Part shown: one piece after another, positions 1 through 64,000 of the stretch
How the letters are laid out: each line of letters starts with the position of its first letter
Position numbering within the stretch: position 1 is the first letter of the stretch
NCBI RefSeq assembly: GCF_900114435.1
Contig: NZ_FOZK01000001.1
Location: 372,001-436,000, forward strand
Length of the DNA stretch: 64,000 nucleotides
Origin: Halomicrobium zhouii
GTDB lineage: Archaea; Halobacteriota; Halobacteria; Halobacteriales; Haloarculaceae
Direction: 5' to 3'
Notes under the pieces: model-generated
Told to the model about the DNA's origin: nothing
The model's database searches: none
What the model saw: the letters and a program-made list of their open reading frames with translations, nothing else
Position numbers and translations under genes: made by a program

Positions 1-89
1 AAAGGAGATCTTCGAGATCCTCGAGCGGCCGCCGCAGACGTACTGAACTGCCGCTTCTTCTCGATTCCGTCGTCACTCGTGACCATCCG
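1..89 (-). pseudogene. toxin-like reading frame (RelE/ParE-type?), edge-truncated and apparently frameshifted
   Basis: On the minus strand an ATG overlaps the end of the upstream RHH antitoxin remnant, the usual arrangement of a type II toxin-antitoxin pair. It reads MVTSDDGIEKKRQFSTSAAA and then leaves a plausible frame. A shift at about position 26 would give LEDLEDLL, a composition common in the first helices of haloarchaeal RelE/ParE toxins. Only about 29 codons are inside the window. The toxin assignment is inference from position and composition. Confidence 0.3.
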
Positions 90-368
90 TGTCCTCGTTC
101 AGACGTTCTCGAATCTCATCGCTACTGTAGGTTCGCCCTTCACCGGTCGCTAGCTGGTGTTCGCTGGTGGCGATGTCTTTCCAACCCTTGCGTGAGAACG
201 AGGGGTGCTTGACAGCGTCGTGGAGCGCCCATCGGATGAACTCGCTTCGGGACGGGAAGTCTTCGCACGCCAGGTCGCATCGAGGTCGTCGAGGAACGCC
301 TGCGGGATCTCCAGTGGGACCGTGGTCATTGTGGGGTCGTCGTTGGACCCTGAGTCACCATCGGTCAT
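73..368 (-). pseudogene. ribbon-helix-helix antitoxin-like gene with a one-base frameshift
   Basis: The first part (residues 14-29, MTTVPLEIPQAFLDDL) looks like an RHH strand and helix. After codon ~34 the open frame becomes low-complexity Ser/Arg. Dropping into the neighbouring frame near position 260 gives FPSRSEFIRWALHDAVKHPS, the expected second RHH helix. That frame continues to DEIRERLNEDTDGHE and a TGA at 73-75. The simplest reading is a single-base deletion near 257-263 in a 97-99 residue antitoxin. The start at 368 follows an AT-rich promoter (tataggattatag on the minus strand, about 25-35 bases upstream). The partner toxin frame overlaps its end. A sequencing error would give the same picture. 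Confidence 0.55.
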
Positions 369-540
369 ACGCCTGTATTCCCTCTATAATCCTATATTCG
401 TTGTCGATGTGTCGGGAGATACCTGCTGTGGCGTGTGCTCGTGGATGGCGTAGTTCGTCGACGGACTCGAAGCCAACTGGTCGCTATTCGATTTGGACGA
501 TTCCGACACAATTCCCATCCTGGACAACAGGCCCTCTGGA

Positions 541-713
541 GGACGAAAAGGGCGAGGGGCGGCTGGCGGCGTAGCCGCCAGCTCATGCGACGGTCGGCGG
601 AGCCGACCGTCCGCTCCGGGAACCCGGGCGCCGCTAGCACCGAAGCGAAGGCAGTGAGCGAGGCGCGCAGCAAGCCCCGGACCGGAGCGCGGCGAGGGCT
701 TTCCTCTCTTTGG
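541..713. repeat. solo hairpin arm of the composite GAAAGGGCGAGG...CGAGGGCTTTC repeat family
   Basis: It begins with AAAGGGCGAGG and ends with GGCGAGGGCTTTC, like the arms of the composite elements near 16.5, 37.0 and 50.7 kb. Inside are nested inverted repeats (GGCTGGCGGC/GCCGCCAGC, GACGGTCGGC/GCCGACCGTC and CGCTCCGG/CCGGAGCG). This fills most of the 473-base gap between the antitoxin remnant and the surface protein; I see no gene there. Confidence 0.6.
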
Positions 714-841
714 AGTAACGGTATCGCTGCTGTAGCAATCACTCTCACTCACACAGCAATCCCTCTCAAGAGAAGCCCGCAACCCACAAAGAATACCGCC
801 GAAAGGGAGACGAACTCCCTCGCAACTAACCTTCTGGTCGA

Positions 842-3379
842 TTACAATCGGCGCACGAGCAAGCCGACACCGACCAGTGCGGCGACGAGTACGCTCAGCA
901 CGCCGAATCCGGGCCCGCTGGCACCGGTGGCCGAGTCGTCGCCGTCGGGCTCCTGGGCGCCGCCGGCGTCGTCGCTCTCCGTCCCGGTGTCGCCCTGGTT
1001 GTTGTCGCCGGTTTCGTCCGACTCGTTCGAGTCGTCGTCGTCCGATTCGTCAGCGTCCGATTCGTCAGCGTCCGACTCGTCAGATTCCTCGCTCTCAGCC
1101 TCCTCGTCGACCACGGTGAGTGCGACCGTCTCGCCGTCGACCGAGAGGTTGTACGCACCTGCCGTCGCGAACGACGTCGTGAGGGTGACGTTGCGCGTCT
1201 CGCCAGCGTCGACGTCGACCGTCGCGTTCTCGGTGGTCACGTTCTCGTCTGGACCGGTGGCCGAGAGGGACACCGTGTGGGTGCCGTCGGCGTCGCCGTC
1301 GTTCGCGAGCGTGACGTTGACCGACACGTTCTCGCCGACGTCGACCTCGTCTGCGCTGACGTTCACCGACGTGATGGAGATGTCGGGCTCGTCGTCGTCG
1401 GTGTCGTGGTCGTTGCTGAGCGGCGTCGAGTTCGAATCGTCGTCCGAGTCGTCGTTGTCGTCCGAGTCGTCTTTGTCGTCAGACTTGTCGTTCGAGTTGT
1501 CGTCCTTGTCGTCCTTGTCGTCCGAGTGGTCGTCGGAATCCTTCGACTCGTCACCGTCCGTCGAATCGTCAGAATCCTTCGAGTCGTCACCGGAGTCGGC
1601 TGCGACGACCTGGATGGTGCGAGTGAGTTTCTGCTCGTTGCCGGCCTCGTCCCGGAGCAGGACGGAGACGGTGTGTTCGCCGGTCGAGTCGAACGAGAGC
1701 GTCATCGTCTCGCCGTCGGGACCGGGTTCACCGTCGGCGTACCAGCAGACGTGGGCGACGCCGCTGTGGTCCGAGACGTTGGTCGCTTTCACGGTGAACT
1801 CCTCACCGACCGTCACCTCGTCGGGAACCTGCAGGTCGGCGGTCGGCGGTTCGCCGTCGGTGACCGTGAGGACGGTACTCGCGGTGTCGGTGTTCCCGTC
1901 GGCGTCCACCACCGTCACGGAGACGTCGAACTCACCGGGGTACGTTGCCCACTTGTCGTACGTCGCCGACTCGGTCGTCTCGTCGATCTCACCGTCGCCG
2001 TCGAGGTCCCAGCGGTACTCGACGATGCCCTCGTCGTCGGTCGAGGCGCTCGCGTCGAGCGTCAGCTTCGTCTCGGTCGCGACCTCCTCGGGCGCGTCGA
2101 GCTTGGCCGTCGGCGCGTCGCCCGTCTTCCCGTCGTTCGTTCCGTCGTCCGTCTCGTCTTTCTCATCTTTCTCGTCGTCCGTTCCGTCGTCTTTCTCGTC
2201 GTCCGTCTCGTCTTTCTCGTCGTCCGTTCCGTCGTCTGTCGCCGACACGGCGATCGTCGCGCTGGCGGCGTCCGTCTCGCCGGCCTCGTCGACGACCGTC
2301 ACGGTCGCGTCGAACTCGCCGTCGCTCGCGTACGCGTGCGTGGTGGTCGCCGATTCGGTGGTCGAGTCGGTCTCGCCGTCGCCGTCGAAGTCCCAGCGGT
2401 ACTCGACGACCGGTTCGTCACTGGTCGACCCGCTGGCGTCGAACGCGACGGGCTGGTCGGTGTGTACCGACGAGTCGTTCACCGACAGGGCCGCGTCGAG
2501 TTCGCCGCTCGCGCAGGTCCCGGCCGTGACGGTGACGTTCTCGGTCATGTCGAGCGTCGTCACCGGCTCGCCGTCCGCGCCGAGCAGTTGCCACGACTCG
2601 GTCCGGTTGTTCTCGTCGCCGGAGTAGGGCCACTCGCCCCAGGCCTCGGCCTCCTCGTTGAACGCCGGGTCGACGGTGATGGCGACGTCGTCTTCGGCCG
2701 TCAGGCCGCGGAAGGCGCCGCCGTCGTTGCGGTCGGACGACCACTTCCAGTCGATCTCGCTGTAGGTGCCGTGGTGGTCGAAGTTGTCGTCGCGACCCTG
2801 GTAGTCGTCGTCCTCGACGGCCCACTCGCCGTCGGCGGGCTGGCCGTCGACGGTGAAGGTGATGGTGCCCCCGTAGGGACCGTCACCGTGCTTGTCGTGG
2901 ACGAACACCAGGCTGTATCCCTCCGAGCCCTCGTAGACGAAGAGGTTGCTCACCTGGTTCTCCTGGAGGTGCTTGGTTCCCTCGGAGCTCCAGTCGTAGT
3001 CGGCGCTGTAGTTGTAGAAGGACTCGACCGTCTCGGTGCCGTCGCCGAGCGTCGTCGCCGTGTAACAGTTCTCGCCCTGCTGGACGACGAACGTCTCCTC
3101 GCCTGGTCCATCGTCACTCGGCTCCTCGGTCGGCTCTTCGGTCGGTTCCTCCGTTGGCTCTTCGGTCGGTTCCTCCGTTGGTTCTTCGGTTGGTTCTTCA
3201 GTGGGTTCCTCGGTCGGCTCTTCGGTTGGTTCCTCCGTTGGCTCCTCGGTCGGCGCGTCGTTGCCGGCCGTGGCGTCGTTGCCGGACGTTTGTGCGACGG
3301 CGACGCCGGTCACCGCAACGCTCGTGACCATCACCACCGCGAGCACGAGGGCCGTGAGGCGCGTGCGTGCGTCCGTCAT
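842..3379 (-). CDS. secreted PKD/CARDB surface glycoprotein with PGF-CTERM anchor
   Basis: An 845-residue cell-surface protein. Residues 1-30 form a Sec signal peptide (TALVLAVVMVTSVAVTGVAVAQ). About 45-90 is a PTEE tetrapeptide tract of some 11 units. About 95-290 is a unique Trp/Tyr-rich domain. Two PKD-type domains follow (VEYRWDFDGDGE and VEYRWDLDGDGE), then an Ig/FixG-like domain (CWYADGEPGPDG). Next come a very acidic Asp/Ser/Lys linker, a CARDB-like domain (about 680-760) and a second acidic linker. It ends in GPGFGVLSVLVAALVGVGLL plus Arg-Arg, a PGF-CTERM segment of the kind processed by archaeosortase A. Many NxS/T sites suggest N-glycosylation. Its ligand is unknown; adhesion or envelope function is inference. 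The PKD and PGF-CTERM calls are solid, the exact Ig class less so. Confidence 0.85.
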   Translation of the reverse strand: MTDARTRLTALVLAVVMVTSVAVTGVAVAQTSGNDATAGNDAPTEEPTEEPTEEPTEEPTEEPTEEPTEEPTEEPTEEPTEEPTEEPSDDGPGEETFVVQQGENCYTATTLGDGTETVESFYNYSADYDWSSEGTKHLQENQVSNLFVYEGSEGYSLVFVHDKHGDGPYGGTITFTVDGQPADGEWAVEDDDYQGRDDNFDHHGTYSEIDWKWSSDRNDGGAFRGLTAEDDVAITVDPAFNEEAEAWGEWPYSGDENNRTESWQLLGADGEPVTTLDMTENVTVTAGTCASGELDAALSVNDSSVHTDQPVAFDASGSTSDEPVVEYRWDFDGDGETDSTTESATTTHAYASDGEFDATVTVVDEAGETDAASATIAVSATDDGTDDEKDETDDEKDDGTDDEKDEKDETDDGTNDGKTGDAPTAKLDAPEEVATETKLTLDASASTDDEGIVEYRWDLDGDGEIDETTESATYDKWATYPGEFDVSVTVVDADGNTDTASTVLTVTDGEPPTADLQVPDEVTVGEEFTVKATNVSDHSGVAHVCWYADGEPGPDGETMTLSFDSTGEHTVSVLLRDEAGNEQKLTRTIQVVAADSGDDSKDSDDSTDGDESKDSDDHSDDKDDKDDNSNDKSDDKDDSDDNDDSDDDSNSTPLSNDHDTDDDEPDISITSVNVSADEVDVGENVSVNVTLANDGDADGTHTVSLSATGPDENVTTENATVDVDAGETRNVTLTTSFATAGAYNLSVDGETVALTVVDEEAESEESDESDADESDADESDDDDSNESDETGDNNQGDTGTESDDAGGAQEPDGDDSATGASGPGFGVLSVLVAALVGVGLLVRRL

Positions 3380-3784
3380 CGCCCGCCCCTCCGGGTCGCG
3401 CTCCGGTCGTCAGTTCGATACTGGACCGCTATCGCCCGTCCTCGCGGGCTGGGCCGTTCTGTCAGGCTGTCGTGTGTCGACGCATCGGGCGCGTTCGCCC
3501 GGCGCGTCGTCGTCGGTATCTGTCGTGCCATTCCTGACTTGTCCATCGACTTGTTGGCGCATTGTTATGCGATGGGTTCGCCACCCTAGAGAGCGTCTTC
3601 CGATGTCTCCCAGGCGGCTGCGGCGTACTTACCAGCACATTAATCGTCGGGCCACTCGCGGTCGGCGATTCGCGGTTCCGACGCCGAAGCCGTCGACTAC
3701 GCGCGGTGGTCGGTCGCCCGTATCTCGCGTCGATCGACGGTCAGGTGGCTCTCACAGCCGGCGCTGGCGGCCCGGAAGAACGCT
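3380..3784. other. intergenic, no gene supported
   Basis: This 405-base gap between two minus-strand genes holds only out-of-frame ORFs with Arg-rich, low-complexity translations. It should contain the promoter of the surface glycoprotein. I see no convincing TATA element or repeat in it. Confidence 0.4.
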
Positions 3785-5158
3785 TCATCGGTGAACCGAC
3801 GGCCGCCCGTCGTTCGCCGAAGCACCGTGACGCTTTCTCCGACCGCGTTTCGCTGGCCCGTGGCCGGTGTGTTGCGGGCCGTCACGGGCCCCGAGCGCAC
3901 TGAGAACGTCCAAAAAGCCCGTCCCGTAGTACGCCCTGTCGTATCCTTCGGGGACGCGCGCGGCGTGTTTGAGCGCGCTCGCGAGGACGTTTGCTCGGGC
4001 GGGGACAGGATAGTCGGTCGTACTCGCGATCAGCGCGGCGGCGCCGGTGACCTGGGCGGCGGCCATCGACGTGCCCGTGAGGTAGGCGTAGGGCGTATCG
4101 AACCCGTGGTCGGTCGGTACCGTGCTGAGCACCCAGTCCCGCAGCGACCCGTTGCTGTTGCCGCCCGGCGCACCGATATCGATCGCGTTCGTCCCGTAGT
4201 TCGTGCCCGGGGCCGGCGCGTGAGCGGGCGTCTCGGCGTCGCCGGTCGCCGGATCGAAGCCCGTCGGGCCGGTCGCGCTGACCCCGAGCACCCACGCCGC
4301 TTCGGTCGGGACGCTGCGGACGGGGCCGTCACGCCGAAGGTCCGCGTCGTCGTCTCCCGCCGCACTGACGAGGAGCGTTCCGGCCCTGCTGGCGTATATC
4401 GTCGCTCTGTTCAGGGCCTTCCAGTGAAACTCCTCTAGTTGGTCGAACGGCACCGGATAGGTGCCGAGGCTGAGGTTGGCGACGTCGGCGCCGATGGCGG
4501 CGCTGTAGAGGATCGCCGCCAGGATGTCCCCGTAGTTGGCCCCGCCCGACTCGTCGAACACGCGGAGCGCGACCAGGTCGGTTCCCGGGGCGGTGCCGAC
4601 GATACCGCGTTCGTTCCGGTCGTCGGCGGCGACGAGTCCGCTCACGTGAGTGCCGTGGATCTCGACGTCGGTGTAGTCGCCCCCGTCTCCGGTGAGGTTC
4701 CGCGAGAGGTCTTCGTTGACCGCGTCCGTGAGGTCGGGGTGGTCGGGATCGACGCCAGTGTCGATCACTGTCACTCGGCTTCCCTCGCCTCGCGTCGTCT
4801 CGTGGGCAGCCGGGACGTCAAGTGCCCGTTTGTCCCACTGGAACCGGTAGAACGGCTCGTCGGTCGCACTCTCGTTCGTCTCTCTGGCTTCGATAGTCGT
4901 CTCGTACGAGAGCGACAGGTCCCGCGCGTAGGCCGAACTCGCCTCACTGACAGCCGACTCCTCGCCGCGAACGACGGCCATGTCGATCGGATCTAGCCGG
5001 TGGAGGACGTCCACACCGTTGACGTCGGGCCGACCGGAGACGAGAAACCGCTGTTCTTCCTCGGCCCCACTGGCCCCTGGCGTGGTCGCGAGAACACCGA
5101 GCGCCGCGCCGGTCACTCGCAGATACCGCCGTCGACCGATCGGACGTCGCTCCGTCAT
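3785..5158 (-). CDS. Tat-exported subtilisin-like serine protease (S8 family)
   Basis: A halolysin-like S8 endopeptidase of 457 residues, secreted and probably folded before export. The N-terminus has a twin-arginine motif (GRRRYLRVTG) and a hydrophobic stretch ending at TTPGASG. A short propeptide-like region (about 30-120) is followed by the catalytic domain. The Asp site is in VTVIDTGVDPDHPDL, the His site in EIHGTHVSGLVAA, the oxyanion Asn region in APGGNSNGS and the Ser site in GTSMAAAQVTGAAAL. I chose the ATG at 5158 because it places the RR motif near the N-terminus; an upstream start at 5182 would add eight residues. Unlike many halolysins it has no long C-terminal domain, only a short basic tail. 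It lies downstream of a membrane-protein cluster with no obvious operon link. Confidence 0.88.
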   Translation of the reverse strand: MTERRPIGRRRYLRVTGAALGVLATTPGASGAEEEQRFLVSGRPDVNGVDVLHRLDPIDMAVVRGEESAVSEASSAYARDLSLSYETTIEARETNESATDEPFYRFQWDKRALDVPAAHETTRGEGSRVTVIDTGVDPDHPDLTDAVNEDLSRNLTGDGGDYTDVEIHGTHVSGLVAADDRNERGIVGTAPGTDLVALRVFDESGGANYGDILAAILYSAAIGADVANLSLGTYPVPFDQLEEFHWKALNRATIYASRAGTLLVSAAGDDDADLRRDGPVRSVPTEAAWVLGVSATGPTGFDPATGDAETPAHAPAPGTNYGTNAIDIGAPGGNSNGSLRDWVLSTVPTDHGFDTPYAYLTGTSMAAAQVTGAAALIASTTDYPVPARANVLASALKHAARVPEGYDRAYYGTGFLDVLSALGARDGPQHTGHGPAKRGRRKRHGASANDGRPSVHR

Positions 5159-5357
5159 CAGCACCCACCACCGATTCCGCACTGCACTGGTGGTTGGTGT
5201 CCGGCCCGCAGTCGTACCGCGTTCATTCGCCTCTCATCTCTCAGTTATCACGACACAGATCAGATAAAAAATGCGTTTGAAACGGGAAACTATCGCTGCT
5301 ATCGGGGTCACCGTCGCCCTGACGGGTGCTCGTGGACTGGCCGCCACCGGCGCCGTA

Positions 5358-6191
5358 CTAGAGGAACGCCACCACGACGACGGCCGCGGCGAGCAGGACC
5401 AGTGCAAGGCTGGCGGCGCCCTGCCACAGGGCGCTGGTGCGCAGTCGCTTCCTCGTTCGTTCGAGGTCGCCGGTCGCGAGCACGAGCGGCGTGTCCTCGG
5501 TACCGCGGAGGACGAGCCCGTCGTCCGTCTCGGCGAGGACGCCGCGGACCACCAGTTCGTCGCCGTCGTCGACGACGGTGGCCTGGTACCTGTCCGGGCT
5601 CGTGGTTCGGCGACCGACGGTGAGGCTCATCTCCCAGTTCGTGAACGCGCCCTCCTCGCCCGTCACGCCGAGCCGTTCGAGGAGCCGATTGAGTGGGTTA
5701 CGCTCGCCGAGTGGTACGTCGACGTCGGGCGAGCCGAGATAGAGGTTCGGTCGGTCGAACGGGTCCGTGACCGCGTCGCCGGCCCCGAGCTGGGTTCGCA
5801 GCCACTCGCCGTCCACGCGGACGCGGTCCCAGTCCTGTCGGACGGTGAACGCGCCGACCGCGAGGCCGCCCTCGACGGTCTGCCAGTTCGCGTTCCCGAC
5901 GTCGTCGCTCCCGCCGCCGACCTTGCGGCGGACGCGCCACGCCCAGACCGCCGGCGAGTCCACCGTCTCGACCACCTCCGCGGGCGGTTCGCGCTCGGCC
6001 GTCGCCGGGTCGCTGACGGTGACTGGTCCCCGAACGATCGCTTCCGATCCGGGGTCACCGCTCCCTTCCGGCGCGGCGATTATCTCGGTGATCGTCCGGT
6101 ACCGGTCGTGCGCGCGGCGGGCCTGCGAGCCGACGAGCAGGCCGAGTGCGAGGAGGACGCCGGCTGCGACGAGCGATTCGGTTGCGGCCAT
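5358..6191 (-). CDS. two-TM membrane protein, GIDE/MULAN-like domain
   Basis: 277 residues with a membrane segment at each end (ESLVAAGVLLALGLLVGS and ASLALVLLAAAVVVVAFL). The soluble middle is rich in beta-strand patterns. The middle (AIVRGPVTV... VWAWRVRRKVGGG... WDRVRVDG) resembles the GIDE-type region shared by bacterial and archaeal homologues of MULAN-type E3 ligases, here without a RING domain. Function unknown; a role in envelope quality control is only a guess. It is transcribed away from the protease and towards the same side as the DUF4870-like gene at 6274-6633, 82 bases away. Confidence 0.6.
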   Translation of the reverse strand: MAATESLVAAGVLLALGLLVGSQARRAHDRYRTITEIIAAPEGSGDPGSEAIVRGPVTVSDPATAEREPPAEVVETVDSPAVWAWRVRRKVGGGSDDVGNANWQTVEGGLAVGAFTVRQDWDRVRVDGEWLRTQLGAGDAVTDPFDRPNLYLGSPDVDVPLGERNPLNRLLERLGVTGEEGAFTNWEMSLTVGRRTTSPDRYQATVVDDGDELVVRGVLAETDDGLVLRGTEDTPLVLATGDLERTRKRLRTSALWQGAASLALVLLAAAVVVVAFL

Positions 6192-6273
6192 CGATGTATT
6201 GTAGTGAGCGTGAACGTCGTGGTTCGTTCGGTCTGTCCCGGTCCGACGAGGGTCGTCTCTCTGTCGGGCGCCG

Positions 6274-6633
6274 TTAGCCGAGCACGGAGACGAGCGGGTA
6301 CGACCATGCCTCGCCGCCGATGGCCTTGACCGTCGCCCAGAGACTGGCCACGGCGTCGACGAGTAGCAGCGCCAGGAGGAGGCCGCCGGCCGCGAGCCCG
6401 ACCGGATCGGAGTCGGTGGTGAAGAAGACGGCGAGGAGGCCAGCCAGGCCGACCAGTACGAACAGTTGCCAGGTCAGCGCGTTGCGTGCGTTGGCCTTCG
6501 AGAACTCGCCACGTGAGAGCAGGTACACGAGGCCGGGGCCGAAGATGCCGAACACGAGGCCGAGGCCGTGGACTGTGACGCCCAGTATCGTTCGACCTGC
6601 GGAACCGCCTCGCGTCGTCGTCGTGGAGGGCAT
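6274..6633 (-). CDS. DUF4870-like small integral membrane protein
   Basis: 119 residues with three to four membrane segments (ILGVTVHGLGLVFGIFGPGL, LTWQLFVLVGLAGLLAVFF and AAGGLLLALLLVDAVASLW). The loop motif SKANARNALTWQ matches the SxxxRxHAxQAL-type signature of DUF4870 proteins, small polytopic proteins of unknown function. The start is supported by a TATA-like element about 30-37 bases upstream, so transcription is likely leaderless or nearly so. Confidence 0.7.
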   Translation of the reverse strand: MPSTTTTRGGSAGRTILGVTVHGLGLVFGIFGPGLVYLLSRGEFSKANARNALTWQLFVLVGLAGLLAVFFTTDSDPVGLAAGGLLLALLLVDAVASLWATVKAIGGEAWSYPLVSVLG

Positions 6634-6662
6634 ACTCGACGCGGTTGTTTACACCGTTGACA

Positions 6663-6670
6663 CATAAACC
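6663..6670 (-). promoter_or_regulatory. TATA element for the DUF4870-like gene
   Basis: On the minus strand the sequence reads AAAGGTTTATGTG, with a purine-rich BRE-like start, 30-37 bases before the ATG at 6633. This is the usual haloarchaeal distance for a leaderless transcript. Confidence 0.5.
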
Positions 6671-6684
6671 TTTAGACGACGAGT

Positions 6685-6700
6685 GCCTGAAGAAACAGGC
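6685..6700 (-). terminator. short stem-loop just past the cysteine-rich Tat protein gene
   Basis: GCCTG AAGAAA CAGGC forms a 5-bp stem 8-23 bases beyond the stop codon at 6708. No U tract follows, so termination is only a guess. Confidence 0.3.
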
Positions 6701-6707
6701 GGGTGTT

Positions 6708-7418
6708 CTAGATGGTCCCCGATAGCCCGAACTCCTTACAGAGGCCGCAGAACCGGCTGTACTCCCAACCGCCGCCGGTCTCGTCGCCCTTCTTCTTCCC
6801 GTTGGGATCACAGAGGTTCCGTCCGACGCAGACCTTGACACTGCCGCCGATCTCCAGTCCGACGGGGTTGATCGAGGGGTTGAACAGGAGACATCCCTCG
6901 ACATCGAGCGGGACGCCCTTGTAGGCGCCTTTCGTGTCGAGACAGACCTCCGCCTCGCTGTACGAGAACCCGGCGCCCGCGAGCGACAGACAGCTATCGT
7001 CGACACAGATCGAGATGTTGACGCTCACCTCGGTGAAGCCGAACGTCGCTTCGAACTTGAGTCCGAGATCGCCGCCGCCGATGACCGGCACCTCGTCGGG
7101 GATCGTCCCCAGCACGAGTTTCTCGGAGAGTTCGATGTCTCGCGGTCCGGCCTCGTAGGGACTGGCGTTCTTCTCCGGACCGACGTAGACGCGAGTCTCG
7201 ACGTCCGGGTCCTTCGCATCGATTTCGACGTCCCACTCCTCGCGGTCGAACCCGGACGAACTGGCCGCCGACGTGCTCTGGGCTGCAGCGGTGCCCGGGC
7301 CCGCCAGTCCGGTCACGCCTGTCGCTGTGAGCCCGGTGAGGCTAGTGTTGAGCACGCGTCGTCGCGAGTACGCGTTGGTACCACTTCGCTCCGATTCGTT
7401 CGTATGTTCGTCCGACAT
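6708..7418 (-). CDS. Tat-exported cysteine-rich protein of unknown function
   Basis: 236 residues. The N-terminus carries a clear twin-arginine signal (YSRRRVLNTSLTGLTATG, then an Ala-rich cut region near residue 45). The mature part has eight cysteines, several paired (ICVDDSC, VCVGRNLC, FCGLC), in a beta-rich repetitive pattern (LKFEATFGFTEVSVNISICV and LEIGGSVKVCVG). This fits a disulfide-stabilised or metal-binding extracellular protein. I do not recognise the family. A good TATA element precedes the start, so it is probably the first gene of its transcript. Confidence 0.65.
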   Translation of the reverse strand: MSDEHTNESERSGTNAYSRRRVLNTSLTGLTATGVTGLAGPGTAAAQSTSAASSSGFDREEWDVEIDAKDPDVETRVYVGPEKNASPYEAGPRDIELSEKLVLGTIPDEVPVIGGGDLGLKFEATFGFTEVSVNISICVDDSCLSLAGAGFSYSEAEVCLDTKGAYKGVPLDVEGCLLFNPSINPVGLEIGGSVKVCVGRNLCDPNGKKKGDETGGGWEYSRFCGLCKEFGLSGTI

Positions 7419-7442
7419 ACATGTAGTCTGATAATGCCATTG

Positions 7443-7453
7443 AATATTTAATT
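7443..7453 (-). promoter_or_regulatory. TATA element for the cysteine-rich Tat protein
   Basis: The minus strand reads AAATTAAATATTC, 25-35 bases before the ATG at 7418, within an AT-rich patch in otherwise GC-rich DNA. This suggests a strong leaderless promoter. Confidence 0.6.
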
Positions 7454-7562
7454 TACCAATTGGATAAAACCGAAACCAATATCTGGTTGGAAAAACAACC
7501 AGTTCTGATCGGCGATCCGAACAGGGAGTTCCGACGGACGGCGTTCACGCAGAACGTCATCT

Positions 7563-7932
7563 CGTAGTGGTGGTTGTACCTTTGTACCGCCGTTCGGCGG
7601 GCCGGTGCCGGCGAACGCCGATAGACTCGCTGCGCTCGACTGCTGAGCCCCGACTCGCCATGCTCGTCGGGACGCCGACGGACTCGCGCTGCTCGTCCGT
7701 CGAGCCCACGCTCACTCCGTTCGCGTGGACGCCGGCAGACTCACTCCGTTCGTCTCCCGAACCCGGCCTCACGCAGTTCGGCCGGACGCCGGGTGACTCG
7801 CTGCACTCGTCTCCCGAGCCCGGCCCCACACAGTTCGACTGGACGCCATCGGATTCGCGCTGCTCGTCCGATGAGCCCTGTCTCGCTTCGCTCGACAGGA
7901 CGCCAGGACGGGCGTACAATCACCCCTACCAG
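7563..7932. repeat. 57-bp double-hairpin tandem repeat, locus 1, inside inverted ends
   Basis: About five 57-bp units run from about 7614 to 7904, each starting near GACGCC. Every unit holds two hairpins with similar loops (TCGCTGCGCTC-like) and different but complementary stems. Examples are GACGGAC/GTCCGTC, ATCGGA/TCCGAT, CACGC/GCGTG, CCGGCC/GGCCGG and CCTGTC/GACAGG. The block is bordered on the left by AGTGGTGGTTGTAC and on the right by GTACAATCACCCCTA, an imperfect inverted pair. The 19-residue repeat seen when it is translated follows from the 57-bp period and is probably not a protein. Confidence 0.7.
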
Positions 7933-8009
7933 GCCGTACGGACCGATATATATCGACGCGGCCCGCTATTGGCAACAGCTATGAGGGTCGTCCCAGAAGT
8001 GTAGTTCAT

Positions 8010-8117
8010 ATGCCACGATACGTGACGTACTGTCCCCACTGCGAGGACGAGCAGCGAGTGCTGGAGGACAAACCGTGGTTGCCCACGGTCTGTCTGCGCT
8101 GTGGCAGGTGGACGTGA
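8010..8117 (+). CDS. 35-residue zinc-ribbon microprotein
   Basis: A very short gene, ATG at 8010 and TGA at 8115-8117. It encodes MPRYVTYCPHCEDEQ... followed by VCLRCGRWT. The two CxxC knuckles (residues 8-11 and 28-31) form a complete four-cysteine zinc site, as in the small zinc-finger microproteins known from haloarchaea. Nothing upstream extends the frame. Role unknown. It stands alone between the 57-bp repeat block and the regulator at 8313. Confidence 0.6.
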   Translation: MPRYVTYCPHCEDEQRVLEDKPWLPTVCLRCGRWT

Positions 8118-8312
8118 CTGCCTCACATACTCAGCGGCTCTCTGCCTAACCGACGGCCTCTCAGATCGTCTCCGCGTACTCGCAGTCGGGACACGACACC
8201 GCCATCCTGACGTCTTCACCGCCGGGCGACGGTTTCGAGTGGTCCGTCGCCGGTCGGACTCGTCGCCGGAGACGAGCGGTACTCTCAGGGGCGTCCGCGA
8301 GAAGGGTAGGAT

Positions 8313-8837
8313 ATGGGGAGCGTCGACCTGTCTAACAGTCAGCGCCAGATCGTGACCGTCCTCGTCAACGAGTACCAGGCGTCCGGCGACCCCGTGAAGG
8401 GGAGCATCATCGCGGACGTGGTCGACCAGCGGGCGTCGACGGTCCGGAACACGATGCAGGGGCTGAAGGCCCTCAATCTGGTCGAGGGGGTCCCCGGACC
8501 GACCGGTGGCTATCGCCCGACCGACGCCGCCTTCGACGTCCTGCAGCGCGAGGACCTCGACGAGCGGGCCTCCGTCACGCTCGCCCAGGACTTCGAGCGC
8601 GTCGACGTGACCGTCGACCGGATCCGGTTCCCGAACGTCTTCCACCCGACCGAGTGTACCGCGCACGTCCACTTCCAGGGGTCGGTCGACCAGGTGTCGG
8701 TCGGCGACCCCATCGTCGTCGGGCCGACGCCGCGCTCGCACCTCGCCGTCGCCGGCGAAGTCGCGGCGATCAGCGACACGGCCGACGAGATCGTCCTCGA
8801 CGTCGTCTCGATGGAAGCCCCGCTCACCGAGGAGTAA
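8313..8837 (+). CDS. winged-helix transcription regulator with C-terminal beta domain
   Basis: 174 residues. Residues 1-65 form a winged HTH (SNSQRQIVTVLVNEYQASGD; RASTVRNTMQGLKALNLVEG is the recognition part; GPTGGYRPT is the wing), in the style of Rrf2/HrcA-type haloarchaeal regulators. Residues ~80-174 form a beta-rich domain (VDVTVDRIRFPNVFHPTECT, VGDPIVVGPTPRSHLAVAGE) that may sense a ligand or mediate dimerisation. Likely a DNA-binding regulator; target unknown. It is the first of three regulator genes on this strand. Confidence 0.75.
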   Translation: MGSVDLSNSQRQIVTVLVNEYQASGDPVKGSIIADVVDQRASTVRNTMQGLKALNLVEGVPGPTGGYRPTDAAFDVLQREDLDERASVTLAQDFERVDVTVDRIRFPNVFHPTECTAHVHFQGSVDQVSVGDPIVVGPTPRSHLAVAGEVAAISDTADEIVLDVVSMEAPLTEE

Positions 8838-8926
8838 CACGGCCCTACAGTCAACGAAATTTGCAAAACGATCGACTATTTCGGGGAATACAGTAAAGTA
8901 CTCAACTGAGAACGGGAAATACAGGA

Positions 8927-9721
8927 ATGTCCGAGGACCCGTTCGACCACGTCGCCTTTCTCTCTCGATCGAAAACCCGCGTCTGTCTCCTCGCGCTCCT
9001 CAGCGACCGGGGGCCCACGAGCCGGCGAACGCTCCGGGACCGCCTCGAGGCCTCCCAGTCGACGGTCGTCCGGTCGGTCCAGGCGCTGGAACGACGCGGC
9101 TGGGTCGAGCGCGACGACGGCGCGGTCCGTGCTACGGGGACCGGAACGCTCGTTGCCGACGAGTTCTGCGAACTCCTGGACGGACTGGACGAGACCACGG
9201 ATCTCGGCCCGTTTCTGCAGTGGTTCCCCCACGAGGAGTTCGACCTCGACCTGACGCACCTGTACGGCGCGACGGTGACGACGCCGAGTCCCGGCGATCC
9301 CTACGCGCCGGCGCGAGAACAGACCGAACTCGTCCGGACCGCGAGTCGCGTCCGTGCGCTCCTGCCGTCTATCGACATCGACGGCACTCGCGTGGCCCAC
9401 GAGCGGATCACGAACGGGGATCTGGCGACCGAGGTAGTCGTCGGTCACGCCGTCCGCGAGACCATCTGCGACGGCGAGTACGCCCGGCTCTTCGGCGAGC
9501 AGATCGACGCCGGCTCGTCCGTGTTCGGCCTCGACGAGGCGTTGCCCTTCTACCTCGGACTCGACGGGGAGGGCGTGGTCCAGATCGGCGTCGAAGACGA
9601 CGACGGCGTCCCGCAGGCCCTCCTCGAGACGGACAGCGAGCCCGTCCGAACCTGGGCCGACGACGTCTACCGGTCCTATCGCGACCGCGCGACGGAACTG
9701 GCTCCAGGGGACTTCGCGTAG
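8927..9721 (+). CDS. HTH regulator with FilR1-like C-terminal domain
   Basis: 264 residues. The N-terminal winged HTH (FLSRSKTRVCLLALLSDRGP, SRRTLRDRLEASQSTVVRSV) is of MarR/ArsR type. The rest follows the pattern of haloarchaeal regulators with the FilR1 middle domain (DIDGTRVAHERITNGDLATE, GEYARLFGEQIDAG, ...DDGVPQALLETDSEPVRTWA). A transcription regulator with unknown effector. It lies 89 bases after the preceding regulator, so the two may be separately transcribed. Confidence 0.8.
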   Translation: MSEDPFDHVAFLSRSKTRVCLLALLSDRGPTSRRTLRDRLEASQSTVVRSVQALERRGWVERDDGAVRATGTGTLVADEFCELLDGLDETTDLGPFLQWFPHEEFDLDLTHLYGATVTTPSPGDPYAPAREQTELVRTASRVRALLPSIDIDGTRVAHERITNGDLATEVVVGHAVRETICDGEYARLFGEQIDAGSSVFGLDEALPFYLGLDGEGVVQIGVEDDDGVPQALLETDSEPVRTWADDVYRSYRDRATELAPGDFA

Positions 9722-9769
9722 TCCGCGTCTCCCGAGCGCGTCCGTCGCTGGCCAACGCCGTTGCACGGC

Positions 9770-9784
9770 GTGCATCGGATGCAC
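9770..9784. promoter_or_regulatory. perfect palindrome upstream of the HTH gene at 9824
   Basis: GTGCAT CGG ATGCAC is a perfect 6-bp inverted repeat with a 3-base centre, ending 39 bases before the ATG. It sits in the promoter region between two HTH genes, so it is a candidate operator for one of them. Confidence 0.4.
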
Positions 9785-9823
9785 GGGGTAACGTAATCCG
9801 GGAGACGGCCCTGTCACTGACCG

Positions 9824-10207
9824 ATGACGGGCGACGGTAGTGGAAACGATGCAGAGTGTGACCACGACGACTGTTCGACGGGGGACGAGGTCGGCGACGT
9901 CGACCGACCCCGACTGGACGTGATCGTCGACGTCCTCACGCATCCGGTGCGCCGGCGGGTCCTCACCGCGCTCGACGACGTCGAGGAGGAACTGTCGGTG
10001 GCGGATCTCGCGACGGCGGTCGTCCGGTCTCACGCCGTCGGCGACGGCGTGCCGGGCCCAGTCGACCCCGACGCTCCCGTCGAACTGCGACTCTACCACG
10101 TCCACCTCCCCAAACTGGCCGCGGCGGATCTGGTCACCTTCGACCGGCGCGATATGACCGTCCGTCTCACGGCGGCGGGAGAGAGAGCCGTTCGACGATA
10201 CCTCTAG
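9824..10207 (+). CDS. small HTH protein (DUF7344-like)
   Basis: 127 residues. After an acidic N-terminus, residues ~30-127 match the haloarchaeal DUF7344 pattern: RLDVIVDVLTHPVRRRVLTA, then a Leu/Ala helix, then LYHVHLPKLAAADLVTFDRR as the recognition helix and wing. A regulator of unknown target; the upstream palindrome could be its own operator. Confidence 0.75.
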   Translation: MTGDGSGNDAECDHDDCSTGDEVGDVDRPRLDVIVDVLTHPVRRRVLTALDDVEEELSVADLATAVVRSHAVGDGVPGPVDPDAPVELRLYHVHLPKLAAADLVTFDRRDMTVRLTAAGERAVRRYL

Positions 10208-10250
10208 TCGCGTTCGTCGCGACTCCTGCCGGACACCGCACCGACTCATA

Positions 10251-10360
10251 GTGGCGGTTGTAATTCGTTACCGGTATCCCCTCGCAACCGGCCGGTTCAG
10301 CTCCGGTTGAGCACTGTTAGTGTCTACCTCCTGAAAACCGTTACAACCACCACTATCACT
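10251..10360. repeat. inverted-end element of the GGTTGTAA family (without 57-bp units)
   Basis: AGTGGCGGTTGTAA at 10251 and the reverse-complementary TTACAACCACCACT near 10345 bracket about 80 bases. The left end also matches the left ends of the 57-bp repeat blocks at 7.56 and 54.75 kb. Confidence 0.45.
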
Positions 10361-10380
10361 GGCGACCGTCGTCGCGTCGG

Positions 10381-10540
10381 CAGTCTGTCCCGTCCCGTGC
10401 AGTCTGTCCCGTTTTGTCCCGTGCAGACCGTCCCGTTCTGTCCCGTGCAGTCTGTCCCGTTCTGTCGTGGGCCGCCGTCCCGTTTTGTCCCGTGCAGACC
10501 GTCCCGTTCTGTCCCGTGCAGACCGTCCCGTTCTGTGCAG
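10381..10540. repeat. 24-bp tandem repeat (CCCGT-rich)
   Basis: About six units of TGTCCCGTGCAG plus ACCGTCCCGTTC, with variants such as TCTGTCCCG and GTTTTGTCCC. Spacers are absent, so this is not a CRISPR. Minus-strand translation gives an octapeptide repeat without other gene signs. Together with the element at 10251 it fills the gap between 10208 and 10645. Confidence 0.75.
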
Positions 10541-10645
10541 CGTCGCCCGAGCGTTAGCCGCTCGCTCTCCCACCCCGTCCAGTTCTCACCGCTGATATTC
10601 TCGCCCCTGTGAGTTATCACTGCTGGCGGTGAGTGGATATCAACG

Positions 10646-11245
10646 ATGATGCCGTGGGGCCACTTCGCCGTCGCCTTCCTCCCCTACCTCGCCTACCGGC
10701 TGGTGGGCCACCGGGACCTGCCGTCGCGGCGGGCCACCGTCTTCCTGCTCGTGGCCTCCCAGCTCCCGGACCTGATCGACAAGCCCCTTGCCTGGAGCGT
10801 CCACCTCCTGCCGAGTGGGCGTTCGCTGGCTCACTCACTGCTGGTCGCCGCCCCGGTCGTCGTCCTCGTCAGCGTGCTCGCGGCCCGTCGCGGACGCGCC
10901 GAACTCGGCCCGCTGTTCGGCTTTGGCTACCTCACCCACGTCGTCGGTGACGTCTACCGGGCGCTCCTGTACACGTCGCCGGACCAGTGGGCGGGGACCT
11001 ACGTCGCGAGTCTCGTGTGGCCCCTGGCGCCGGTCCCGGCCTCCGAGACGACGGCGTTTCTCCACTACTTCCTGCGCGTCTCCCCGGCGCGCTACGGCCA
11101 GGTCGCGGTCGGCCTCGTCCTGTTCGGCCTGCTCTTCGCCGCTCCGGAGATCAGGGCCGTCCTCGAACGACGGCGGCTCCCCGGCGACACGACCGACGAC
11201 GACGTCGCCGTGAGGACTGCAGACCACCGGTTCGACGCCGATTGA
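10646..11245 (+). CDS. YdjM-like/DUF457 membrane-bound metal-dependent hydrolase family protein
   Basis: 199 residues with about four membrane segments. The family signature is visible: a His near the start (MPWGHFAVAFLPYL), LLVASQLPDLID (Asp ligands) and SGRSLAHSLLVAAPVV (a second His), then THVVGDVYRALLYT (His-Asp). These residues are the presumed metal ligands of LexA-binding, membrane-bound hydrolase-like proteins. Substrate unknown. The direction matches the sulfatase downstream, 194 bases away. Confidence 0.7.
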   Translation: MMPWGHFAVAFLPYLAYRLVGHRDLPSRRATVFLLVASQLPDLIDKPLAWSVHLLPSGRSLAHSLLVAAPVVVLVSVLAARRGRAELGPLFGFGYLTHVVGDVYRALLYTSPDQWAGTYVASLVWPLAPVPASETTAFLHYFLRVSPARYGQVAVGLVLFGLLFAAPEIRAVLERRRLPGDTTDDDVAVRTADHRFDAD

Positions 11246-11439
11246 CGCGGCGGTGTTCGGGGAGACCGAAACGCTCAAGCGACTGACTGACCGTTCAGTA
11301 GTATCGTGGCGGTTCTGACGCCCCGGCCGGTCGGGACGGTACGCACTCACCGCCAGCGGCAGTTTCGACGGTCCTGTCGTCGACTGCTCGCGGGTGAGCA
11401 CGCCGGACGCGGGCCGAGCGACACGTCCCACGTTCGACT

Positions 11440-12870
11440 ATGACTCCTGCTACAGCACCCTCGAACGTCGTCCTGGTGACGGTCGACTCGCTGCGAGCGG
11501 ACGCCATCGGCGCCTACGACGACGCCCGGCACACGCCGGTGCTCGACTCGCTCGCCGAGCGCGGCACCGTCTTCGAGCGGGCGTTCGCGACTGGCAACTG
11601 GACGCCCTTCTCTTTCCCCTCGCTGCTGGGGTCGCGGCCGGTGTTCGCCGACACGGGCCAGATCGGCGTCGACGGCGCGCCCACCCTCGCCCGGACGCTC
11701 TCCGAGGCTGGCCTGTCGACTGGTGGGTTCAACGCCGCCAACGGCTTTCTCACCTCTCACTGGGGGTACGACGACGGCTTCGACGAGTTCGAGCCCTTCG
11801 TCGCCAGCGTCGGCTCCGGGCTCTACAGTCGCTACCTCGCGACCCACCCGACGGTGGAAGCGTGGCTCCAGCTGGCGACCTCGCCGGTCCGGCGGCTCGG
11901 TTCCTGGCTGCGCGGCAACACCGACGACCGGCCGTTCCTGGACACCTCGCGCATGTTCGACGTCGAACACGCCGCGACGGAGTTCGTCGCGGAGGCGGAC
12001 GGTCCCTTCTTCCTCTGGGTCCACTACATGGACGCCCATACGCCGTACGTCCCCGCGCCTCGCTACATCCGCGAGGTCTCCTCGGACCGCCTCGGGACCC
12101 ACCGGATGCTCCACGCCCACACCCGGACCGGACTGGGCTGGGACGTCGGCGAGCGAACCCTGGCGGACCTGCGGACGCTGTACCAGGCAGCGGTGCGGCA
12201 GGTCGACGCCAGCGTCGGCCGGCTCCTCGAGGCGCTCTCCGCGAACGACGTCGCCGACGACACCGCCGTCGTCGTGGCGGGCGACCACGGCGAGGAGTTC
12301 CAGGAGCACGGCCACCTCGCCCACTACCCGAAGCTCTACGACGAACTGATCGGTGTCCCGCTCGTCGTCGACGTCCCCGGCGCCGAGGGCCGACGGATCG
12401 AGGGCCAGGTCGGCCTCGACGACGTCCCGCCGACGGTGGTCGACCTGCTCGACGTCGACGCGCCCGAGGAGTGGGCGGGGACGAGCCTCGCGCCGAGCGT
12501 CCTCGACGGCGAGTCCCCAGACGACGACCCGGTGGTCTCCGTCACGGTCCGCGGCGAGGACGTGACGTCCCAGCCCATCCCCCGCTCGCTCGAGGACGGC
12601 GACCTGCTGGTCAGCGTCCGGGACCGCGAGTGGACCTACGTCGAGAACGTCGACGCGGGGACGACCGAACTGTACTATCGGCCCGACGACCCGACCCAGC
12701 AGACGGACCTGTCGACGGATCCGACCGGGGAGGCCGCGGCCGTCGTCGACCGGTTCGCCCCCCTCGTCGACGCCCACGCCGCCCGCCTCCGCGAGCGGAC
12801 CGAGCGATCGACGACCGGCGAGGTCGACGACGACCTCGGGGCACGGCTGGAGGCGCTCGGCTACCGATAA
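11440..12870 (+). CDS. sulfatase / alkaline phosphatase superfamily hydrolase
   Basis: 476 residues. The N-terminal metal site is NVVLVTVDSLRADAIGAY. The usual nucleophile region is NWTPFSFPSLLGSR, which lacks a clear CxPxR or SxPxR sulfatase signature, so a phosphodiesterase or transferase activity is equally possible. The second metal site is VVVAGDHGEEFQEHGHL. No signal peptide is seen, so it probably acts in the cytoplasm or at the inner membrane face. It shares a TAATG overlap with the following GtrA gene. Such pairs are common in surface polysaccharide and N-glycan loci (known), which suggests cell-surface sugar modification (inference). Confidence 0.82.
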   Translation: MTPATAPSNVVLVTVDSLRADAIGAYDDARHTPVLDSLAERGTVFERAFATGNWTPFSFPSLLGSRPVFADTGQIGVDGAPTLARTLSEAGLSTGGFNAANGFLTSHWGYDDGFDEFEPFVASVGSGLYSRYLATHPTVEAWLQLATSPVRRLGSWLRGNTDDRPFLDTSRMFDVEHAATEFVAEADGPFFLWVHYMDAHTPYVPAPRYIREVSSDRLGTHRMLHAHTRTGLGWDVGERTLADLRTLYQAAVRQVDASVGRLLEALSANDVADDTAVVVAGDHGEEFQEHGHLAHYPKLYDELIGVPLVVDVPGAEGRRIEGQVGLDDVPPTVVDLLDVDAPEEWAGTSLAPSVLDGESPDDDPVVSVTVRGEDVTSQPIPRSLEDGDLLVSVRDREWTYVENVDAGTTELYYRPDDPTQQTDLSTDPTGEAAAVVDRFAPLVDAHAARLRERTERSTTGEVDDDLGARLEALGYR

Positions 12871-13292
12871 TGGTCCGGGAGCTGCTGCGCAACCTCCTGG
12901 ACGGTCCCATCGCCCCGCAACTGCGCAAGTTCGTCGCCGTCGGCGCGGTCACGGCCGGGATCCAGATGGTGCTGCTGTGGGCGTTCGTCGACGCCGGCGG
13001 ACTCAACTATCTCGTCGGCGCGGCCGTCGCCATCGAGATCACCATCGTCCTCTCGTACGTGCTCAACAACGCCTGGACGTTTCGCGCCTCCCGGAACACG
13101 GGCCGGGTCGACTACCTGACCGGCCTGGTGAAGACGAACGTGGTGCGCGGGACGGCCATCCCGATCCAGCTCGCAGTGCTGTTCGTCCTGGTCGAGTGGC
13201 AGACGCTCACCTACCTGGTCGGTAACGCGGTCGCCATCGGCGTCAGCGGGCTCTACCGGTACGTCCTCGACGCCCGCTGGACGTGGGGCTAA
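12870..13292 (+). CDS. GtrA-like membrane protein
   Basis: 140 residues, four membrane helices. FVAVGAVTAGIQMVLLWAFV, then ITIVLSYVLNNAWTFR with the family's conserved NxxWTF element, and at the end YVLDARWTWG. GtrA proteins are thought to help move lipid-linked sugars across the membrane. The start is fixed by the one-base overlap with the sulfatase stop (TAATG), so the two are translationally coupled. Confidence 0.85.
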   Translation: MVRELLRNLLDGPIAPQLRKFVAVGAVTAGIQMVLLWAFVDAGGLNYLVGAAVAIEITIVLSYVLNNAWTFRASRNTGRVDYLTGLVKTNVVRGTAIPIQLAVLFVLVEWQTLTYLVGNAVAIGVSGLYRYVLDARWTWG

Positions 13293-13490
13293 GGAACCGG
13301 AGACTGCCGAACTGCCGGGGTGAGTGGCCGCAGGCTGGGGCCCCATGGCGGTCGCTTTCCGGGTCTGGCGGACCACCGCGGTCGCGTTCCGGGCCCTCGT
13401 CGGCCGAAAACGGCTTCGGTCCTGGAGAGCGGCTCCGGGGGCCGCGAACCCGGTAGCGTTGCGGCGCGTCAGACGCCCGTCAGAACGTTC

Positions 13491-13504
13491 CCTAACTGGT
13501 TAGG
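13491..13504. promoter_or_regulatory. palindrome CCTAAC-TG-GTTAGG upstream of the HTH gene at 13545
   Basis: A perfect 6-bp inverted repeat with a 2-base centre, 41-54 bases before the ATG. That places it just upstream of or over a leaderless promoter: a candidate operator. Confidence 0.4.
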
Positions 13505-13544
13505 CAATCGTGTTGTAAGGGAGGGCATACTCCATCAGGTAGCT

Positions 13545-13949
13545 ATGGCGGGGTCACCAGTCACAGACGATCGACTCAGTGCAGTGCTCGGAAAGTCGCG
13601 GCGACGGCTCGCGTTGTACTATCTCCTCTCGAACGAGTACACCGATATCGACTCTCTCTCCGTGCAGCTCGCGGCCTGGGAGCGGGACGAATCCGTCACC
13701 TCGGTCGACGAGGCGGCCCGGCGGCAGGTCAAGATATCGCTCCACCACAACCACCTCCCCAGACTCGAACAACACGGCGTCCTCGAGTTCGACGTCCGGA
13801 GCGGCGACGTCGTCCGCGCTCCCGGCTTCGAGGACCTCCGGCCGGCCGTCGAACGACTGCGGGCGACCGACGAGAAACTGGACCGGCTGCGGAACGACCG
13901 GGCCGTCTCCGGCGACGTCGACGGCGAACAGTTCGCGTTCACCCGATAG
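13545..13949 (+). CDS. small HTH protein (DUF7344-like)
   Basis: 134 residues: LSAVLGKSRRRLALYYLLSN, then VKISLHHNHLPRLEQHGVLE and VVRAPGFEDLRPAVERL. This is the helix, recognition helix and wing pattern of the haloarchaeal DUF7344 regulators. I chose the ATG at 13545; the open frame continues upstream but only with low-complexity sequence. An inverted repeat lies in its promoter region. Targets unknown. Confidence 0.75.
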   Translation: MAGSPVTDDRLSAVLGKSRRRLALYYLLSNEYTDIDSLSVQLAAWERDESVTSVDEAARRQVKISLHHNHLPRLEQHGVLEFDVRSGDVVRAPGFEDLRPAVERLRATDEKLDRLRNDRAVSGDVDGEQFAFTR

Positions 13950-13969
13950 ACCGTCGATTTTTCCGCTAG

Positions 13970-16006
13970 TTAGGACTGCCGGCGCTCGACCAGTTCTCCC
14001 GCGGCCTCCAGCGCGTCACGAGCCCCGCGCTCGTCGACGCTCCCGCGCGCGAACGCCTCCCGCTCGTAGGCCCGCGTGACGCGTTCGAACGCCCGCCGTT
14101 CGTCCTCCCCGAGCGACTCGGTGGTCGCCACGAGTTCCGCGTGCGTCCGGGGCGCCTCGTCGGGGGCGTACCGCTCGCGGATGGCCGCGTACGCCGCCCG
14201 GACGGCCGCCCCCGCGGCGCCGCGTTCGAGGAACGTCTCGGCGCGCTCGATGGCGGGCGCGCGGTCGGGCGACTCGTCGGTCGGCTCCGTGGTCGACTGG
14301 CTCACCGCTGGCGCGCCGTCGCGCTCCTCGTCCGGGTCCGAACCCCGGCGCCGGACCAGCCAGACGCCCAGGAGCACCAGCCCGACCCCGGCAACGCCGA
14401 GGCCGACCAGGACGGACAGGGAGCCGTCGCCCGGGACCCATCCCTGCAAGAGTCCGCTCGCTCCCCCGGACCCGGCCTGGCCGACGTCGACCGTCGTGGT
14501 CGCACGAGCGTCGTCGAGGTTCGTCCCCGCCCCGTCGAAACTCGCCGCGACCTGGACCCGACCGCTCGGCGCCGCGCCTGCCGGCGCCAGCGGGACCGTC
14601 GCGGCGTACCTCCCGTCCGGTCCGGTCTCGACGGTCGTGACGACGGTCCCGTTTCGTGAGAGCTGGACCTGCTGGCCGTCGACAGGCCGGCCGTCGTCGG
14701 TGACCAGCCGGCCGCTGACCGTCGCCTCGCTCCCCTGGCGTTCCCCGGTGACGTTCAGGGTCGTCCCGGTTGCCTCGACCGTGGTGGTGACCTGCTCGTC
14801 GGCGGCCGCGATGGCCCGGTCCCGGAGCGGGACGGCGACACGCAGTTCCTGGTCACCGGCGGGAACGGACGCGGGTAGCGCCCCGTCGACGCGGACCGCG
14901 CCCTCGTCGTTGGTGGTCGCTCGCCCGACCCGCTGGCCCGCGACGTCGGCGACGACGGGCACGCCGTTCACCGGCTGGCCGTCGACGGTGACCGCGACGA
15001 TCGCGCCGGCGGGCTCCCCGAAGCGCGTCTCTTCGGTGTGTTCGCGGACCGTGATCGTCGGCTCGACCTGCTGGACGTCGACGGGCCCGCTCACGTTCGA
15101 CCCGAGGTACGCCGACTCGTTCCGCGGGACGTACGCCACCTCGACGCTCGTCGCGTTCGTCCGGAGCGTTCGCGGTCGGTAGCTGACGGTGAACCGCCCC
15201 TCCGCGTCGGTGGTCGTGGCGTGTGGCCGGTCGGCGACCGCGATGGTCACCTCCCGGTTCGCCACCGCCGTCCCGTTCTCGGCCGTCAGCCGGCCGATCA
15301 GTTCGAGCGGGTCGGTGAACGAGATGGTCCGCGTCGCCTCGAGTACCGTGAGTTCGGTCTCGACGAAGGTGGCCTGACGCACCGCTTCCTGGCGCTCGCT
15401 GACGTCCGCGGTGAGATTCTGGACGACGGCCCGCTCCGGGTCCGTGTCGGCGCCCGTCTGGTTCTCCAGGGTGACGTACCCCCGCGTCGTGTTCGCCCCG
15501 CTTCGACCGATCCGGTCGCCCAGCCGGTTCATCTCGCGAGCCGCCTGCCGTGCGGCGCTCTCGTTGCCGTTCTCGCGGGCCCGCTCGTAGCGCTCGCTGG
15601 CGCTCTCGAAGCGCTCGGCCTGCATCGCGAGGTCGCGCTGTGACTCCCGCACGTCACGGTAAGTCTCGCCGGCGTCCTCGCCCTCGCCAGTCTCCCCTGC
15701 GACGTCGACGTACTGTTCGAGGCGCTCGTCGTAGTCGTCGCCGAGCATCGACCTGGCCCGCTCGTACTCGCCCTCGCTCAGGGCCACCGTACTCGACCCC
15801 AGCTGCCCGCTCAACCGCCCGTCGAGCCATCGCTGGAGTTCCTGGAGGTCCCCCGACTCCCCCGCTTCCTCTGGCCGTTCGTGCTGGACCGTCTCGTTCG
15901 CCGCTGGGGTGTCGGTCGCCTGCGCCACGGCGCCGCCGCTCACGCCACCCAGTGCGGCGAGTACGACCAGCGCGCAGACGACCGCCCGACGGTCCAGCGC
16001 TTGCAC
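13970..16006 (-). CDS. large surface protein with Ig-like domains, one TM and DUF4129-like tail
   Basis: 678 residues. A signal peptide (RRAVVCALVVLAALGGVSGG) is followed by a helical, charged region (60-170, coiled-coil-like). Several beta domains follow (AENGTAVANREVTIAVADRP; VDGQPVNGVPVVADVAGQRV; VSGRLVTDDGRPVDGQQVQL) of the carboxypeptidase-regulatory or Ig-like type. A single TM helix (LSVLVGLGVAGVGLVLLGVW) precedes a cytoplasmic tail (TEPTDESPDRAPAIERAETF ... YAAIRERYAPDEAPRTHAEL). The tail has the helical form of DUF4129, often found beside transglutaminase-like proteins. Probably envelope-associated; exact role unknown. Confidence 0.75.
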   Translation of the reverse strand: MQALDRRAVVCALVVLAALGGVSGGAVAQATDTPAANETVQHERPEEAGESGDLQELQRWLDGRLSGQLGSSTVALSEGEYERARSMLGDDYDERLEQYVDVAGETGEGEDAGETYRDVRESQRDLAMQAERFESASERYERARENGNESAARQAAREMNRLGDRIGRSGANTTRGYVTLENQTGADTDPERAVVQNLTADVSERQEAVRQATFVETELTVLEATRTISFTDPLELIGRLTAENGTAVANREVTIAVADRPHATTTDAEGRFTVSYRPRTLRTNATSVEVAYVPRNESAYLGSNVSGPVDVQQVEPTITVREHTEETRFGEPAGAIVAVTVDGQPVNGVPVVADVAGQRVGRATTNDEGAVRVDGALPASVPAGDQELRVAVPLRDRAIAAADEQVTTTVEATGTTLNVTGERQGSEATVSGRLVTDDGRPVDGQQVQLSRNGTVVTTVETGPDGRYAATVPLAPAGAAPSGRVQVAASFDGAGTNLDDARATTTVDVGQAGSGGASGLLQGWVPGDGSLSVLVGLGVAGVGLVLLGVWLVRRRGSDPDEERDGAPAVSQSTTEPTDESPDRAPAIERAETFLERGAAGAAVRAAYAAIRERYAPDEAPRTHAELVATTESLGEDERRAFERVTRAYEREAFARGSVDERGARDALEAAGELVERRQS

Positions 16007-16140
16007 GTTCTACCCGTCGCGTCGCGCGCGTAATAATCGTGTGGGATTTCTAATGGGTCGGCTCGGGATGGATTGGATCTGTCTGGGTGTGAGTCGAGTG
16101 AGTGGTACTGCGAATCGGCTGTCGAAAGACCGGAGCCAGC

Positions 16141-16645
16141 AACACCCAGAAAGCCCTCGGCCCGCTCGACTCGCGGGACTCGCTGCGCTCCTCGCTCCGC
16201 TGCGGTGCTTGCTTCGTCCGGCATCGTCGACCGTACCTCGCCCTTTCATTCCTCCAGGCCCAGCACAGCACCGCGGCCCTGCCCTTCCCCTGGTCGCGCG
16301 ATGAAACGCGCTCTCACGGCTTCGCCGTTCGAGCAACCGCGGTCGCTTCGCGCCCGCTCAGCTCCCGGCCGGGCGGTTGTGGAGCGGTCAGGAAGCGTGA
16401 CCCGGAGCGGACGCGACGGGTCCGGGGAGGGTTGGTGGTTCTAATCGTGAGCGCGTTTTATCGCGCGAGCGATGCGGAACCTGGAGGACTGAAAGGGCGA
16501 GGCGGGGTCGTCGAAGTCCGAACCCGCAAGCACGCGAGGAACGAGCGCGCGCAGCGGGTTCGCACGAGTCGAGCGCGCCGAGGGCTTTCGAGGTGTTTGT
16601 AGTCTCGATTCTCACTCAAGAGAGCGCGCCGAGGGCTTTCGAGGT
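16141..16645. repeat. composite inverted hairpin element, copy A
   Basis: Left arm 16141-16248 starts AACACCCAGAAAGCCCTCGG and ends CCTCGCCCTTTC. Right arm 16489-16598 starts CTGAAAGGGCGAGG and ends GCCGAGGGCTTTCGAGGTGT. The core between them carries recognisable modules: GGCCCTGCCCTTCCCCTGG, then CCCGGCCGGGCGGTTG, then GGAGCGGTCAGGAAGCGTG, then a GGGGAGG...TGGTGGTTCTAAT block. A second copy of the right terminus sits at 16622-16645. No ORF in the element looks coding. Confidence 0.75.
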
Positions 16646-16760
16646 CTTGCTGCCAACGCTCCCGTCGACAACTCGAACCCATCGAACCGCACAGTCCATC
16701 ACCGGTACTCCTCGTCCAGAATCATCGCGAGAGACACGGAACCGACCACGAAAGTGTGAA

Positions 16761-16831
16761 TGCAGGGGGGAGGAGTCGAACCTCCAGCTCGGTCGTGGAC
16801 CGACCGCATGTTGCCATTACACTACCCGTGC
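16761..16831 (-). tRNA. tRNA-like gene with abnormal anticodon loop (copy 1, class I)
   Basis: The minus strand folds as a 71-base tRNA. The acceptor is GCACGGG/CCCCTGC with one C-C mismatch at pair 4, discriminator A. The D arm is GTGT/ACAT. The anticodon stem is CGGTC/GACCG. The T arm is GGAGG-TTCGACT-CCTCC. The 7-base anticodon loop is GGTCCAC and lacks U33, so no anticodon can be read with confidence (TCC, Gly, by position only). It lies 5 bases after a second tRNA-like gene, with a TATA-like element upstream of both. It could be a decayed tRNA or a tRNA-like RNA with another role. Confidence 0.45.
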
Positions 16832-16836
16832 GCGGA

Positions 16837-16922
16837 CGAAAGGGGGTGGATTCGAACCACCGAGACCGTTGCCGGCCACCCACGACGGTCGTGGATGCTC
16901 TACCAGGCTGAGCGACCCTTTC
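16837..16922 (-). tRNA. tRNA-like gene with abnormal anticodon loop (copy 2, long variable arm)
   Basis: 86 bases on the minus strand. The acceptor GAAAGGG/CCCTTTC is perfect. The D arm is GCTC/GAGC with loop AGCCTGGTA. The anticodon stem is TCCAC/GTGGG. The variable arm GGCCG-GCAA-CGGTC is a real 5-bp hairpin. The T arm is GGTGG-TTCGAAT-CCACC. The anticodon loop GACCGTC is itself self-complementary and again lacks U33. A long variable arm suggests Leu or Ser class, but no Leu or Ser anticodon is present. It shares the 9-mer GGTCGTGGA (plus strand) with its neighbour, exactly in the anticodon arms. Confidence 0.45.
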
Positions 16923-16975
16923 TCCGGGCTGGCCGCGCGTCGCGACCACAGTAACACGCAGGAGGGACAGGGCCC

Positions 16976-16984
16976 TTGTTATAC
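16976..16984 (-). promoter_or_regulatory. TATA-like element upstream of the tRNA-like pair
   Basis: The minus strand reads GCGTATAACAAG, about 55 bases before the 5' end of the first tRNA-like gene. This distance suits stable RNA genes with a short leader. Confidence 0.35.
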
Positions 16985-17311
16985 GCCAGATAGCGGCCCG
17001 ACTGGTTGGGAAAAGCTTCGCCTGCGATGGCCGGTCCCTTCCGACGGCCGAGCACCCCTCGCGCGCAATCGCGGTCGGCGCTCCAGACCAACTCTGCGAG
17101 GCCCCAGAACGGGTCGCCTTCGCTGCGATGGGGCGCGCCGCACCGTCTCGCGCCCGTCGACGGTCGCTGGCATCCCGTCGCCGGCCGGCGGTATACGGAC
17201 ACTACGGCGAGGAAATCGGCCTGTACGGGGCGACCGTGCGGGCACCTCTCGCCCGACTGGCCCGCCGGCCCGAGCCGTCGGACTGAAACGACCGGAGCCG
17301 GTAGCATCGGT

Positions 17312-17857
17312 ATGAGCGACGCCGACGACTGGGCCGACCGCCTCGAAGCCAATCGGACGGAGAAGGACCAGTTCCTGGCCGAGCATCGCCAGTCACCGAT
17401 CCCGCCGGGGGAGCGCGAGGACTTCGACGGCCTCGACTACTTCCCGCCGGACCCGGCTTACCGCGTCACGGCGACGGCCGCGGTCCACGACGACCCCGAC
17501 GCCGTCGACCTGGAGACGACGGACGAACGGACCGTCCGCTATCTCCGCGTCGTCACGTTCTCGTTCGACGTCGACGGGAACTCCGTCGAACTCCACGGCT
17601 ATCGGCGCGAGGGCGAGGAGTCGGCTGCCCTGTTCGTTCCCTTCCGCGACAAGACGACCGGACAGCAGACCTACCACGCCGGCCGGTACATGGAACTCGA
17701 AACCGAGGGTAGCCTGGCAGACGGTGACGAGGTGACGCTGGACTTCAACCTCGCCTACACGCCGTTCTGTGCGTTCAGCGAGAGCTTCTCCTGTCCGCTG
17801 CCGCCCGAGGAGAACTGGCTGGAGACGACGATTCCCGCCGGCGAGCGGACGCCGTAG
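17312..17857 (+). CDS. DUF1684 family protein
   Basis: 181 residues with the features of DUF1684: GEREDFDGLDYFPPDPAYRV near the N-terminus, LFVPFRDKTTGQQTYHAGRY in the middle and DFNLAYTPFCAFSESFSCPL, then PPEENWL, towards the end. Family members are small beta-rich cytoplasmic proteins of unknown function. The ATG at 17312 is chosen because upstream translation is low-complexity. The 389 bases before it (16923-17311) hold the tRNA-like promoter and nothing else I can support. Confidence 0.8.
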   Translation: MSDADDWADRLEANRTEKDQFLAEHRQSPIPPGEREDFDGLDYFPPDPAYRVTATAAVHDDPDAVDLETTDERTVRYLRVVTFSFDVDGNSVELHGYRREGEESAALFVPFRDKTTGQQTYHAGRYMELETEGSLADGDEVTLDFNLAYTPFCAFSESFSCPLPPEENWLETTIPAGERTP

Positions 17858-17987
17858 GGTCGTTCCGACCACGTGAAGGCCGACGCGGCGCTCCCGGCGT
17901 TCGCCGCGGGCCGTCTCGGTGGCCTTCTGGCCGGACAGGCCGTGGATCGCCGACGACCTTATCTCGCTCACTCCCCTCGATCGTTCC

Positions 17988-18590
17988 ATGATGCTGCCGA
18001 CGCACGCGCTGACCGGCCTGGCGATCGCGGCGCCGCTGGTCGCGCTGGCGCCGGAGTTCGCGCCCGTCGCGCTCGCTGGTGCGCTGGCCGGGGCCGTCCT
18101 CCCCGACCTCGACCTGTACGTCGGCCACCGGCGGACGCTGCACTACCCGGTCGGCTACGGCCTCGCCGCGGTCGCAGTCGGCTCCCTCGCGCTCGTCCTG
18201 GCGACGCCACCGCTGGTCGCCGCAGCGTTCCTCTTCGCTGGCGCCGCGCTCCACTGCCAGATGGACCGCTACGGCGGCGGCCTGGAACTGCGCCCCTGGG
18301 AGAACGGCTCTGACCGCGCCGTCTACGACCACGCGAGGGGCCGATGGCGACGGCCCAAGCGGTGGGTCCGCTACGACGGCGCCCCCGAGGACGTCCTGCT
18401 CGCCGTGGGCCTCGGAGCGCCACTGCTCGTCACCCTCGACGGCCCGTTCCGGTGGGCGGCGGCCGCGGCCCTGGTCGTCGGCGTCACCTACGGGCTCCTG
18501 CGGCGCCGACTCGCCGCCCTCGCCCCGGTCGTCGCCGGCCACGTCCCCGCGCCCGTCGACCACCACGTCCCCGACCGCTATCGGGAGTAG
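17988..18590 (+). CDS. membrane-bound metal-dependent hydrolase family protein (DUF457-like)
   Basis: About 200 residues and four to five membrane helices. It starts MMLPTHALTGLAIAAPLVAL and has LPDLDLYVGHRRTLHYPVGY, the His/Asp motif of YdjM-like membrane hydrolases, followed by ALHCQMDRYGGGLELRPWEN. It is a second, divergent member of the family seen at 10646-11245. An upstream in-frame ATG at 17919 would add 23 non-hydrophobic residues and looks less likely. Substrate unknown. Confidence 0.7.
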   Translation: MMLPTHALTGLAIAAPLVALAPEFAPVALAGALAGAVLPDLDLYVGHRRTLHYPVGYGLAAVAVGSLALVLATPPLVAAAFLFAGAALHCQMDRYGGGLELRPWENGSDRAVYDHARGRWRRPKRWVRYDGAPEDVLLAVGLGAPLLVTLDGPFRWAAAAALVVGVTYGLLRRRLAALAPVVAGHVPAPVDHHVPDRYRE

Positions 18591-18693
18591 CTCCCTGGCG
18601 TCGCCGTCATCGCCAGCCTTCGGATGCGGGTCCGTTCACCCATCCGCCCGGACCGGAACGCCGAACACGGAGGAGAGCTTTGTTCCACCCACA

Positions 18694-19713
18694 ATGGATC
18701 TGTACGAAGTGCAGGAGGCGACCAGCGACTACAGCGGTGTCGTGCGAACCGACCGTGACCGACCAGTGCCGGCCGACGACGAGGCGCTCGTCCGCATCCG
18801 GGCCTGTTCGCTCAACTACCGCGACCTGGCCATCGCCAGTTCAGCGCTGTTCTACCCGCAGACGGACCTCCCGGTGGTCCCCCTCTCCGACGGCGCCGGC
18901 GAGGTCGTCGCGGTCGGGGACGGGGTTCACCGGCTCTCCGAGGGTGATCGGGTCGCGACCCCGTTCGCTCCCGACTGGATCGAGGGTGAGGCCACCCCGG
19001 CGAAGGTCGGCCGCTCGACGGGCGGCAACGTCGACGGCGCGCTCGCGGAGTACGCCACCTTCCCCGCCGAGAGCCTCGCGGTCCTCCCCGAGTACCTCTC
19101 CTTCGAACAGGGCGCCACGCTGTCGTGTGCCGGTCTCACGGCGTGGCGCGCACTCGTGGAAGACGGCGACCTGGGTGCCGGCGAGAGCGTCCTCGCGCTG
19201 GGGACCGGCGGCGTCTCGACGTTCGCACTCCAGTTCGCCGAGTTGCACGGCGCCAGCACGGTCGTCACCTCCTCCAGCGACGCGAAACTGGAGCGGGCCC
19301 GCGACCTGGGCGCCGACGAGACGATCAACTACGAGGCGACCCCGGAGTGGGGCCAGGCCGTCCAGGAGCGCGTCGGCGGCGTCGACCACGTCGTCGAGGT
19401 CGGTGGCGTGGGAACGCTCGACCAGTCACTCGACGCCGCAGCGTTCGGCGGCCACGTCCACCTCATCGGCGTCCTCGCCGGCCCGGGTGGCCAGGTCGAC
19501 CCCTCTCCGGCGCTCGGCAAAGCACTCACCATCGAAGGCGTGATGGGCGTCGGTTCTCGTGCGATGTTCGACCGGATGCTCCGGGCCATGGCCGCCAGCG
19601 AGGTGGAACCCGTGGTCGACCGCACCTTCGGCTTCGACGAGGTGCAGGAGGCCTACCGGTACGTCGAGGGCGGCGAACACCAGGGGAAGGTCGTCGTCAC
19701 GGTGGACCCCTGA
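18694..19713 (+). CDS. NAD(P)-dependent alcohol dehydrogenase / quinone oxidoreductase (MDR family)
   Basis: 339 residues, medium-chain dehydrogenase/reductase fold. The N-terminal GroES-like part contains NYRDLAIASS (in zinc enzymes a Cys would stand in the CxRD position) and VVPLSDGAGEVVAVGDGVHR. The Rossmann part has LALGTGGVSTFALQFAELHG and later GVDHVVEVGGVGTLDQSLDA. The catalytic-zinc cysteine is replaced by Tyr (NYRD), which fits the zinc-independent quinone-oxidoreductase branch. Substrate unknown. The start at 18694 gives the usual family length. Confidence 0.85.
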   Translation: MDLYEVQEATSDYSGVVRTDRDRPVPADDEALVRIRACSLNYRDLAIASSALFYPQTDLPVVPLSDGAGEVVAVGDGVHRLSEGDRVATPFAPDWIEGEATPAKVGRSTGGNVDGALAEYATFPAESLAVLPEYLSFEQGATLSCAGLTAWRALVEDGDLGAGESVLALGTGGVSTFALQFAELHGASTVVTSSSDAKLERARDLGADETINYEATPEWGQAVQERVGGVDHVVEVGGVGTLDQSLDAAAFGGHVHLIGVLAGPGGQVDPSPALGKALTIEGVMGVGSRAMFDRMLRAMAASEVEPVVDRTFGFDEVQEAYRYVEGGEHQGKVVVTVDP

Positions 19714-19787
19714 CGGCGCTCGCCACACCGCGTCCATCGACCGGCGTCGACAGCCGACCGGCTCCTGGCCGGTAGAATACCGGACTC

Positions 19788-19837
19788 TTGCCACCTCCTA
19801 ACAGTATAGGCTCAATCGTTAACAGGATACGTGGCAA
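19788..19837. promoter_or_regulatory. inverted repeat in the promoter of the gene at 19851
   Basis: TTGCCAC (19788-19794) and GTGGCAA (19831-19837) face each other, with TCCT/AGGA nested inside. They bracket the likely promoter region and end 13 bases before the ATG: a candidate operator. Confidence 0.35.
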
Positions 19838-19850
19838 TCAATCGTGAACG

Positions 19851-20264
19851 ATGCCCTTCAAGCGAGCGTCGACCATCGTCGGCCCACCGGCGGACGCGCT
19901 GGCGGATGCCCTGGAGTCGGTCGCGGCCGACGACCTGCAGGTGATCGCGGAGTACGACGCCCAGTCCTACCAGCTCCTGCACGTCGCCGACGACGTGGCC
20001 GAGCAACACGGCGGCCTCGACGGCGTCGAGGACCAGGCCGACTCGCTGTTCGACTACTACCACATCGACTTCCTCGAACGCGACCTCCTGGCGGACATGC
20101 TCTGGCTCGGCGAGGTCGGCACGTTCGTCACGTTCCTCGACCACGGCATCGTCGTCCGGGCCCACACGGATTCGGCCGCGGTCTTCGTCGCCCTCGACGT
20201 CACCGCCTCCGTCGACGACGTCCAGATAACTATCGAGAACACGCTGCACGAGCCCGACCGGTGA
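19851..20264 (+). CDS. conserved haloarchaeal protein (DUF7522-like)
   Basis: 137 residues, acidic and soluble. The layout (ESVAADDLQVIAEYDAQSYQ, LLHVADDVAEQ, FDYYHIDFLERDLLADMLWL, VFVALDVTASVDDVQITIEN) resembles the small alpha/beta DUF7522 proteins widespread in haloarchaea. Function unknown. A palindromic site lies in its promoter region. Confidence 0.6.
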   Translation: MPFKRASTIVGPPADALADALESVAADDLQVIAEYDAQSYQLLHVADDVAEQHGGLDGVEDQADSLFDYYHIDFLERDLLADMLWLGEVGTFVTFLDHGIVVRAHTDSAAVFVALDVTASVDDVQITIENTLHEPDR

Positions 20265-20288
20265 CCGCGTGGTCGGATTCGATCGTTC

Positions 20289-20798
20289 TTACTCCCCGCC
20301 GTCGCCGTCTGTCGATTCCACGGCGGCTTCCAGCACCGTCTGCTCCTCGAAGTACGCCGGCGCGTCCTCAGCGGCCTCGAACTCCACCACCCGCGTCATC
20401 GCCGCCTGGCCGTCCTCGGCGTCGGACGCCAGTTCCCCGGCCAGCGCGGTGTAGCCGGCGGCCAGGTCCTGATAGGCCCGCATCCGCGCCTGCTTGGCCT
20501 CGACGAGTTTCTGTTTGGACTCCAGGTCTGCCTCGCGTTCCTCGATAGCCGCGACGTCCACCCCGGTCTCCGCCGGTTCGTCGGGCCCGTCGGTCGATTC
20601 CGGCACGTTCGTCGCCTGGATCGATCCATCGCCAGCGTCCAGTTGCTCGCGGATCTCGGCCATCTCCGCGTCGATCTCGTCCAGCAACTCGTCGGCCTCC
20701 GCCCCGATGGTCTCGATGTGCCCCGAGAGCAGGCCCGCCTGCGTCCGACAGTAGTCGACGAATTCGTCGACCGTGAGGTCCGGGTCGTCCTCGTTCAT
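20289..20798 (-). CDS. coiled-coil protein of unknown function
   Basis: 169 residues from the ATG at 20798 (MNEDDPDLTVDEFVDYCRTQ). Helical throughout, with a long charged heptad-like stretch (VAAIEEREADLESKQKLVEA, then KQARMRAYQDLAA). The in-frame ATG at 20885 would add 29 Pro/Thr-rich residues and overlap the next gene, so the shorter form is preferred. Probably cytoplasmic. No family recognised. Confidence 0.6.
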   Translation of the reverse strand: MNEDDPDLTVDEFVDYCRTQAGLLSGHIETIGAEADELLDEIDAEMAEIREQLDAGDGSIQATNVPESTDGPDEPAETGVDVAAIEEREADLESKQKLVEAKQARMRAYQDLAAGYTALAGELASDAEDGQAAMTRVVEFEAAEDAPAYFEEQTVLEAAVESTDGDGGE

Positions 20799-20881
20799 GG
20801 TGAGTGATGGGGCTTCTCCGCGAAGTGGGTTGGGGGTTGGGGTAGGGGCCATAGGATGAAATCTGGTGTAGGCCCCGAAAT

Positions 20882-21304
20882 TCACTGTTCGAAAATGCGG
20901 CCTGTTTCTCGTCTGCGGCCTCTGCCTCGAGACCGGAAGAACTGACCAGTGTCTACTCGGCCGGAATCCAGGGTGGATCGTACGTCCCCCGCCGGTCCAT
21001 TCACTCGACTTGCTCTGTTTCCCTTCGACAGGGTGATCTCCGTATTATCGTCGTCCGGAATGTCCACCGTATCACCGACGATCTGCATCTCCTGCAGAAG
21101 CAACTCCGCGTCATCGAGTCCATCAAGCGAATCTCCCGTATCGCTGTCTATGAGTTCGTCAACAGGGACAACTGCATACCGTCCATCGACGCTTCCCTGA
21201 TAGATGGTCTGGCGGTCGTATTCTCCACAACCGGCCATGATGGCTAACAATTCTCGTTTGTCGGTTTCGAACGTCACGAGTCGGCTCGTTTCTACCTGAC
21301 CCAT
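20882..21304 (-). CDS. uncharacterised small acidic protein
   Basis: 140 residues: SRLVTFETDKRELLAIMAGC, DRQTIYQGSVDGRYAVVPVD, then a basic tail (RSRGRGRRRETGRI). Base composition is intermediate between the core chromosome and the AT-rich island that begins just to its right, so it may be the last core gene or the first island gene. Function unknown. Confidence 0.5.
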   Translation of the reverse strand: MGQVETSRLVTFETDKRELLAIMAGCGEYDRQTIYQGSVDGRYAVVPVDELIDSDTGDSLDGLDDAELLLQEMQIVGDTVDIPDDDNTEITLSKGNRASRVNGPAGDVRSTLDSGRVDTGQFFRSRGRGRRRETGRIFEQ

Positions 21305-22250
21305 TCCAATTTAGCCGCAGAGTTGGGAAAGAAAGTTTGTTAGCCTAGAGTGGACTGGAAGTGAAAGTAAACGAGGCTGAAACCATTCCTCCTTATCAGT
21401 TCCAATTAGCAGCGGCTCTACAACTGGGTTCGGAATCTGCTTAGTAACCCGGGCAGCAGGACAGATCCATATCCAAATTTGGAGGTATTGGTAGCATGGG
21501 TGGTATGGGCGGCATGAAACGAAAGGTGATGGGGAAATTTGGCCGGTCTTAGAGGCCTCTTGGCAATCACAGTGTTACGGCCGTCGTAAATACGGCTATC
21601 ATGGGCGGTCCAAAGGGGTGGGGCAGCATGGGCGGTATGGGTGAAGTTTATGTATCTCGTAGCGTTACCTACAAACGGGTAAAGCGGTGGTCCGATCGAT
21701 ACGATCGGAACCAACCGTGTTTCTACATTCCGAGGAGCCTTGCGATTATCCAGACAATCTCGACTGTCGTTCTCACCTGTTCAAGGATACTTGGAACGTC
21801 GGCTTGTTCTTCCTCGTTATCTTCCCCATCTGTTCCTGGGGAATCCTGATTCTCTGCCATAGCTGGTGCTCATCGTGTAGCCCGACAGAGGACCAAAGTG
21901 GGTAAAGCGGTGGCCCGATCGGGCTACATGACGTTCTTCGGCGGATAGGTTGAAAAGGGTTCTGTGGCGGGACACATATGGCCGAAATGTGTGATCGAGT
22001 TAATAGAAATCCGCTAAACTACAACGGATAGAGTGGGTCTGAATAGTGACCCCATGCAGTTACGCGTCGACAGAAACCGGTTCTCTATTTTGCACACGTC
22101 GATGGCCATGCCCGTGTGCACAATGACCCAGTTGAACTACTCCGATCACATGGAAGCAGGGGGAGATATATCGTCAGCAGGGAATTCCATAAATAACACG
22201 CCCATTGAGTTAGTCGAAAAACTAGGATCGTAGGGAGCGTGTGCACAAAC
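21305..22250. other. gene-poor stretch at the left end of the island
   Basis: About 950 bases without a convincing gene. It holds two imperfect copies of a GGNAGCATGGGNGGTATGGG segment (near 21490 and 21626), a GCCGT/ACGGC hairpin (about 21580), a 14-bp direct repeat GGGTAAAGCGGTGG (21677 and 21900) and an inverted pair GTAGCCCGA/TCGGGCTAC (near 21873 and 21920). It looks like a graveyard of recombined fragments. Confidence 0.4.
22091..22120. promoter_or_regulatory. inverted TGCACACG/CGTGTGCA pair, possible operator
   Basis: TGCACACG (22091-22098) and CGTGTGCA (22113-22120) are perfect complements 14 bases apart. The same motif (CGTGTGCACA) returns at 22239-22248, directly before the ATG of the gene at 22251. 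Repeated sites of this form suggest a regulator binding region. Confidence 0.4.
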
Positions 22251-22529
22251 ATGAGGCTCCGAATGAACGACCGGCGCGAGCGGCGGTTCGAGAACCTGAT
22301 GGACGCCACAGGCGAAGGAACGAAAAGCGGGGCGCTCGATGTGGCTGCAGACTACTACCTCAAAATGAGTGGTGACAATCCCGCGGTACCGAATGGTGCT
22401 GTTCCCGATCTCATGAAACAAGCCGTCGAGAAGGGAAGCCTGACGCCAAACGAGATCGTGGACATCCTCTATACTGACGAACTACCCGTTGAGTACAGCC
22501 ACGAGTGGTCAACGGGGCGAGGCGAATAA
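22251..22529 (+). CDS. DUF7386-like small DNA-binding-type protein
   Basis: 92 residues: MRLRMNDRRERRFENLMDAT, GTKSGALDVAADYYLKMSGD, then a C-terminal part with LTPNEIVDILYTDELPVEYS. The basic N-terminal strand plus two helices resembles a ribbon-helix-helix fold, and the pattern matches a family common on haloarchaeal plasmids and proviruses (DUF7386). The ATG at 22251 is preferred over a GTG at 22239 because it starts with the fold. A TGTGCACA palindrome sits directly upstream, so self-regulation is possible. Confidence 0.65.
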   Translation: MRLRMNDRRERRFENLMDATGEGTKSGALDVAADYYLKMSGDNPAVPNGAVPDLMKQAVEKGSLTPNEIVDILYTDELPVEYSHEWSTGRGE

Positions 22530-22854
22530 CCGCCTAAGTCTCTCTAGAGTTCACTCACCACTACAATCGAAGCTCCAGAATCAGATACCGCCGGCGAGGC
22601 CCAAGTATAGCATAATAGTAACGGCGACAAAGGCTACCAACTCTTTCCAGTTTGCTTCAGTGAAGGTTTTCAGCCTATAGATCCTCGGATAATCTCTGTT
22701 CTTGCGCCTACCTTTCCGCTTCAATTTCTTAATGCCAAGTAGTGGGTAATCTCGTATAACGGTGGATCCATTGAATTTCTCCCGTACACTGGATGTCTTG
22801 TTAGCTCTGAAGCAATATTATATGGATGGGGATACACGCTTCTTTGGTACGACT

Positions 22855-23910
22855 ATGGCTATGAACCGATCCGAAGCAGTTCAAGAATTAATGAAGCGAA
22901 ATTATGAGGTTGATCCCTTGCAATTTGAACATCTCTGTAAGTTAGTTATTGAGGAGATCGAAAGACCAGAAGGAATCGAAACAACTCGGCGTAGCAAGGA
23001 TGGAGGGATTGATGTTCGAGGGTTTGTCGGTGGAAAGCTCTATAATGGTGAGTTTGGGGTTCAAGTGAAGCAATACGACAGTAAAGTTTCGTCGGGAGCC
23101 GTAAGAGGTCTTGCTGGGTCCCTTCAGAGCGGCGGATGTAGATTTGGGACGCTAATCACTACTTCTTCTTTTACATCGGATGCGATTGCAGAAGTAAATG
23201 ATACTGACAGTTTCTCTCTAGAATTGATAGACGGTGAGGAGCTTGCCGAGCTGATGTTGGACAATGAACTTGGCGTTAAGCAGCAGCCTGGGGAGGATAG
23301 TGAGGAATACATTATCGATCCAGAATTTTGGGGCCGGTTCGAAAAATTCTCTGGAGATTTGATTCCTTCCTGGCAAGTCCCACAAGCAGACTCGGACTTC
23401 ATTCTTGGATTAACGCTTACGGCGGTTAAAAATGGAGTCCGATATAAACCCGAAATTGCCGAATATTTAGCCCGGGAAACTGAGGACAATTGGACACCCC
23501 GTCAAGCAGATTATTATACTACGGCAGGGCAGATCTTGGGGTACTTGGAAGAAGGAAAATCCAATGAAGATAGTCTTGATATGCGTAGGTGGAGTCTTAC
23601 AGAAGCAGGGGATGAATATGTCTCGCTTCGATCAACTGGAAAGGAAGAATTGGCCTCTGACCATCTTGCCCAACGCATTAGCAGGGTAGATATCATCGAA
23701 GAAATTGTATCTGAAGTGAAAGAAGAGTACAAAATCCCAAGATCAAGGGTAGAAGAAATCATTCGTGAAAATACTGAGGTGACAGGAACCACAGTACGGA
23801 GGCGAACTAGCACCGTTGGTAAATGGCTTGGTCGCCATCCAGATGTGAAACGAATGGAATCTGGGATGGTCTGGTTTGAATACTACAAGATGGATCTCAC
23901 TGACTTCTAG
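22855..23910 (+). CDS. Mrr-like restriction endonuclease
   Basis: 351 residues. The N-terminal half is a restriction-endonuclease-like Mrr_cat domain: FEHLCKLVIEEI (about 24-35), KDGGIDVRG with Asp at about 53, then FGVQVKQY with the QxK pair at about 70 and 72. It continues to RGLAGSLQSGGCRFGTLITT and SSFTSDAIAE. The C-terminal half is unassigned and helical (DIIEEIVSEVKEEYKIPRSR, VEEIIRE). Mrr proteins usually cut modified DNA (known). The ATG at 22855 follows a TATA-like AATATTATATGG about 30-40 bases upstream; a longer GTG start at 22762 is possible. It converges with and overlaps the Dam-type methylase by 4 bases. Confidence 0.8.
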   Translation: MAMNRSEAVQELMKRNYEVDPLQFEHLCKLVIEEIERPEGIETTRRSKDGGIDVRGFVGGKLYNGEFGVQVKQYDSKVSSGAVRGLAGSLQSGGCRFGTLITTSSFTSDAIAEVNDTDSFSLELIDGEELAELMLDNELGVKQQPGEDSEEYIIDPEFWGRFEKFSGDLIPSWQVPQADSDFILGLTLTAVKNGVRYKPEIAEYLARETEDNWTPRQADYYTTAGQILGYLEEGKSNEDSLDMRRWSLTEAGDEYVSLRSTGKEELASDHLAQRISRVDIIEEIVSEVKEEYKIPRSRVEEIIRENTEVTGTTVRRRTSTVGKWLGRHPDVKRMESGMVWFEYYKMDLTDF

Positions 23911-24842
23911 AAGGTGTACTCAGTGAGATGGGTATCCCGCTCTCTCATTTCTATTGCGTTTGTTATGATCACTTCTTTGACTTCGCCGCGACTCTCTCCA
24001 TCTGAATTTATCGATCTCTTTGCACCTACACGGCTCACACGGAAACCATCTTCATTGAATGCCTGATATATCTCTCCCACTGATGGGGCATTGGAGATGA
24101 CGACATTGACCCCTTTGTCATTCAATTTCAAGGCTACGTCTCTTAACCGTTCCTGCTCTTCTTTGCCAAATGCTCCTGAACTATATTCCGAGAAGGTGGA
24201 CGCTTCTCCATTCGGATCATATGGAGGGTCGCAATAAACTAGATCGCCTTCTTTAGCTTGGTCAATGATATAGGAGAAATCTTCATTATATATTTCCACT
24301 CCTTTGAGAGCCTTACTTGCTTTTTTGATTCGTGATTCTTGGACCCAATCTGGATTAGTATACGAACCACATGGTACGTTAAATTCTCCAGACTGGTTCT
24401 CTCTGTATAGGCCATTAAAACAAGTCCTGTTCAGATATAGTAACAAAGCAGCCTCTTCAACTTCATCGAAAGCGAGATCTCGCGGACGGCGGTTAAAGAG
24501 CTCTCTCTGTTGGTAGTAGTAATTGTCAATCTTATCGCCACTCTCACTTTGTTTTGAATATGGTCGAGACGTATCAGGTTCCGATTCAGGATGGTCAAAG
24601 CCAGAAAGAATCTCAATTAATTCACCGGGTCTTTCTCTCACTATCTCATAAAAATTCATCAACCGAGTATTAACATCGTTTATGGAGGCGGTATCCTTGT
24701 GTGTCTCTCTAAAGAAAATTGCGCCTCCTCCAAAGAATGGCTCATGGTAAGAATTAATGTCCTCTTCCGGAGGAAAGTGACCACGTATTTGAGCAAGAAT
24801 TTGTCTTTTTCCTCCAGCCCATTTGAGGATCGGCTTCGGCAT
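23907..24842 (-). CDS. dam: DNA adenine N6-methyltransferase (Dam/D12 class)
   Basis: 311 residues, close to the usual Dam length. The AdoMet region is KPILKWAGGKRQIL (residues 3-16) and EPFFGGGAIFF (34-44). The class signature NRTCFNGLYRENQSGEFNVP is at 138-157, and the catalytic DPPY at 205-208. It transfers a methyl group from AdoMet to adenine N6 in DNA; the recognition site cannot be told from sequence, though Dam-like enzymes often act on GATC. It is tail-to-tail with the Mrr-like nuclease, so it may protect DNA as part of a restriction system or act as an orphan methylase. Codon use is AT-rich like the rest of the island. Confidence 0.9.
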   Translation of the reverse strand: MPKPILKWAGGKRQILAQIRGHFPPEEDINSYHEPFFGGGAIFFRETHKDTASINDVNTRLMNFYEIVRERPGELIEILSGFDHPESEPDTSRPYSKQSESGDKIDNYYYQQRELFNRRPRDLAFDEVEEAALLLYLNRTCFNGLYRENQSGEFNVPCGSYTNPDWVQESRIKKASKALKGVEIYNEDFSYIIDQAKEGDLVYCDPPYDPNGEASTFSEYSSGAFGKEEQERLRDVALKLNDKGVNVVISNAPSVGEIYQAFNEDGFRVSRVGAKRSINSDGESRGEVKEVIITNAIEMRERDTHLTEYTF

Positions 24843-24961
24843 TGTTTATCTCACAGGATCCCAGGATCTTAAATCTACGTACTATGTAGCTAGCTATCGA
24901 TTTGTTCCAAAGTTATAATAGTAGCTAGAAGCTCGAAGTATGATAGAACAAGTAAGATATC

Positions 24962-25258
24962 ATGACCAATGATAATCCTCTATCTGATTTTGATATACAA
25001 GCTAACCTGTCTCCGGACGATCCAAAAGATTTCGTTAGCCATGATATCTATCTAAGAAGGAGATACAATGAAGGGATGATGAAAAGTATTCAGAAGGAAA
25101 TCGAGGGAATGGTTAGATTGTATGCTGGCTTGGAATCGAAGTTGGATGAGGAGTCAATGCGTGTTGTAGATAACTGCTTCCGCAATGAATTGGATTCCTT
25201 GCGGTGTCTTGAGGATCGTGTGATGAGGTTAGATATACGAAAGATTGTAGAGGATTAG
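24962..25258 (+). CDS. small uncharacterised island protein
   Basis: 98 residues, charged and mostly helical (LRRRYNEGMMKSIQKEIEGM, LDEESMRVVDNCFRNELDSL). No family recognised. It is divergent from the methylase and converges on the AIPR gene. Its AT-rich codon use and helical order suggest it is a real island gene, perhaps a small accessory or inhibitor protein; that is speculation. Confidence 0.5.
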   Translation: MTNDNPLSDFDIQANLSPDDPKDFVSHDIYLRRRYNEGMMKSIQKEIEGMVRLYAGLESKLDEESMRVVDNCFRNELDSLRCLEDRVMRLDIRKIVED

Positions 25259-25347
25259 ATTCTTGATCCAGCTATTTGTCCCTGATCCTTACCATCCTGA
25301 TTGAATGGGGAACTAACCCATCAGAATCACGATCTCACGGTAGGTGA

Positions 25348-26805
25348 TTACTTTGGCTTTGTATAGTGATACGCTTCATCCAGAGGCTGGTGTTTCATTG
25401 GCTCTGCTTCTGATGGTGCTTCACTCTTCGGTTGTAGCACATCTGAACTATCCACATCACGGTTTACTACAAGCCCATGAGATGCATTTTCCCAATTATC
25501 TGCAGTTGTATACCTCTGACCTGTTTTAACTTCGTACACATGCTCCGGTGCTTCTGTAACTTCTTGGTTCATGCCATGTTTATATAGGCCATGCGTAAAT
25601 GGTCCATTGAGTCTAATGAAATTTTTCGAATCTTTACCGCTGTCCTTGTAATCTCCTTGAAGATTGTTTAAAACCTCAAGACTACGTTGTTCAAAGAGCC
25701 GTACCGGGTCGCGGAACCAACCAACTAAGTTTGTATTTTCGACGTCACTGGTCGAGCAGTAAATGTTGGAACGGAACAACCCCACCATTAGGACTTCTAG
25801 GGGTGAAGTGAGTTTGAATCCTTCCGCATTTTCGAAGTTGTTGAACACGAGATCGCGATTGTCTGATTTAATATAGTCCTGAAAGAGCGCAGTTCGTCTT
25901 ATTCCTCCTGGATATTCGTAGTATTCTAGGTGGTGTGAAATTAGGTCTCTCAGAAAGAAAACATCGTTTACAAAGGGAGTTAGATACTGAAGTGGGCGGT
26001 TATAGTCTTCACCGTTCTCCATTTGCCACTCATCCATTCTTTTCTTCCATTTATTGTGAATTCGAGTTACGCTAGTTGCTAATGAGCTGTGGTTCTTTCC
26101 CCGTTGATCGTAAAGTGGATGGCCATATTGCTTCACATCTAACGATTTTAGTAAGCGAAAGAATTGGTATGCATCAATTGCATACTTATTCGCATCTGAA
26201 TCGCCTTCATGCCAATGCACGAGGTTTTGATCAATCAATTGGCTCTTGAAATCGTCATAATATCCTAAGAAATTCGCTTCAGAGCGCTCTTGCAATTGGT
26301 TATTATTGTTTCGCGCATCGGCGATCTTGGCAATTTGGTTCTGCCGGTGAGTCGATGTCGCGTCTGGGGTGTTGAGTTCGATGACTTCTAAGTGAGCAAT
26401 GGCTTTCTTATTATCAGTATATTTGTTGATTGCTAGCAATGTATGGCCACCGTTACAGACTCCTTCTCCCTCCTCAAAGCCAAGCTTGACTTCGCCATTA
26501 GAGCTCTTGACTGAAGAAGCAAGTACAACAATCCCGTTGTTCCTATTTACAAACTCAGTGGGCTCGCTTTGTAGAGTTTGCTTCATCGCTTTAACTTGTG
26601 TTGTGACTTCTGGTTCGCGTGGATTAGCTTCTAATGGAAGATCTGCATGCTGTAACTCACTACAGCGAACGTAGAAGTGATGAATATCATACTTGGCACT
26701 ATATTTTGTGAGACCAAAATTTTCGTCTCTGAGATGAGAGAGGGTGACCTCACAAGGAGGCTCCTTAGCAGCGAGTTTTGAAGAATTGTTATCGGTGTCG
26801 CTCAT
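25348..26805 (-). CDS. AIPR family abortive-infection protein
   Basis: 485 residues. The AIPR core is clear: FVNRNNGIVVLASSV (about 83-97), VCNGGHTLLAINKY (about 112-125) and QIAKIADARNNNNQLQERSE (about 155-175), followed by the long helical region typical of the family. AIPR proteins are found in phage-defence loci and are linked to abortive infection (known); the biochemical activity is not settled. It starts 110 bases from the OLD-type nuclease on the other strand, so the two share one intergenic control region. The C-terminal ~50 residues are polar and possibly disordered. Confidence 0.82.
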   Translation of the reverse strand: MSDTDNNSSKLAAKEPPCEVTLSHLRDENFGLTKYSAKYDIHHFYVRCSELQHADLPLEANPREPEVTTQVKAMKQTLQSEPTEFVNRNNGIVVLASSVKSSNGEVKLGFEEGEGVCNGGHTLLAINKYTDNKKAIAHLEVIELNTPDATSTHRQNQIAKIADARNNNNQLQERSEANFLGYYDDFKSQLIDQNLVHWHEGDSDANKYAIDAYQFFRLLKSLDVKQYGHPLYDQRGKNHSSLATSVTRIHNKWKKRMDEWQMENGEDYNRPLQYLTPFVNDVFFLRDLISHHLEYYEYPGGIRRTALFQDYIKSDNRDLVFNNFENAEGFKLTSPLEVLMVGLFRSNIYCSTSDVENTNLVGWFRDPVRLFEQRSLEVLNNLQGDYKDSGKDSKNFIRLNGPFTHGLYKHGMNQEVTEAPEHVYEVKTGQRYTTADNWENASHGLVVNRDVDSSDVLQPKSEAPSEAEPMKHQPLDEAYHYTKPK

Positions 26806-26915
26806 AGGAATACTAGCTCCTTCTGCCCAGAGAAATTATAATTTTGGGAACGACAGCCGATATAGTCCTCAACTTTTTATCGGAGGTGCAAGAATTGAGT
26901 CTCTATACCCTGGGT

Positions 26916-29048
26916 ATGATAGAAGAGTTTACTATTCAGAACTATCGATCGATCTGGGAATCTACAACTCTGCCTGTCGATGACAGGATCTCTATCCTTA
27001 TCGGGGCAAATGAAGCTGGCAAATCGAACGTCCTGAAAAGTATCTCCAAGTTCCAAAATGAGCGTCCTTTGGTCCCAAATGAGTTAAGCAATGTACACCA
27101 ATATGATCCGAATTCATATGATGACGTTGAATTACTTACCACTACCCTTTCAGAAGAAGCTAAAAGCCAGATTAAATGGCTAAACAAGCCATATGTAACT
27201 TCAGATCTCATTGATATTCCCCCAACAAGGGATACGACTGATGATGAATTTGATGAACTTAAAGCCGGTCCGCTCTTAGAACAGGCTAAAGTTCAGATCG
27301 TTCGTTATGCCAGTGGGGATCATCTTTTATCGTTCACTCCGAGTTCTGGAGATTGGGGTCATAGAGAGCAAGATTTATTGGAGGAATATCCAATGCCCCT
27401 GGAAGACTTTCTCGAAAAGCGGGAAAATGACCTAATTACATTAGGGCGGAAATTTCTTCATGATGTTCAAGAAAACCCTCGCTTGAGTGAGATTCTGGGT
27501 GATGATTTTCCGGTCAGTACTCCAGCAGATGTCCGGGAAAGTTTAGAGAGAGTTGAACATCAATTCAGGGACCAGAATGATGGTAACATCCCCTCAGACG
27601 AGGACATCTATTCAGGCAGCGAAGGGGAAATTTCAGCTGGTCCTGCAACCATTGAGGTAGCTTCTCAGGCATCTACATTACGAACAACATTAGCTGAAGT
27701 CACAAGTGAAAGCAATCCGCTAGGGAGCCTGCCTGTTATAATTGACCAAATGGAAATATCCCTTGCCAGACCAAAATATGATATTCTTGAAGACCGACAA
27801 TCCCCTGTTTTACACGGGCTATTTCGACTCGGCTCTATCGCCTTGGATAGTTACAATTCATTTGAATCAGATCAACTGAAAGACGATCTGGAATACGCAT
27901 GCGATGAGTTAGAGCGTTATCTCAATGCTTTCTGGGCTTTTGATTATTCAAGGCGAGAAGGAATTGATGAATTGCCTGCGGTTTCTGACGCTCCATATTC
28001 AGTCAGCTACAATTTAACAAGCACCACCGTGGAACTGCGATTGGGCGAGGGTGATGAGGAGCCTGTGCCTTTAGACCAGCGGAGCGACGGTATGCGATGG
28101 ATTTTAACTTTTCTTTTGTCCGTTCTTGCAGAGGGCAACGCAACTGACAAGCGTGGAATTATCTTACTTGACGACCCCGGCATTCATCTCCATCCAGAGG
28201 CTGAGAAGAAATTGTACCGTGCCTTATATTACGTTGTTCCAGAAGCACAGATTATCTATAGCACCCATTCACCGGTATTAGTTGATCAAAGAAATCCACA
28301 ACAGCTCCGGATCGTCAAGTATAGTGGGGAAACTGGAACATCTGTAACGACTGATTTGGGCTCTGCAAGAGACGAGGAATCTCAGATAGATTTACTTTCG
28401 ACCGCGCGAGATGCATTGGGTTGGACACTTTCGGACTCATTGTTTGGCGGAAAGAAAACAATTCTAGTTGAAGGTCAGAGCGATAAGCTATATTTGGAAG
28501 TTTTCAATCAATTCTTCAGTTTCCAGGAAGACAGGGAACACCTCGATGAACAGGTTAGATTTGTCGTAGGTGGCGGGGATCGAATCGCATTTTTGTCACG
28601 GATATTAAATGCTGAAGAAGTAGAACATGTATTATTGTTAGATGATGACAAGGCTAGCCAAGAATTCGACGATTGGATGGAGGATCGGACTCTGTATTAT
28701 CGAGACATAGAATGGGAGGACTTGGAAGTTGATTATCCTATTGAAGTAGAAGATTTAATCGAAACGGAACTGCTTGTATCCTCTCTCAACGATATAGTTG
28801 GGGGAATTTTAGATGAAAGCTTGATTCTTCAGCGTGCAGACGTCACAGAGCAGCCCATCATGGATATTCTTGATGATGAACTCGATGACGAAGATCTAGA
28901 CATAGATGCTTTTAAAAAGGAATTATCAACCAATATCACCTCCACTCTCCGAACTGCCCTTAGAGAAGGAGACAGAGAGTACGAAGAAACAGAACAGAGG
29001 TTTGAACGGGTTATTAACAAACTATCTTCGGAACTAAGCGAAGGATGA
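26916..29048 (+). CDS. OLD-family ATPase/TOPRIM nuclease
   Basis: 710 residues from the ATG at 26916 (MIEEFTIQNYRSIWESTTLP). The Walker A is GANEAGKS at 30-37, the ABC-type Walker B IILLDDPGIHLHPEAE is near 415-430, and STHSPVLVDQ follows. The TOPRIM domain starts about residue 515 with KKTILVEGQSDKLYLEVF and continues with HVLLLDDDKAS about 575. This is the layout of OLD and GajA nucleases, which combine an SMC-like ATPase with a metal-dependent DNA nuclease (known). An upstream TTG at 26844 is possible but begins 24 residues before the fold. It is divergent from AIPR, so a two-gene defence module is a reasonable reading (inference). Confidence 0.85.
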   Translation: MIEEFTIQNYRSIWESTTLPVDDRISILIGANEAGKSNVLKSISKFQNERPLVPNELSNVHQYDPNSYDDVELLTTTLSEEAKSQIKWLNKPYVTSDLIDIPPTRDTTDDEFDELKAGPLLEQAKVQIVRYASGDHLLSFTPSSGDWGHREQDLLEEYPMPLEDFLEKRENDLITLGRKFLHDVQENPRLSEILGDDFPVSTPADVRESLERVEHQFRDQNDGNIPSDEDIYSGSEGEISAGPATIEVASQASTLRTTLAEVTSESNPLGSLPVIIDQMEISLARPKYDILEDRQSPVLHGLFRLGSIALDSYNSFESDQLKDDLEYACDELERYLNAFWAFDYSRREGIDELPAVSDAPYSVSYNLTSTTVELRLGEGDEEPVPLDQRSDGMRWILTFLLSVLAEGNATDKRGIILLDDPGIHLHPEAEKKLYRALYYVVPEAQIIYSTHSPVLVDQRNPQQLRIVKYSGETGTSVTTDLGSARDEESQIDLLSTARDALGWTLSDSLFGGKKTILVEGQSDKLYLEVFNQFFSFQEDREHLDEQVRFVVGGGDRIAFLSRILNAEEVEHVLLLDDDKASQEFDDWMEDRTLYYRDIEWEDLEVDYPIEVEDLIETELLVSSLNDIVGGILDESLILQRADVTEQPIMDILDDELDDEDLDIDAFKKELSTNITSTLRTALREGDREYEETEQRFERVINKLSSELSEG

Positions 29049-29137
29049 CATAGCTATCAGATATATATCTCTCTTGCTCTACTAGCTAAGTTAAATCCAT
29101 TTCTGATCATCTATCTCAACCCTTTGTCTCCAATTGT

Positions 29138-29629
29138 CACTATGTGGACCAGCACAGTATCTGCGAATATCTTGGGGCCGCTGGCATACAAGATTCGCAA
29201 ATACGGCGGGTCGCTCATCGTCATCGGCCACGACGGCAAGGACGTCCACCCACTGATTCGGGAACTCGGGACGGCCATCCACAAGGAGGGACTCAAGGAA
29301 GCCACATTCTACCAGGACGTCCGAAACCGTCGCGGCCACCGGCCGATCATGTCGGTCACCGGGATTCCCGAGAACGACTGGCGGTACGACGAAAAGGAAC
29401 CGACGTCGTGGAGCTGGTCCGGAGAGGACGTCGAGTACGACGACGCCGTCGAGGACGTCGCGATGTGGACCATCGTCAATGAGCGCGAGCAAGAGGGCCC
29501 CGTTGCGTACCGGTAACTGGCGAAAAAGACGCTGTGGGACCCTCTACCTGCTCTCGCCGGTGGAAGCGGTACAAGGAGGACGGCAAGTACGTCGATGCGG
29601 TGCAACGAGTGGAGAACCTAATCGCATGA
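29138..29629 (+). pseudogene. C-terminal remnant of a virus/plasmid-type ATPase
   Basis: A GC-richer fragment in the AT-rich island. The first frame reads ANILGPLAYKIRKYGGSLIV, IGHDGKDVHPLIRELGTAIH and so on to EGPVAYR, then a stop at 29514. Two further frames continue plausible protein (LAKKTLW, then LYLLS, then RRWKRYKEDGKYVDAVQRVE and a TGA at 29629). This means at least two frameshifts. The N-terminal ATPase half is missing. The style resembles HerA/Zot-like packaging ATPases of haloarchaeal viruses and plasmids, but that assignment is from memory of the pattern, not a search. Confidence 0.5.
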
Positions 29630-29794
29630 TTGGAGTACGACGCACGGCGTTGCACGTTGCACCACCCCCGGCGTACTGGAAAGTGCAGGCCCATGGCACG
29701 CTCGCCGGAGGCGAGCGTGCGCCAGCCATGGGCAATCGCCCGAAGACGGCCGGAGGAGTGATATATATGACGCGCGACGAGCGCGCGATCTCCA

Positions 29795-30226
29795 ATGAGT
29801 CGGTCACACAAAGCGAACCACTACGGGACGCTCTGCGAACGGAAAGCAGCCGAGTGATATGGACTCAAACTTGACCGATCTAGTTGGCATGATGCGCGCC
29901 GCGGTGATGGGGCACCTATCGAGATCAAGAGCACGATGTATCGGCACGCAGATAGGCAACCCGGGACTTTCAAGCTCTATTCGACCTATTACCAAAAACT
30001 CAGGCGAGAAAAGGGTTGGTACGTATTTGCCGTCTATCGAATCCGGGGAAGGGGCATACAGGTAGTATGTATGGAAATGCGCCATTCATCAAGGCTTCCT
30101 AAACTCAATTGGCATGGCGGTGGAGCGCACCGGAATGCCACCAAAGCAAGCTCCCCATTGCAGACATATTTGGAAAGTCAACTCTACGATGATATGATTA
30201 AACAAATGCGGATGGAAAATGACTAG
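29795..30226 (+). pseudogene. PD-(D/E)XK-like nuclease gene with in-frame TGA at codon 21
   Basis: One frame runs 143 codons from ATG 29795 (MSRSHKANHYGTLCERKAAE), hits TGA at 29855-29857 and continues without further stops to TAG at 30224. Downstream sequence includes YGLKLDRSSWHDARRGDGAP, then IEIKSTMYRHAD, with an E-x-K pair fitting a PD-(D/E)XK site. It then reads GWYVFAVYRIRGRGIQV and LNWHGGGAHRN. The whole resembles a small nuclease-like protein common on haloarchaeal proviruses. A single base change (for example CGA to TGA) explains the stop. The 96-residue ORF from 29936 is a leftover part. Confidence 0.6.
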
Positions 30227-31182
30227 CTTGTTTCGGGGGAAATATAATCAGGATTTGTTCTTATATACTGAATTGTCCCATCAAGTTCTCGAATAAGATC
30301 GTCGGTTTCAGTGGTTAGCTCCTCCTGTTCTCCCTTCATTTCATCAAATCTTTCCAGTAACTCAGGATGGTTCTCATGCATTTGATCTCTAAAGTGGGAG
30401 GTGAATGATAACCAAAAGGCTAGAGCATATTCATTTTGCCTGGGAGTGTTCCCCGCAATTAGATTCGATATAAGATCATCGGTATCAAATTCAGGGGCGT
30501 CATCCCCAGAGGTTATATTCACAATTAACCCGTCGCGATCTTGGATTTCATGATACGGGGGTTCCTCATCTGCATCATAAGGGACACCGGTTGTTTGAAT
30601 CTCAGTCTGTCGTAATATCCTTTTAATCACTGGCTCCAGATCATCTGAAACCCTTCTAGCATCTATACTGTATGAAACAAAGTCAGAGTACAATTCGCGA
30701 ATCTCTGTAGTGAATTCTGGGTAGGCTTGGGAAAATATATGGCTCAGCGAATGTGATGCAGTCCCTGCATCAAATGGATTCTGGAATGGTTCCGGGGTAG
30801 AGGTATTATCCCATCGCACAGTACTGTCGTGAAGAGAATTTAGATTAGATACCAGTGCTGATTTCATAGGAACCAAATGATCTGAGATGATATCCTCAGC
30901 AATATCCTGGTAGCGCTCTCTTTTGTCAACTCTCAAACTATGTCTGAGAACGGCGAGGTTGGCGGCGACAAGTAATACTGTTGCAAGTGTTCCAGCAGCA
31001 CGAAGATACAATTGGGTAGTGTCCGCAGTCCAGTCCAGCCAATGGTATCCGCCGATTGAAAGTAAAACTGCTATAGTAGTTATTGCCAATGTAGTTAAGA
31101 TGAATGACAAATAAGACACATTCAGGTCTGTGAAAGATCTGAAATCAATATCCTTGAAGCGCCGGACGAAATTCCATGTCAT
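30223..31182 (-). CDS. two-TM membrane protein with long cytoplasmic helical domain
   Basis: 319 residues. Two membrane helices (YLSFILTTLAITTIAVLLSI and AAGTLATVLLVAANLAVLRH, residues ~24-90) are followed by some 220 mostly helical, acidic residues ending in coiled-coil-like sequence (RFDEMKGEQEELTTETDDLI). This layout resembles membrane effectors in prokaryotic defence islands, but I do not recognise a family. It converges with the broken nuclease gene by a 4-base overlap. A TATA-like TTTAAAATA lies on the minus strand about 40-50 bases upstream. Confidence 0.6.
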   Translation of the reverse strand: MTWNFVRRFKDIDFRSFTDLNVSYLSFILTTLAITTIAVLLSIGGYHWLDWTADTTQLYLRAAGTLATVLLVAANLAVLRHSLRVDKRERYQDIAEDIISDHLVPMKSALVSNLNSLHDSTVRWDNTSTPEPFQNPFDAGTASHSLSHIFSQAYPEFTTEIRELYSDFVSYSIDARRVSDDLEPVIKRILRQTEIQTTGVPYDADEEPPYHEIQDRDGLIVNITSGDDAPEFDTDDLISNLIAGNTPRQNEYALAFWLSFTSHFRDQMHENHPELLERFDEMKGEQEELTTETDDLIRELDGTIQYIRTNPDYISPETS

Positions 31183-31284
31183 AGCTGGTTGTTCTGGGTA
31201 CCTGCCGTTTGTTTGTGGGGTAGTATTTTAAATTCGTGGCCTTAGCCACACCTCTAAAGCGGAATACAACCCACCGGGTTGGAT

Positions 31285-31776
31285 TCAAAGCGGCCAGGCT
31301 CTTGGCTCAGTGGCCAGTCCATGCTCCTCGAGATCGTCACCGTGGCTGGGACGGCGAGAAAGAGGCGAAAATAGTGGTGTGTTCGGTGTGTAGAACAGTG
31401 ATGCCTCTATCCTGACCCGGCGCAACCCGGTGTTCAGGAACCGCCAAGCCTGGCCGACACTCCCGTCAGGGAACCGTACGGTTGCCTGTCGGAACCGTTC
31501 TTCTGGCAGTCCGGCGTCTGTCCACACCCGGAATCCCTTGCGGAGTGACTCGCCGGCCTTCGTGACCGTCTTCGTCCCATCAAAGCGGAGCGTCATCTGG
31601 GCCTCATGGTCGTCGTTCACGTCGACAACGTGGCAGGCGGCCCACGCGATGAATGCGCCCATCGTCTCGCCCAGCCCACACTCCGCAGCTTCTGCAGCCT
31701 TCACGGTCGTCCCGATATCGTAGTGTGTGAATGGCGCATACGCGCCGTTCGAACGTGAGTGCCGTGAAAAGTTCAG
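31285..31776 (-). pseudogene. uncharacterised ORF fragment at the island's right end
   Basis: The minus-strand frame contains a plausible protein stretch (VKAAEAAECGLGETMGAFIA, then VNDDHEAQMTLRFDGTKTVT, then FRQATVRFPDGSVGQAWRFL). It has no good start: upstream the frame runs straight into the duplicated tRNA-Pro end at 31777-31793. Probably a gene cut by integration or recombination at the att site. No family recognised. Confidence 0.3.
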
Positions 31777-31793
31777 TGGGACCACCCGGATTC
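31777..31793. repeat. 17-bp copy of the tRNA-Pro 3' end (att-like direct repeat)
   Basis: TGGGACCACCCGGATTC is identical to 31907-31923, the last 17 bases of tRNA-Pro read on the plus strand, in the same orientation. Direct repeats of a tRNA 3' end are the hallmark of tyrosine-integrase integration (known). The 130 bases between the copies also contain an inverted T-arm fragment (GGTTCGAATCCGG, 31846-31858). Confidence 0.65.
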
Positions 31794-31906
31794 TCACCAG
31801 AGGAAGACGGTCGGCCTCACTCCGTTCGGCCGCTGCGACTTCCAGGGTTCGAATCCGGCGGCTCTTGATCGATTTACTCCTCACGTCCGTTCGTCGCAAA
31901 ATCGAA

Positions 31907-31977
31907 TGGGACCACCCGGATTCGAACCGGGGTCACGAGCACCCAAGGCTCGAAGTATACCACTAACCCATGGTCCC
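31907..31977 (-). tRNA. tRNA-Pro (UGG)
   Basis: 71 bases on the minus strand. The acceptor is GGGACCA/TGGTCCC, discriminator A. The anticodon arm is CGAGC-CTTGGGT-GCTCG with U33 and anticodon TGG. The T arm is CCCGG-TTCGAAT-CCGGG. CCA is not encoded. Its 3' end is duplicated at 31777, marking it as the integration site of the neighbouring island. Confidence 0.93.
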
Positions 31978-32064
31978 GCACTAACACGTCCATCCTTCGC
32001 AAGGTAAAGCGTTTCGTTGCAGATCAGTCCACGATACCGACCGACACGATCCACGCCGGGCGGG

Positions 32065-32178
32065 AATGAAAGGGGCGGCCGTCTGGACTCCCGCGGCCAC
32101 AACTGCGCTCCTCGGCTTCGCCTGCGGTGCTCATTGGACCGGGGTTCGTCCAGACGGCCGGGGGCTTTCCTTTGTTGT
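32065..32178. repeat. solo arm of the composite hairpin repeat family
   Basis: Starts ATGAAAGGGGCGG and ends CCGGGGGCTTTCC. Perfect 12-bp inverted arms GGCCGTCTGGAC/GTCCAGACGGCC enclose the typical inner GCGCTCCTCGGCTTCGCCTG-like loop. It lies between tRNA-Pro and the SLC13 gene. Confidence 0.6.
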
Positions 32179-32217
32179 TGGCACCAGCAGTAGAGGCGGT
32201 CAATCACCCAAATTCTC

Positions 32218-34128
32218 CTACGGAGTCAGGCCCCAGAAGAAGGCGATTCCCACAGTCGTCACCACCGCAAAGACCGCCTGCAGCGGCGCGCCGACCTTCA
32301 CGTAGTCCATGAACCGGTAGCCACCGGGGCCGTAGACGAAGAGGTTGGTCTGGTAGCCCACGGGCGTCATGAACGCCGTCGATGCGGCGAAGGTCACGGC
32401 CAGGATGAACGCGAAGGCGTTGGCGCCCAGTTGCACTGCGGCCTCCGCCGCCACCGGGATCATCAGGACGACGCTGGCGTTGTTGGAGATGACGTTGGTC
32501 AACAGCGCGGTGACGACGTACACCAGGCCGAGGACGACCAGAGCGGGCAGGGCGGGGGCGGCCAGCACCAGCATGTCGGCGATCAGGCCGGCGCCGCCGG
32601 TCTCCCGGAGCGCCAGGCCAAGGGGAATCACACCTGCGAGGAGGAAGATGACGTCCCACTGGATGGAGTCGTACAGCTCGGTCGCCCGGAGGGTGCCGGT
32701 CAGCACCATCGCGAGCGCGCCGGCGAGTGCGGAGACGACGATGGGGATGGGCGTCACCGCGGCGAGGCCGACGACCAGCGCCACAATGCCGACGGCGACG
32801 GGAATCTTCGACTGCCGGAAGTCCGGTCGCTCGACCTCCTGGGCGACGATGAAGTTGGGGTTGTTGTTCAGCCGGTCGATGCTGTCGGCGGTCCCCTGGA
32901 CCAGCAGCGTGTCACCGACGCGGAGGACGGCCTCGTCCATCCGGCGGCGGATGAGCTCGCCGCCCCGTCGCAGGGCGAGGACGGAGACGTCGTAGCGCTG
33001 GCGGAAGCTGGCGGAGACCAGCGAGTTACCGACGAGCGACGAGCCGGGGGAGACGACCACCTCGACGAGGTTCTGGCGCTCCTCGGCGGCCTCGAGGTCG
33101 TCCTCGTCGAGGATGGCGTCGGGGACGACGTCCAGCCCCTCGGTGTCGAGTAACTCGACGAGGGTGTCGCGGTCGGTCCGGAGCGCGAACACGTCGCCGG
33201 CCCGGATGACCCTCGGACCGAGCGGTTCGAGGAACACCTCCTCGTCGCGGATCAGCTGGACGAGGTCGACGTCGAGGTCGGTCGCCATGAGCGCGTCGCG
33301 GACGGTGTCGCCGACCAGCGGCGAGTCCGCGCGGACGACCACCTCGGTGAGGTAGTCGGCCATCTCGAACTCCTCGGTGAGGTCGGATTCGGGCTTGATG
33401 CGGGCGGGCGTCAGCCACCGGCCGACCGTCATGAGGTAGATGGTGCCGACGACGAGGACGACGACGCCGAGCTGGGTGAACTCGAACATGGTGAACTCGC
33501 GGAGCGCGCCGTAGCGGGCCGGGTTCTGCCGTGCCAGGTTGCCGGCGAGTTCGCTCGCGAGGATGTTCGTCGACGTCCCGATGAGGGTGAGCGTCCCGCC
33601 GAACATCGAGGCGTACGAGAGGGGCAAGAGGAGCTTCGACGGCGAGGTGCGGCCCTCGTGGGCCAGGTCGGTGACCATCGGCAGCAGGATGGCGACGGCG
33701 GCGGTGTTGTTGATAAAGCCCGAGATGGGGCCCACCAGGCCGATGGTGGCCCCGAGCTGACGGGTCTCGTCGTCACCGGTGAACCGGGCGATCATCGCAC
33801 CCAGCATCTGGATGACGCCGGTGCGCTGGACGCCGGCCGAGAGGATGAACATCGCAAGCACCGTGATAGTCGCCGACGAGGCGAAGCCCGACAGGCCCTG
33901 ACTGACGGGCGAGAGGCCGTCGCCGGGCTGGTGGAGGACGTACAGCGGCCCGGCGATCAGGCCAGCGTCGGCCAGCATGACGGTGACGGGCTCGGCGAGC
34001 AACAGCGCGACCATCACGCCGATGGCGGTGACGTCGACGGGGACGACTTCCGTGGCGAAGAGGACGAGCGAGGCCACCACGAGCGCGAAGACGAAGGCCA
34101 TCTCCGGCGTGACGGCTGCGAGTGGCAC
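32218..34128 (-). CDS. SLC13-family transporter with two TrkA-C domains
   Basis: 636 residues from a GTG at 34128 (VPLAAVTPEMAFVFALVVAS); the ATG at 34101 is an alternative. Two halves of about five to six membrane helices flank a cytoplasmic insert. The first half has FINNTAAVAILLPMVTDLA and FGGTLTLIGTSTNILAS, the second TNVISNNASVVLMIPVAAEA and VTFAASTAFMTPVGYQTNLF. These paired NNTA/NNAS and TSTN/GYQTN motifs are typical of the DASS/SLC13 fold. The insert (about 210-400) holds two TrkA-C domains (PLGPRVIRAGDVFALRTDRD, MDEAVLRVGDTLLVQGTADS). Substrate is probably an anion such as sulfate, phosphate or a dicarboxylate; not decidable here. A 20-bp repeat array lies in its leader. Confidence 0.85.
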   Translation of the reverse strand: MPLAAVTPEMAFVFALVVASLVLFATEVVPVDVTAIGVMVALLLAEPVTVMLADAGLIAGPLYVLHQPGDGLSPVSQGLSGFASSATITVLAMFILSAGVQRTGVIQMLGAMIARFTGDDETRQLGATIGLVGPISGFINNTAAVAILLPMVTDLAHEGRTSPSKLLLPLSYASMFGGTLTLIGTSTNILASELAGNLARQNPARYGALREFTMFEFTQLGVVVLVVGTIYLMTVGRWLTPARIKPESDLTEEFEMADYLTEVVVRADSPLVGDTVRDALMATDLDVDLVQLIRDEEVFLEPLGPRVIRAGDVFALRTDRDTLVELLDTEGLDVVPDAILDEDDLEAAEERQNLVEVVVSPGSSLVGNSLVSASFRQRYDVSVLALRRGGELIRRRMDEAVLRVGDTLLVQGTADSIDRLNNNPNFIVAQEVERPDFRQSKIPVAVGIVALVVGLAAVTPIPIVVSALAGALAMVLTGTLRATELYDSIQWDVIFLLAGVIPLGLALRETGGAGLIADMLVLAAPALPALVVLGLVYVVTALLTNVISNNASVVLMIPVAAEAAVQLGANAFAFILAVTFAASTAFMTPVGYQTNLFVYGPGGYRFMDYVKVGAPLQAVFAVVTTVGIAFFWGLTP

Positions 34129-34180
34129 GTCAGATGAGGCGCCCGCAGCGACGAAAAAGGTGGGGATTCGGGCTATCCAC

Positions 34181-34275
34181 GGGACTGCGTGTGCCTCGAC
34201 GGGACTGCGTGTACCTCGACGGGACTGCGTGTACCTCGACGGGACCGCGTGTACCTCGACGGGACCGCGTGTGCC
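34181..34275. repeat. 20-bp tandem repeat in the leader of the SLC13 gene
   Basis: Five units begin at 34181, 34201, 34221, 34241 and 34261 (the last partial) with consensus GGGACTGCGTGTACCTCGAC; the third and later units carry only one or two changes. The array fills the gap between the stop of the acidic protein gene (34278) and the transporter start, so it lies upstream of the transporter. Confidence 0.8.
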
Positions 34276-34277
34276 AG

Positions 34278-36503
34278 TCAGTCGTCGAGGCTCGCGTACG
34301 TGTCGAGGAAACTGTCTCGGCCGCGAAGCGCGTCGGCGGCGGTGGCGACGGGGTCGACCGTTCGCTCGCCGGCGGGCCGGGCGACGACGAGTTCGACGTC
34401 GTCGCCGTCGATCCGCCACTGGGCGTCTCTGTGCCTGACCAGGACGGCCGCGAAGTAGGCGCCGGCCGCGGTCGCCCGCGCGGTCAGGCGCAGTGACTCG
34501 GGGTCCGTGCCGTCGCCCAGGGGGACGCCGGCCGGGTCCCAGTCCCTGGTCTGGCGCTGGGCAATCTCGTCCAGCGCCCGGACCGACCGCGGCGAGTAAT
34601 CGAGCGGGTACTTCGGCCAGGACTCGACGAACTCGTCGGCCGTGTCGGCGAACTGCGTGATCACGTCCGAGGAGGTGAGCGAGGCGCGGTCGTCGTCGAA
34701 CACGTCGGCGCGGCCGTCGCTGACGGGCTCCTCGTCGGCGTACAGTCGGTTGACCAGCGCGTCGTAGCGGTAGGCGAACGTCGACGGCGGGATCAGACAC
34801 TCCCGGGCGACGTCGAAGACGGCGACCCGTTCGACCTTCTCGCCGACGTCGGGCACCTCGATGGCGCCCTCGCCGTCGTCGGTGGCGACCCACTCGCCGT
34901 CGAGCCACCGGACGAGCACCTCGGCGTAGTAGGTGCCGAGCTGGGCGAGCGGGTCGCCGGTGTCCTCGTGGTCGACGGTCCGGTCGGCCAGGCTACTCGC
35001 GCGGAACCGACCGTCCCACTGGTCCTCGACGAAGGTGTCGAGCCGGGGCAGCGACGCCGGGGTGAAATCGAGGTCCCGCGACGGCCAGCCGTCCGCGAGT
35101 TCCTCCGCGGCCTCACGGAGGACGTACCGTTTCGGCGCCGTCGGCTCGTCCTCCCCGTCGGTGTCGCCACGGGGCGCGTCGGCGTTCGCGGAGGTGGCGC
35201 CACCCAGATCGCTCCCGGCTGGACTGTTCTCGTCTGGACTGTTCCCGGCTGCACTGTCCCCGGTTGGACTGTTGTCGGCTGAACTGTTCCCGGCTGGACT
35301 GTTGCCGTCTGGACTGTCCCCGTCTGGACTGTTCTCGATTGGATTGCTCCCGACTGGTCCGCTCTCGTCGGTCGCGTCGGCCGTGGTGGTGCTCGAAGCG
35401 CCCACGTCGATGCCCGCCGCGTCGTCGCTCGACGACTCCTCGTCGCCTTCCGGCGCCACGTCGCCGACGGCCGAGTCACTGGCTACCTGGCTGGCCACTT
35501 CGTCCGCGAGCCCCGCTGAGGCACCGGTCTCGTCGTCGGTCGCCAGTCCCGACGGGCCGTCGTCGGTCGTCATCGACGCTTCGGAGTCGTCCTCGGTGTC
35601 GGATCCCGTCGCGTCGCTCGACCCGCCGAAGGGCAGGACGCTGGTTCGGTCGTCGGTGTCGTCATCGTCGTCGCCGGCCGTGCCGTCGTCGATGCCGAAC
35701 GCCACGTCGTCCGAACCGACGCCGTCGATTCCCGTCGAGTCCGCGTCGTCCCCGATGTCGGCCCCGACGTCCGTCTCGGGCCCACCGACGTCGCCAGCTC
35801 CGGCGTCGGCCTCGACAGCGGTGCTGTCCTCGGCGGTGCCGTCGGTCACGACCGTGGCGTCCTCGTCGGCCGTACCGCCGTCTTCGTCCCTGGCCGTCCC
35901 ACCGTCCGCTTCGTCGCCCGCCGGGTCGTCGGTGACAGCGGTTTCGGTCGCGGGTTCGCTGCCCGCATCGCTCGCCGTCGAGTCGGTCCTCACGTCCCGT
36001 TTCGGGGCTGCCTCCTCGGGGTCCGGCGGGTTTCCGGGGACGTCGGGCATCCGCACCGCGCCCTCGGCCTCCAGTCGGGCCGTGACCTTGCTGAAGACGG
36101 GGTCGCCTTCGATGGACATCCGTGCGGCGTCGAAGACGGCGACGGTCGTCCGGTCGTCGGCCAGCGCGACGGCCACCTGCCAGCCGTCCTCGTCGGTCCA
36201 CTCGCCGCCGTACTCGCGGACGATGGTCTCGCCGAGGTAACTGCCGTAGGCGACCTCGCCGATGCCGCCCACCGACCCGGTCGCCAGGTCGTCGAGCGCC
36301 GCCAGCGAGTCGACGGTGAAATCCAGCGTCGGCACGTCCGAACGCTTCGCCAGCGTCTCGGCACGCTCGCGAAAGTCCGCCGGCGTCAGGTCTTCGATTC
36401 GGTCGGTTCCCCCGGTCCCCTCTCCGTTGGTCGCGGCATCTTCGGACGACGATGCCCCCTCGCCGTCCCCACCCCGACCGGGGAGAAAGTCGAACACGCC
36501 CAT
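34278..36503 (-). CDS. acidic three-domain repeat protein with pentapeptide linker
   Basis: 741 residues. Three copies of one ~110-residue domain are visible. The first (about 35-160) has LDFTVDSLAALDDLATG, YGSYLGETIVREYGGEW and VAVFDAARM. The second (about 480-610) has LDFTPASLPRLDTF, LGTYYAEVLVRWLDGEW and VAVFDVAREC. The third (about 640-735) has LDYSPRSVRALDEIA and AGAYFAAVLVRHRDAQW. The first two are joined by about 300 residues of Asp/Ser/Thr-rich disorder with a (N/D)SPDG-type pentapeptide tract (positions 35215-35345). Probably cytoplasmic; the domain looks like a DUF3806-type fold but I am not sure. Function unknown. Confidence 0.65.
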   Translation of the reverse strand: MGVFDFLPGRGGDGEGASSSEDAATNGEGTGGTDRIEDLTPADFRERAETLAKRSDVPTLDFTVDSLAALDDLATGSVGGIGEVAYGSYLGETIVREYGGEWTDEDGWQVAVALADDRTTVAVFDAARMSIEGDPVFSKVTARLEAEGAVRMPDVPGNPPDPEEAAPKRDVRTDSTASDAGSEPATETAVTDDPAGDEADGGTARDEDGGTADEDATVVTDGTAEDSTAVEADAGAGDVGGPETDVGADIGDDADSTGIDGVGSDDVAFGIDDGTAGDDDDDTDDRTSVLPFGGSSDATGSDTEDDSEASMTTDDGPSGLATDDETGASAGLADEVASQVASDSAVGDVAPEGDEESSSDDAAGIDVGASSTTTADATDESGPVGSNPIENSPDGDSPDGNSPAGNSSADNSPTGDSAAGNSPDENSPAGSDLGGATSANADAPRGDTDGEDEPTAPKRYVLREAAEELADGWPSRDLDFTPASLPRLDTFVEDQWDGRFRASSLADRTVDHEDTGDPLAQLGTYYAEVLVRWLDGEWVATDDGEGAIEVPDVGEKVERVAVFDVARECLIPPSTFAYRYDALVNRLYADEEPVSDGRADVFDDDRASLTSSDVITQFADTADEFVESWPKYPLDYSPRSVRALDEIAQRQTRDWDPAGVPLGDGTDPESLRLTARATAAGAYFAAVLVRHRDAQWRIDGDDVELVVARPAGERTVDPVATAADALRGRDSFLDTYASLDD

Positions 36504-36693
36504 ATCTCCCCCATTTCATCGGCACACAAGAAACTATCTCCCGATTTCTCGGATATGAAATCTAGGCTAGTGGTCTGTACAGCGATCTGCTGCGAACGAT
36601 GGCGCGACATCGGTTCGACTGCTAATCGCCGACATTGAAGCTACAAATTGAGGAAATCCCTCGGCCCGGTTGCAAGCGTCTGGATAGGAACCG

Positions 36694-37098
36694 TAAACAC
36701 CTCGAAAGCCCTCGGTCCGCTCGACTCGCGGGACTCGCTGCGCTCCTCGCTCCGCTGCGGTGCTTGCTTCGTCCGGCATCGTCGACCGTACCTCGCCCTT
36801 TCAGTCCACCAGTGTCAGCATTGCTCGCGCCATGAAGGCGCTCGCGATTGGAACCACCACTCCTCCCCGAATTCGCGCCGTCCGGCGCGAATCACGCTTC
36901 CCGACCGCTCCGCAACTGCCCGGCCGGGAGCGCGTTTTATCGCGCGACCAGGGGAAGGGCAGGGCTGCGGTAGCGGGCCTGGCGGACTGAAAGGGCGAGG
37001 CGGGCTCCGGGAACCCGGGCGCAGTAAGCACCGCAACGCAGTGAGGAGCGCAGCAAGCCCCGGGACTGGAGCCCGCCGAGGGCTTTCCACTGTTTGCG
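36694..37098. repeat. composite inverted hairpin element, copy B (core inverted)
   Basis: The left arm (AAACACCTCGAAAGCCCTCGG to CCTCGCCCTTTC, 36694-36803) is nearly base-identical to copy A's left arm over about 85 bases. The core, however, is the reverse complement of the core in copies A and C (ATTGGAACCACCACTCCTCC first, CAGGGGAAGGGCAGGGCTG last). The right arm starts ACTGAAAGGGCGAGG and ends CCGAGGGCTTTCC, with GGCGGGCTCC/GGAGCCCGCC pairing. It fills most of the 36504-37205 gap. Confidence 0.75.
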
Positions 37099-37205
37099 GT
37101 ATTGGCACTGACGCCGAGAGCGCGGATCGATGACTTTCCACTACTCTCAGCCAGATCACCAACGCCTAGCGATCACCCGAAAACGTTCCCGGACTAAACA
37201 GAGAG

Positions 37206-39248
37206 TCACTCGTACTCGTCACGGAGTTCCATGTCGGCGACGACGTCGTAGGGGTGATCGCCCTTCCGAACCCCGTCGAGAATCGCGAACGCCTCGTCCG
37301 GGGCGAGGAAGAATCGCGTCACGGCGCGGCCGAGCGGCGTCGGCCGCAGCCCGTCGATGAAGTCGTACTCCAGCAACTTGCCCAGCGCGTGCTTGGTCGG
37401 GACTTCGCCGACCATGCGGTCGTTGAGCCGCTTGGCGGCCTTCCCGCCGACGGTCACGTTCGCGAGCGTCTCCTCGACGGCGGCGGACTCGTCGTAGGTG
37501 GTGATGACGGGTTCCATCTCGCCCTTGAGGAGCTTGAACGCCACCTCGTCCTCGGTCATCTCCATGCTGTTGTGGTACGAGCAGTCGGGCTCGACGAGGA
37601 GGTACACCGTCCCCTTGTCGTGGTAGTCCGGCCGACCCGCCCGACCCAGCATCTGGGAGAAGTCCTGGACGGTGAGCCACTCGATACCCATCGCCAGCGA
37701 GTCGAAGACGACCTGGGAGGCGGGGAAGTCGACCCCGGCCGCGAGCGCGGCCGTCGTCACGACGGCGGCGATCTCCTGGTCGGCGAACTGGCGCTCGACC
37801 CGGTTGCGCTTGCGGTTGTCCAGCCCGGCGTGGTAGGGGGCCGAATCGTACGCCAGCTTCCGGGAGATCTGGTGACAGCGCCGCCGCGAGTTGGTGAAGA
37901 TGATCGTCTGGCCGCGATAGCCCTTGCTCGACTTGCTGTCGAAGGCCCGCCTCACCAGCTTGTTCTCGATGTCGGTCTTCTCCTGGCCGTCGGCGAAGGT
38001 GACGTGGCGTTCGATGGGCACCGGCCGCTCCTCGAACTCGATGAGCTTGGCGCCGAGCTGGTCGCCCAGCTGGCCGGGGTTGCCGACGGTCGCCGAGAGG
38101 TAGATCCACTGGGTGCCGTCCGCGCCGGGGTTCTCTTCGCAGTAGTACTTCAATCGGGAAATCAGCCCGTCGAGGCGGTGCCCGCGCTCCTCCTCGCCCA
38201 GCGTGTGGACCTCGTCGATGACGACGGTACCGATGTCACCGAGGTTCTTCCCCGTCCGGAGCGCGTGGTCGATGCCCTCGTAGGTGCCGACGATGACGTC
38301 GGCGGAGGGGTCGAAGCGGTTGCCGTCGCCGCCGACGCGGGACGAGCCCACCCGGAGCGTCACGTCGACCATGTCGCCGTAGCGCTCCTGGAACTTCTCG
38401 TACTTCTGGTTGGCCAGGGCCACGAGCGGCACGAGGAAGAGCATCTTCCCCTTCCCATTCAGGACCCTGTCGAGCCCGGCCATCTCGCCGATGAGGGTCT
38501 TCCCCGTCGCCGTCGCCGAGACGACGAGCTGGTCCTCGCCGTCGGTGGCGCCGTGTTCGACGGCGAGGCTCTGGACGGGCAGGAGGTGCTCGAACCGTCC
38601 CTCCAGGTGCTGCTGGATACCGGGGTGCAGGTCCAGCGAGTCGACGCGGACCGGGTCGACGTCGTCCGTCGTCGCCGAAATCTCGTCGAATTTCGTGAGA
38701 TCGGGGTCGAGGTTCCCCTTCAGGAGGTTCGAGATGCGCTCTAGATCCTGCACCTCAAGCAGCAGGTCCTCCAGGCGGTCCCTGGCGTCGCTAGTGATCC
38801 CGCCGCTGAAGGCCAGTTCCCGGTCGAGTTCGGCCTTCGCGCAGTCCGGACAGATGGACTCGCCGTCGGCGTCGATCGCAGTATTCGAAGTTATCGGCGA
38901 GTACTCGCCGCTGGAGGCACAGAAGCGACAGGTCCGCACGACGGTACACTCCAGCTGGTAGCCCGCCAGCATCTCGCGAATCTCCTCGCGACCCGCAGGT
39001 GAGGTCTGCTGGGAGACGTGGATGCGCTCCGCTCGGCGGGCCAGTTCGACGAACTGGTCCGGGCTGCGCAGCTCCTCGCTGGACCCGTCCTTGATCCGCA
39101 GCCGCCGGGGACGGGGCCCGGCGTCGGTTTGCTTGCATTCGAGCACGCCGTGGAACACGCGATCGCCGTCCCGCTGGACGGCCACCCGGTAGTCGTCCCC
39201 TCGCTCGTGGAGGAACAGCGTGTCCACCTGCGCGACCTGCTGAGACAC
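37206..39248 (-). CDS. Ski2-like DEAD/DEAH helicase with N-terminal zinc finger
   Basis: 680 residues. An N-terminal domain contains a four-Cys zinc site (CRFCASSGEY ... CPDC, about 108-138). The helicase core has VVSATATGKTLIGEMA (motif I), VIVGTYEGIDHALR (Ib), VVIDEVHTLGEEERGHRLDG (II, DEVH), YLSATVGNP (III), IIFTNSRRRCHQIS (IV), VVTTAALAAGVDFPASQVVF (V) and QMLGRAGRPDYHDKG (VI). This is the Ski2/Hel308-like superfamily 2 pattern, ATP-driven nucleic acid unwinding. Hel308's full C-terminal domains are not present, so it is a related haloarchaeal helicase rather than Hel308 itself. DNA repair or RNA processing role is inferred. Confidence 0.85.
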   Translation of the reverse strand: MSQQVAQVDTLFLHERGDDYRVAVQRDGDRVFHGVLECKQTDAGPRPRRLRIKDGSSEELRSPDQFVELARRAERIHVSQQTSPAGREEIREMLAGYQLECTVVRTCRFCASSGEYSPITSNTAIDADGESICPDCAKAELDRELAFSGGITSDARDRLEDLLLEVQDLERISNLLKGNLDPDLTKFDEISATTDDVDPVRVDSLDLHPGIQQHLEGRFEHLLPVQSLAVEHGATDGEDQLVVSATATGKTLIGEMAGLDRVLNGKGKMLFLVPLVALANQKYEKFQERYGDMVDVTLRVGSSRVGGDGNRFDPSADVIVGTYEGIDHALRTGKNLGDIGTVVIDEVHTLGEEERGHRLDGLISRLKYYCEENPGADGTQWIYLSATVGNPGQLGDQLGAKLIEFEERPVPIERHVTFADGQEKTDIENKLVRRAFDSKSSKGYRGQTIIFTNSRRRCHQISRKLAYDSAPYHAGLDNRKRNRVERQFADQEIAAVVTTAALAAGVDFPASQVVFDSLAMGIEWLTVQDFSQMLGRAGRPDYHDKGTVYLLVEPDCSYHNSMEMTEDEVAFKLLKGEMEPVITTYDESAAVEETLANVTVGGKAAKRLNDRMVGEVPTKHALGKLLEYDFIDGLRPTPLGRAVTRFFLAPDEAFAILDGVRKGDHPYDVVADMELRDEYE

Positions 39249-39429
39249 AGCCGTATCGAGGAGGCTGCGCTACTTGAGATGTTCGGACTGGCTATGTGGG
39301 ACGATCACGGGGAACACACTGCAGCCCCGCTCGCTCACAACTGCCCTGTGTGTGGCCGAACGGTGAAAAACTGGCCTGAGCGCACGGAAAGCACTTACCC
39401 TCCGACAGTAGACCTCTGCGTCGAGACAC

Positions 39430-40812
39430 ATGCCCGACCCCTGGCCCCGACGGCGTGCCCTCCGCGCCGTCGCGGCAGCGGCCCCGCTCGCACTCGCCGG
39501 CTGTAGCGACCGCGACGCGCCCGGTACTCCCACCGACGGCCCCGACACCGACGAAACCACGACGGCGCCGACCGACGAGGAGGACAGACCGACGGCGACG
39601 GAACGCTCCCCGAAGCCTCTCGACGCCGCCGGCACCTGGCCGCAGTTCGGCGCCGAAGCGGGCCACACGGGCGTCACGGCCGCCACTGGCCTCCCCGAGG
39701 ACGGCGAACCGTACTGGCACCTCCGGCGGATCCGCAGCGGCCCACCGGTGCTGGCCGACGGGCGGCTGTTCCACTACGCGGAACTCGGCGAGGACACCAG
39801 TGACCGACCCACGCTGACGCCGACCCCCGAGGAGGACACGCTCGTCCACAGAGTCGACGGCCCGCCCGCACTCGTGGCTCGCGACGCCAGCGACGGCCGG
39901 ATCGAGTGGACGCAGTCGCTACCGAACGCGAGCCGCGGCTGGCCGGCCCTCGCCGACGGACGGGTGATAACCTGCGTGAAAGGGCAGGTCGCTGCGTTCG
40001 ACGTCGCGGATGGCAGCCCCGCCTGGCGCGTCGACGTCGGCGACGACAGCCCGACCGATCCCACCGTCGTCGACGACGCCGTCGTCGTTCCGTTCTCCGG
40101 CTCCGTCGACGGCCAGTCCGGCGAGTACGTCCGTCGCCCCTCGGTCCGCGCCTACGCGCTCGACGACGGCGAGGAACGGTGGTCGGTCGAACCGCCGAAG
40201 CGCCAGAACGGCGTCGCTGTCGCCGACGGGACCGTCGCGGTCGCCTCCGGCGGCTGGGACGGTACGGGCGTCGTCCTCGGCCTGTCGCTCGCGGACGGGA
40301 GCGAACGGTGGCGGACCGAGGTAGCGGGGGACGCCTTCACGACGCCCGTTGCGGTGGACGGCACGGCGTACGTGGCGAGTAGCGACGACTACGTCCAGGC
40401 GCTCGAACTGGCCGACGGGTCGGAGCGGTGGCGGCGCGACTTCGAGGGCCGGCCTCGTGGTCTCGCCGTCGACGGCGAGACCGTCTACGTCGGCGCGGGG
40501 CGCTCCCTGGCAGCCCTGGCAGCGAGCGACGGCAGCGTCGACTGGCAGGTCGTCCCCGCTTCGGAGAGCGAGTCCGTCCAGTCGGTGGCGGTCGGTACCG
40601 ACGCCGTCTACGCCGGGACCATCGGCCTCGATGCGCCCCTGGTCGTCCTCGACCCGACCGACGGCAGCGAGCGCTGGCGTCACGACTTCCCGGACAAAGT
40701 CGTCGGCGGCGACCAGGTGATGGGCGGCGTCGAGTCCCAGCCGGTCGTCGCCGACGGCGCACTCTTCGTCAACGCCGTCGACGGCCTCTACGCGTTCGGG
40801 CCGGCGGAATGA
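39430..40812 (+). CDS. Tat lipoprotein with PQQ/BamB-like beta-propeller
   Basis: 460 residues. The twin-arginine and lipobox signal reads PRRRALRAVAAAAPLALAGC, so it is likely exported by Tat and lipid-anchored. An acidic Thr/Asp linker precedes a propeller of repeated blades (VARDASDGRIEWTQSLPNAS; LSLADGSERWRTEVAGD; LELADGSERWRRDFEGR; LDPTDGSERWRHDFPDK). Each blade ends in the GxxxW turn of PQQ-like repeats. Such proteins bind quinone cofactors or act as assembly scaffolds; no dehydrogenase residues are clear here, so a scaffold role is more likely. It is divergent from the helicase. Confidence 0.85.
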   Translation: MPDPWPRRRALRAVAAAAPLALAGCSDRDAPGTPTDGPDTDETTTAPTDEEDRPTATERSPKPLDAAGTWPQFGAEAGHTGVTAATGLPEDGEPYWHLRRIRSGPPVLADGRLFHYAELGEDTSDRPTLTPTPEEDTLVHRVDGPPALVARDASDGRIEWTQSLPNASRGWPALADGRVITCVKGQVAAFDVADGSPAWRVDVGDDSPTDPTVVDDAVVVPFSGSVDGQSGEYVRRPSVRAYALDDGEERWSVEPPKRQNGVAVADGTVAVASGGWDGTGVVLGLSLADGSERWRTEVAGDAFTTPVAVDGTAYVASSDDYVQALELADGSERWRRDFEGRPRGLAVDGETVYVGAGRSLAALAASDGSVDWQVVPASESESVQSVAVGTDAVYAGTIGLDAPLVVLDPTDGSERWRHDFPDKVVGGDQVMGGVESQPVVADGALFVNAVDGLYAFGPAE

Positions 40813-40828
40813 GCGGACACCCCATCGT

Positions 40829-41212
40829 TCACGAGGCCGTTCGGAGCCACGCCCAGCCCATCACCAGCAGCCCGCCGAACCCGATGACCACGTGCCCCCA
40901 GCTCAGGATAGCCGTGAAATTGGCAGTCACGTACGCTACGCCGGCCGCAGTGGTCAGGACGAAGGTCCCGGTCGCGGCCTGGAGAGCGAGTGGGAAGCCC
41001 TCAGTCGTCTCGGGGTCCTCGCCGACGCGCGATGCGACTCCCATCGCGACCAGAAACAGTCCGACGATCAGACCCAGCGACAGCAGCGGGACCCACTCGG
41101 CCATCGGGGCGCCCCGTTCGAACTCCTGGTAGCCGTCGGTCACGAGCCCGAGACTGACGAAGAGTCCACATCCCGTCGTGACGATCTCAATCGCGGGGTT
41201 CTTCGATGTCAT
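40829..41212 (-). CDS. four-TM membrane protein of unknown function
   Basis: 127 residues with four hydrophobic helices (IEIVTTGCGLFVSLGLVTDG, PLLSLGLIVGLFLVAMGVAS, ATGTFVLTTAAGVAYVTANF and HVVIGFGGLLVMGWAWL). No functional motif. It converges on the propeller gene with a 16-base gap. Confidence 0.6.
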   Translation of the reverse strand: MTSKNPAIEIVTTGCGLFVSLGLVTDGYQEFERGAPMAEWVPLLSLGLIVGLFLVAMGVASRVGEDPETTEGFPLALQAATGTFVLTTAAGVAYVTANFTAILSWGHVVIGFGGLLVMGWAWLRTAS

Positions 41213-41325
41213 TGCAGGTCGAACCGGGTGAGCCGTCGCCTCGGCTAGATTCCACCGCGACCTGATCGTATAATAACGTCGTTACCGCGCGCCCACACAC
41301 GGGGGAGTCTTGCTCGACCGGCGGC

Positions 41326-41694
41326 CTACTCCTCCACCAGTTCGATGGCGTCGTCGCCGGCCGGGACCGCACAGAGGAACGCACCCTCCTCGTCGCCGTC
41401 GTTGCGGTACCAGTGCACCGCGCCGGCGGGGATGTGGAGGCTGTCGCCGGCCTCCACCTCGTACTCCTCGCCCTCGATTCCGACGGTGTACTTCCCGGCC
41501 AGGACGTGCTGTTCGTGTTCGATCTCGTTGGTGTGTTTCGGGACCGACCCGCCGGGTTCGAGCGTGAACCGGCGGATCGCCAGGTTCGGGGCGCCCTGAT
41601 CCTCCCCCACCAGCACGCCCTTGGCCATCCCGTCGGCGGCGCCGACGTCCTCGTACTCGACGTCCTCCGCGCGGCGAACGAGTGGGTCGCTCAT
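41326..41694 (-). CDS. single-domain cupin protein
   Basis: 122 residues, one double-stranded beta-helix domain. Cupin motif 1 is visible as SVPKHTNEIEHEQHVLAGKY (His, Glu and His ligands) and motif 2 as GDSLHIPAGAVHWYRN. A metal-dependent enzyme or sensor; substrate unknown. It is divergent from the site-2 protease gene, sharing a short promoter region. Confidence 0.8.
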   Translation of the reverse strand: MSDPLVRRAEDVEYEDVGAADGMAKGVLVGEDQGAPNLAIRRFTLEPGGSVPKHTNEIEHEQHVLAGKYTVGIEGEEYEVEAGDSLHIPAGAVHWYRNDGDEEGAFLCAVPAGDDAIELVEE

Positions 41695-41803
41695 GCACGC
41701 CTGTTCGCCTCCGGGCCCGAAAGGCGTATCGACCGGCGTCCTCGACCGGCCGGAATCTGTCCTCTACAGGGGGCTTAAGACCGTCCCCGCTCTAGCCTCG
41801 CGC

Positions 41804-42994
41804 ATGCGACGGTTCCGTATCGGGAGCGCGTTCGGGATCCCCATCCAGCTCGATCTCACCTTCCTGCTCGTCCTTCCCATCTTCGCGTGGATCATCGGGT
41901 CGCAGGTCACCCAGACCGTCGACCTGCTCAACCGGGCCGGCGCCGGTCTCGACGCGGCGGTGCTCACCACTGGCTCGCTCCCGTGGGTCCTGGGCGTCGC
42001 CGCCGCCGTCGGATTGTTCGCCGGCGTCGTCCTGCACGAACTGGGCCACTCGCTGGTGGCCCGGCGCTACGGCTACCCCATCGACTCCATCACGCTGTGG
42101 CTGTTCGGCGGCATCGCCCAGTTGACCGAGATGCCCGAGGACTGGCGCCAGGAACTCACTATCGCCATCGCCGGGCCCATCGTCAGCGTCGTGCTGGGCG
42201 TCCTCTCGTACGTCGCCTTCGTCGTCGTCCCCGGGTCGGCGGAGACGGGGTTCCAGGCCGCCCGCTTCGTGCTGGGCTACCTCGCGCTGATGAACGTCGC
42301 ACTCGCCGCGTTCAACCTCCTCCCCGGGTTCCCGATGGACGGCGGCAGAGTCCTCCGGGCGCTGCTGGCCCGCAACCGTCCGTTCGCCAGGGCGACCGAA
42401 CTCGCCGCCGAGGTGGGGAAGTGGTTCGCCATCCTGCTGGGTCTCTTCGGCCTGATTCCGCCCTTTAACCCGCTGCTCATCGGGCTGGCATTCTTCATCT
42501 ACATCGGCGCCGAAAGCGAGTCCCGCCAGACGGTGATGCGGGCCGCCTTCGAGGGCGTCACCGTCCGCGACGTGATGACGCCCGCCGAACGGGTCACCAC
42601 CGTCGACCCCGAGACGAGCGTCAGCGAACTGATCCGGACGATGTTCCGCGAGCGCCACACCGGCTACCCCGTCGCCGTCGGCGACGACGTCGTCGGCCTC
42701 GTGACGCTCGACGACGCCCGCGCCGTGCGCGACGTCGAGCGCGACGCCTACCGCGTCAGGGACGTCATGACCACCGAGCTGTTCACCGTCTCGCCCGACG
42801 ACGACGTGATGACGGCGCTCACGGAACTCGACGACAACGAGGTCGGTCGCCTGCTCGTCCTCGACGACGACCGATTCCTCGGCCTGCTCACCCGGACCGA
42901 CATCATGACCGCGCTGACGATCATCAAATCGAGTCCGAACTACCAGAACGGCGCCGAGGAGAGCGACGCCGCCGTCTTCCGACCCCAGTCCTGA
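41804..42994 (+). CDS. site-2 protease (M50) with CBS domain pair
   Basis: 396 residues. The N-terminal part is a polytopic membrane domain with the zinc motif GVVLHELGHSLVARRYG (HExxH) and the third ligand in NLLPGFPMDGGRVLRALLA. The C-terminal part holds two CBS motifs (VRDVMTPAERVTTVDPETSV and VRDVMTTELFTVSPDDDVMT), which bind adenine nucleotides in related proteins. Cleaves membrane-embedded substrates (known for the family); target unknown. The ATG at 41804 starts the first TM-associated domain, and the longer upstream frame is not protein-like. Confidence 0.9.
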   Translation: MRRFRIGSAFGIPIQLDLTFLLVLPIFAWIIGSQVTQTVDLLNRAGAGLDAAVLTTGSLPWVLGVAAAVGLFAGVVLHELGHSLVARRYGYPIDSITLWLFGGIAQLTEMPEDWRQELTIAIAGPIVSVVLGVLSYVAFVVVPGSAETGFQAARFVLGYLALMNVALAAFNLLPGFPMDGGRVLRALLARNRPFARATELAAEVGKWFAILLGLFGLIPPFNPLLIGLAFFIYIGAESESRQTVMRAAFEGVTVRDVMTPAERVTTVDPETSVSELIRTMFRERHTGYPVAVGDDVVGLVTLDDARAVRDVERDAYRVRDVMTTELFTVSPDDDVMTALTELDDNEVGRLLVLDDDRFLGLLTRTDIMTALTIIKSSPNYQNGAEESDAAVFRPQS

Positions 42995-43031
42995 GGGAGG
43001 CGACGGCGGCGAAAACAGCTACTGCCCGCGC

Positions 43032-43508
43032 TCAGAGGCCAAGCGACCGGGCGAGTTCCTCGACGCTCTCGAAGACGTCCCACTCGGCGTCGGCCGCGTC
43101 GTCGGCGATCCGCGTCTCGACGTCACCCCGTTCGATGGCCGTTCTGAACGCTCGCTCCGGGTCCGATGCGTGCGCGATTCGCTCGAACGTCTTCTCGTCG
43201 GTCCGCAGCGTCACCGTCGCGTCTTCGCGCGCGCCGCGTTCGAGCCCCTCGATCCCCCCGCTCTCGTTCACGTGGAAGGAGAACACCCGTTCAGTCCCCT
43301 CACCGCCCGATACGTGGAGCGTGACCGTCTCGCCGGCCAGCGACTCGTTGCCACCGTCCGTCGCGTTCGCCTCCGCGTTCGCGGCGACAGTCCCGTCCAT
43401 CTCGGGTGACTGCGCAGCGGTCCCCGCGAGGGCCGGCACCCCGACGAGCGACAGCGTGACGACCAGCAAAATCGACTGCAGTACCGCGACTCGTGTCTGT
43501 GACTGCAC
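43032..43508 (-). CDS. secreted protein of unknown function
   Basis: 158 residues from a GTG at 43508. A signal peptide (LQSILLVVTLSLVGVPALAG) is followed by a Thr/Asn/Glu-rich spacer and a small alpha/beta domain (VTLHVSGGEGTERVFSFHVN, then VTLRTDEKTFERIAHASDPE, then AFRTAIERGDVE). The last part is reminiscent of SCP-2-like folds, but too weakly for a call. TTAA-containing promoter sequence lies about 25-30 bases upstream. Confidence 0.55.
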   Translation of the reverse strand: MQSQTRVAVLQSILLVVTLSLVGVPALAGTAAQSPEMDGTVAANAEANATDGGNESLAGETVTLHVSGGEGTERVFSFHVNESGGIEGLERGAREDATVTLRTDEKTFERIAHASDPERAFRTAIERGDVETRIADDAADAEWDVFESVEELARSLGL

Positions 43509-43685
43509 AGACGGTGATTACTCTCGTCCACCTTAACTCCGGGTGGTAACTATCTGGATTTCTATAGGTGTGGCGGGGAGGACAATATCGCCGCAGTACT
43601 GCGGTCTCACTGCCACTGGATGCCGAAATTATCAACAACTGGTACGTATCTGATCCGTACTCCGCCTCTCAGCACGGTGTCGCTC

Positions 43686-43762
43686 GGACGCCGATAGACT
43701 CACTCCGCTCGTCTATCGAGCCCTGCGCTCCCTCCGCTCGCGCAGGACGCCTGCCCGCCACC
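43686..43762. repeat. 57-bp double-hairpin repeat, locus 2 (single unit)
   Basis: One unit with both hairpins: CGATAGAC/GTCTATCG (8 bp) and CCTGCG/CGCAGG, with the usual loops. The second hairpin overlaps the end of the HNH gene and supplies its last codons and stop. Confidence 0.6.
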
Positions 43763-44552
43763 GGAGTTCCGCCCGCGAGTAGTGGCCGAACTCGGCGCGG
43801 CGGTGACAGGCGATGCAGAGGGAGACGACGTTGTCGAGGGTGTGGGCGTCTGCCATCGAAAACACTGGCGACTCGACGAAGACTCGAACCGGAATGATGT
43901 GATGAACGTCCGGATTACGGCCCAGCGTTTCAGCGTCGGCTCCGCAAATAACGCAGGCGTATTCGTCCCGTTCGAGCGCCTGACTGCGAACCTGGTCCCA
44001 GCCTGATCCATACGCTTCGTTCCCACCGCCACGCCAGTTTGGATGTCCCTCTCCCGTAAATTCCTCGGAAATCCACTCTGCGAGACAGTCACGACAGCAG
44101 AGCGTCGCCTCGCCATAGACGCCACTCGGGTACCGTTCGAACGACACATCGCAGACGTCGCACGTGTACTGTCGTTTCCCCCCTTTCCAGCGTGGATTCG
44201 CATCGCCTTCGAGATGGGGCGTCGTTCGCCACGACTCACTTTCGACACACGTCGAGCAGAACTTCCCCGGTTTCTCACTGGGGTAGTACTCGAAGTCAGC
44301 CCCACAGATCTCACACGCCGTGGTTTCCTTCCCACCCCGGTAGTTCGGATTGTTCTCACCATCGTACGAGACTGCTCTATCGTGGCACTCAGACGAGCAG
44401 TACTTCTTCGCGTAGTCGCTGTAGAACGAGACACCACACTCCTCACACTCACGATTCGGTAGGCGCTCGTCGTGCGAAGCGCTGTGATGGACGCCCAGTC
44501 CACGCCTGCTATCGAACTGATCACCACAGGTCGGACACGTGTGTTCCGCCAT
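43713..44552 (-). CDS. HNH endonuclease with zinc-finger array
   Basis: 279 residues. The N-terminus has a C2H2-like finger (CPTCGDQFDSRRGLGVHHSA). Three similar CxxC...CxxC units follow (ECEECGVSFYSDYAKKYCSS; ACEICGADFEYYPSEKPGKF; CDVCDVSFERYPSGVYGE), each followed by a short Pro-Asn-(Y/W)-R/K-G-G linker. The C-terminal HNH domain reads CVICGADAETLGRNPDVHHI, then LDNVVSLCIACHRRAEFGHY, giving the two metal CxxC pairs and the catalytic His-His. A DNA nuclease of the type found in homing or defence genes. A leaderless promoter (TTTTTAATTT) precedes it. The gene's 3' end is made of the 57-bp repeat. Confidence 0.82.
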   Translation of the reverse strand: MAEHTCPTCGDQFDSRRGLGVHHSASHDERLPNRECEECGVSFYSDYAKKYCSSECHDRAVSYDGENNPNYRGGKETTACEICGADFEYYPSEKPGKFCSTCVESESWRTTPHLEGDANPRWKGGKRQYTCDVCDVSFERYPSGVYGEATLCCRDCLAEWISEEFTGEGHPNWRGGGNEAYGSGWDQVRSQALERDEYACVICGADAETLGRNPDVHHIIPVRVFVESPVFSMADAHTLDNVVSLCIACHRRAEFGHYSRAELRWRAGVLRERRERRAR

Positions 44553-44574
44553 ATTATTCCAGCATACCTTCGAG

Positions 44575-44584
44575 AAATTAAAAA
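44575..44584 (-). promoter_or_regulatory. TATA element for the HNH gene
   Basis: The minus strand reads AGTTTTTAATTT, 23-32 bases before the ATG at 44552, in a short AT-rich patch. Confidence 0.55.
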
Positions 44585-44657
44585 CTCCCCAAGCGCGGTG
44601 AAAGTAAAACGGTGCGGGGGAAACCTCGCCGGAAACTTAGCGGCAAAAGTTGTCTAG

Positions 44658-44729
44658 GTCCAGGTGCGGGAATTGAACCCGCCTCACAGCCGCCACAGGG
44701 CTGTAGGATGCCACTACCCCAACCCGGAC
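44658..44729 (-). tRNA. tRNA-His (GUG)
   Basis: 72 bases on the minus strand. The extra G-1 pairs with C73. The acceptor is TCCGGGT/ACCTGGA with a G-U pair. The anticodon arm is CAGCC-CTGTGGC-GGCTG with anticodon GTG. The T arm is GCGGG-TTCAATT-CCCGC. CCA is not encoded. Confidence 0.93.
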
Positions 44730-44832
44730 ACGTTGAAGCATATGAGGATAACCGGCTGAGATAAATATACGTTACGACTCCACCCCCGCTTCGAGAGGCT
44801 TTTGCACCCGGACCGCCTTTCCCCGTGCAAGC

Positions 44833-45285
44833 GTGGCCATCACGGACAAGATATACGTCAAGAACCACCGCCAGCTCGCCTCACAGCTGGAGACGTCGTT
44901 CCCCAAGGGTGCGTTCAAGGGCGCGACCCTGGACATCCTGTTCCAGGGCGAGGGGCTGGCGAAGCTCAACGAGGCCAGTCGCGACCGGGTCCTCGAGTTC
45001 GCCGAGGACTTCCTGGACTGTGACTGCCAGGCCAACCCCCACTGCGGCTGTGCCGAGCGGAAGTTCACCCGCTACCTGCTGGAACTCCGCGAGCAGGGCC
45101 TGGGGCCTCAGGGCGTCGTCGACGTGATGGGCGACGACTACATGCTGTACGCCTATCCCGGCGACGTGCGGAACTTCCTCGACGACTCGATCCGGACGCT
45201 GGAGGCGGTCGAGGCGCTGGCGGAAGTCGACGGGCAGGGAGACGTCGCAGCGAAGGCGCGCCAGAAACGGGACGACCTGGTTTGA
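44833..45285 (+). CDS. conserved haloarchaeal cysteine-containing protein (DUF5814-like)
   Basis: 150 residues: KIYVKNHRQLASQLETSFPK, GAFKGATLDILFQGEGLAKL, then FLDCDCQANPHCGCAERKFT with five clustered cysteines (a likely metal site), and later DVMGDDYMLYAYPGDVRNFL. Widespread in haloarchaea; I associate the pattern with DUF5814 but am not certain. Function unknown. Its TGA stop lies in TTTGACATCC, the first bases of the right end of the adjacent TnpB element. Confidence 0.7.
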   Translation: MAITDKIYVKNHRQLASQLETSFPKGAFKGATLDILFQGEGLAKLNEASRDRVLEFAEDFLDCDCQANPHCGCAERKFTRYLLELREQGLGPQGVVDVMGDDYMLYAYPGDVRNFLDDSIRTLEAVEALAEVDGQGDVAAKARQKRDDLV

Positions 45286-45292
45286 CATCCTC

Positions 45293-45310
45293 CCCGGTGT
45301 GAACACCGGG
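45293..45310. repeat. right-end hairpin of the TnpB element
   Basis: CCCGGTGT GA ACACCGGG, an 8-bp stem with a 2-base turn. It lies directly downstream of TnpB on the minus strand and overlaps the expected 3' region of a TnpB guide RNA. Confidence 0.65.
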
Positions 45311-45333
45311 ATCTCCTCTCCGGCGTGGGAGTC

Positions 45334-46680
45334 TCAGACTGCCTGCGACTCCCCGGAGGCAACATTCCCGTCACGAGGGACGGTACTCTGGTCTGTGCGC
45401 TGTTCTTTGGGACGGTGAGAGCGTGGTGACTCCGACCAGGTGTGGTCGTCCCACTCGAACCGCACGGGCCGTGCCATCGGCCTGACTGCGTTGCTCGTGT
45501 GCCGCTTCAGGAACGTCTCTGATGCTGCAAGGTCGGCGTGTCCCTCGAACCCACACGGACACGTGAGTGTGTCCTGATGCCGTGTCGTTCGGTCTGTCGA
45601 ACCACACTGCGGGCACGCTTGACTCGTCCACGCTTCCGACCGAACTTCGATTGCAATTCCGTACTCTTCGGCAGTACAGGCTAATCGTTCGGTGAACTGC
45701 TTGAACGCCCAGAAGTTGTGGGTCTTGGCGTTAGTCTCGACAGACCAGTACGTCTCCAGTACGTCGGTCAATCCACCGATATACACCGTGTTCACGCCGT
45801 CCTCGTAGAGCCGCTCCAGCAGGTCACGGCACAGCGCTTCTTGAGCGTGCTCGCGGCGACGGGTTCGTTTCCGGTATAGTCGCCGGATGCGTTTGCTACT
45901 GTATCGGCCATCTTCGAGTTTCGACTGTAATCGGGCAATCTCTCGCGTCGTCTCGCGGAACCGCTGGAATAACTCGCGGCCCTCGTACAGATATTGCTTG
46001 CCGGTCGTGGTAGTGCAGGCGACGAGGTTGTTCGCACCGATGTCCAGAGCGGCCGTCTCGTCAGCCAGTGGAGTGTCCCGGACGTCCTCAGAAACAGTGA
46101 CGGGTTGCGAAGCTCGGACGGTGCTATCAGTCTCGTCGTACCACAGGTCCAACCGACCCTGTTTTTCGTACTCAGGCCAGTTCGGGTCGCCAGCGATTTC
46201 GAGCCGGAGTCGTCCAGTGTGGTCGTATCGGTCTTTCAACTCGCTCCCAACGAGTATTTCAAGTCGGGAGCGCTCGCCCCATTCGACCGTGTACGACGTA
46301 TTGCGAATGACGGTCTTGAGTTGCCGGCCGTCATCTTCGTTCCCACGGAAGCCCGGTGGTTCCGGGTGTTCCGTGACTAATGTGTTCGACTCGCCGTGAT
46401 ACTGGTCTTTCAGACGAAAGAACCCGCGCCACGCTTCGCTGTTTGTCCGTATCACCTGTTGCGCGGTTGATGCACCAAGCACGCCTTTATACTGACCTTC
46501 GAGACTGCCGGTGTCGGCGTCCCAGACGCCGCCCTCGAACCCCTCTTCGTCGTTGTACCGCATGAGGCGTTCGTAGTTGACTTCGTTCCAGAGAGCGGCG
46601 GAAGCGTCCAACAGGTCCACCAGCAGTTGCTCTCCACTCTCGGAGAGTGGTCGGACGGCGAATGTGTTGGTTCGCTTCAT
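45334..46680 (-). CDS. tnpB: TnpB (OrfB) RNA-guided nuclease homologue, active site doubtful
   Basis: 448 residues. RuvC motif I is [11 protein letters not shown] with Asp213. The second motif region reads [17 protein letters not shown], so positions 302-303 are Gly-Gly where TnpB proteins usually have Glu-Asp or Glu-Asn. The zinc ribbon is CPQC (356-359) and CPC (374-376), and the third RuvC acid is in [12 protein letters not shown] (Asp383). TnpB uses an RNA copied from the element's right end to guide cleavage (known). The lost acid could mean a nuclease-dead protein or simply a clade-specific change. The C-terminal tail after residue 400 is polar. Confidence 0.88.
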
Positions 46681-46841
46681 CTGCCAACTGATGGAAGGAG
46701 CGCTTGGAACATAAATTACAGTCCTTCTGGGCGAAAGTAAAGCTGGTGGAGACTCGGGATGAGCAGTTCCACGGCGGTTTCTCAGCGGAGCGTACGCTAT
46801 TCACGCCCATTGAACAAACCGAAGGTTTAGCGATGCCCATC

Positions 46842-46860
46842 AGAACGCTCAGCGTTCTGA
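46842..46860. repeat. left-end hairpin of the TnpB element
   Basis: CAGAACGC TCA GCGTTCTG, an 8-bp perfect stem, with AAACC/GGTTT just before it (46817-46829). These are likely subterminal hairpins recognised by the transposase. Confidence 0.55.
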
Positions 46861-46935
46861 GGATGCCGTGAACGGCGTGACTCTCTCGCTGTTGAAGGGG
46901 AGAGACGCCGCAGAGAAGGGCCGGGCCGAGTTCAG

Positions 46936-47361
46936 CTAGGCGTCTTCGAAGCTCCCGATGCGGTAGGAGGTCTCCTCCTCGTCGTCGCCGTCGAGGTCCT
47001 CGAGCTGGACGACGTCTTCGTCGTCGTTCTGGTCGAGTTGCTGGCGGAGTTTGGTGACGTAGCGCTTGTGCTCTTCGAGCTGTTCGCGCAGGTGGTCGGC
47101 CTCCAGTTCGAGGCGCTCGTGTTCCCGGACGAAGCTCTTGGGAACCTCGACCTTGGGCGGGAAGCTCTCGGTGGTGCTCTCGGACTCGCCGACTTCGTGT
47201 TCGGGGACGACCTCGACCTGGCCGTCGTGGGCGACGAGCATGTCGACGTAGTCACGGAAGACTGCAGACAGCGAGATGTCACGTTCCTCTGCGATGTCCC
47301 GGAGCGTCTCGAACTTCTCCTGGCTCACCCTGAACGAGATGGTCTTGTTCTTGTTGCCCAT
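46936..47361 (-). CDS. ribbon-helix-helix protein with coiled-coil tail
   Basis: 141 residues from the ATG at 47361 (MGNKNKTISFRVSQEKFETL). The N-terminal 45 residues are an RHH DNA-binding fold (KTISFRV strand; EKFETLRDIAEERDISLSAV and FRDYVDMLV helices). A Glu/Leu-rich coiled coil follows (SFVREHERLELEADHLREQL, EEHKRYVTKLRQQLD) and an acidic tail. A DNA-binding regulator or nucleoid protein; not an obvious antitoxin because no toxin partner is adjacent. An in-frame ATG at 47391 would add ten residues. Confidence 0.75.
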   Translation of the reverse strand: MGNKNKTISFRVSQEKFETLRDIAEERDISLSAVFRDYVDMLVAHDGQVEVVPEHEVGESESTTESFPPKVEVPKSFVREHERLELEADHLREQLEEHKRYVTKLRQQLDQNDDEDVVQLEDLDGDDEEETSYRIGSFEDA

Positions 47362-47593
47362 TGATGTGTTACTGTTGCTCGTTCTACCCACTTAATCGTT
47401 TGTCAGACGCACCTACGTCGGGCGATCGGGGGACCGACTCCAGTACCTCGCACCGTCGTATCACTTTCCCGAGGGATGTGGAAAGCGACAGACGGCGACA
47501 GAAGTGATGCACAGACTGAAAATTTAGATTATGTGTGTCTGTACACTGAATATCCGCGACTGATGGAGAGACGACTGTCGTCGACTGTCCCAG

Positions 47594-47655
47594 GTGTCAC
47601 CGGCGTGACTGCCTGGGTGTCATCGGCGTGACTGTCTGGGTGTCACCGACTCGCC
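47594..47655. repeat. 23-bp direct repeat at the end of the DCC-family gene
   Basis: About 2.5 units of GTGTCACCGGCGTGAC plus TGCCTGG. The last unit contains the stop codon of the gene at 47643. The remaining 200 bases up to the RHH gene show nothing more. Confidence 0.6.
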
Positions 47656-48041
47656 GGCGGGGAGGCGCTCCGGTAGCGCCCCCAGATCGTGCGTCGGTCG
47701 CCGATCCAGCGGTAGAGTCCCTCCCGGAACCGGGCGTAGCCGGGGACCTGCCTGAGGGCGCCGAACAGTGGCCGCGTCGCCGGGAGCGCCAGTTCGATGG
47801 TTCGCTCGGCGGCGGCGCCACACGAGTAGGCCGCGTCGTCGGTCAGGAGGTGCATGCACCGGTCGTAGGACTCGGGCAGTCGGGCGCGCTGGTCGGGCGA
47901 GAGCTCCGAGAAACCCACTGGCTCGAACTCCCCGTGACGGAGTGCGAGCTCGACCGACCAGGTACAGAAGCCACACTGGTCGTCGTAGACGAGCCGTGGC
48001 GGGGCAGCGGCGGTCTGTGCGGTGTGTGCAGTCGACATCAT
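47643..48041 (-). CDS. DCC1-like thiol-disulfide oxidoreductase (DUF393)
   Basis: 132 residues. The redox motif PPRLVYDDQCGFCTWSVELA (CxxC in the DDQCGFC context) is diagnostic. It continues CMHLLTDDAAYSCGAAAERT and PLFGALRQVPGYARFREGLY, RWI, typical of the family. Thought to handle disulfides or act as a redox sensor. The ATG overlaps the stop of the upstream cupin gene by 4 bases (ATGA), so the two are translationally coupled. Confidence 0.85.
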   Translation of the reverse strand: MMSTAHTAQTAAAPPRLVYDDQCGFCTWSVELALRHGEFEPVGFSELSPDQRARLPESYDRCMHLLTDDAAYSCGAAAERTIELALPATRPLFGALRQVPGYARFREGLYRWIGDRRTIWGRYRSASPPASR

Positions 48042-48505
48042 GTGAACCGGCCTGTCTCCGCGTCGCACTCCTCGCAGACCGTCACGAGTGCGTCGCGGTC
48101 GTCGGTCATCTCGATGCGGTTCTCGGTGCGGCCGCCGCAGTCCGTACACTCCCGGAGCATCTCCGTCGCGCCGGCGTCGGCGGGTGCGCCCATGGCGAGC
48201 GCCACCACCCGCTCGTCACCCCGGTTAGTGCCGAGTTGCCACTCGCCGGGGGCGAAGCGGATGAACTCGCCAGCAGCCACGTCGACGTCACCGTCCTCCG
48301 TCTCGAACGTGACGGTGCCGCGCTGGACGTGAAATACCTCCTCCTGGTCGGCGTGGCGGTGGTAGCCGAAGCCGAAGCTGTCGCCGGGGGCGAGCTCGTA
48401 GTAGTTCACCGCGACGTCGTCGGTGTCGAGCGCGTTCGAGAGCGGGCGCTTGACGTCGGCGGGACCCATCCGCGAGTCGACGGCGTCGAGAGTGACCTTC
48501 TCCAT
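48038..48505 (-). CDS. cupin with C-terminal zinc ribbon
   Basis: 155 residues. The cupin core is GFGYHRHADQEEVFHVQRGT (His-His-Glu ligands) with motif 2 in EFIRFAPGEWQLGTNRGDER. The C-terminus adds CTDCGGRTENRIEM and VCEECDAETGRF, a four-Cys zinc site. The fusion of a metal beta-barrel and a zinc ribbon suggests a redox or metal-handling enzyme or sensor. It forms a two-gene operon with the DCC-like thiol oxidoreductase. Confidence 0.8.
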   Translation of the reverse strand: MEKVTLDAVDSRMGPADVKRPLSNALDTDDVAVNYYELAPGDSFGFGYHRHADQEEVFHVQRGTVTFETEDGDVDVAAGEFIRFAPGEWQLGTNRGDERVVALAMGAPADAGATEMLRECTDCGGRTENRIEMTDDRDALVTVCEECDAETGRFT

Positions 48506-48601
48506 GTCTGACGATTGGGCGGCCAGCGAGTAAAGGTACTGGGCGTGCGGGGCGGAGCCGCTGCTGGTCGGGCACGGTATCGCGAAGAAACGGGAGTCAG
48601 C

Positions 48602-48780
48602 CGGCGTCCAGTCGAACTGTGTGAGACTGGGCTCGGGAGACGAGTGCAGCGAGTCTCCCGGCGTCCGGCGGAACTGTGTGAGGCCGGGCTCGGGTGACGA
48701 CCAACGGGAGTCAGCCGGCGTCCAGTCGAACTGTGTGAGACTGGGCTCGGGAGACGAGTGCAGCGAGTCTCCCGGCGTCC
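48602..48780. repeat. 57-bp double-hairpin repeat, locus 3 (reverse orientation)
   Basis: Three full units and a 7-base tail, in the opposite orientation to loci 1, 2 and 4. Units 1 and 3 are identical; unit 2 differs in both stems, keeping them paired (CCAGTC/GACTGG against CCGGCC/GGCCGG-like). It lies between the cupin gene and the small zinc protein. Confidence 0.75.
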
Positions 48781-48822
48781 GACCGCTGTCGTAGAACTAC
48801 GGGCGCGTGTGGGCGGCGGGGC

Positions 48823-48987
48823 TCACTCGGACCGGTCGATGTCGAGCTCTTCGTCCACGTCCGAGAGCCACTCGGCTTCCTCGAGCTCCTCCAGTTGCTC
48901 GCGGAAGTGCACCTGGCAGACGCCGACCTTCACCGCGTCCTTTTCGACGGCGACGTCGGCCTCGTTCTCGCAGTAGTGGCACTGCAT
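48823..48987 (-). CDS. 54-residue zinc-finger protein (DUF6757-like)
   Basis: Complete small gene: MQCHYCENEADVAVEKDAVK, VGVCQVHFREQLEELEEAEW, then an acidic end. CxxC at 3-6 and CxxH at 24-27 form a zinc site. The pattern matches DUF6757, a small conserved haloarchaeal family of unknown function. No other gene competes for this interval. Confidence 0.75.
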   Translation of the reverse strand: MQCHYCENEADVAVEKDAVKVGVCQVHFREQLEELEEAEWLSDVDEELDIDRSE

Positions 48988-49078
48988 GGCAGGCGCTATG
49001 GACTGGGGGGCATTGAACCCTCCGCTCTCGTATGCCAGGCGTCAGACGGCCGGTTGTAATGGATTACACCTATCACTA

Positions 49079-49855
49079 TCAGACGTCGAGGGCCCGGCGG
49101 ATGCGCTCGAAGGCAGCGTCGTCGAGGCCGGCCACGCCGAGAACCTCTCCGTGGGCGTCGCTCCCGCCGGTTTCGAGCAGGTCGTATCGTTCGACGGCCC
49201 GGTCGACGGGTGCCGTGTCGACCGCGTCGTCGTAGGGGTACCAGCGCTCGACGGCGTCGAGCGAGTCACACAGGGCGAGCGCGGCGTCGGGGTCGGGGTA
49301 CCGCAGCGGATGCGCCAGGCCGACCAGCCCGCAGGCCTCGGCGAGGAGGTCGCGCCCGCGCTCGAACGAGGGCACCTCGCGGGGGACGTAACACGGGCAG
49401 TCGTCGCCGATCAGGTCGTCGAAGGCTCCCTGGACGTCGTACTCGCTCACCTCGGCGATGGCGCGTGCGACGTGGGGGCGACCCAGCCCGGGTCGGGGCT
49501 CGACGGGCAACGAGACACCCAGGCGGTCCTCGACGCAGTCGACGATGGCGGCGCCGCGTTCCTCGCGGTTCGCCTGTATTCGGTCGCACTCCGAGACGAG
49601 CGCGTTGGTCGGTCGGGCGCCGTAGCCCAGCAGGTCGACGCGCTGGTCGCCGGCGTCGACCCGGAGTTCGATTCCGTGGATCACCAGCATCCCGTCGCGC
49701 TCGACGACGGGCCCGTCGAGGTCGGGATGAAGGCGGTCGTGGTCCGTGATGGCCACGGCGTCCAGCCCTGCCTCACGAGCGATACCGGGCACTTCCGGGA
49801 GCGTCAGCGTCCCGTCGGAGTTCGTGGTGTGGACGTGCAGGTCGGCGACGACCAT
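49079..49855 (-). CDS. PHP-domain phosphoesterase
   Basis: 258 residues. The PHP metal motifs are MVVADLHVHTTNSDG (HxH), AVAITDHDRLHPD (TDHD), VIHGIELRVDAGDQRVDLLG, VGLAHPLRYPD and LETGGSDAHGEVLG (SDAH). This set matches the PHP enzymes that dephosphorylate nucleotides or trim RNA ends (RNase AM/3',5'-bisphosphate phosphatase type). Cytoplasmic. The promoter region (49860-49975) is shared with the divergent DUF5789 gene. Confidence 0.85.
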   Translation of the reverse strand: MVVADLHVHTTNSDGTLTLPEVPGIAREAGLDAVAITDHDRLHPDLDGPVVERDGMLVIHGIELRVDAGDQRVDLLGYGARPTNALVSECDRIQANREERGAAIVDCVEDRLGVSLPVEPRPGLGRPHVARAIAEVSEYDVQGAFDDLIGDDCPCYVPREVPSFERGRDLLAEACGLVGLAHPLRYPDPDAALALCDSLDAVERWYPYDDAVDTAPVDRAVERYDLLETGGSDAHGEVLGVAGLDDAAFERIRRALDV

Positions 49856-49944
49856 CTCGACTCGACCCTCGCCCGCTCACCCTATGCCGGTTCCGGTGTG
49901 CACCTTATACGCCCTTGATGGCATTGTATGATTAATAGTGAAGG

Positions 49945-49951
49945 TTTATTA
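49945..49951 (+). promoter_or_regulatory. TATA element for the DUF5789 gene
   Basis: GAAGG-TTTATTA, a BRE followed by TATA, 24-30 bases before the ATG at 49975. This decides the start: transcription should begin at or just before the ATG. Confidence 0.65.
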
Positions 49952-49974
49952 ACGACCATGAAGAATGCTGGTGC

Positions 49975-50262
49975 ATGCGACTGCTCGACAGCGCGACGAC
50001 GCCGATGAACGACCACGACTACCCCGCGACGACCAGCGACCTCATCGAGGCCTACGGCGACGTGCAACTCGACCTCCCGAACGGCACGGAGTCCCTCGGC
50101 GACGTGCTCGAACGACTCACGCCGGAGACGTACGAGTCAGCCGACCAGGCGCGCCTGGCGATGTACAGCGCCGTCTCCTCGAAGGGCATCGGCCGCGTGG
50201 GCTACTCCGACCGCGACCCGGTCTCCATCAGCGAGGACGGCCCCGACCAGCTCTCGATTTAG
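49975..50262 (+). CDS. DUF5789 family small protein
   Basis: 95 residues: YPATTSDLIEAYGDVQLDLP, NGTESLGDVLERLTPETYES, then ARLAMYSAVSSKGIGRVGYS and DRDP. This is the haloarchaeal DUF5789 pattern, small acidic proteins of unknown function. The ATG at 49975 fits the promoter; the next ATG at 50005 is possible. Confidence 0.8.
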   Translation: MRLLDSATTPMNDHDYPATTSDLIEAYGDVQLDLPNGTESLGDVLERLTPETYESADQARLAMYSAVSSKGIGRVGYSDRDPVSISEDGPDQLSI

Positions 50263-50423
50263 GGCTCCGTTTCCTGCGGGGAGCGTTTCTGGGTGTAGAT
50301 CCCCGTCTGATCACCCTTCGTAGACCCGGAGACCAGACCAGTCGACCTCTGACCAGCCGCTCTTGCAGCCTGTGAGTTGAACCGGTGGTTCGTCGGAATT
50401 GCGCTGGAAAAAACAAGACTACC

Positions 50424-50842
50424 AACAGCCAGAAAGCCCTCGGCGCGCTCCGGTCCCGCGGACCTCCTGTGCTCCTCGCTACGCTCCGGTGCTTGAAGGT
50501 CCGGGGTTCCCGGACCCCGCCTCGCCCTTTCATCCACCAGGCACAGCACCGCAGCCCTGCCCTTCCCCTGGTCGGCCGACGAGACGGCCTCCCGGCCGGG
50601 CGGTTGCGGAGCGGTCAGGAAGCGTGTCGCGCCGCCAGGCGCGACCGGGGAGGGGTGGCGGAGCCAATCGCGAGTGCGTGCCGAACGGAGTGAGGCAGCG
50701 CGAGCGACGGCTGTCCCTGGGGGACTGAAAGGGCGAGGTGGGGTCGCGCTGCAAGGCAGTCGCTCAGCGGGCCCTACCCGAACGCACGTGAGGGTATCCC
50801 GCTGAGCGACCGCGAGCCCGCCGAGGGCTTTCGAGGTGTTTA
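50424..50842. repeat. composite inverted hairpin element, copy C
   Basis: The left arm (CAGCCAGAAAGCCCTCGGCG to CCTCGCCCTTTC) has GGTCCGGGGTTC-type inner pairs. The core is in the same orientation as copy A (GCAGCCCTGCCCTTCCCCTG, CCCGGCCGGGCGGTTG, GGAGCGGTCAGGAAGCGTG, GAGGGGTGGCGGAGCCAATC). The right arm (GACTGAAAGGGCGAGG to GAGGGCTTTCGAGGTGTTTA) includes a perfect 13-bp hairpin GTCGCTCAGCGGG/CCCGCTGAGCGAC. It fills the 50263-50942 gap. Confidence 0.75.
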
Positions 50843-50942
50843 CGGTCGTGCTCACTCAGGTCGTTTCGGCCGTCACAGATCGATACGTAGCTCACTTGTA
50901 CTGAGCAAACATTACCACTCACTCCGAAAATCCGACGTCGAA

Positions 50943-51353
50943 CTACCGGTCCAGGAACTCGGGTCGGTCGACGATGTCGGTGCTATCGACCTCCTGGCGG
51001 TCGAGCACGTCGCTGGTCTCCAGTGCCTCGGGGAGGCCGTCGCGGCCGCCGGTCGGGCGGTCGTCCGGGTCGACGGTGACCGTCTCGCCCTCGACGAGCT
51101 CGGCCCAGACCGCGTCGCCGTCGGCGTTGGCCCGCTCGGCGGCCTCGGTGGCCTCCTGGCGCCCCTCGCGGTAGGCGAGTTCGACCAGGCTCTTGTTGTA
51201 GGAGGTGTCCATCTCGTCGTAGACGGCCTCCAGTTCGTCGCGGTTGTACTCGCCGAGTTTCTCGGCCACGCCGATGGCGTAGGCCCGTTCGGTGGCCTCG
51301 TCCTTGTCCAGGGCGTCCCAGTCGGTCCCGTACTCGCGCTCGTAGAGGCTCAT
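50943..51353 (-). CDS. conserved haloarchaeal helical protein
   Basis: 136 residues: MSLYEREYGTDWDALDKDEA, TERAYAIGVAEKLGEYNRDE, LEAVYDEMDTSYNKSLVELA, then acidic sequence. Mostly helical and cytoplasmic. Its ATG overlaps the stop of the KaiC-like ATPase by 4 bases, and the pair is conserved in my memory of haloarchaea, suggesting a shared job. Function unknown. Confidence 0.65.
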   Translation of the reverse strand: MSLYEREYGTDWDALDKDEATERAYAIGVAEKLGEYNRDELEAVYDEMDTSYNKSLVELAYREGRQEATEAAERANADGDAVWAELVEGETVTVDPDDRPTGGRDGLPEALETSDVLDRQEVDSTDIVDRPEFLDR

Positions 51354-52036
51354 GACTCGATTTTCTCGTCCGGATACACCTGCAGGCCCTGGTTGGAGAA
51401 GTCGATCTGGCGGATGTCGCAGTCGATGGCGGTGCCGCGCATCTTGATCACCTGCATCCCGCGAGTCATGCTGCCGCGGTCGAGGAAGTTGTGGAAGAAG
51501 ATGACGCCGTGGGCGAGGTAGTGTTCGTCGCTGTAGGAGGACGGATCGGTCATCTCCGAGATGAGCAGGATGGTGGCGTCGGTCTGCTTGAGCGCCGAGA
51601 GGAAGCCCGTAATCTCCTGGGAGACGTCGGTGAGGAAGTGCTGGAGCAGCATCGTCGAGTCGACGACGACGCGGTCGACACCGTTCTGCTCGATGAAGGC
51701 GATGAGCCGGTTCGTCAGCCCGCTCTCGGTGCCGAACTGTGAGATGGTCCGCTTGCCACTCTCGGTCACCAGGTTCAGGAACTGGATGGCGTCGGACTGC
51801 ATCGCCCGGTCGAAGCCGAACTCGTAGCCCGACATGTCCTGCATCAGCTCGGTCTGAGTCTCGTGCATCGTCACGTAGAGGCAGTCCTCGCCCTTCTTCG
51901 CGCCCTGGGTGATGAACTGCGCACAGAACGTGGTCTTGCCGCTCCCTGGCGGGCCGCTGATGACGTACAGTCGGTCCTCGAGAAGCCCACCCTCGACGAG
52001 CTGATCGAATCCCGGAACGCCGCTCGAAACGCGCAT
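51350..52036 (-). CDS. RAD55/KaiC-like RecA-superfamily ATPase
   Basis: 228 residues. Walker A is GPPGSGKTTF (about 28-37), the Walker B region DRVVVDSTMLLQHF (about 120-133), and the rest shows KaiC-type features (DATILLISEMTDPSSYSDEH). Single-domain KaiC/RAD55 proteins in haloarchaea are linked to signalling or gene regulation. It lacks the second RecA domain of true KaiC. Coupled (ATGA overlap) to the helical protein downstream. Confidence 0.8.
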   Translation of the reverse strand: MRVSSGVPGFDQLVEGGLLEDRLYVISGPPGSGKTTFCAQFITQGAKKGEDCLYVTMHETQTELMQDMSGYEFGFDRAMQSDAIQFLNLVTESGKRTISQFGTESGLTNRLIAFIEQNGVDRVVVDSTMLLQHFLTDVSQEITGFLSALKQTDATILLISEMTDPSSYSDEHYLAHGVIFFHNFLDRGSMTRGMQVIKMRGTAIDCDIRQIDFSNQGLQVYPDEKIES

Positions 52037-52191
52037 ACTGCCTGCAATGCCAACTCCCGGTATAGGTGTTTGCGCTCGGTTTTCAGGGCTGATAACCGAC
52101 TGGTCGGGCAGGTGGCCGCGGGGGAGTTCCTGGGAATTCGAGCCCCGACGAGCCGTCGCCGACAGCGGTCACTGGAGCGGGCCGACAGCGG

Positions 52192-52467
52192 TCACTGGAG
52201 CGGCTGGACGCACTCCCGGCAGTAGGAGAACTGCTGTTCGTGGTCGTTGAGGGTCCCGCAGTGGCGACAGTGGATTCCCTCCTCGCCGTCGCCGTCACCC
52301 GCTCCGGGTCGGGCGGACGGCTGTTCCATCGACCGGCGTGCGGAGCGGTCGACGGAGCCGGGGGCGGCGTCCGGTGAGGCGTCGTCCCGCTGGATGTAGC
52401 GGTAGAGCAAGAGCTGGACGAGCGCGAACCCGAGGACGTACGCGACGAGCCAGCCCAGCGCTTCCAT
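52192..52467 (-). CDS. single-TM zinc-ribbon protein (DUF7577-like)
   Basis: 91 residues. One N-terminal membrane helix (LGWLVAYVLGFALVQLLLYR) precedes a disordered linker and a zinc ribbon (CRHCGTLNDHEQQFSYCREC). This is the DUF7577 layout, unknown function, probably membrane-anchored with the ribbon in the cytoplasm. Confidence 0.75.
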   Translation of the reverse strand: MEALGWLVAYVLGFALVQLLLYRYIQRDDASPDAAPGSVDRSARRSMEQPSARPGAGDGDGEEGIHCRHCGTLNDHEQQFSYCRECVQPLQ

Positions 52468-52582
52468 GCTGTGTCATACGTTGGCAAGATACTTGGACAT
52501 TTTGGGGCGAGAAGCGAGTCCGCGGGGATCTGGCCGTCTCCCGGTCCGTATCTGGTGACTGCTACGTGGCGGCGAGGGCCGC

Positions 52583-52645
52583 GATGCTGGTGTCTGCGAC
52601 GCTGGTGGCCGCGATGCAGGTGTCTGCGACGCTGGTGGCCGCGAT
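52583..52645. repeat. 30-bp direct repeat downstream of the acyltransferase gene
   Basis: Two near-identical 30-bp units (GGTGTCTGCGACGCTGGTGG plus CCGCGATGCA) follow the acyltransferase stop at 52657 on its downstream side. Function unknown. Confidence 0.55.
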
Positions 52646-52656
52646 CCCTGTCCCGG

Positions 52657-53559
52657 TCAGGCGTCCGGCGGGGTCCGGTCGCGCCCGAACTCGTCGAACG
52701 TCTCCACGTCGTCGGGGACCGCGTAGTCGAGTTCCCGTTCGTCGCGGCGGTCGACGTTGGCGCCCTCGATGGGCTCGGCGACCGACTCCCAGCCCGGTTT
52801 GACTTTGACGCTCTCGGCCGGTGTCCCGGCGGCGATGTGGTGGGCCGGGACGTCGCGGGCGGCGATAGACTTGGCGGCGAGGACGCTGTTCTCCCCGAGA
52901 CGGACGCCGGCGCGGACCATCGAGTCGTAGGTCACCCGGACGTCGTCCTCGATGATAGTGTGATAGTTCTCGATGGCGGTCTGGTCGTTGACGTCGTGGT
53001 CGTGGCTGTACACGTGGGCGTCGTCGGAGATAGAGACACGGTCGCCGACGGTGAGTTTGCCGCGGTCGTCGAGGTGGACGTCGTCGTGGATCACGACGTT
53101 GTCGCCCACGGAGATGTTGTGGCCGTAGGTGAACGAGATCCCCTTGAAGAAGCGGCAGTTCTCCCCCACCGACTCGAAGAGGTGCTCGGCGATCATCTGC
53201 CGGAAGCGCAGCGCGAACTCGACGTTGTCGGCCATCGGTGTCGCGTCGAACTGGCGCCAGAGCCACTGGAGGTGTTTCGACCGGGTGAACCGCTCCTCGT
53301 CCTTCTCGGCGTAGTACTCGCTCTCCAGGGTCGCGTTGCACGGGTCGTATCCCTGGAGGCGCACCCGTTCGGCGGGCGAGACGCTGTCCCCGGCCTGCCA
53401 GCGCTCGTAGGCGGCCCGGTCCCCGTGGAGGTCGATCAGCACGTCCTCGACGACGTCGCAGGTGTCCTCCTCCCCCGAGAGGCGCTCGTCGACGTCGGAG
53501 ATGAACGCCCGCAGCCCCTCCTCCGCGAGCGGCGGTAACGAGACGTGACGCTTGGTCAT
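52657..53559 (-). CDS. hexapeptide-repeat acyltransferase (LbH family)
   Basis: 300 residues from the ATG at 53559. The N-terminal part is helical (SVSPAERVRLQGYDPCNATL). The middle forms a left-handed beta-helix with imperfect hexapeptides (FTYGHNISVGDNVVIHDDVH, LTVGDRVSISDDAHVYSHDH, VRAGVRLGENSVLAAKSIAA). The catalytic His is probably in VYSHDHDV, with AAGTPAESVKVKPG at the end. Resembles galactoside/maltose O-acetyltransferases: acetyl-CoA to a sugar or similar acceptor. Substrate not known. Confidence 0.82.
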   Translation of the reverse strand: MTKRHVSLPPLAEEGLRAFISDVDERLSGEEDTCDVVEDVLIDLHGDRAAYERWQAGDSVSPAERVRLQGYDPCNATLESEYYAEKDEERFTRSKHLQWLWRQFDATPMADNVEFALRFRQMIAEHLFESVGENCRFFKGISFTYGHNISVGDNVVIHDDVHLDDRGKLTVGDRVSISDDAHVYSHDHDVNDQTAIENYHTIIEDDVRVTYDSMVRAGVRLGENSVLAAKSIAARDVPAHHIAAGTPAESVKVKPGWESVAEPIEGANVDRRDERELDYAVPDDVETFDEFGRDRTPPDA

Positions 53560-53690
53560 ACACTGCTCAACACAGTGGGCGGACAAAGGGGTTTCCGTTA
53601 CCCGAGTGTAACCACCCGACGCAGGCGTGTTAGGCGGTGAATAGGTATCTTTCACCCAGAACTAAGTTCCGGCTTCGAGACGGATCAGCC

Positions 53691-54752
53691 ATGACAGAGC
53701 CGGGCGACCGGTCACTGAGCAGACGCGTGTTCGTGAACGGACGTGAACGGCGACTCCGGGCCGGGTGGCGGTTGATCGCTGCGACGTTCATTCTCGTCCT
53801 CGCGTCGCTGGCGCTGTTCCTCGCCGTCGACTACGCCCAGGCGATCCTGTCGTTCGCCGGCCCGCTGGTCGTCGGCGGAATCCTCGCCTCGACACTCGTG
53901 GCCCAGACCGCGTCGAACGTCCTCATCACGGGCGTGCTCGTGGTCGCCGCGTGGTTCGTCGACCGCCGGACGCTCCCCGACGTGGGGCTCGGCGGCCGGC
54001 GCTGGTGGCCAAACCTCGGCTTCGGCCTCCTCCTCGGCCTGGCGATGACGACGGCCGTCTTCGCCGTCGAACTCGCCGCCGGGCTGATCACGGTCGAACA
54101 GCTGTTCCTCAGCAGGCCCGGGCTCGGTATCGACGAATCGTTCCCCGTCGCGTTCGTCCTCACCGTCCTCATGTTCGTCGCCGTCGGCGTCGGCGAGGAG
54201 GTGCTGTTCCGTGGCTACCTGATGACGAACGTCGCCGAGGGGCTGAACGGGCTCGGCCCGATCGGTCCCCGGACCGCCCTCGGTATCGCTGCCGTGGCCA
54301 CCTCGGCCATCTTCGGAATCGTCCACATCGCCAACCCGAACGCGACGCTGGTCTCCGCGTTCAACATCACCGTCGTCGGCGTCTTCCTCGCGTGGACGTA
54401 CATCGTGACCGAAGACCTGGGCATCGCCATCGGCGTCCATATCACCTGGAACTTCTCGCTGTCGTCGGTGTACGGCTTCCCCGTCAGCGGACTGACGACG
54501 CCGGCGACGGTCCTCGACGTCCGCCAGACCGGCGATCCGTTGGTCACTGGTGGCTCGTTCGGCCCCGAGGCCGGTCTCGTCGTCTACGTGGCGCTGGCCC
54601 TCGCCATCGGCCTCACCTGGTGGTGGGTCCGCCGGAGCGGCGCCACGGACTGGTTCCCCACCGGCGTCGCCGTCCCGGACCTGCGGAACTCGCGCGACGA
54701 AGGGGCTTCCGACGGGGAGCCGCGACGGACTGCGGGCGGCGGGGCGGACTGA
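53691..54752 (+). CDS. CPBP-family intramembrane protease
   Basis: 353 residues with about eight membrane helices. The active-site motifs are visible: VGVGEEVLFRGYLMTNV (EExxxR), FGIVHIANPNATL (FxxxH) and GVHITWNFS (HxxxN). CPBP proteins cleave membrane proteins such as prenylated targets (known for eukaryotic relatives). The ATG at 53691 begins the cytoplasmic N-terminus; an upstream ATG at 53637 is less likely. Downstream lies locus 4 of the 57-bp repeats. Confidence 0.85.
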   Translation: MTEPGDRSLSRRVFVNGRERRLRAGWRLIAATFILVLASLALFLAVDYAQAILSFAGPLVVGGILASTLVAQTASNVLITGVLVVAAWFVDRRTLPDVGLGGRRWWPNLGFGLLLGLAMTTAVFAVELAAGLITVEQLFLSRPGLGIDESFPVAFVLTVLMFVAVGVGEEVLFRGYLMTNVAEGLNGLGPIGPRTALGIAAVATSAIFGIVHIANPNATLVSAFNITVVGVFLAWTYIVTEDLGIAIGVHITWNFSLSSVYGFPVSGLTTPATVLDVRQTGDPLVTGGSFGPEAGLVVYVALALAIGLTWWWVRRSGATDWFPTGVAVPDLRNSRDEGASDGEPRRTAGGGAD

Positions 54753-55004
54753 TAGTGGTAGTTGTAACGTTGTACCGGCGTTCGCCGGTACCGGCCACGT
54801 CGAACGCCGGGAGACTCGCTGCACTCGTCTCTCGAGCCCAGTCTCACACAGTTCGGCCGGACGCCGGCTGACTCGCTGCACTCGTCTCCCGAGCCCAGTC
54901 TCACACAGTTCGACTGGACGCCGGCTGACTCCCGTTGGTCGTCACCCGAGCCCACGCTCACTCCGTTCGCGTGGACGCCGGTACGGGCTTACAACTACTA
55001 CTGT
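54752..55004. repeat. 57-bp double-hairpin repeat, locus 4, with inverted ends
   Basis: Left end AGTGGTAGTTGTAACG (54755); right end CTTACAACTACTACTGTGAG (54989), its imperfect reverse complement. Between them are three full units (54802-54979) with paired stems CCAGTC/GACTGG, CGGCCGGAC-type arms and CACGC/GCGTG. It overlaps the end of the CPBP gene's downstream region and the start of the gap to 55077. Confidence 0.75.
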
Positions 55005-55076
55005 GAGCGGACTGGTCCAGGTAGTATACAAATAACACGGTCCGGAAGGAAGATATGGCAGCAGTTTGACTCGCGA

Positions 55077-57197
55077 GTGATGGCTGACTCTCAGAGGGGA
55101 GACGCCGGTGACCGTTCCCGTTCGAGGTCTGCAGGTTCGCTCTCCCGCCGGCGACTGCTGGCCGCTGGCTCTGCCGCGGCGGTCGGGGCCAGCGGCCTCA
55201 CCGGGCGAACGGTCGCCACGCCGAACCGTGCGGGACTGGCCGCCGCGGACGCACAGGGTTCCGACGACGAGCGAATCGAGGAGGAGGCGTGGGTCGAGAC
55301 GGTCGTCGACACGGACGGCAGCGGGGATGTCGACCGGATCTACGTCAGGGTGTCGCGGCCGGCGTCGACGGCGAACGGGGACCAGTTGCCCGTCATCGCG
55401 ACCGCGAGCCCCTACTACGGTGAACAGACCCACAGCGATTCGACCCCGGAGATGCTGTACGACCGCGCAGTCGAACTCTCCGCGAGCGAGGACGGCGATT
55501 CCGCCAGGGCGACGGTTGACGCGACCGACAGTAGTCGTCGGACGGACCGCAGAAGCCCCGACCACCGGCCGGCCCACGCGAGTTCGCTGCCCGACGCACG
55601 CGCTCTCCAGCGTCGGTACGTGTCGAAGGGGTACGTGGTGGCACAGGTGTCGTCGCTCGGGACCCACCGATCAACCGGCTGCTACACGGCCGCCGGTCCG
55701 CCGACGATCGAGGCGCTCGTGGCCGTCGTGGACTGGTTCAACGGCCGCGCGACGGCGTACGACTCCCCGACGGGCGGGGCCACTGTCGAGGCCGACTGGA
55801 CGACCGGGACGACGGGGCTGATCGGGGCGTCCGCGAACGGTGAACTCGCGAACGCCCTGGCGACGACCGGGGTCGACGGGCTCGAAGCCGTCGTCCCACA
55901 GTCCGCCAACAACGGCCAGTACTCGCTGTTCCGCGCGAACGGGACGCCGATATCCGTCGTACCGGACGAGTCGGCGGGGATGACCGACCTCGGGACGTGG
56001 GTCCAGGCAGGGAACGCCAGGCGACCGGCGTGTGACCACTGGACGGAGCGGATCGAGACGGGACAGGACACCGCCACTGGCGACTACAACGACTTCTGGC
56101 ACGAGCGCGAGTTCCTCCCCGACGCCGACGCCGTCGACGCCGCGGTGTTGTTGACTCACGCGGTCGACGACCCCATCGTCAAGCCGAACAACGTCGCGGA
56201 CTGGTACGAGGCGCTCGACGCGGCCGACGTCCCGCTGAAGCTCTGGTTACACGAGGGGGGTCACAGATCGCCTCGGGGGCAGCGGTGGGAAACCTTACTC
56301 GACCGCTGGTGGGCCTACTGGCTCAAGGATGTCGACAACGGCGTCATGGACGAGGACCCGGTGACGGTCGTCCGGGGCGGGAAGCCAGTGCTCGGAGGGT
56401 CACGAGAGACGTATCAGGAGTGGCCGGTCCCGGGCGCCGAACCGGTGACGCTCCGGTTCCGGACCGGCGGAGCGACGGCGGGCGAGGCGTCCGTCGGCGA
56501 CCCCGACCCGGCAGCGGAGTCGTTCGTCGACGACCCGTCGATTCCGGTCCGCGAACACGCCGTGGCCACGGAATCGGGCCACCGGCTCCGCTACGGGACG
56601 CCGCCCCTCGAGACGTCGGTCCACGTCAGCGGGCGCGTCGTCCCCAGCCTCTCGCTTTCCTTCGACGATCCGACGGTCGTGAGCGTGGCGCTCGTCGAGT
56701 ACGGGCCCTCCGGGGCCGACGTCGTGACTCGCGGCTGGGCCGATCCCCTGAACCGGCCGAGCTATCGCGAGTACGACTCGCCGGTCGCGTACAAGCAGTC
56801 TTTGCGAGAGTCACGCCCGCTCGATGCGGACGAGCCGGTGACAGTCGAGTTCCCGCTCCAGGCGACCGACCACGTCTTCGAGGAGGGGTCCCGGATCGGA
56901 CTGGTCGTCTACGCGACCGACAGGGAGTTCACCCTCCGCCCGCCGGGGAACGCGACGGTGACGCTATCGCTCTCGGAGAGCGCCGTCGAGATGCCCGTCG
57001 TCGGCGGGGAGACGCCACTCACCGACGCGTTCGCGGACGACGCCACCTACGGCGAACAGTTCTGGGCCCGGTCGTCTTCGGGGCCTGTAGACGGGTTCGG
57101 GCCCGGACTGGCCGTCGGTGGCGCGCTCGCCGCCCTCGGCGCTGGCGGCTACCTGCTGAAGCGACGCCTCGCTGGCGGCGGGGACGGGACGGCGTAA
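55077..57197 (+). CDS. Tat-exported CocE/X-Pro dipeptidyl-peptidase-like hydrolase with C-terminal TM
   Basis: 706 residues. The Tat signal has SLSRRRLLAAGSAAAVGASG. The hydrolase domain carries the nucleophile elbow GLIGASANGELANA (a Ser with a shifted GxSxxG), the acid in LLTHAVDDPIVKPNN and the His in WLHEGGHRSP. The C-terminal beta domain (ESFVDDPSIPVREHAVATES ... LSLSFDDPTVVSVALVEYG) is typical of X-Pro peptidases and cocaine esterases. A final TM helix (GPGLAVGGALAALGAGGYLL plus KRR) suggests membrane anchoring outside the cell. Acts on peptides or esters; substrate not known. Confidence 0.82.
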   Translation: MMADSQRGDAGDRSRSRSAGSLSRRRLLAAGSAAAVGASGLTGRTVATPNRAGLAAADAQGSDDERIEEEAWVETVVDTDGSGDVDRIYVRVSRPASTANGDQLPVIATASPYYGEQTHSDSTPEMLYDRAVELSASEDGDSARATVDATDSSRRTDRRSPDHRPAHASSLPDARALQRRYVSKGYVVAQVSSLGTHRSTGCYTAAGPPTIEALVAVVDWFNGRATAYDSPTGGATVEADWTTGTTGLIGASANGELANALATTGVDGLEAVVPQSANNGQYSLFRANGTPISVVPDESAGMTDLGTWVQAGNARRPACDHWTERIETGQDTATGDYNDFWHEREFLPDADAVDAAVLLTHAVDDPIVKPNNVADWYEALDAADVPLKLWLHEGGHRSPRGQRWETLLDRWWAYWLKDVDNGVMDEDPVTVVRGGKPVLGGSRETYQEWPVPGAEPVTLRFRTGGATAGEASVGDPDPAAESFVDDPSIPVREHAVATESGHRLRYGTPPLETSVHVSGRVVPSLSLSFDDPTVVSVALVEYGPSGADVVTRGWADPLNRPSYREYDSPVAYKQSLRESRPLDADEPVTVEFPLQATDHVFEEGSRIGLVVYATDREFTLRPPGNATVTLSLSESAVEMPVVGGETPLTDAFADDATYGEQFWARSSSGPVDGFGPGLAVGGALAALGAGGYLLKRRLAGGGDGTA

Positions 57198-57257
57198 CTG
57201 TCTCGCCGAAAGGCGGGTTCCACACCGCCTAAGTAGACGCGCTCAATAGATCCGATC

Positions 57258-58373
57258 ATGCACTACCGCGAGCTCGGCAACTCCGGCGTGGAGGTGTCGG
57301 AGGTCGGCTTCGGCGCCTGGGTCGTCGGCACCGACTGGTGGGGGGACCGCACGCGCGAGCAGGCGATCGGCATGGTCCAGCACGCCCTCGACGAGGGCGT
57401 GACGTTCTTCGACACGGGCGACGTCTACGGCCACGGGAACTCCGAGGAACTCGTCGGCGAGGCGCTGGCCGAACACCGCGACGAGGTCACCCTCTCGACG
57501 AAGGTGGGGTACGACTTCTACAACAACCCGCAGGCCGGCCACGGCGAACTCCCCAAGGAGATGGACGCCGACTACCTCCGCACGGCGTTCGACCGCTCCC
57601 TGGAGCGCCTGGACACCGACTACGTGGACCTGCTGATGCTCCACAACGCCAACGTCGACGAGGTGACGCCGGACGTCCTCGAACTCCTCGACGAACTCCG
57701 CGAGGAGGGGAAGGTCGAGGCCATCGGCTGGGCGCTGGGCCCCTCCATCGGCTGGCTCGCCGAGGGCGACGCCGCCATCGAGAACGAGTTCGACGCCGTT
57801 CAGGTCGTGTTCAACCTGTTCGAGCAGACCCCCGGCCAGCACTTCATCGACACCATCCGGGAACTCGACGCCGACACGAGCGTCCTGCCCCGCGTTCCGC
57901 ACTCCTCGGGCCTGCTGAACGAACAGGTCACCCCCGAGACGGAACTCGACGAGGGCGACCACCGTGGGTTCCGGCCCGAGGAGTGGTACGAGACGGGCTG
58001 GGAGAAGGTAGAGACGCTGCGCTTCCTCGAACGGCCGGAACGAAGTTCCGGCGACGGCGCGAGCGGCGACGAGCCGCGAGCGGACCCGGACCACGCCGAC
58101 GGCACCCGTACGATGGGCCAGGCGGCGATCCAGTGGCTGCTGGCCCACGACGAGGTGGCGAGCGTCACGCCGACGTTCCGAACCACCGACGACGTCGACG
58201 AGTGGGCGGGCGCCTCCGACACGCCGCCGCTCTCCGACGCAGAGTTCGAGCGCGTGCAGGCCCTCTACGCGGACAACTTCGGGATCGACCGCGACGACGG
58301 GATGGACGCGCTTCGCTCTTCGGTCGACGGGGCTGACCTCGAGGGGACCGGGATGAAGTCGGCGGGCGACTGA
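57258..58373 (+). CDS. aldo/keto reductase
   Basis: 371 residues with the TIM-barrel AKR motifs: MHYRELGNSGVEVSEVGFGA, VTFFDTGDVYGHGNSEELVG (Asp and Tyr), VTLSTKVGYDFYNN (Lys), LMLHNANVDEV (His) and AAIQWLLAHDEVASVTP near the NADPH end. Reduces carbonyls with NADPH; substrate unknown. Slightly longer than usual because of an acidic insertion near residue 255. A ~59-bp direct repeat begins at its last codons. Confidence 0.9.
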   Translation: MHYRELGNSGVEVSEVGFGAWVVGTDWWGDRTREQAIGMVQHALDEGVTFFDTGDVYGHGNSEELVGEALAEHRDEVTLSTKVGYDFYNNPQAGHGELPKEMDADYLRTAFDRSLERLDTDYVDLLMLHNANVDEVTPDVLELLDELREEGKVEAIGWALGPSIGWLAEGDAAIENEFDAVQVVFNLFEQTPGQHFIDTIRELDADTSVLPRVPHSSGLLNEQVTPETELDEGDHRGFRPEEWYETGWEKVETLRFLERPERSSGDGASGDEPRADPDHADGTRTMGQAAIQWLLAHDEVASVTPTFRTTDDVDEWAGASDTPPLSDAEFERVQALYADNFGIDRDDGMDALRSSVDGADLEGTGMKSAGD

Positions 58374-58495
58374 CCACACGCACGTCTCGTCGTGGGTGGT
58401 CGTCGGTTGACCGTCGAAGGCGGGCGACTGACCACACCCACGCCTCTCGTCGTGCGTGGTCGTCAGTTGACCGTCGGAGGTGGGCGACTGAGGGA
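58363..58495. repeat. about 59-bp direct repeat starting in the AKR stop region
   Basis: Two units (58 and 60 bases) begin GGGCGACTGACCACAC and contain GTCGGTTGACCGTCG-type sequence; a third start GGGCGACTGAG follows. The first unit includes the AKR codons and TGA, so the repeat was copied from the gene end. The rest of the gap to 58805 is AT-moderate sequence with no gene that I can support. Confidence 0.6.
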
Positions 58496-58804
58496 GCCGG
58501 ATTTCGCCTGGAGGACGCTGGAACCCCTCCGTTTCCCGTCGAATCCCTTCGCCATCTCTCGATTTCTCCGTCCGTCGTTCGACTTTCGCTCCGGGGTCAG
58601 ACGGCCGTCAGACGCGAGACGGCGGTCGGTTCGACTCGAACCGAGGGGGTTCGACGCTGATCATCGACGCCGTCCTCTCTCTTCTCCGAGAGGTCTCTCG
58701 CCCCGTGACTCGATCCCAACCCGATCGCTTCGGCTCGAAATCAGTTGCCGGCCTGCGATTGGTACAATATACCACGACAGATCCGGTCCGGCGTCAGACG
58801 CCTC

Positions 58805-59896
58805 TCAGGACGCTGACGTCACGCCGGAGAACTCGAACCGGGCGCCCCCGTCGTCGCCGTCGGTCACGCGCACCGACCAGCCGTGGGCGTCGGCGATGCG
58901 GTCGACGATGGCGAGGCCGAGGCCGGTGCCGCCCTCGTCCGCGTTGGTCGTGTAGCCGGGTTCGAACACCTCGTCCCTGTCTGGTGCCGGGACGCCGGGA
59001 CCGTCGTCCGCGACGAAGAAGCCCGACGCGTCGTCGAGGGGGCCGACGACGACGGTTACGTCACTGCCGGCGTGTTCGACGGCGTCCTCCCGAGCGTGCG
59101 AGGGTGGGCTCGTGGAGCTATGCTCCACGGCGTTGCGAAAGAGGTTCTCCAGGAGCTGACTGAGGAGGCTCTCGTCGGCCTCGATGCGATCGATCGGCTC
59201 GACGGTCAGCGTCGCGTCCGCGGTGGCGACGTGCGACCAGGCGTCGCGGACGACCGTGGGGAGGTCCACGGCCGAGAGCTGTTCCACGTCGGTCTTGCGA
59301 GCGAGCACGAGCGCGTCCTCGACGATCGTGTTCATCCGTTCGAGCGAGGACCGGACGGCCGCGACCTGTTCGTCGTCGCCGTCGAGCAGTTCGGCCCGGC
59401 CGAGCGCGACGTTCAGCGGGTTCCGGAGGTCGTGGCTCAGCACGTCGGTCAGGAGCGTGAGCTGGTCGTTGCGCTCCTCGACGGCGAGTTCGGCCTCCCG
59501 GCGGTCGGTGATGTCCGTGTGGACGACGAGGACACAGCGGCTCCCCTGGTACTCGAACGGGAGCGCCCGCATCATGAACCACCGGCGCTCGTCGGGCGAG
59601 TGACAGGGGTACTCGAACTGAAACGACTCCCGTTCGCCGTCGATGATGGACCGGATACCGCTCGCGGCCTCTGTCGCCGTTTCGTCGCCCTCTGCGGCGT
59701 CACACGTGTCGAGATAGTTCTGGCCGATCATGTCCGGGTGGAACGCGATGCCGTTGTCCTCCGCGAAGGTCGTCCAGCACCCGTTCGTCTCCAGGATGGT
59801 TCCGTCCGCGTCGAGGACGGCCACCTCGCTTGGCATGGCGTCGAAGGCGAGCGACCGGAGTTCGTCCGCCTCGACGCGTCGGCGTGAATCGGTCAC
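58805..59896 (-). CDS. PAS-domain sensor histidine kinase
   Basis: 363 residues. One PAS/PAC region (SEVAVLDADGTILETNGCWT ... FEYPCHSPDERRWFMM) is followed by a HisKA helix with the phospho-acceptor (LSHDLRNPLNVALGRAELLD) and the HATPase domain (N-box FRNAVEHSS, G1 VADDGPGVP, G2 GGTGLGLAIV). No membrane helix, so a soluble sensor. No response regulator is adjacent, so its partner is unknown. The stimulus cannot be told. Confidence 0.88.
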   Translation of the reverse strand: MTDSRRRVEADELRSLAFDAMPSEVAVLDADGTILETNGCWTTFAEDNGIAFHPDMIGQNYLDTCDAAEGDETATEAASGIRSIIDGERESFQFEYPCHSPDERRWFMMRALPFEYQGSRCVLVVHTDITDRREAELAVEERNDQLTLLTDVLSHDLRNPLNVALGRAELLDGDDEQVAAVRSSLERMNTIVEDALVLARKTDVEQLSAVDLPTVVRDAWSHVATADATLTVEPIDRIEADESLLSQLLENLFRNAVEHSSTSPPSHAREDAVEHAGSDVTVVVGPLDDASGFFVADDGPGVPAPDRDEVFEPGYTTNADEGGTGLGLAIVDRIADAHGWSVRVTDGDDGGARFEFSGVTSAS

Positions 59897-60035
59897 GATG
59901 CCGTTAGTACGTGGTGTGTGAGTATAAGGCCGTTCGTCGATTATCGACCGCGAGAATCGACCGCCGAACGTGTTCCCGCTCCGCAGGACCGTTCGGGTGT
60001 GAGAAGGACCCGCTCCCGTCGGTCGCGTCGCCCTT

Positions 60036-61085
60036 CTATTCGTTCAGCAGACCGTCCTGTTCGACGCGCATGACTGCCTCCCCGTCGGGGAGGTTCGGCG
60101 CGTCGACGAGCTTGACGATCCGCTTGGTCCCCTTGGACTTGCGGAGGTAGATACGGAACGTCGACGTGTGCCCCAGGATGTTGCCACCGATGGGCTGTGT
60201 CGGGTCACCGAAGAAGGAATCGGGGTTCGAGGCGACCTGGTTGGTGACGAGGACCGCGGTGTTGTTCAGGTCACCGACGCGCATCAGGTCGTGGAGGTGC
60301 TTGTTGAGCTTCTGCTGTCGGTCGGCGAGTTCGCCACGGCCGACGTACTCGGCGCGGAAGTGGGCGGTCAGCGAGTCGACGCAGAGCAGGCGGACGGGGA
60401 ACTCCTCGTCCTGGCTCTCGCTGGCGATCTCCTGGGCCTTCTCGGCGAGCAGGATCTGGTGGTTGGAGTTGAACGCCTTCGCGACGTGGATCTTGTCCAG
60501 CACCGACTCGACGAGCGCCTCGAGGTTGCTCTCGTCGGTCGGGTCCGCCGTCTCCTCCTCGCCCACGACGCCGTGGAGTTCCATCGTGTCCGCGAGGACC
60601 TCGTCGTCCAGGCCGCGGACCATCTGGTCGATACGCTCCGGGCGGAAGGTGTCCTCGGAGTCGACGAAGATGGTGGAGCCCTCCAGGCCACCGTGCTCGG
60701 AGGGAAGCTGGACGGTGACGGAGAGCTGGTGGGTCACCTGGGACTTGCCGGCCCCGAACTCGCCGTACACCTCGGTGATCGACTGGGTCTCGACGCCGCC
60801 GCCGAGGAGTTCGTCGACCTCGTCGACGCCCCAGGTGAGCTTGCCGATCTGTTCACGACGCTCCAGCACTGTGGCACCGGTCTCGAAGCCGCCGATGTCG
60901 GCGGCCTTCCGGGCGGCCTGGATGATGTCGGCGGCGGAGGACTCGCCCACGTCGGCGGTGTTGGAGAGCTCTCCCGGACTGGCGACGGCGATGCCCTGGT
61001 AGTTGTCGAATCCGTTCTCCTTGAGCTTCTCTGCTGTCGCCGGTCCGACGCCCGGCAGGTCTTCGAGTTCTTCCTGTGCTGCCAT
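60036..61085 (-). CDS. radA: DNA repair and recombination protein RadA
   Basis: 349 residues, the archaeal RecA/Rad51 recombinase. N-terminal HhH-type DNA-binding region ([20 protein letters not shown]); Walker [16 protein letters not shown] (about 108-122); Walker [22 protein letters not shown]2-type region [25 protein letters not shown]. It forms filaments on single-stranded DNA and exchanges strands. No intein is present. Leaderless promoter with TATA 24-31 bases upstream. Runs in the same direction as AlaRS upstream, with a 202-base gap. Confidence 0.96.
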
Positions 61086-61108
61086 GGATTTCCCTTATGC
61101 GTGGGGGG

Positions 61109-61116
61109 ATATAAAC
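61109..61116 (-). promoter_or_regulatory. TATA element for radA
   Basis: The minus strand reads GGGGGTTTATATCC, 24-31 bases before the radA ATG at 61085, in a GC-rich background. A clear leaderless promoter. Confidence 0.7.
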
Positions 61117-61287
61117 CCCCGTTAACAGGGGAGTGAAAGTGAAACTGGCCGACAGCGGTTCGACAGGCGGTGAACCGATCCGGACGTTTACGCCGGAGGG
61201 CGAACCGCGCGGTCCCGAGCCGAATCCGGGAGCACGAGCGCAGTCGCTGGCGAGCGTCGGTCGAGTCGCGAGAAATGAATCGGGAAC

Positions 61288-64000
61288 TCAGGCGTTCGCG
61301 ACGCGGCGGAGCACGTCGGGGGCGTCCTCGAGCGCATCCTCCAGCGCGTCGGCGTCGGGGCCGCCGCCCTGGGCGAAGTCGGCGGGGCCGCCACCGCCGC
61401 CGCCGACCATCCCCGCCAGTTCGCCGACGACCTGGCCGGCGTTGACGTCGACGTCGTCCGGGACGGCGACGACGAACTGGGCCCCGTCGGCACCCGAGCC
61501 GAGCACGGCGATGTTCCCCTGTTCGACGACGGCGTTGGCCTGGGCGCGGAGTTCGTCCATGTCGGCGTCGATGCGCTGGATCACGGCCGTCGCCTCGCCG
61601 ACGTCGACCTCTTCTGCGTCCGCCCCACCGCTGGCGCGGGCCTCGGCGAGCTGGGATTTGAGCTCCTCTATCTCCTTGCCGCGGGCCTTCCACTCCGAGA
61701 AGAACCGCTCGGCGGTCTCCGGGACGTCCTGCGGGCTGACGTCGAGTATGTCGGCGGCTTCGTTCAGCGCGTTCTCGGTCCGCTGGGTCGCATCGATGGC
61801 GGCGTCGCCGGCGGCGAACGTGAGCCGGATGACGCCGTCCTGGACGCGCTCGGTGCCCAGAACCTTGATCGTCCCGACGTCTCCCGTGCGGGCGACGTGG
61901 GTGCCGCCGCAGGCCTGGACGTCCTCTGCGACGTGGATCAGCCGGATCTGCTCGCCCGGCGGGATGCCGCCCTGGTAGAGGTCGAAGCCGTGTTCGGCCT
62001 CGGCGTCGTGGCGGTCGGGCCACTCCTGGGTGACCGGCACGTTGTTCCGGACGATCTCGTTGGCGAGGTCCTCGATGGCCTCGACCTGCTCGCGCGAGAT
62101 GGACTCGTAGTGGCTGACGTCGATGCGGGCGCTCTCGGTGCCCTTCTGGGCGCCGGCCTGCCGGATGTGGTCGCCCAGCACCTGCCGGGCGGCGTGGACG
62201 ACGAGGTGGGTCGCGGTGTGGTGGCGCATCAGGCGCCGGCGTCGCGTCGCGTCGATCTGGCCGCGGACGAACTCGCCCTTCCCGGGGTCTTCGCTGGTGG
62301 TGTGGACGATGACGCCGTCGTGGAGCTGGACGTCTGTCACCTCGCCGGTGACGTCGTCCGTCGCCAGCGTCCCGTGGTCCGCGGGCTGGCCACCGCCTTC
62401 GGGGTAGAACATCGTCTGGTCCAGGACGACGTCGAAGTCGCCGTCCTCGCGGTCGAACACCTCGAGGACGACGGCCTCGAACTCCATGCGGTTCTGGTCC
62501 TCGTAGTAGAGTCGCTCGGTGTCGGGCAGTTCGGCGATGCGGTCGGCGTAGGGGACGCCCGTCTCGTCCTCGAAGGCCTGGCCGCCCTCGTGGCGGCCGG
62601 CGACGAGCGCGTAGAAGTCGTCGGGGACCTCGACGTCGACGTCCTTCTCGGCGGCGATCTCCTCGACCATGTCCGGCTGGATGCCGTGGGAGTCGTACAG
62701 CTCGATGAGCTCGTCGACCGGGATGGCCTCGCCTTTCTCGGCGTACTCGTCGGCCAGTTGCCGGACGCGACGGCCGCCCCGGTCCAGCGTCTCGCGGTAC
62801 TTCTCGACCTCGGTGCGGACGACGTCGCGGACGTGGTCGCGGTTCTCGTAGCCCAGCCGCTCGGCCTGCATGTCGACGAGTTCGTCCAGCGGCGCGTCGA
62901 CGCCGACGGTGTCACAGAGCCGTTTCGTCCGGCGAAGGACCATCCGGGCGAGGTAGCCCGTGCCGACGTTGGAGGGGACGATCTCGTCGCCCAGCATGTA
63001 CGCCAGCGTCCGGCAGTGGTCCGCGATGGCGTAGATGTTCTCCAGTGGCTCCATCAGGTCGAGCAGCTCGTCGGTCGAGACGCCCACCTGGTCGGCGATG
63101 GTGTCCCGGGCGGCCTCGATGTCCTCGGCCTCGTCGATGTCCATGTGGCCGGCGAGCTTGGCGGCGCGGTGGACGATTTCGGCCTCCTCGTCGGTCATCT
63201 CGACGCCAGCGTTGTCCTTCAGGAAGGCGATCATGTCGGGGTAGATCGCCTCGTACACCGTCGGGGTCCCCTGGGACATCCACGTCCACCGTTCGAGCCC
63301 GTAGCCCGTGTCGACGACGTACGTGTCCATCGGGGCGTACGTGTTGCCGTCCTTCAGTTCGTACTCGCCCTCGGGGTCCTGCTCCATCGACATGAAGACC
63401 AGCGTCGCCAGCTCGGCGCCCTCGTAGATGACTTCGAGGGCGGGGCCGGCGTTGCCGCCGCCGACCCAGGGGTCCTCGATGTAGACGAGTTCGTCGAGGT
63501 CAGCGCCCAGTGATTCGAACAGTTCGTCGCAGTACTCGACGGTCTCCTCTTTCCAGTACACCTCGCCCTGGTAGGCGTACTGCTCGGGGTTCTCGATGTC
63601 TTCGCGGGCGTTGAACGCGTGGTGGGCCATCATCTCGAAGGCCATCGTGTGCCGGCCGGTCTTGCCCACGTTGTCGATGTCCTGCATCCGGATACAGGGC
63701 TGGCTGATGGTCAGCGGGTTGGCCGGCGGCGGCGTCGACCCCGAGGTGACCAGCGGCTGGAAGTCGTAGATAGAGGCCTGGGTCAGCAGGGCGTCGTCGC
63801 GCCACCGGTTCGCGGCGACGGGGTAGGGGTCGATGCGTTCGTGGCCGTGGTCCTCGAAGAACGAGAGGAAGGCCTCGCGCATCTCCTCCAGCGTGTACGC
63901 CTCGTCGAAGCCGGGGTCGTCGATGAAGCCGTACTCCGCACAGGGCGGTTCGCCGCAGGTCTCGCGGGACTCGTCGCGCGTCCAGAAGTGGGCCCCGCAC
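61288..64000 (-). CDS. alaS: alanyl-tRNA synthetase (AlaRS), N-terminus beyond the window
   Basis: Partial: the frame is open from the window edge ([20 protein letters not shown] ...) to TGA at 61288-61290, about 904 residues. The catalytic domain is visible as [20 protein letters not shown] and [20 protein letters not shown]. The editing domain holds [20 protein letters not shown] (HHTATH) and [13 protein letters not shown]. The C-Ala domain ends [48 protein letters not shown]. Charges tRNA-Ala. The cysteine-containing N-terminal segment fits the archaeal form. Confidence 0.95.

Follow-up and report, generated by a model that had tools for sequence, protein, structure and literature searches.

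The 57-bp repeats of the haloarchaeon Halomicrobium zhouii contain two hairpins whose fold is kept under many different stem sequences, and we propose, with a probability of about 0.6, that the unit is a REP-like palindromic repeat of haloarchaea, mobile and non-autonomous, which is kept and mobilised in the form of folded single-stranded DNA. The window, a stretch of 64,000 nucleotides, belongs to a high-GC genome of 4.25 Mb, of which about 0.79 Mb was read in stretches; genes were called with a simple codon model, the unit sample was gathered by sequence similarity, and covariance-model E-values are rough.

As the original prediction stated, the unit with its two stem-loops is present at all four loci, at about 7.6, 43.7, 48.6 and 54.8 kb of the window. 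Its 57 bp read GACGCC-A(7)-TCN7TC-A'(7)-GAGCC-B(5)-TCN7TC-B'(5), with stems of 8 bp (A) and 6 bp (B), one flanking pair included in each, hairpins of 27 and 23 bp, and linkers AGC and ACGC. A five-unit array lies at 7614-7904, where the folding (GA) strand is the minus strand. In its second unit, hairpin A spans 7676-7702 (stem 7676-7683/7695-7702) and hairpin B spans 7706-7728 (stem 7706-7711/7723-7728), both on the minus strand, on which their tips at 7684-7694 and 7712-7722 read GA-GC-AGC-GC-GA and GA-AC-GGA-GT-GA, respectively. A lone unit without MITE at 43687-43751 (minus) runs into the 3' end of an ORF for an HNH endonuclease (43713-44552, minus), whose final residues it encodes, and three-unit arrays occupy 48603-48779 (folding strand plus) and 54803-54979 (minus), the latter within a MITE. 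Tandem Repeats Finder reported the arrays at 7670-7869, 48594-48780 and 54804-54981, and a degenerate partial match (47 bits) was found at 59081-59134 (plus), inside a histidine-kinase gene (58805-59896, minus). The stems quoted in support of the prediction are all present and pair, but only intact ones had been quoted: in the 7.6-kb array full pairing is seen in a single A stem out of five and in four of the five B stems, the others having one mismatch or being half-and-half chimeras. Elsewhere in the window, a 60-bp tandem duplication (58361-58491; 2.2 copies, 90%) looks unrelated to the 57-bp unit, and an AT-rich stretch at 21000-32000 (GC 0.42-0.50 versus about 0.67 around it), with a tRNA gene near its edge (31907-31977), is probably an integrated element.

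To exclude pairing as a criterion, units were chosen in three species by 25 connector letters alone; in the resulting 115 units the stems paired more often than expected from their columns (for example, 0.90 versus 0.31, 0.90 versus 0.30 and 0.82 versus 0.39). A covariation test, as proposed with the original prediction, was run on 46 aligned, non-redundant units: pairing held in 93.2% of cells, compared to 30-37% when partners were slid by 1-3 columns, double-sided changes had occurred in 16 of the 18 base pairs, and the covariation score of 0.532 (0.185 in shuffles) was reached in none of 500 shuffles. Chance is excluded as the source of the stem pairing. The unit also occurs with other stems in other genera (23 units from 19 genomes), a set that leans towards paired copies because it was fetched with the structure model. 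That the fold and not the sequence is kept, as had been claimed, is borne out in the three species and in the 19 further genomes; the compensation itself turned out to be of another kind. At orthologous arrays, whose flanks are about 92-97% identical, stems were either unchanged or the whole unit had been swapped for another type from the genomic pool, so that the covariation owes more to the swapping of stem types from a shared pool than to paired point mutations.

The loops do stay similar, as predicted, both 11-nt loops sharing the motif GA-NN-NNN-N'N'-GA on the minus strand; they had been treated as unstructured, yet an inner pair is present. In the 46-unit alignment, the inner two tip positions covary as A-U, G-C and C-G (columns 14/20 and 42/48); restricted to distinct loop types the test is not significant, the support coming from the count per unit and from unrelated stems. 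GA opposite GA is the sequence of a tandem sheared G.A step. The 11-nt loop is folded: above the tandem G.A step come two pairs that covary, and a triloop, in most cases GNA, closes the tip. The commonest tip triplets, GGA and GAA, fit the GNA triloop known from stable DNA mini-hairpins (PMC6479982).

The GA tip is an independent module that also caps unrelated stems elsewhere in the genome. With the arrays and 400 bp on each side masked, GA..GA was present in 18 of the 61 perfect 8-bp inverted repeats with an 11-nt spacer, the background being 1.2%; the inner pair was found in 16 of these 18 hairpins, which had 13 different stems. In the same scan the signal was absent at spacers of 8-10 and 12-15 nt, and at spacer 7 a GC-GNA-GC type of tip was enriched instead. 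Two further observations concern these tips. At L083:2097 and L091:1952 hairpin A carries its 11-nt tip in the opposite orientation to the remainder of the unit, while its stem still pairs fully or largely. Hairpin-rich islands of several hundred bases with many GA tips were seen at L138:2400-3030 and, in similar form, in L032, L040, L137, L139 and L140; they share a CGCCCTTTCAGTCC motif and, in some copies, a 122-bp conserved core that is 98% identical.

The array had originally been treated as a static covarying repeat, whereas comparison of related genes shows the unit to be mobile. A histidine-kinase gene of H. zhouii (L128) and its orthologue in genome G005 (L154), 90.9% identical across 3.8 kb, each carry one exact in-frame 57-bp unit in the catalytic domain. 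The insertion sites differ, and the site filled in one gene is empty in the other. One of these two sites holds three units (57 aa) in a paralogous kinase of the same genome as L128, a kinase of genome G006 has two units at the corresponding ERH/GGD site, and an orthologous spacer contains one additional 57-bp unit in G005. In-gene copies in G006 number five or six among 19 clusters, one of them in a GCS2-family protein; in-frame insertion has affected unrelated protein genes (kinases, the GCS2-family protein and others). These outcomes between species show that the unit inserts as exactly 57 bp, and for histidine kinases they document in-frame insertions of 19 residues within the catalytic domain. 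With its length of 57 (3 x 19) and no stop in the frame normally used, the unit is tolerated within genes. An apparent in-gene unit at L014:14119 was dismissed as a chance codon-pattern match. A protein-coding origin is ruled out by the intergenic position of most copies in H. zhouii and the use of several frames within genes, a phage origin found no match among phage records, and in a plasmid search only short matches turned up, on four haloarchaeal plasmids.

The array borders, variable on the left (NACGCC) and nearly constant on the right (GGACGCC), suggest an insertion target like CGCC^G, which would also be carried at the element's own end. Adjacent units are no more alike than units of other loci (similarity 0.555 versus 0.57-0.61), and the closest relative of a unit was located elsewhere in 78 of 87 cases; tandem slippage is therefore ruled out as the origin of the arrays, which are assembled from a genome-wide pool of units.

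Two of the four window arrays, at 7.6 and 54.8 kb, are parts of MITEs: they lie within an 82-bp element that grows in 57-bp steps. This outer element has the traits of a MITE, namely terminal inverted repeats (ends TAGTGGTGGTTGTAA), a target duplication and no ORF, and measures 82 bp when empty, 139 bp with one unit and 253 bp with three. The copy at 7564-7929 (plus) comprises 82 bp and five units (5 x 57) between degenerate terminal repeats GTAGTGGTGGTTGTAC and GTACAATCACCCCTAC; the copy at 54752-55004 (plus) is exactly 253 bp long (82 + 3 x 57) with TGA on both sides; and a related 109-bp copy at 10248-10356 has the same ends and no 57-bp units. Nearly all MITE copies read are flanked on both sides by an identical TCA or TGA triplet, a target duplication of the TNA type that some IS5-family elements also make, and from this target we suspect an IS5-type cognate transposase. 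MITE ends were not found at the 43.7- and 48.6-kb loci, nor at the G006 arrays read, which indicates that the unit spreads on its own.

The tips further show a one-strand polarity that a palindrome read as double strand does not need. Of 49 pairs of neighbouring tips, 47 shared a strand, as did 15 of 15 outside the unit matches; a few tips inverted within otherwise normal units count against the reading favoured here. With RNA parameters the GA strand gave the more stable fold in 105 of 107 units (-28.4 versus -22.4 kcal/mol for the TC strand), and with DNA parameters it did so in 104 of 107 (-14.0 versus -12.3 kcal/mol, a small gap); this strand difference in stability rests on the energy parameters.

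The stronger fold with RNA parameters would suit a structured RNA made from the GA strand, whose hairpins would serve in 3' ends, as terminators or as a small RNA, and a hairpin was found to end 59% of transcripts in Haloferax volcanii (PMC7237163). The same reading gains from a second hairpin-array family with the same GA tips and GTAG/GCAG feet, which begins 4-15 nt past stop codons on the coding strand (L015:11847-11948, L020:683-783, L023:7100-7203, L024:1762-1860 and L035:17500-17611; also L024:16816-17047 and L012:8015-8111). Its hosts are housekeeping genes (adenosylhomocysteinase-, carA-, MutS- and GTPase-like), in several cases the repeat supplies the TAG stop, and its stems pair wholly or largely in 18 of 18 copies selected without regard to pairing; this second family is possibly an RNA or 3'-end element. 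The 57-bp arrays, however, have no such orientation towards genes: of 16 scored, 6 were divergent, 5 antisense to both neighbours, 3 convergent, 1 co-directional and 1 intragenic, which speaks against a terminator or mRNA 3'-end element for this family. Mismatches of the G.U type were no commoner than those of the mirror A.C type (26 versus 24), so G.U intermediates are not favoured. The lack of both a G.U preference and a gene orientation argues for DNA rather than RNA. In-frame copies within coding sequence also speak against a structured RNA, as does an Rfam search of the window, which returned tRNAs only and nothing on the 57-bp unit, and we hold this explanation to be unlikely.

We attach a similarly low probability to neutral palindrome correction, by which template switching or hairpin repair would perfect quasi-palindromes and yield pairing without selection or recognition. 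Stems that pair regardless of their sequence, the block-wise swapping of stem types and the frequency of imperfect or chimeric stems (imperfect A stems in 62 units) are what such a process might leave behind. It does not account for stem lengths fixed at 8 and 6, for conserved linkers, tip and foot, or for tips that all lie on one strand, and exact 57-bp insertions at new sites exceed the repair of existing palindromes.

The covariance model gave 106 unit matches in the H. zhouii genome (E<=0.001) and matches in 136 of 145 haloarchaeal genomes, covering 55 of 58 genera; about 100 genomes that belong to the same phylum but not to the order contained no unit. No mobilising enzyme was found, a point against the reading favoured here. 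Unit number does not follow Y1 transposases, as all 46 Y1-free genomes carry units and all 9 unit-free genomes carry Y1, and no GA tip was found within 1.5 kb of the tnpA/tnpB (IS200/IS605) loci examined in H. zhouii and four other genomes. These results weigh against a non-autonomous IS200/IS605 (Y1, HUH) element, in effect a very small PATE or REP that a TnpA or RAYT of the host would mobilise, even though two same-strand hairpins per unit, hairpins in ssDNA, the lack of a clear target duplication and a target motif shared with the element end all follow IS200/IS605 and REP/RAYT logic. Two haloarchaeal Y1 proteins tested were of the IS200 type and below the RAYT cut-off. As ends are not shared and unit number is uncoupled from Y1, dependence on Y1/IS605 (PATE/REPIN) was rejected, and we consider this origin very improbable.

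The reading that we favour, a mobile palindromic repeat handled as folded single-stranded DNA, could operate as follows. One strand presents a head-to-tail hairpin pair, 5'-GGCGTC-hairpin B-GCTC-hairpin A-3', each hairpin combining a freely varying stem with the conserved tip fold of tandem G.A step, two pairs and triloop. Recognition and copying would act on this folded ssDNA (here the minus strand), for example on the lagging-strand template, and a putative recombinase or nuclease may read the hairpin tip and foot; this would explain why stems need only to pair and why tips and feet are conserved. Judging from the flanks, the unit would land beside GGCG/GGNG, which reads CGCC^G on the complementary strand and is also present at the unit's own end, later units would land beside earlier ones and so give in-phase arrays, and the unit would also land inside MITEs. 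The structured hairpin tip predicts a shape-reading protein. More tentatively, haloarchaea may harbour a domain-specific, class-wide hairpin-repeat system of at least two families (CGTC-like and GTAG-like feet), defined by the folded tip (tandem G.A and GNA-type triloop) and mobilised as ssDNA by an enzyme, neither RAYT nor Y1, that reads tip shape and foot and not stem sequence.

No earlier description of the 57-bp haloarchaeal repeats was found in the literature searched, which left out most subscription journals, and haloarchaea lay outside the sample of a recent REP survey that included archaea. Among known haloarchaeal elements, the SMRs, PATEs and MITEs of Haloquadratum walsbyi (PMC3119063) are likewise short, transposase-free and able to enter other mobile elements; unlike the 57-bp unit, the SMRs are 80-110 bp long with terminal inverted repeats, no 57-bp double hairpin is described among them, and the PATEs derive from IS605 ends (PMC3119063). 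The BrickBuilt MITE of Porphyromonas gingivalis (PMC4596501) also holds a tandem array; its 23-bp units are always intergenic and species-limited, whereas the haloarchaeal inner unit is dispersed and also occurs without the MITE.

By analogy, the 57-bp repeats appear to work like REPs. With the GTAG REPs and REPINs that have a RAYT they share an ssDNA hairpin with a tetranucleotide foot, and the second haloarchaeal family resembles bacterial GTAG REPs in its GTAG/GCAG feet and in supplying TAG stop codons; in contrast, the haloarchaeal repeats have no RAYT link, and the bacterial dimers are inverted (head-to-head or tail-to-tail). The likeness extends to CGTC-tagged REPs, which include Rickettsia RPE-4 and RPE-6 and Neisseria dRS3 and have no known mobiliser (PMC3733652). 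As in these, short palindromes are present in high copy, the hairpins falling within the 20-40 bp range, and form heterodimers with intragenic copies and no dedicated flanking transposase; Rickettsia RPE copies also lie in frame within genes according to a review (PMC10969869). The unpaired 5' foot GGCGTC is CGTC-like (columns at least 90% conserved in alignment A1, the last C also pairing in the stem), and the foot of hairpin A is GCTC, not GGCGTC, which may be compared with the CCTC variant. Two defining traits differ. CGTC REPs have an 8-9 bp stem and a 4-5 nt loop, whereas the 57-bp unit has 8- and 6-bp stems with an 11-nt structured tip, and their dimers are mainly head-to-head, head-to-tail ones being negligible, whereas the haloarchaeal dimers are strictly head-to-tail (the 47 of 49 pairs above). 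We therefore treat the haloarchaeal repeats as a head-to-tail variant of the CGTC-tagged REP/RPE palindromes and not as members of this class, from which they also differ in being archaeal, class-wide and arranged in tandem with a 57-bp phase. The question of the CGTC-REP mobiliser becomes testable by comparative genomics through an archaeal counterpart that spans a whole class, shows clean reciprocal insertions in sister species and has both unit-bearing and unit-free genomes.

Follow-up and report, generated by a model that had tools for sequence, protein, structure and literature searches.

Twin-hairpin elements of Halomicrobium zhouii are probably members of a non-autonomous mobile family found across the haloarchaeal class

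The window analysed in this study is a 64,000-nucleotide stretch of Halomicrobium zhouii DNA (contig NZ_FOZK01000001.1, positions 372,001 to 436,000). It contains three composite elements and two solo arms, as reported in the initial annotation; a covariance model of 32 arms from the host and a close draft relative, G006 (model R1), matched exactly these eight arms, with E values from 2e-21 to 2e-6. Each arm is an imperfect hairpin of approximately 100 nt, and paired arms face outward from a variable core. The layout of the copies is regular: an outer end, 88 bp, an inner end, a core of about 190-260 bp, an inner end, 88 bp, and an outer end. The element size of about 430 bp given in the initial annotation is too small, as conserved sequence runs 65-75 bp beyond the arms, making about 500 bp. 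The two sides differ in these flanks: one has an A-type end and the other a B-type end, which terminates in CTGTACTGACC. Copy 1 has an A-type outer end that is kept among the copies (16084-16148, approximate limits), a left arm on the minus strand, whose functional strand reads outward (16149-16248; 109.1 bits, E 4.8e-21), a core of variable palindromic modules common to other copies (16249-16489), and a right arm on the plus strand (16490-16589; 96.8 bits, E 2e-18). It is followed on the plus strand by a 51-bp ladder unit (16590-16640) made of the outer flank and a repeated arm end CCGAGGGCTTTC (16629-16640). In the host and G006 together, 24 of 31 cases have the 51-bp spacing. Ladders of repeated outer ends lie at 16590-16640 and 36653-36703 in the window and at C1:240790-240903 and C2:413628-413740; they occur in the host and G006, and none was seen in the parts of the genomes G001 to G003 examined.

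In copy 2, the B-type outer end (36572-36703) carries a terminal-repeat-like GGTCTGTACAG at 36572-36582 and a decayed 51-bp unit end GAAATCCCTCGG at 36653-36664. Its left arm (36704-36803, minus strand; 110.5 bits, E 2.4e-21) and right arm (36988-37087, plus strand; 107.6 bits) enclose a core (36804-36987) whose orientation is opposite to that of copy 1. Copy 3 has a left arm on the minus strand (50432-50532; 107.4 bits), a core (50533-50725), and a plus-strand right arm of another stem type with a perfect inner stem of 13 bp (50726-50832; 44.9 bits), which is 100% identical to the host arm at C1:600106. Its B-type outer end (50833-50906) terminates in TTGTACTGAGC, a local terminal variant common to the G006 orthologue, and the sequence inside it has been replaced. 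Core modules of one window copy do recur in the others, as had been described.

Both solo arms are present, and both needed correction. The arm noted at 541 (545-703, plus strand) bears a double-hairpin insert near its base, and model R1 matches 595-703 (40.8 bits). The arm noted at 32065 (32068-32170, assigned to the minus strand) has ends that read on the plus strand (TGAAAGGGGCGG...CCGGGGGCTTTC), and its interior, which is inverted relative to these ends, matches R1 on the minus strand (57.4 bits). Nested double-hairpin inserts of 47-65 bp were found inside arms at 545-610 of the window and at C1:164026, 240354, 534982, 807706 and other positions. They have GNA/TNC triloops and a linker that is constant within a type (e.g. 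TCATCA), and they look like separate tiny mobile repeats. The ORFs spanning the window elements (109-198 aa) have no match to any Pfam family, in agreement with the earlier view that no protein is encoded.

It had been noted that the inner inverted repeats differ between copies and stay self-complementary. This was confirmed in a genus alignment (A1), in which 97% of the pair cells are paired and 19 of the 31 base pairs supported in the arm structure have double-sided changes. In a class-wide alignment (A2), which was fitted to a covariance model, compensatory change was found in 25 of the 31 pairs, and none of 500 shuffles reached this number. Double-sided change affects 298 cells in A2; shuffles give 79 such cells and slid structures no more than 49, although these covariation counts overstate the independent events, many arms being related through gene conversion. 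Covariation thus rises rather than disappears as more copies are aligned, and the proposal of a structured family holds class-wide beyond both kinds of control. The GG/GG element, a lone C-G pair, a tandem G.A, the GAA/GA and AA/GCA internal loops, and a GNA triloop are fixed features. When single arms were folded with DNA parameters, z ranged from +1.1 to -4.5 relative to shuffles; since some arms fold no better than shuffled sequences, the structural case rests on covariation. Folding with RNA parameters gave a median z of -3.9 (73 arms).

At paired positions, G.T outnumbers A.C by 38 to 3 in the genus and by 45 to 7 class-wide, and G.T is still ahead once similar sequences are removed. These are column counts, in which G.T makes up just about 3% of all pairs; a 1x1-mismatch test on a Watson-Crick-only fold is confounded by one conserved A/C mismatch. 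The excess of G.T over A.C identifies the strand reading TGAAAGGG...GGGCTTTC as the selected one. All 16 arm pairs in 856 kb of the host face outward, with none inward and none on the same strand. The hairpin is thus shown to have a strongly constrained structure on one of its strands. Could the arms instead be functionless long palindromes of miniature elements (MITEs), whose self-complementarity is kept by palindrome correction through template switching in replication? Palindromes are indeed remodelled here, as seen from the perfect double-hairpin inserts and the inverted arm interior, and GNA/TNC triloops are common among the palindromes of the genome. However, such correction should erase mismatches, and the GG/GG, GA/GA, GAA/GA and AA/GCA loops persist class-wide while the stems change. 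Correction is also strand-neutral, which does not fit a G.T count far above that of A.C. I regard this explanation as quite unlikely.

Is the hairpin confined to the window? The 11-mer arm end CGAGGGCTTTC occurs 178 times in the 4.25-Mb host genome, compared with one occurrence of the reversed control; the catalogue of elements itself spans about 1.2 Mb, supplemented with genome-wide counts. Of 391 sampled haloarchaeal genomes, 329 have a covariance-model match, as do 75 of 86 genera, so the copies are clearly not restricted to this stretch of DNA. In a phylum-wide sample, 29 of 196 genomes match, and among the matches listed all are in the host's own order. A search with an exact pattern gave 120 matches, and among those listed all are haloarchaeal by title (Halosimplex, Halonotius, Halorussus, Haloparvum and others). 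No match to the element was found in phage records. Since about five-sixths of the sampled haloarchaeal genomes carry the hairpin, often in many copies, it looks like a widespread conserved structure of DNA or RNA, and it makes testable how selfish repeats hold a fold as their sequence changes.

The mobility of the elements is best seen in the sister species. The elements of G001 and G003 end in GGTNGTGTTCAGATAAG, are mostly 312-430 bp long with terminal repeats of 13-17 bp, and are free of genes; in G001, a minimal twin copy measures 312 bp. In G001 to G003, 17 of 31 elements have a target duplication of 8 bp with at least 7 of 8 positions matching, compared with 0.66 in shuffled pairings. 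Empty sites were also found: G002 lacks two elements common to G001 and G003, and G003 lacks one G001 element. The same genus has IS6-type insertion sequences of about 689 bp (PF13610) with GTGTTCAGATAAG ends and perfect 8-bp target duplications. Thus, because they have the IS6-type terminal repeat and 8-bp target duplications, the elements of G001 and G003 are IS6-type MITEs. Judging from these ends, they would have been mobilised in trans by an IS6-type transposase. The earlier suggestion of mobility is borne out in the sister species by the empty sites, terminal repeats and target duplications. It did not foresee the IS6-type ends, nor the replacement and inversion in place and the plasmid module described below.

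The situation differs in the host. The terminal repeat shared by MITE copies and autonomous IS6-type insertion sequences was found in G001 to G003, while the host copies carry GGTCAGTACAG, mainly at one end of a copy. Neither a target duplication nor an IS6-type end was detected in the host's own copies, and IS6 mobilisation is therefore not supported for them; the proposed comparison of insertion sites thus gave target duplications in G001 to G003 and none in the host. No partner insertion sequence for the GGTCAGTACAG end was found in the one-third of the host genome examined. The sole IS6-type (PF13610) match in the host lies at 775.5 kb of contig C1 and has slightly decayed terminal repeats without a target duplication; therefore, no obviously active IS6 source for the host copies was found.

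Another possibility is that an HUH (Y1) transposase acts on the arms and that the whole is REPIN- or PATE-like, though giant. Such an origin would fit the arrangement of imperfect, strand-specific hairpins in inverted pairs on either side of a spacer, and Y1 transposases are encoded in six of the seven genomes of the genus. However, Y1 elements lack both terminal inverted repeats and target duplications, whereas the present elements show both, with duplications of 8 bp, and G002 has arms and no detected Y1 gene. This origin is very unlikely.

At the comparable composite-element sites of the host and G006, the element is present in both genomes. The flanks are about 94% identical and the arms are far more divergent. 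For each of the 17 arms tested, an arm from a different locus is a better match, with up to 100% identity, than either of the orthologous arms. For example, the window copy at 50.4 kb keeps the terminal variant common to G006, and its inside is that of the host element at C1:600106. This pattern suggests ectopic gene conversion between copies, which is more likely than replacement through re-insertion at the same base. At one site in G001 and G003, the arm-core-arm cassette is inverted between unchanged flanks (identity 0.82 inverted versus 0.59 forward). In G001, two pairs of elements have reciprocally swapped target duplications, which mark inversions of 15 kb (C1:317694/332929) and 194 kb (861418/1055364), and the latter agrees with a synteny break relative to G003. 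Recombination between element copies thus caused these two chromosome inversions. A rearrangement involving three elements was also seen in G001 (1686890/1699078/1776175). Measurable inversion of the chromosome and a rapid exchange between loci are both due to the copies.

The clean in-place inversion between outer arm ends in G001/G003 raises the idea that a cassette is flipped by site-specific recombination, with the arms as its attC-like or invertase sites, and the fixed bulges with variable stems do recall attC. However, flips are found within a single arm and between distant copies too, as ordinary homologous recombination gives, no integrase gene is linked to the elements, and attC core boxes are not evident. 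I consider this idea hardly tenable.

Taken together, the window copies are probably part of a family of non-autonomous mobile elements, spread across the haloarchaeal class, that have constrained hairpins and undergo insertion, content exchange and inversion. An element consists of a spacer or core with one or, as here, two outward imperfect hairpins of about 100 nt. Its movement in the sister species would depend on an IS6-type transposase acting in trans. After insertion, its contents are swapped at a fixed site with those of other copies, probably by ectopic gene conversion, and inserted elements also invert in place and recombine with one another, inverting segments of the chromosome. The hairpin may fold as single-stranded DNA and be bound by a protein of DNA replication, transfer or recombination. 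It counts against this explanation that the arms would be dispensable for an IS6 transposase.

When plasmid records were searched with a window copy, the hairpin was found in 60 haloarchaeal plasmids. In seven of eight plasmids inspected, the next gene, whose start lies about 450-560 bp away from the hairpin, encodes an OB-fold, RPA-like single-stranded DNA (ssDNA)-binding protein; the exception, H. salinarum R1 PHS2, has a PAS/GAF sensor gene next. The OB-fold protein resembles replication factor A models and an OB-fold structure, and this similarity is partial but significant. The non-coding DNA between hairpin and gene matches 170 records, 88 of which cover at least 80% of it, and the module alignments usually begin at the outer end of the hairpin. 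Some records have a TFIIB gene in place of the ssDNA-binding gene. In the plasmids, it is the template strand of the gene that forms the hairpin, and none of the plasmid copies inspected carries a hairpin annotation. The hairpin-initiated conserved non-coding module (L451:1790-2400) is found on haloarchaeal plasmids including pNRC100. From its position and conservation, the module is a candidate replication, transfer or early-expression region, and it offers a concrete entry to replication or transfer of haloarchaeal megaplasmids, pNRC100 among them.

GNA triloops make very stable DNA mini-hairpins. Class-wide, the tips of the arms have GNA triloops in 98 of 256 loops, GNRA in six and UUCG in none. 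Since GNA triloops dominate the tips and the neighbouring plasmid gene encodes an ssDNA-binding protein, folded single-stranded DNA is favoured over RNA as the functional form, with about even confidence. The tip preference counts for less because host palindromes in general show GNA tips: among strong palindromes of host contig C1 (1-856 kb; 3-nt loop, stem of at least 9), 30 of 49 have C-GNA-G or C-TNC-G, the loop type of very stable DNA mini-hairpins.

Alternatively, the arm may be a structured RNA, and the element would then spread an RNA or mRNA-processing hairpin as the ERIC sequences of enterobacteria do. Covariation and one-strand tolerance of G.U are equally expected for RNA, and the host cores hold TA-rich CGCG-TTTTAT-CGCG motifs facing the arm. 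Among intergenic solo arms flanked by tandem genes, eight are co-directional with the genes and three opposite, but this bias is not significant; in gene context, the elements are depleted between divergent genes and otherwise ordinary. Paired arms lie on opposite strands, so that one read-through transcript would have just one arm in sense. The TA-rich cores are missing upstream of solo arms in other genera, GNRA and UUCG tips are not enriched, and the arms matched no curated covariance model of Rfam in either search. The RNA explanation is thus possible but rather doubtful. A separate idea, in which TTTTAT in the core is an outward promoter, fails for the solo arms of other genera.

A more specific proposal starts from an analogy. 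F-like plasmids have single-stranded promoters of the Frpo type ahead of ssb (PMC9849209). The plasmid copies resemble them in that a hairpin precedes an ssDNA-binding gene on plasmids of conjugative type, and here the template strand of that gene forms the hairpin; the analogy, drawn from position and strand alone, involves no sequence relation, and the transcription machinery here is archaeal. By this analogy, the hairpin might be an archaeal single-strand initiation or single-stranded-promoter site, native to a conjugative-type plasmid module before the ssDNA-binding gene, which was captured by MITEs and spread class-wide, the outward pairs giving one working arm per strand. I put this forward as a speculation that is unlikely to hold.

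How do the elements compare with known repeats? IS6-family MITEs are known from haloarchaea, MITEHarch3 (ISfinder) among them, and the reviews list two IS6 MITEs, of 227 and 336 bp (PMC6807381, PMC7986276). Like the copies in G001 to G003, they are short and have an IS6-type terminal repeat, an 8-bp target duplication and no transposase gene. MITEHarch3 was compared with the present elements by description, not by sequence, and the host copies bear another terminal repeat. The general features of MITEs were all found in the sister species, namely short non-coding elements, terminal inverted repeats, target duplications and empty sites. The PATEs of Haloquadratum are derived from IS605-type elements and lack terminal inverted repeats and target duplications (PMC3119063). 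They are similar in being haloarchaeal, non-coding, of high copy number and palindromic near the ends; a PATE or IS605-type origin is ruled out by the terminal repeats and target duplications of the G001-G003 elements. The SMR-A repeats of Haloquadratum, about 110 bp with inverted ends, exist in many copies and are sited in palindromes of other elements (PMC3119063). The arms resemble them in length, inverted ends and copy number, but SMRs are separate inserted units whose terminal repeats are unrelated to transposons and which lack target duplication, whereas the arms are fixed parts of a larger element. SMR-A membership is ruled out by the IS6-type ends and target duplications of whole elements in G001 to G003, and the nested double hairpins are more SMR-like than the arms are.

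In bacteria, REPIN/BIME, ERIC and BOX sequences are intergenic imperfect palindromes arranged as inverted pairs or modular units with variable internal repeats, and REPs are about 35 nt and tied to RAYT proteins. The haloarchaeal arms are similar in organisation, with no sequence relation seen. REPIN membership was rejected, as the foot of the arm is TGAAAGGGCGAG and not of GTAG type, and G002 has no Y1 match. A literature search with the element sequence gave chance matches only, one being an E. coli intrastrand-triplex motif, and the literature searched gave no account of the hairpin found across the class, of its twin arrangement, of the exchange dynamics or of the plasmid counterpart. Thus, the kind of element is known as IS6-type haloarchaeal MITEs, while these four features were not found described. 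In the draft assembly of G006, contigs C1, C3 and C6 start at most 160 bp from an element end (43, 45 and 156 bp, respectively), and the repeats appear to break this assembly.

What the first reader, a model, noticed from the sequence alone, without database searches (positions are those of the whole stretch)
36694..37098. Core of copy B is inverted relative to its left arm
The left arms of copies A and B are nearly identical over about 85 bases and in the same orientation, yet the core of B is the reverse complement of A's and C's core. Recombination between the two inverted arms of one element would do exactly this. The element may therefore be an invertible segment.
Basis: partly seen in the sequence, partly recalled or inferred. 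Interest (0 to 1): 0.6.

Follow-up and report, generated by a model that had tools for sequence, protein, structure and literature searches.

The report
Shuffling hairpin repeats between haloarchaeal genes
The repeat is one copy of a family of folded, non-coding DNA elements that sit at the same gene-to-gene gaps in two sister salt-loving archaea, yet whose contents have been swapped and occasionally turned around, so it looks like a recombination hot spot and not a programmed DNA switch.

Summary
B's core is the reverse complement of A's and C's, and the left arms of A and B are 99% identical. The polarity was misread. Across 107 copies from two genomes, the two arms of an element are of different types, tied to core orientation (Fisher p=1.6e-26). 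B obeys the rule and simply lies reversed; A is the exception. A's left arm is a copy of a "3'-type" arm, while A's core still matches its sister-species counterpart best (rank 1 of 55; arms rank 41 and 37).

Inversion does happen. At 35 shared sites, 31 copies keep their orientation and 4 are flipped, B among them: arms and core turned between unturned outer repeats. That is evolutionary flipping, not shown switching within a culture.

The larger finding: element content at shared sites is no more alike than between random copies, while flanks align mostly at 90-95%, and arms and cores turn over separately. I read it as a roughly 0.5-kb composite of two inverted hairpin repeats around a structured core, shuffled by recombination among some 70 copies per genome. 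It resembles REPIN/BIME-type repeats but is not shown to belong to them.

The parts
36705..36802 (-). Copy B, left arm in the window: a 3'-type (C-TC) hairpin arm; the element lies on the minus strand
   Evidence: motif positions of L001; arm class; 99% identical to A's left arm
36803..36988 (-). Copy B, core, reverse complement of the A and C cores
   Evidence: inverted repeats I6, I8, I14; core orientation scores 21 vs 116
36989..37086 (-). Copy B, right arm in the window: a 5'-type (G-TC) hairpin arm
36654..36704 (.). Outer repeat left of B, a decayed tandem copy of the end (about 51 bp); not inverted relative to the sister species
37087..37140 (.). Outer repeat right of B, also not inverted relative to the sister species
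16150..16247 (+). Copy A, left arm: a 3'-type arm in the 5' place (the exception)
16248..16490 (+). Copy A, core; best match of 55 to the core at the same site in G006
16491..16588 (+). Copy A, right arm (3'-type)
16589..16639 (+). Copy A, tandem duplication of the right end, 51 bp
50433..50531 (+). Copy C, left arm (5'-type)
50532..50726 (+). Copy C, core
50727..50831 (+). Copy C, right arm (long-hairpin type with GGATAYCC)
546..702 (+). Lone arm of the same family, without a recognised partner arm
   Evidence: dropped from the 107 counted copies

Best explanation
A, B and C are copies of an intergenic, non-coding composite repeat: two inverted hairpin 'arms' of about 98 nt around a structured core, usually about 190-250 nt, with further end sequences outside (about 0.5 kb in all). 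Perfect outer (11-bp) and inner (13-bp) inverted motifs plus the two arm hairpins would let one strand fold into a four-way junction (my reading of the sequence). Shown: the anatomy, the arm polarity, occupation of the same sites in the sister species, loss of similarity of the contents at those sites, four flips, and arm copies shared between unlinked elements, some of them inverted. Inferred: the contents are exchanged among copies by ectopic homologous recombination or gene conversion through the shared arm and end sequences. Because arms and ends are inverted repeats, an exchange in inverted alignment now and then reverses an arm, the core or the whole inner unit. B is a canonical element that is inverted relative to its sister-species counterpart; A is an element whose left arm was overwritten by a 3'-type arm. 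There is no sign of a programmed switch.
For: Arm type follows core orientation in 107 copies (84 G / 10 C at 5' arms, 9 G / 68 C at 3' arms, p=1.6e-26). A's left arm equals B's 3' arm and L009's 5' arm at 99% and the next listed matches are all 3' arms; A's core ranks 1 of 55 and its arms 41 and 37 against the same site in G006. Partial near-identical tracts between unlinked copies, never the whole element, some on opposite strands (L020/L035, L089/L115). At 35 shared sites content ranks at chance (medians 22, 28, 29; chance 28), with all three modules retained at 0, two at 2, one at 6, none at 27. Orientation same at 31, flipped at 4 of 35. At B the outer repeats are unturned and the arms plus core turned.
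Against: Near-identical tracts are not clearly commoner within a genome (7 of 1326 and 4 of 1485 pairs) than between genomes (7 of 2860), which ongoing conversion would predict. The end sequences hardly keep orthology either, although conversion should spare the edges of homology. The 35 shared sites were found by comparing element-bearing loci, so occupancy is ascertained; one independently tested site (L013) has no element in G006. No strain-level comparison or reads were available.
Confidence: 0.6

Rival explanations
1. The element is an actively invertible DNA segment (phase-variable switch): recombination at the inverted arms, with or without a dedicated recombinase, keeps both orientations in a population.
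For: Inverted repeats flank the core; B and 3 other sites are flipped between sister species; a few copies have arms reversed against the core.
Against: 31 of 35 sites keep orientation; contents, not only orientation, change; the genes beside B are a DEAD/DEAH-box helicase and a protein without a Pfam match, no recombinase (only 8 window proteins were scanned); the A/B contrast is explained by arm replacement at A.
Confidence: 0.07
2. The elements are mobile and re-insert into, or replace each other at, fixed target sites (non-autonomous transposition or cassette exchange), so that the same addresses hold unrelated copies.
For: Abrupt loss of similarity at the element boundary in most printed alignments; end sequences also unrelated at shared sites; patchy distribution across genomes; small hairpins nested in arms.
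Against: Modules turn over separately and shared near-identical tracts are partial; tandem end repeats look shared by descent at some sites, e.g. L011/L085; no autonomous partner found among Y1 transposase loci; no clean empty site seen.
Confidence: 0.2
3. Each element is a gene for a large structured RNA whose fold, not sequence, is under selection, so that rapid divergence with compensation is enough to explain the lost similarity.
For: Strong covariation: 17 covarying pairs in 162 arms, 13 of 34 pairs with two or more Watson-Crick types in 74 cores. Wobble is G-U and not A-C on one strand (arms 160 vs 23; core 39 vs 3). The plus strand folds more stably in 73 of 104 elements (p=5e-7).
Against: The two arms of one element prefer opposite strands, which does not fit one transcript. 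No Rfam match. Contexts are mixed (24 convergent, 13 divergent, 27 tandem of 64). Hairpins acting in single-stranded DNA would leave the same G-T signature. Near-identical arms at unlinked sites need exchange, not only divergence.
Confidence: 0.1

Closest known systems
REP / REPIN elements and BIMEs of bacteria (features recalled; PMC3116915 and PMC2817692 seen only as search listings with the start of the abstract)
   Same: Intergenic, many copies per genome, palindromic units paired in inverted orientation, mosaic of modules.
   Different: About 0.5 kb instead of short doublets, arms of about 98 nt, a separate structured core, and contents that are unrelated at the same site in a sister species. 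A RAYT-type partner gene was not established.
BOX-type modular repeats of bacteria (recalled, nothing read)
   Same: Modular intergenic repeats able to fold as stem-loops.
   Different: Two inverted hairpin arms around a core; no sequence relation was tested.
MITEs (haloarchaeal MITE papers PMC3119063 and PMC10264941 seen only as search listings)
   Same: Small, non-coding, with inverted repeats, patchy across genomes.
   Different: No autonomous partner or target duplication found; long structured interior with compensatory changes; same sites occupied in sister species.
Invertible DNA segments (phase-variation switches; recalled)
   Same: Inverted repeats flank a segment found in both orientations across relatives.
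   Different: Orientation mostly fixed, no recombinase among the adjacent genes examined, all modules exchanged.

Membership tests
Invertible DNA segment | Inverted repeats bound the segment | tested here: met
   Inner and outer inverted motifs and arm-arm inverted repeat I7
Invertible DNA segment | Same locus in both orientations in relatives | tested here: inconclusive
   4 of 35 shared sites flipped, 31 not; contents differ too, so replacement is not excluded
Invertible DNA segment | Both orientations within one culture | not testable with these tools
   no reads held
Invertible DNA segment | Dedicated recombinase nearby | tested here: not met
   Pfam of the two genes beside B: helicase and no match; the rest of the genome was not searched for recombinases
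REPIN / RAYT | Two palindromic units in inverted orientation | tested here: met
REPIN / RAYT | Short units of about 20-30 nt with a conserved tetranucleotide foot (recalled) | tested here: not met
   arms about 98 nt with an AAAGCCCTCGG / CCTCGCCCTTTC foot
REPIN / RAYT | RAYT-type Y1 transposase in the genome | tested here: inconclusive
   Y1_Tnp matches: 4 in G000 (two of them pieces of one broken gene), 1 in G006; subtype not determined; none beside an element in G000 or G006
MITE | Target-site duplication at clean empty sites | tested here: inconclusive
   no clean empty site found; L013 site holds unrelated sequence in G006
MITE | Autonomous transposon with the same ends | tested here: inconclusive
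   only Y1 transposase loci of six genomes were scanned; one arm-like match near a Y1 gene in G004
Known structured RNA (Rfam) | Match to a family model at gathering score | tested here: not met
   only two tRNAs in the window; best permissive match at B 19.5 bits against a cut-off of 89

The most novel reading that the evidence does not exclude
A haloarchaeal class of element in which fixed intergenic sites hold combinatorial hairpin cassettes that are actively reshuffled, by a dedicated or strongly structure-driven recombination process, much faster than the surrounding genome evolves. Orientation is largely held and inversion is an occasional by-product.
Probability: 0.2. Interest if true: 0.85.

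Novelty: new variant of a known kind. Interest (0 to 1): 0.55.

Why it matters
Elements at the same addresses in two species normally resemble each other as much as their flanks do. Here the flanks align mostly at 90-95% and the contents are unrelated beyond family likeness, module by module, with the fold preserved by compensatory changes. If this is recombination among dispersed copies, these elements are a natural measuring device for ectopic exchange, and perhaps for genome rearrangement, in archaea. They would also be an unusually complex relative in style of REPIN/BIME repeats. The strand-specific wobble signal poses a testable question: which single-stranded nucleic acid is being recognised?

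Tried and rejected
Core inversion at B: rejected as the cause of the A/B contrast. A clean empty site: the L018 and L030 sites are occupied in G006 and the L013 site holds unrelated sequence. An autonomous transposon with the same ends: Y1 transposase loci of the five genomes with a match (six searched) were scanned, one arm-like match near a Y1 gene in G004 only. Known RNA family: none. Phages: no match. Replication of the shared-site analysis in the Halosimplex-like genomes G128 and G130: 20 and 15 loci fetched, mostly single-arm forms, only one convincing shared site, so not informative. An excess of near-identical tracts within a genome over between genomes, expected under ongoing conversion, was not clear. 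Literature: searches found no description of this repeat; of the papers, passages of PMC12306157 and PMC3404096 were seen, all others only as search listings.

Rows dropped before counts: of 115 loci given to, 7 gave no arm pair (L017, W0, L107, L111, L112, L113, L117) and L027 duplicates copy C, leaving 107. These are 52 of about 70 copies in G000 and 55 of about 67 in G006, the totals being estimated from the motif counts. One search used 104 of them, one search used 91 5' arms, 93 3' arms and 74 cores within set length limits, one search used 162 arms, one search used 64 loci. One search's zone means use the 31 same-orientation sites (29-31 values per zone). Arm classes are by simple motif rules and some arms stay unclassified.

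Full report
What is there. The finding's interval 36694-37098 is copy B of a repeat that occurs at least three times in the window: A 16150-16588, B 36705-37086, C 50433-50831. A lone arm lies at 546-702. The window is G000:C1:372001-436000 of a 4.25-Mb genome of a haloarchaeon near Haloarcula and its relatives, judging by the hits to the gene beside B. The inner arm motif CCTCGCCCTTTCANTCC, with one mismatch allowed, occurs 70 times on each strand of that genome against 0 for the reversed-pattern control. Exact matches are 66+67 in one congener (G006) and 0 in the five others of the genus examined. A contig length of G006 (192,600) equals that of JAOPKE010000008.1, Halobacteria archaeon HArc-gm2, so G006 is probably that genome (inference).

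Anatomy. I collected 107 copies (52 from G000, 55 from G006). From outside to inside, each has an end sequence, AAAGCCCTCGG, a hairpin arm (about 98 nt in all), CCTCGCCCTTTCA, a core, and then the mirror image. The conserved 5' end region starts about 62 nt outside the first motif (TGTGWACTGA...). The 3' end region runs about 88 nt beyond the last one (...CTGTACTGACCA). Tandem copies of the end, mostly 51 bp apart, are common. Outer and inner inverted motifs plus the two arm hairpins allow a four-way junction; this is my reading of the sequence, not a computed optimum. Folding supports stems in the arms and the core with abundant compensatory change: 17 covarying pairs in 162 arms, and 13 of 34 core pairs with two or more Watson-Crick types in 74 cores. 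Departures from Watson-Crick pairing are G-U and not A-C on the outward-reading strand of the arms (160 vs 23; the structure computed from the other strand gives 17 vs 105 on that strand), and on the plus strand of the core (39 vs 3). The two arms of one element therefore favour opposite strands, which argues against one transcript and for hairpins recognised separately as RNA or single-stranded DNA. Copies lie between genes: of the 64 with usable context, 24 sit between convergent genes, 13 between divergent and 27 between tandem ones (genes were called by a crude codon-position rule, which also lets some calls overlap the ends).

With all cores turned the same way, the base pair next to the arm's internal loop is G-C in 5' arms (84 of 107, 10 reversed, 13 unclassified) and C-G in 3' arms (68 of 107, 9 reversed, 21 long-hairpin type, 9 unclassified). 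The Fisher test on the classified ones gives p=1.6e-26; the rule was framed on the same copies it was counted on. B fits: it is an ordinary element lying on the minus strand. A does not: its 5' arm is of 3' type and is 99% identical to B's 3' arm and to the 5' arm of L009; the next six matches listed among 213 arms are all 3' arms. At A's site in G006 (L097) the arms are canonical, and A's core is still the best match of 55 to L097's core while its arms rank 41 and 37. So A's arms were replaced and B's core was not inverted within its arms. Other inverted arm transfers are visible as near-identical tracts on opposite strands (L020/L035, L089/L115).

Does anything invert? Flank comparison gave 35 sites that carry an element in both G000 and G006. 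Orientation relative to the flanks is the same at 31 and opposite at 4: B/L071, L014/L093, L015/L064, L047/L102. Two further sites found by search, L018 and L030, are occupied in the same orientation (the frame of those loci was worked out by hand). At B the outer repeats align without inversion, while arms and core are turned, as exchange at the end repeats would do. The L047/L102 flip is weaker, because L102 is heavily modified.

The larger result. At the 35 shared sites the contents are not orthologous in any ordinary sense. Mean gap-free identities at the 31 same-orientation sites against shuffled partners are: core 0.880 vs 0.872, arms 0.846 vs 0.837 and 0.842 vs 0.836, ends 0.817 vs 0.793 and 0.807 vs 0.801. 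The core and 5'-end values reach the top of the 60 shuffles, so a trace of descent remains. The long flank matches run mostly at 90-95%, with a few near 83%, and similarity drops abruptly at the element boundary in several of the alignments printed, L026/L095 most clearly, while L009/L098 stays alike into the element. Ranked among all 55 G006 copies, the orthologous copy sits near chance (median rank: core 22, arms 28 and 29; chance 28). What is retained is single modules: no pair keeps all three in the top 3, 2 keep two, 6 keep one, 27 none. A nested double-hairpin insert is present in 16 of 107 copies and at 9 shared sites in one species only, never in both. I infer module-wise exchange among copies. 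Against this, near-identical tracts are not clearly commoner within than between genomes, and one tested site (L013) holds no element in G006.

Range. The outer motif occurs in 45 of 146 genomes of the family, with tens of copies in several genomes of genus g14. Fetched loci from G128 and G130 look mostly like single-arm forms. G004 holds at least one full-length relative, G002 an arm-arm form with a very short core, and G005 and Haloarcula amylolytica single arms. Of 80 named loci around the gene beside B, only the G006-like record carries an element at that site, and L127 has a lone arm on the other side of the gene. Arm-like DNA is also found in 60 plasmid records.

Comparison. The style is that of REP/REPIN/BIME repeats: paired inverted hairpins, intergenic, many copies. 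Size and hairpin foot do not fit (these features of REPINs are recalled), and a RAYT-type partner was not established, so I do not file it there. It is not a known Rfam RNA. Seven literature searches did not turn up a description. Most subscription papers are not in that library, so absence there is weak evidence.

Verdict.

Noticed in passing
L219 1498-1626, L220-L223 near 1000-1120: An arm-like hairpin followed by a long structured-looking non-coding stretch recurs at similar gene contexts on megaplasmids of Halobacterium, Halorhabdus, Haloplanus, Halapricum and Halomicrobium; 60 plasmid records match in all. It may be a conserved plasmid RNA or DNA structure.
   Followed up: partly
L024, L025, L030, L031, L108, L109, L114, L120 (arms): Small double-hairpin inserts sit inside arm hairpins, in both orientations: mini-elements nested inside the element.
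   Followed up: partly
L011 against L085 and L088: The two flanks of one G000 copy match two different G006 copies on different contigs, as a rearrangement between copies, or an assembly join at a repeat, would give.
   Followed up: no
window 7615-7919, 48586-48785, 54798-54994: Another repeat family made of 57-nt units, in both orientations across the window.
   Followed up: no
window 34176-34275, 35183-35392 and 10382-10571: Tandem arrays of 20-nt, 15-nt and about 24-nt units; the first two lie in the open frame 34278-36503 or beside it.
   Followed up: no
window 22762-23910: Gene with an Mrr-type restriction endonuclease domain and a DUF7226 domain.
   Followed up: no
both sides of many copies, e.g. 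window 16578-16639; L011, L045, L083, L093: Tandem duplication of the element's end, mostly 51 bp (50-54) and 57 bp in the Halosimplex-like genomes, up to three or four copies on one side.
   Followed up: partly
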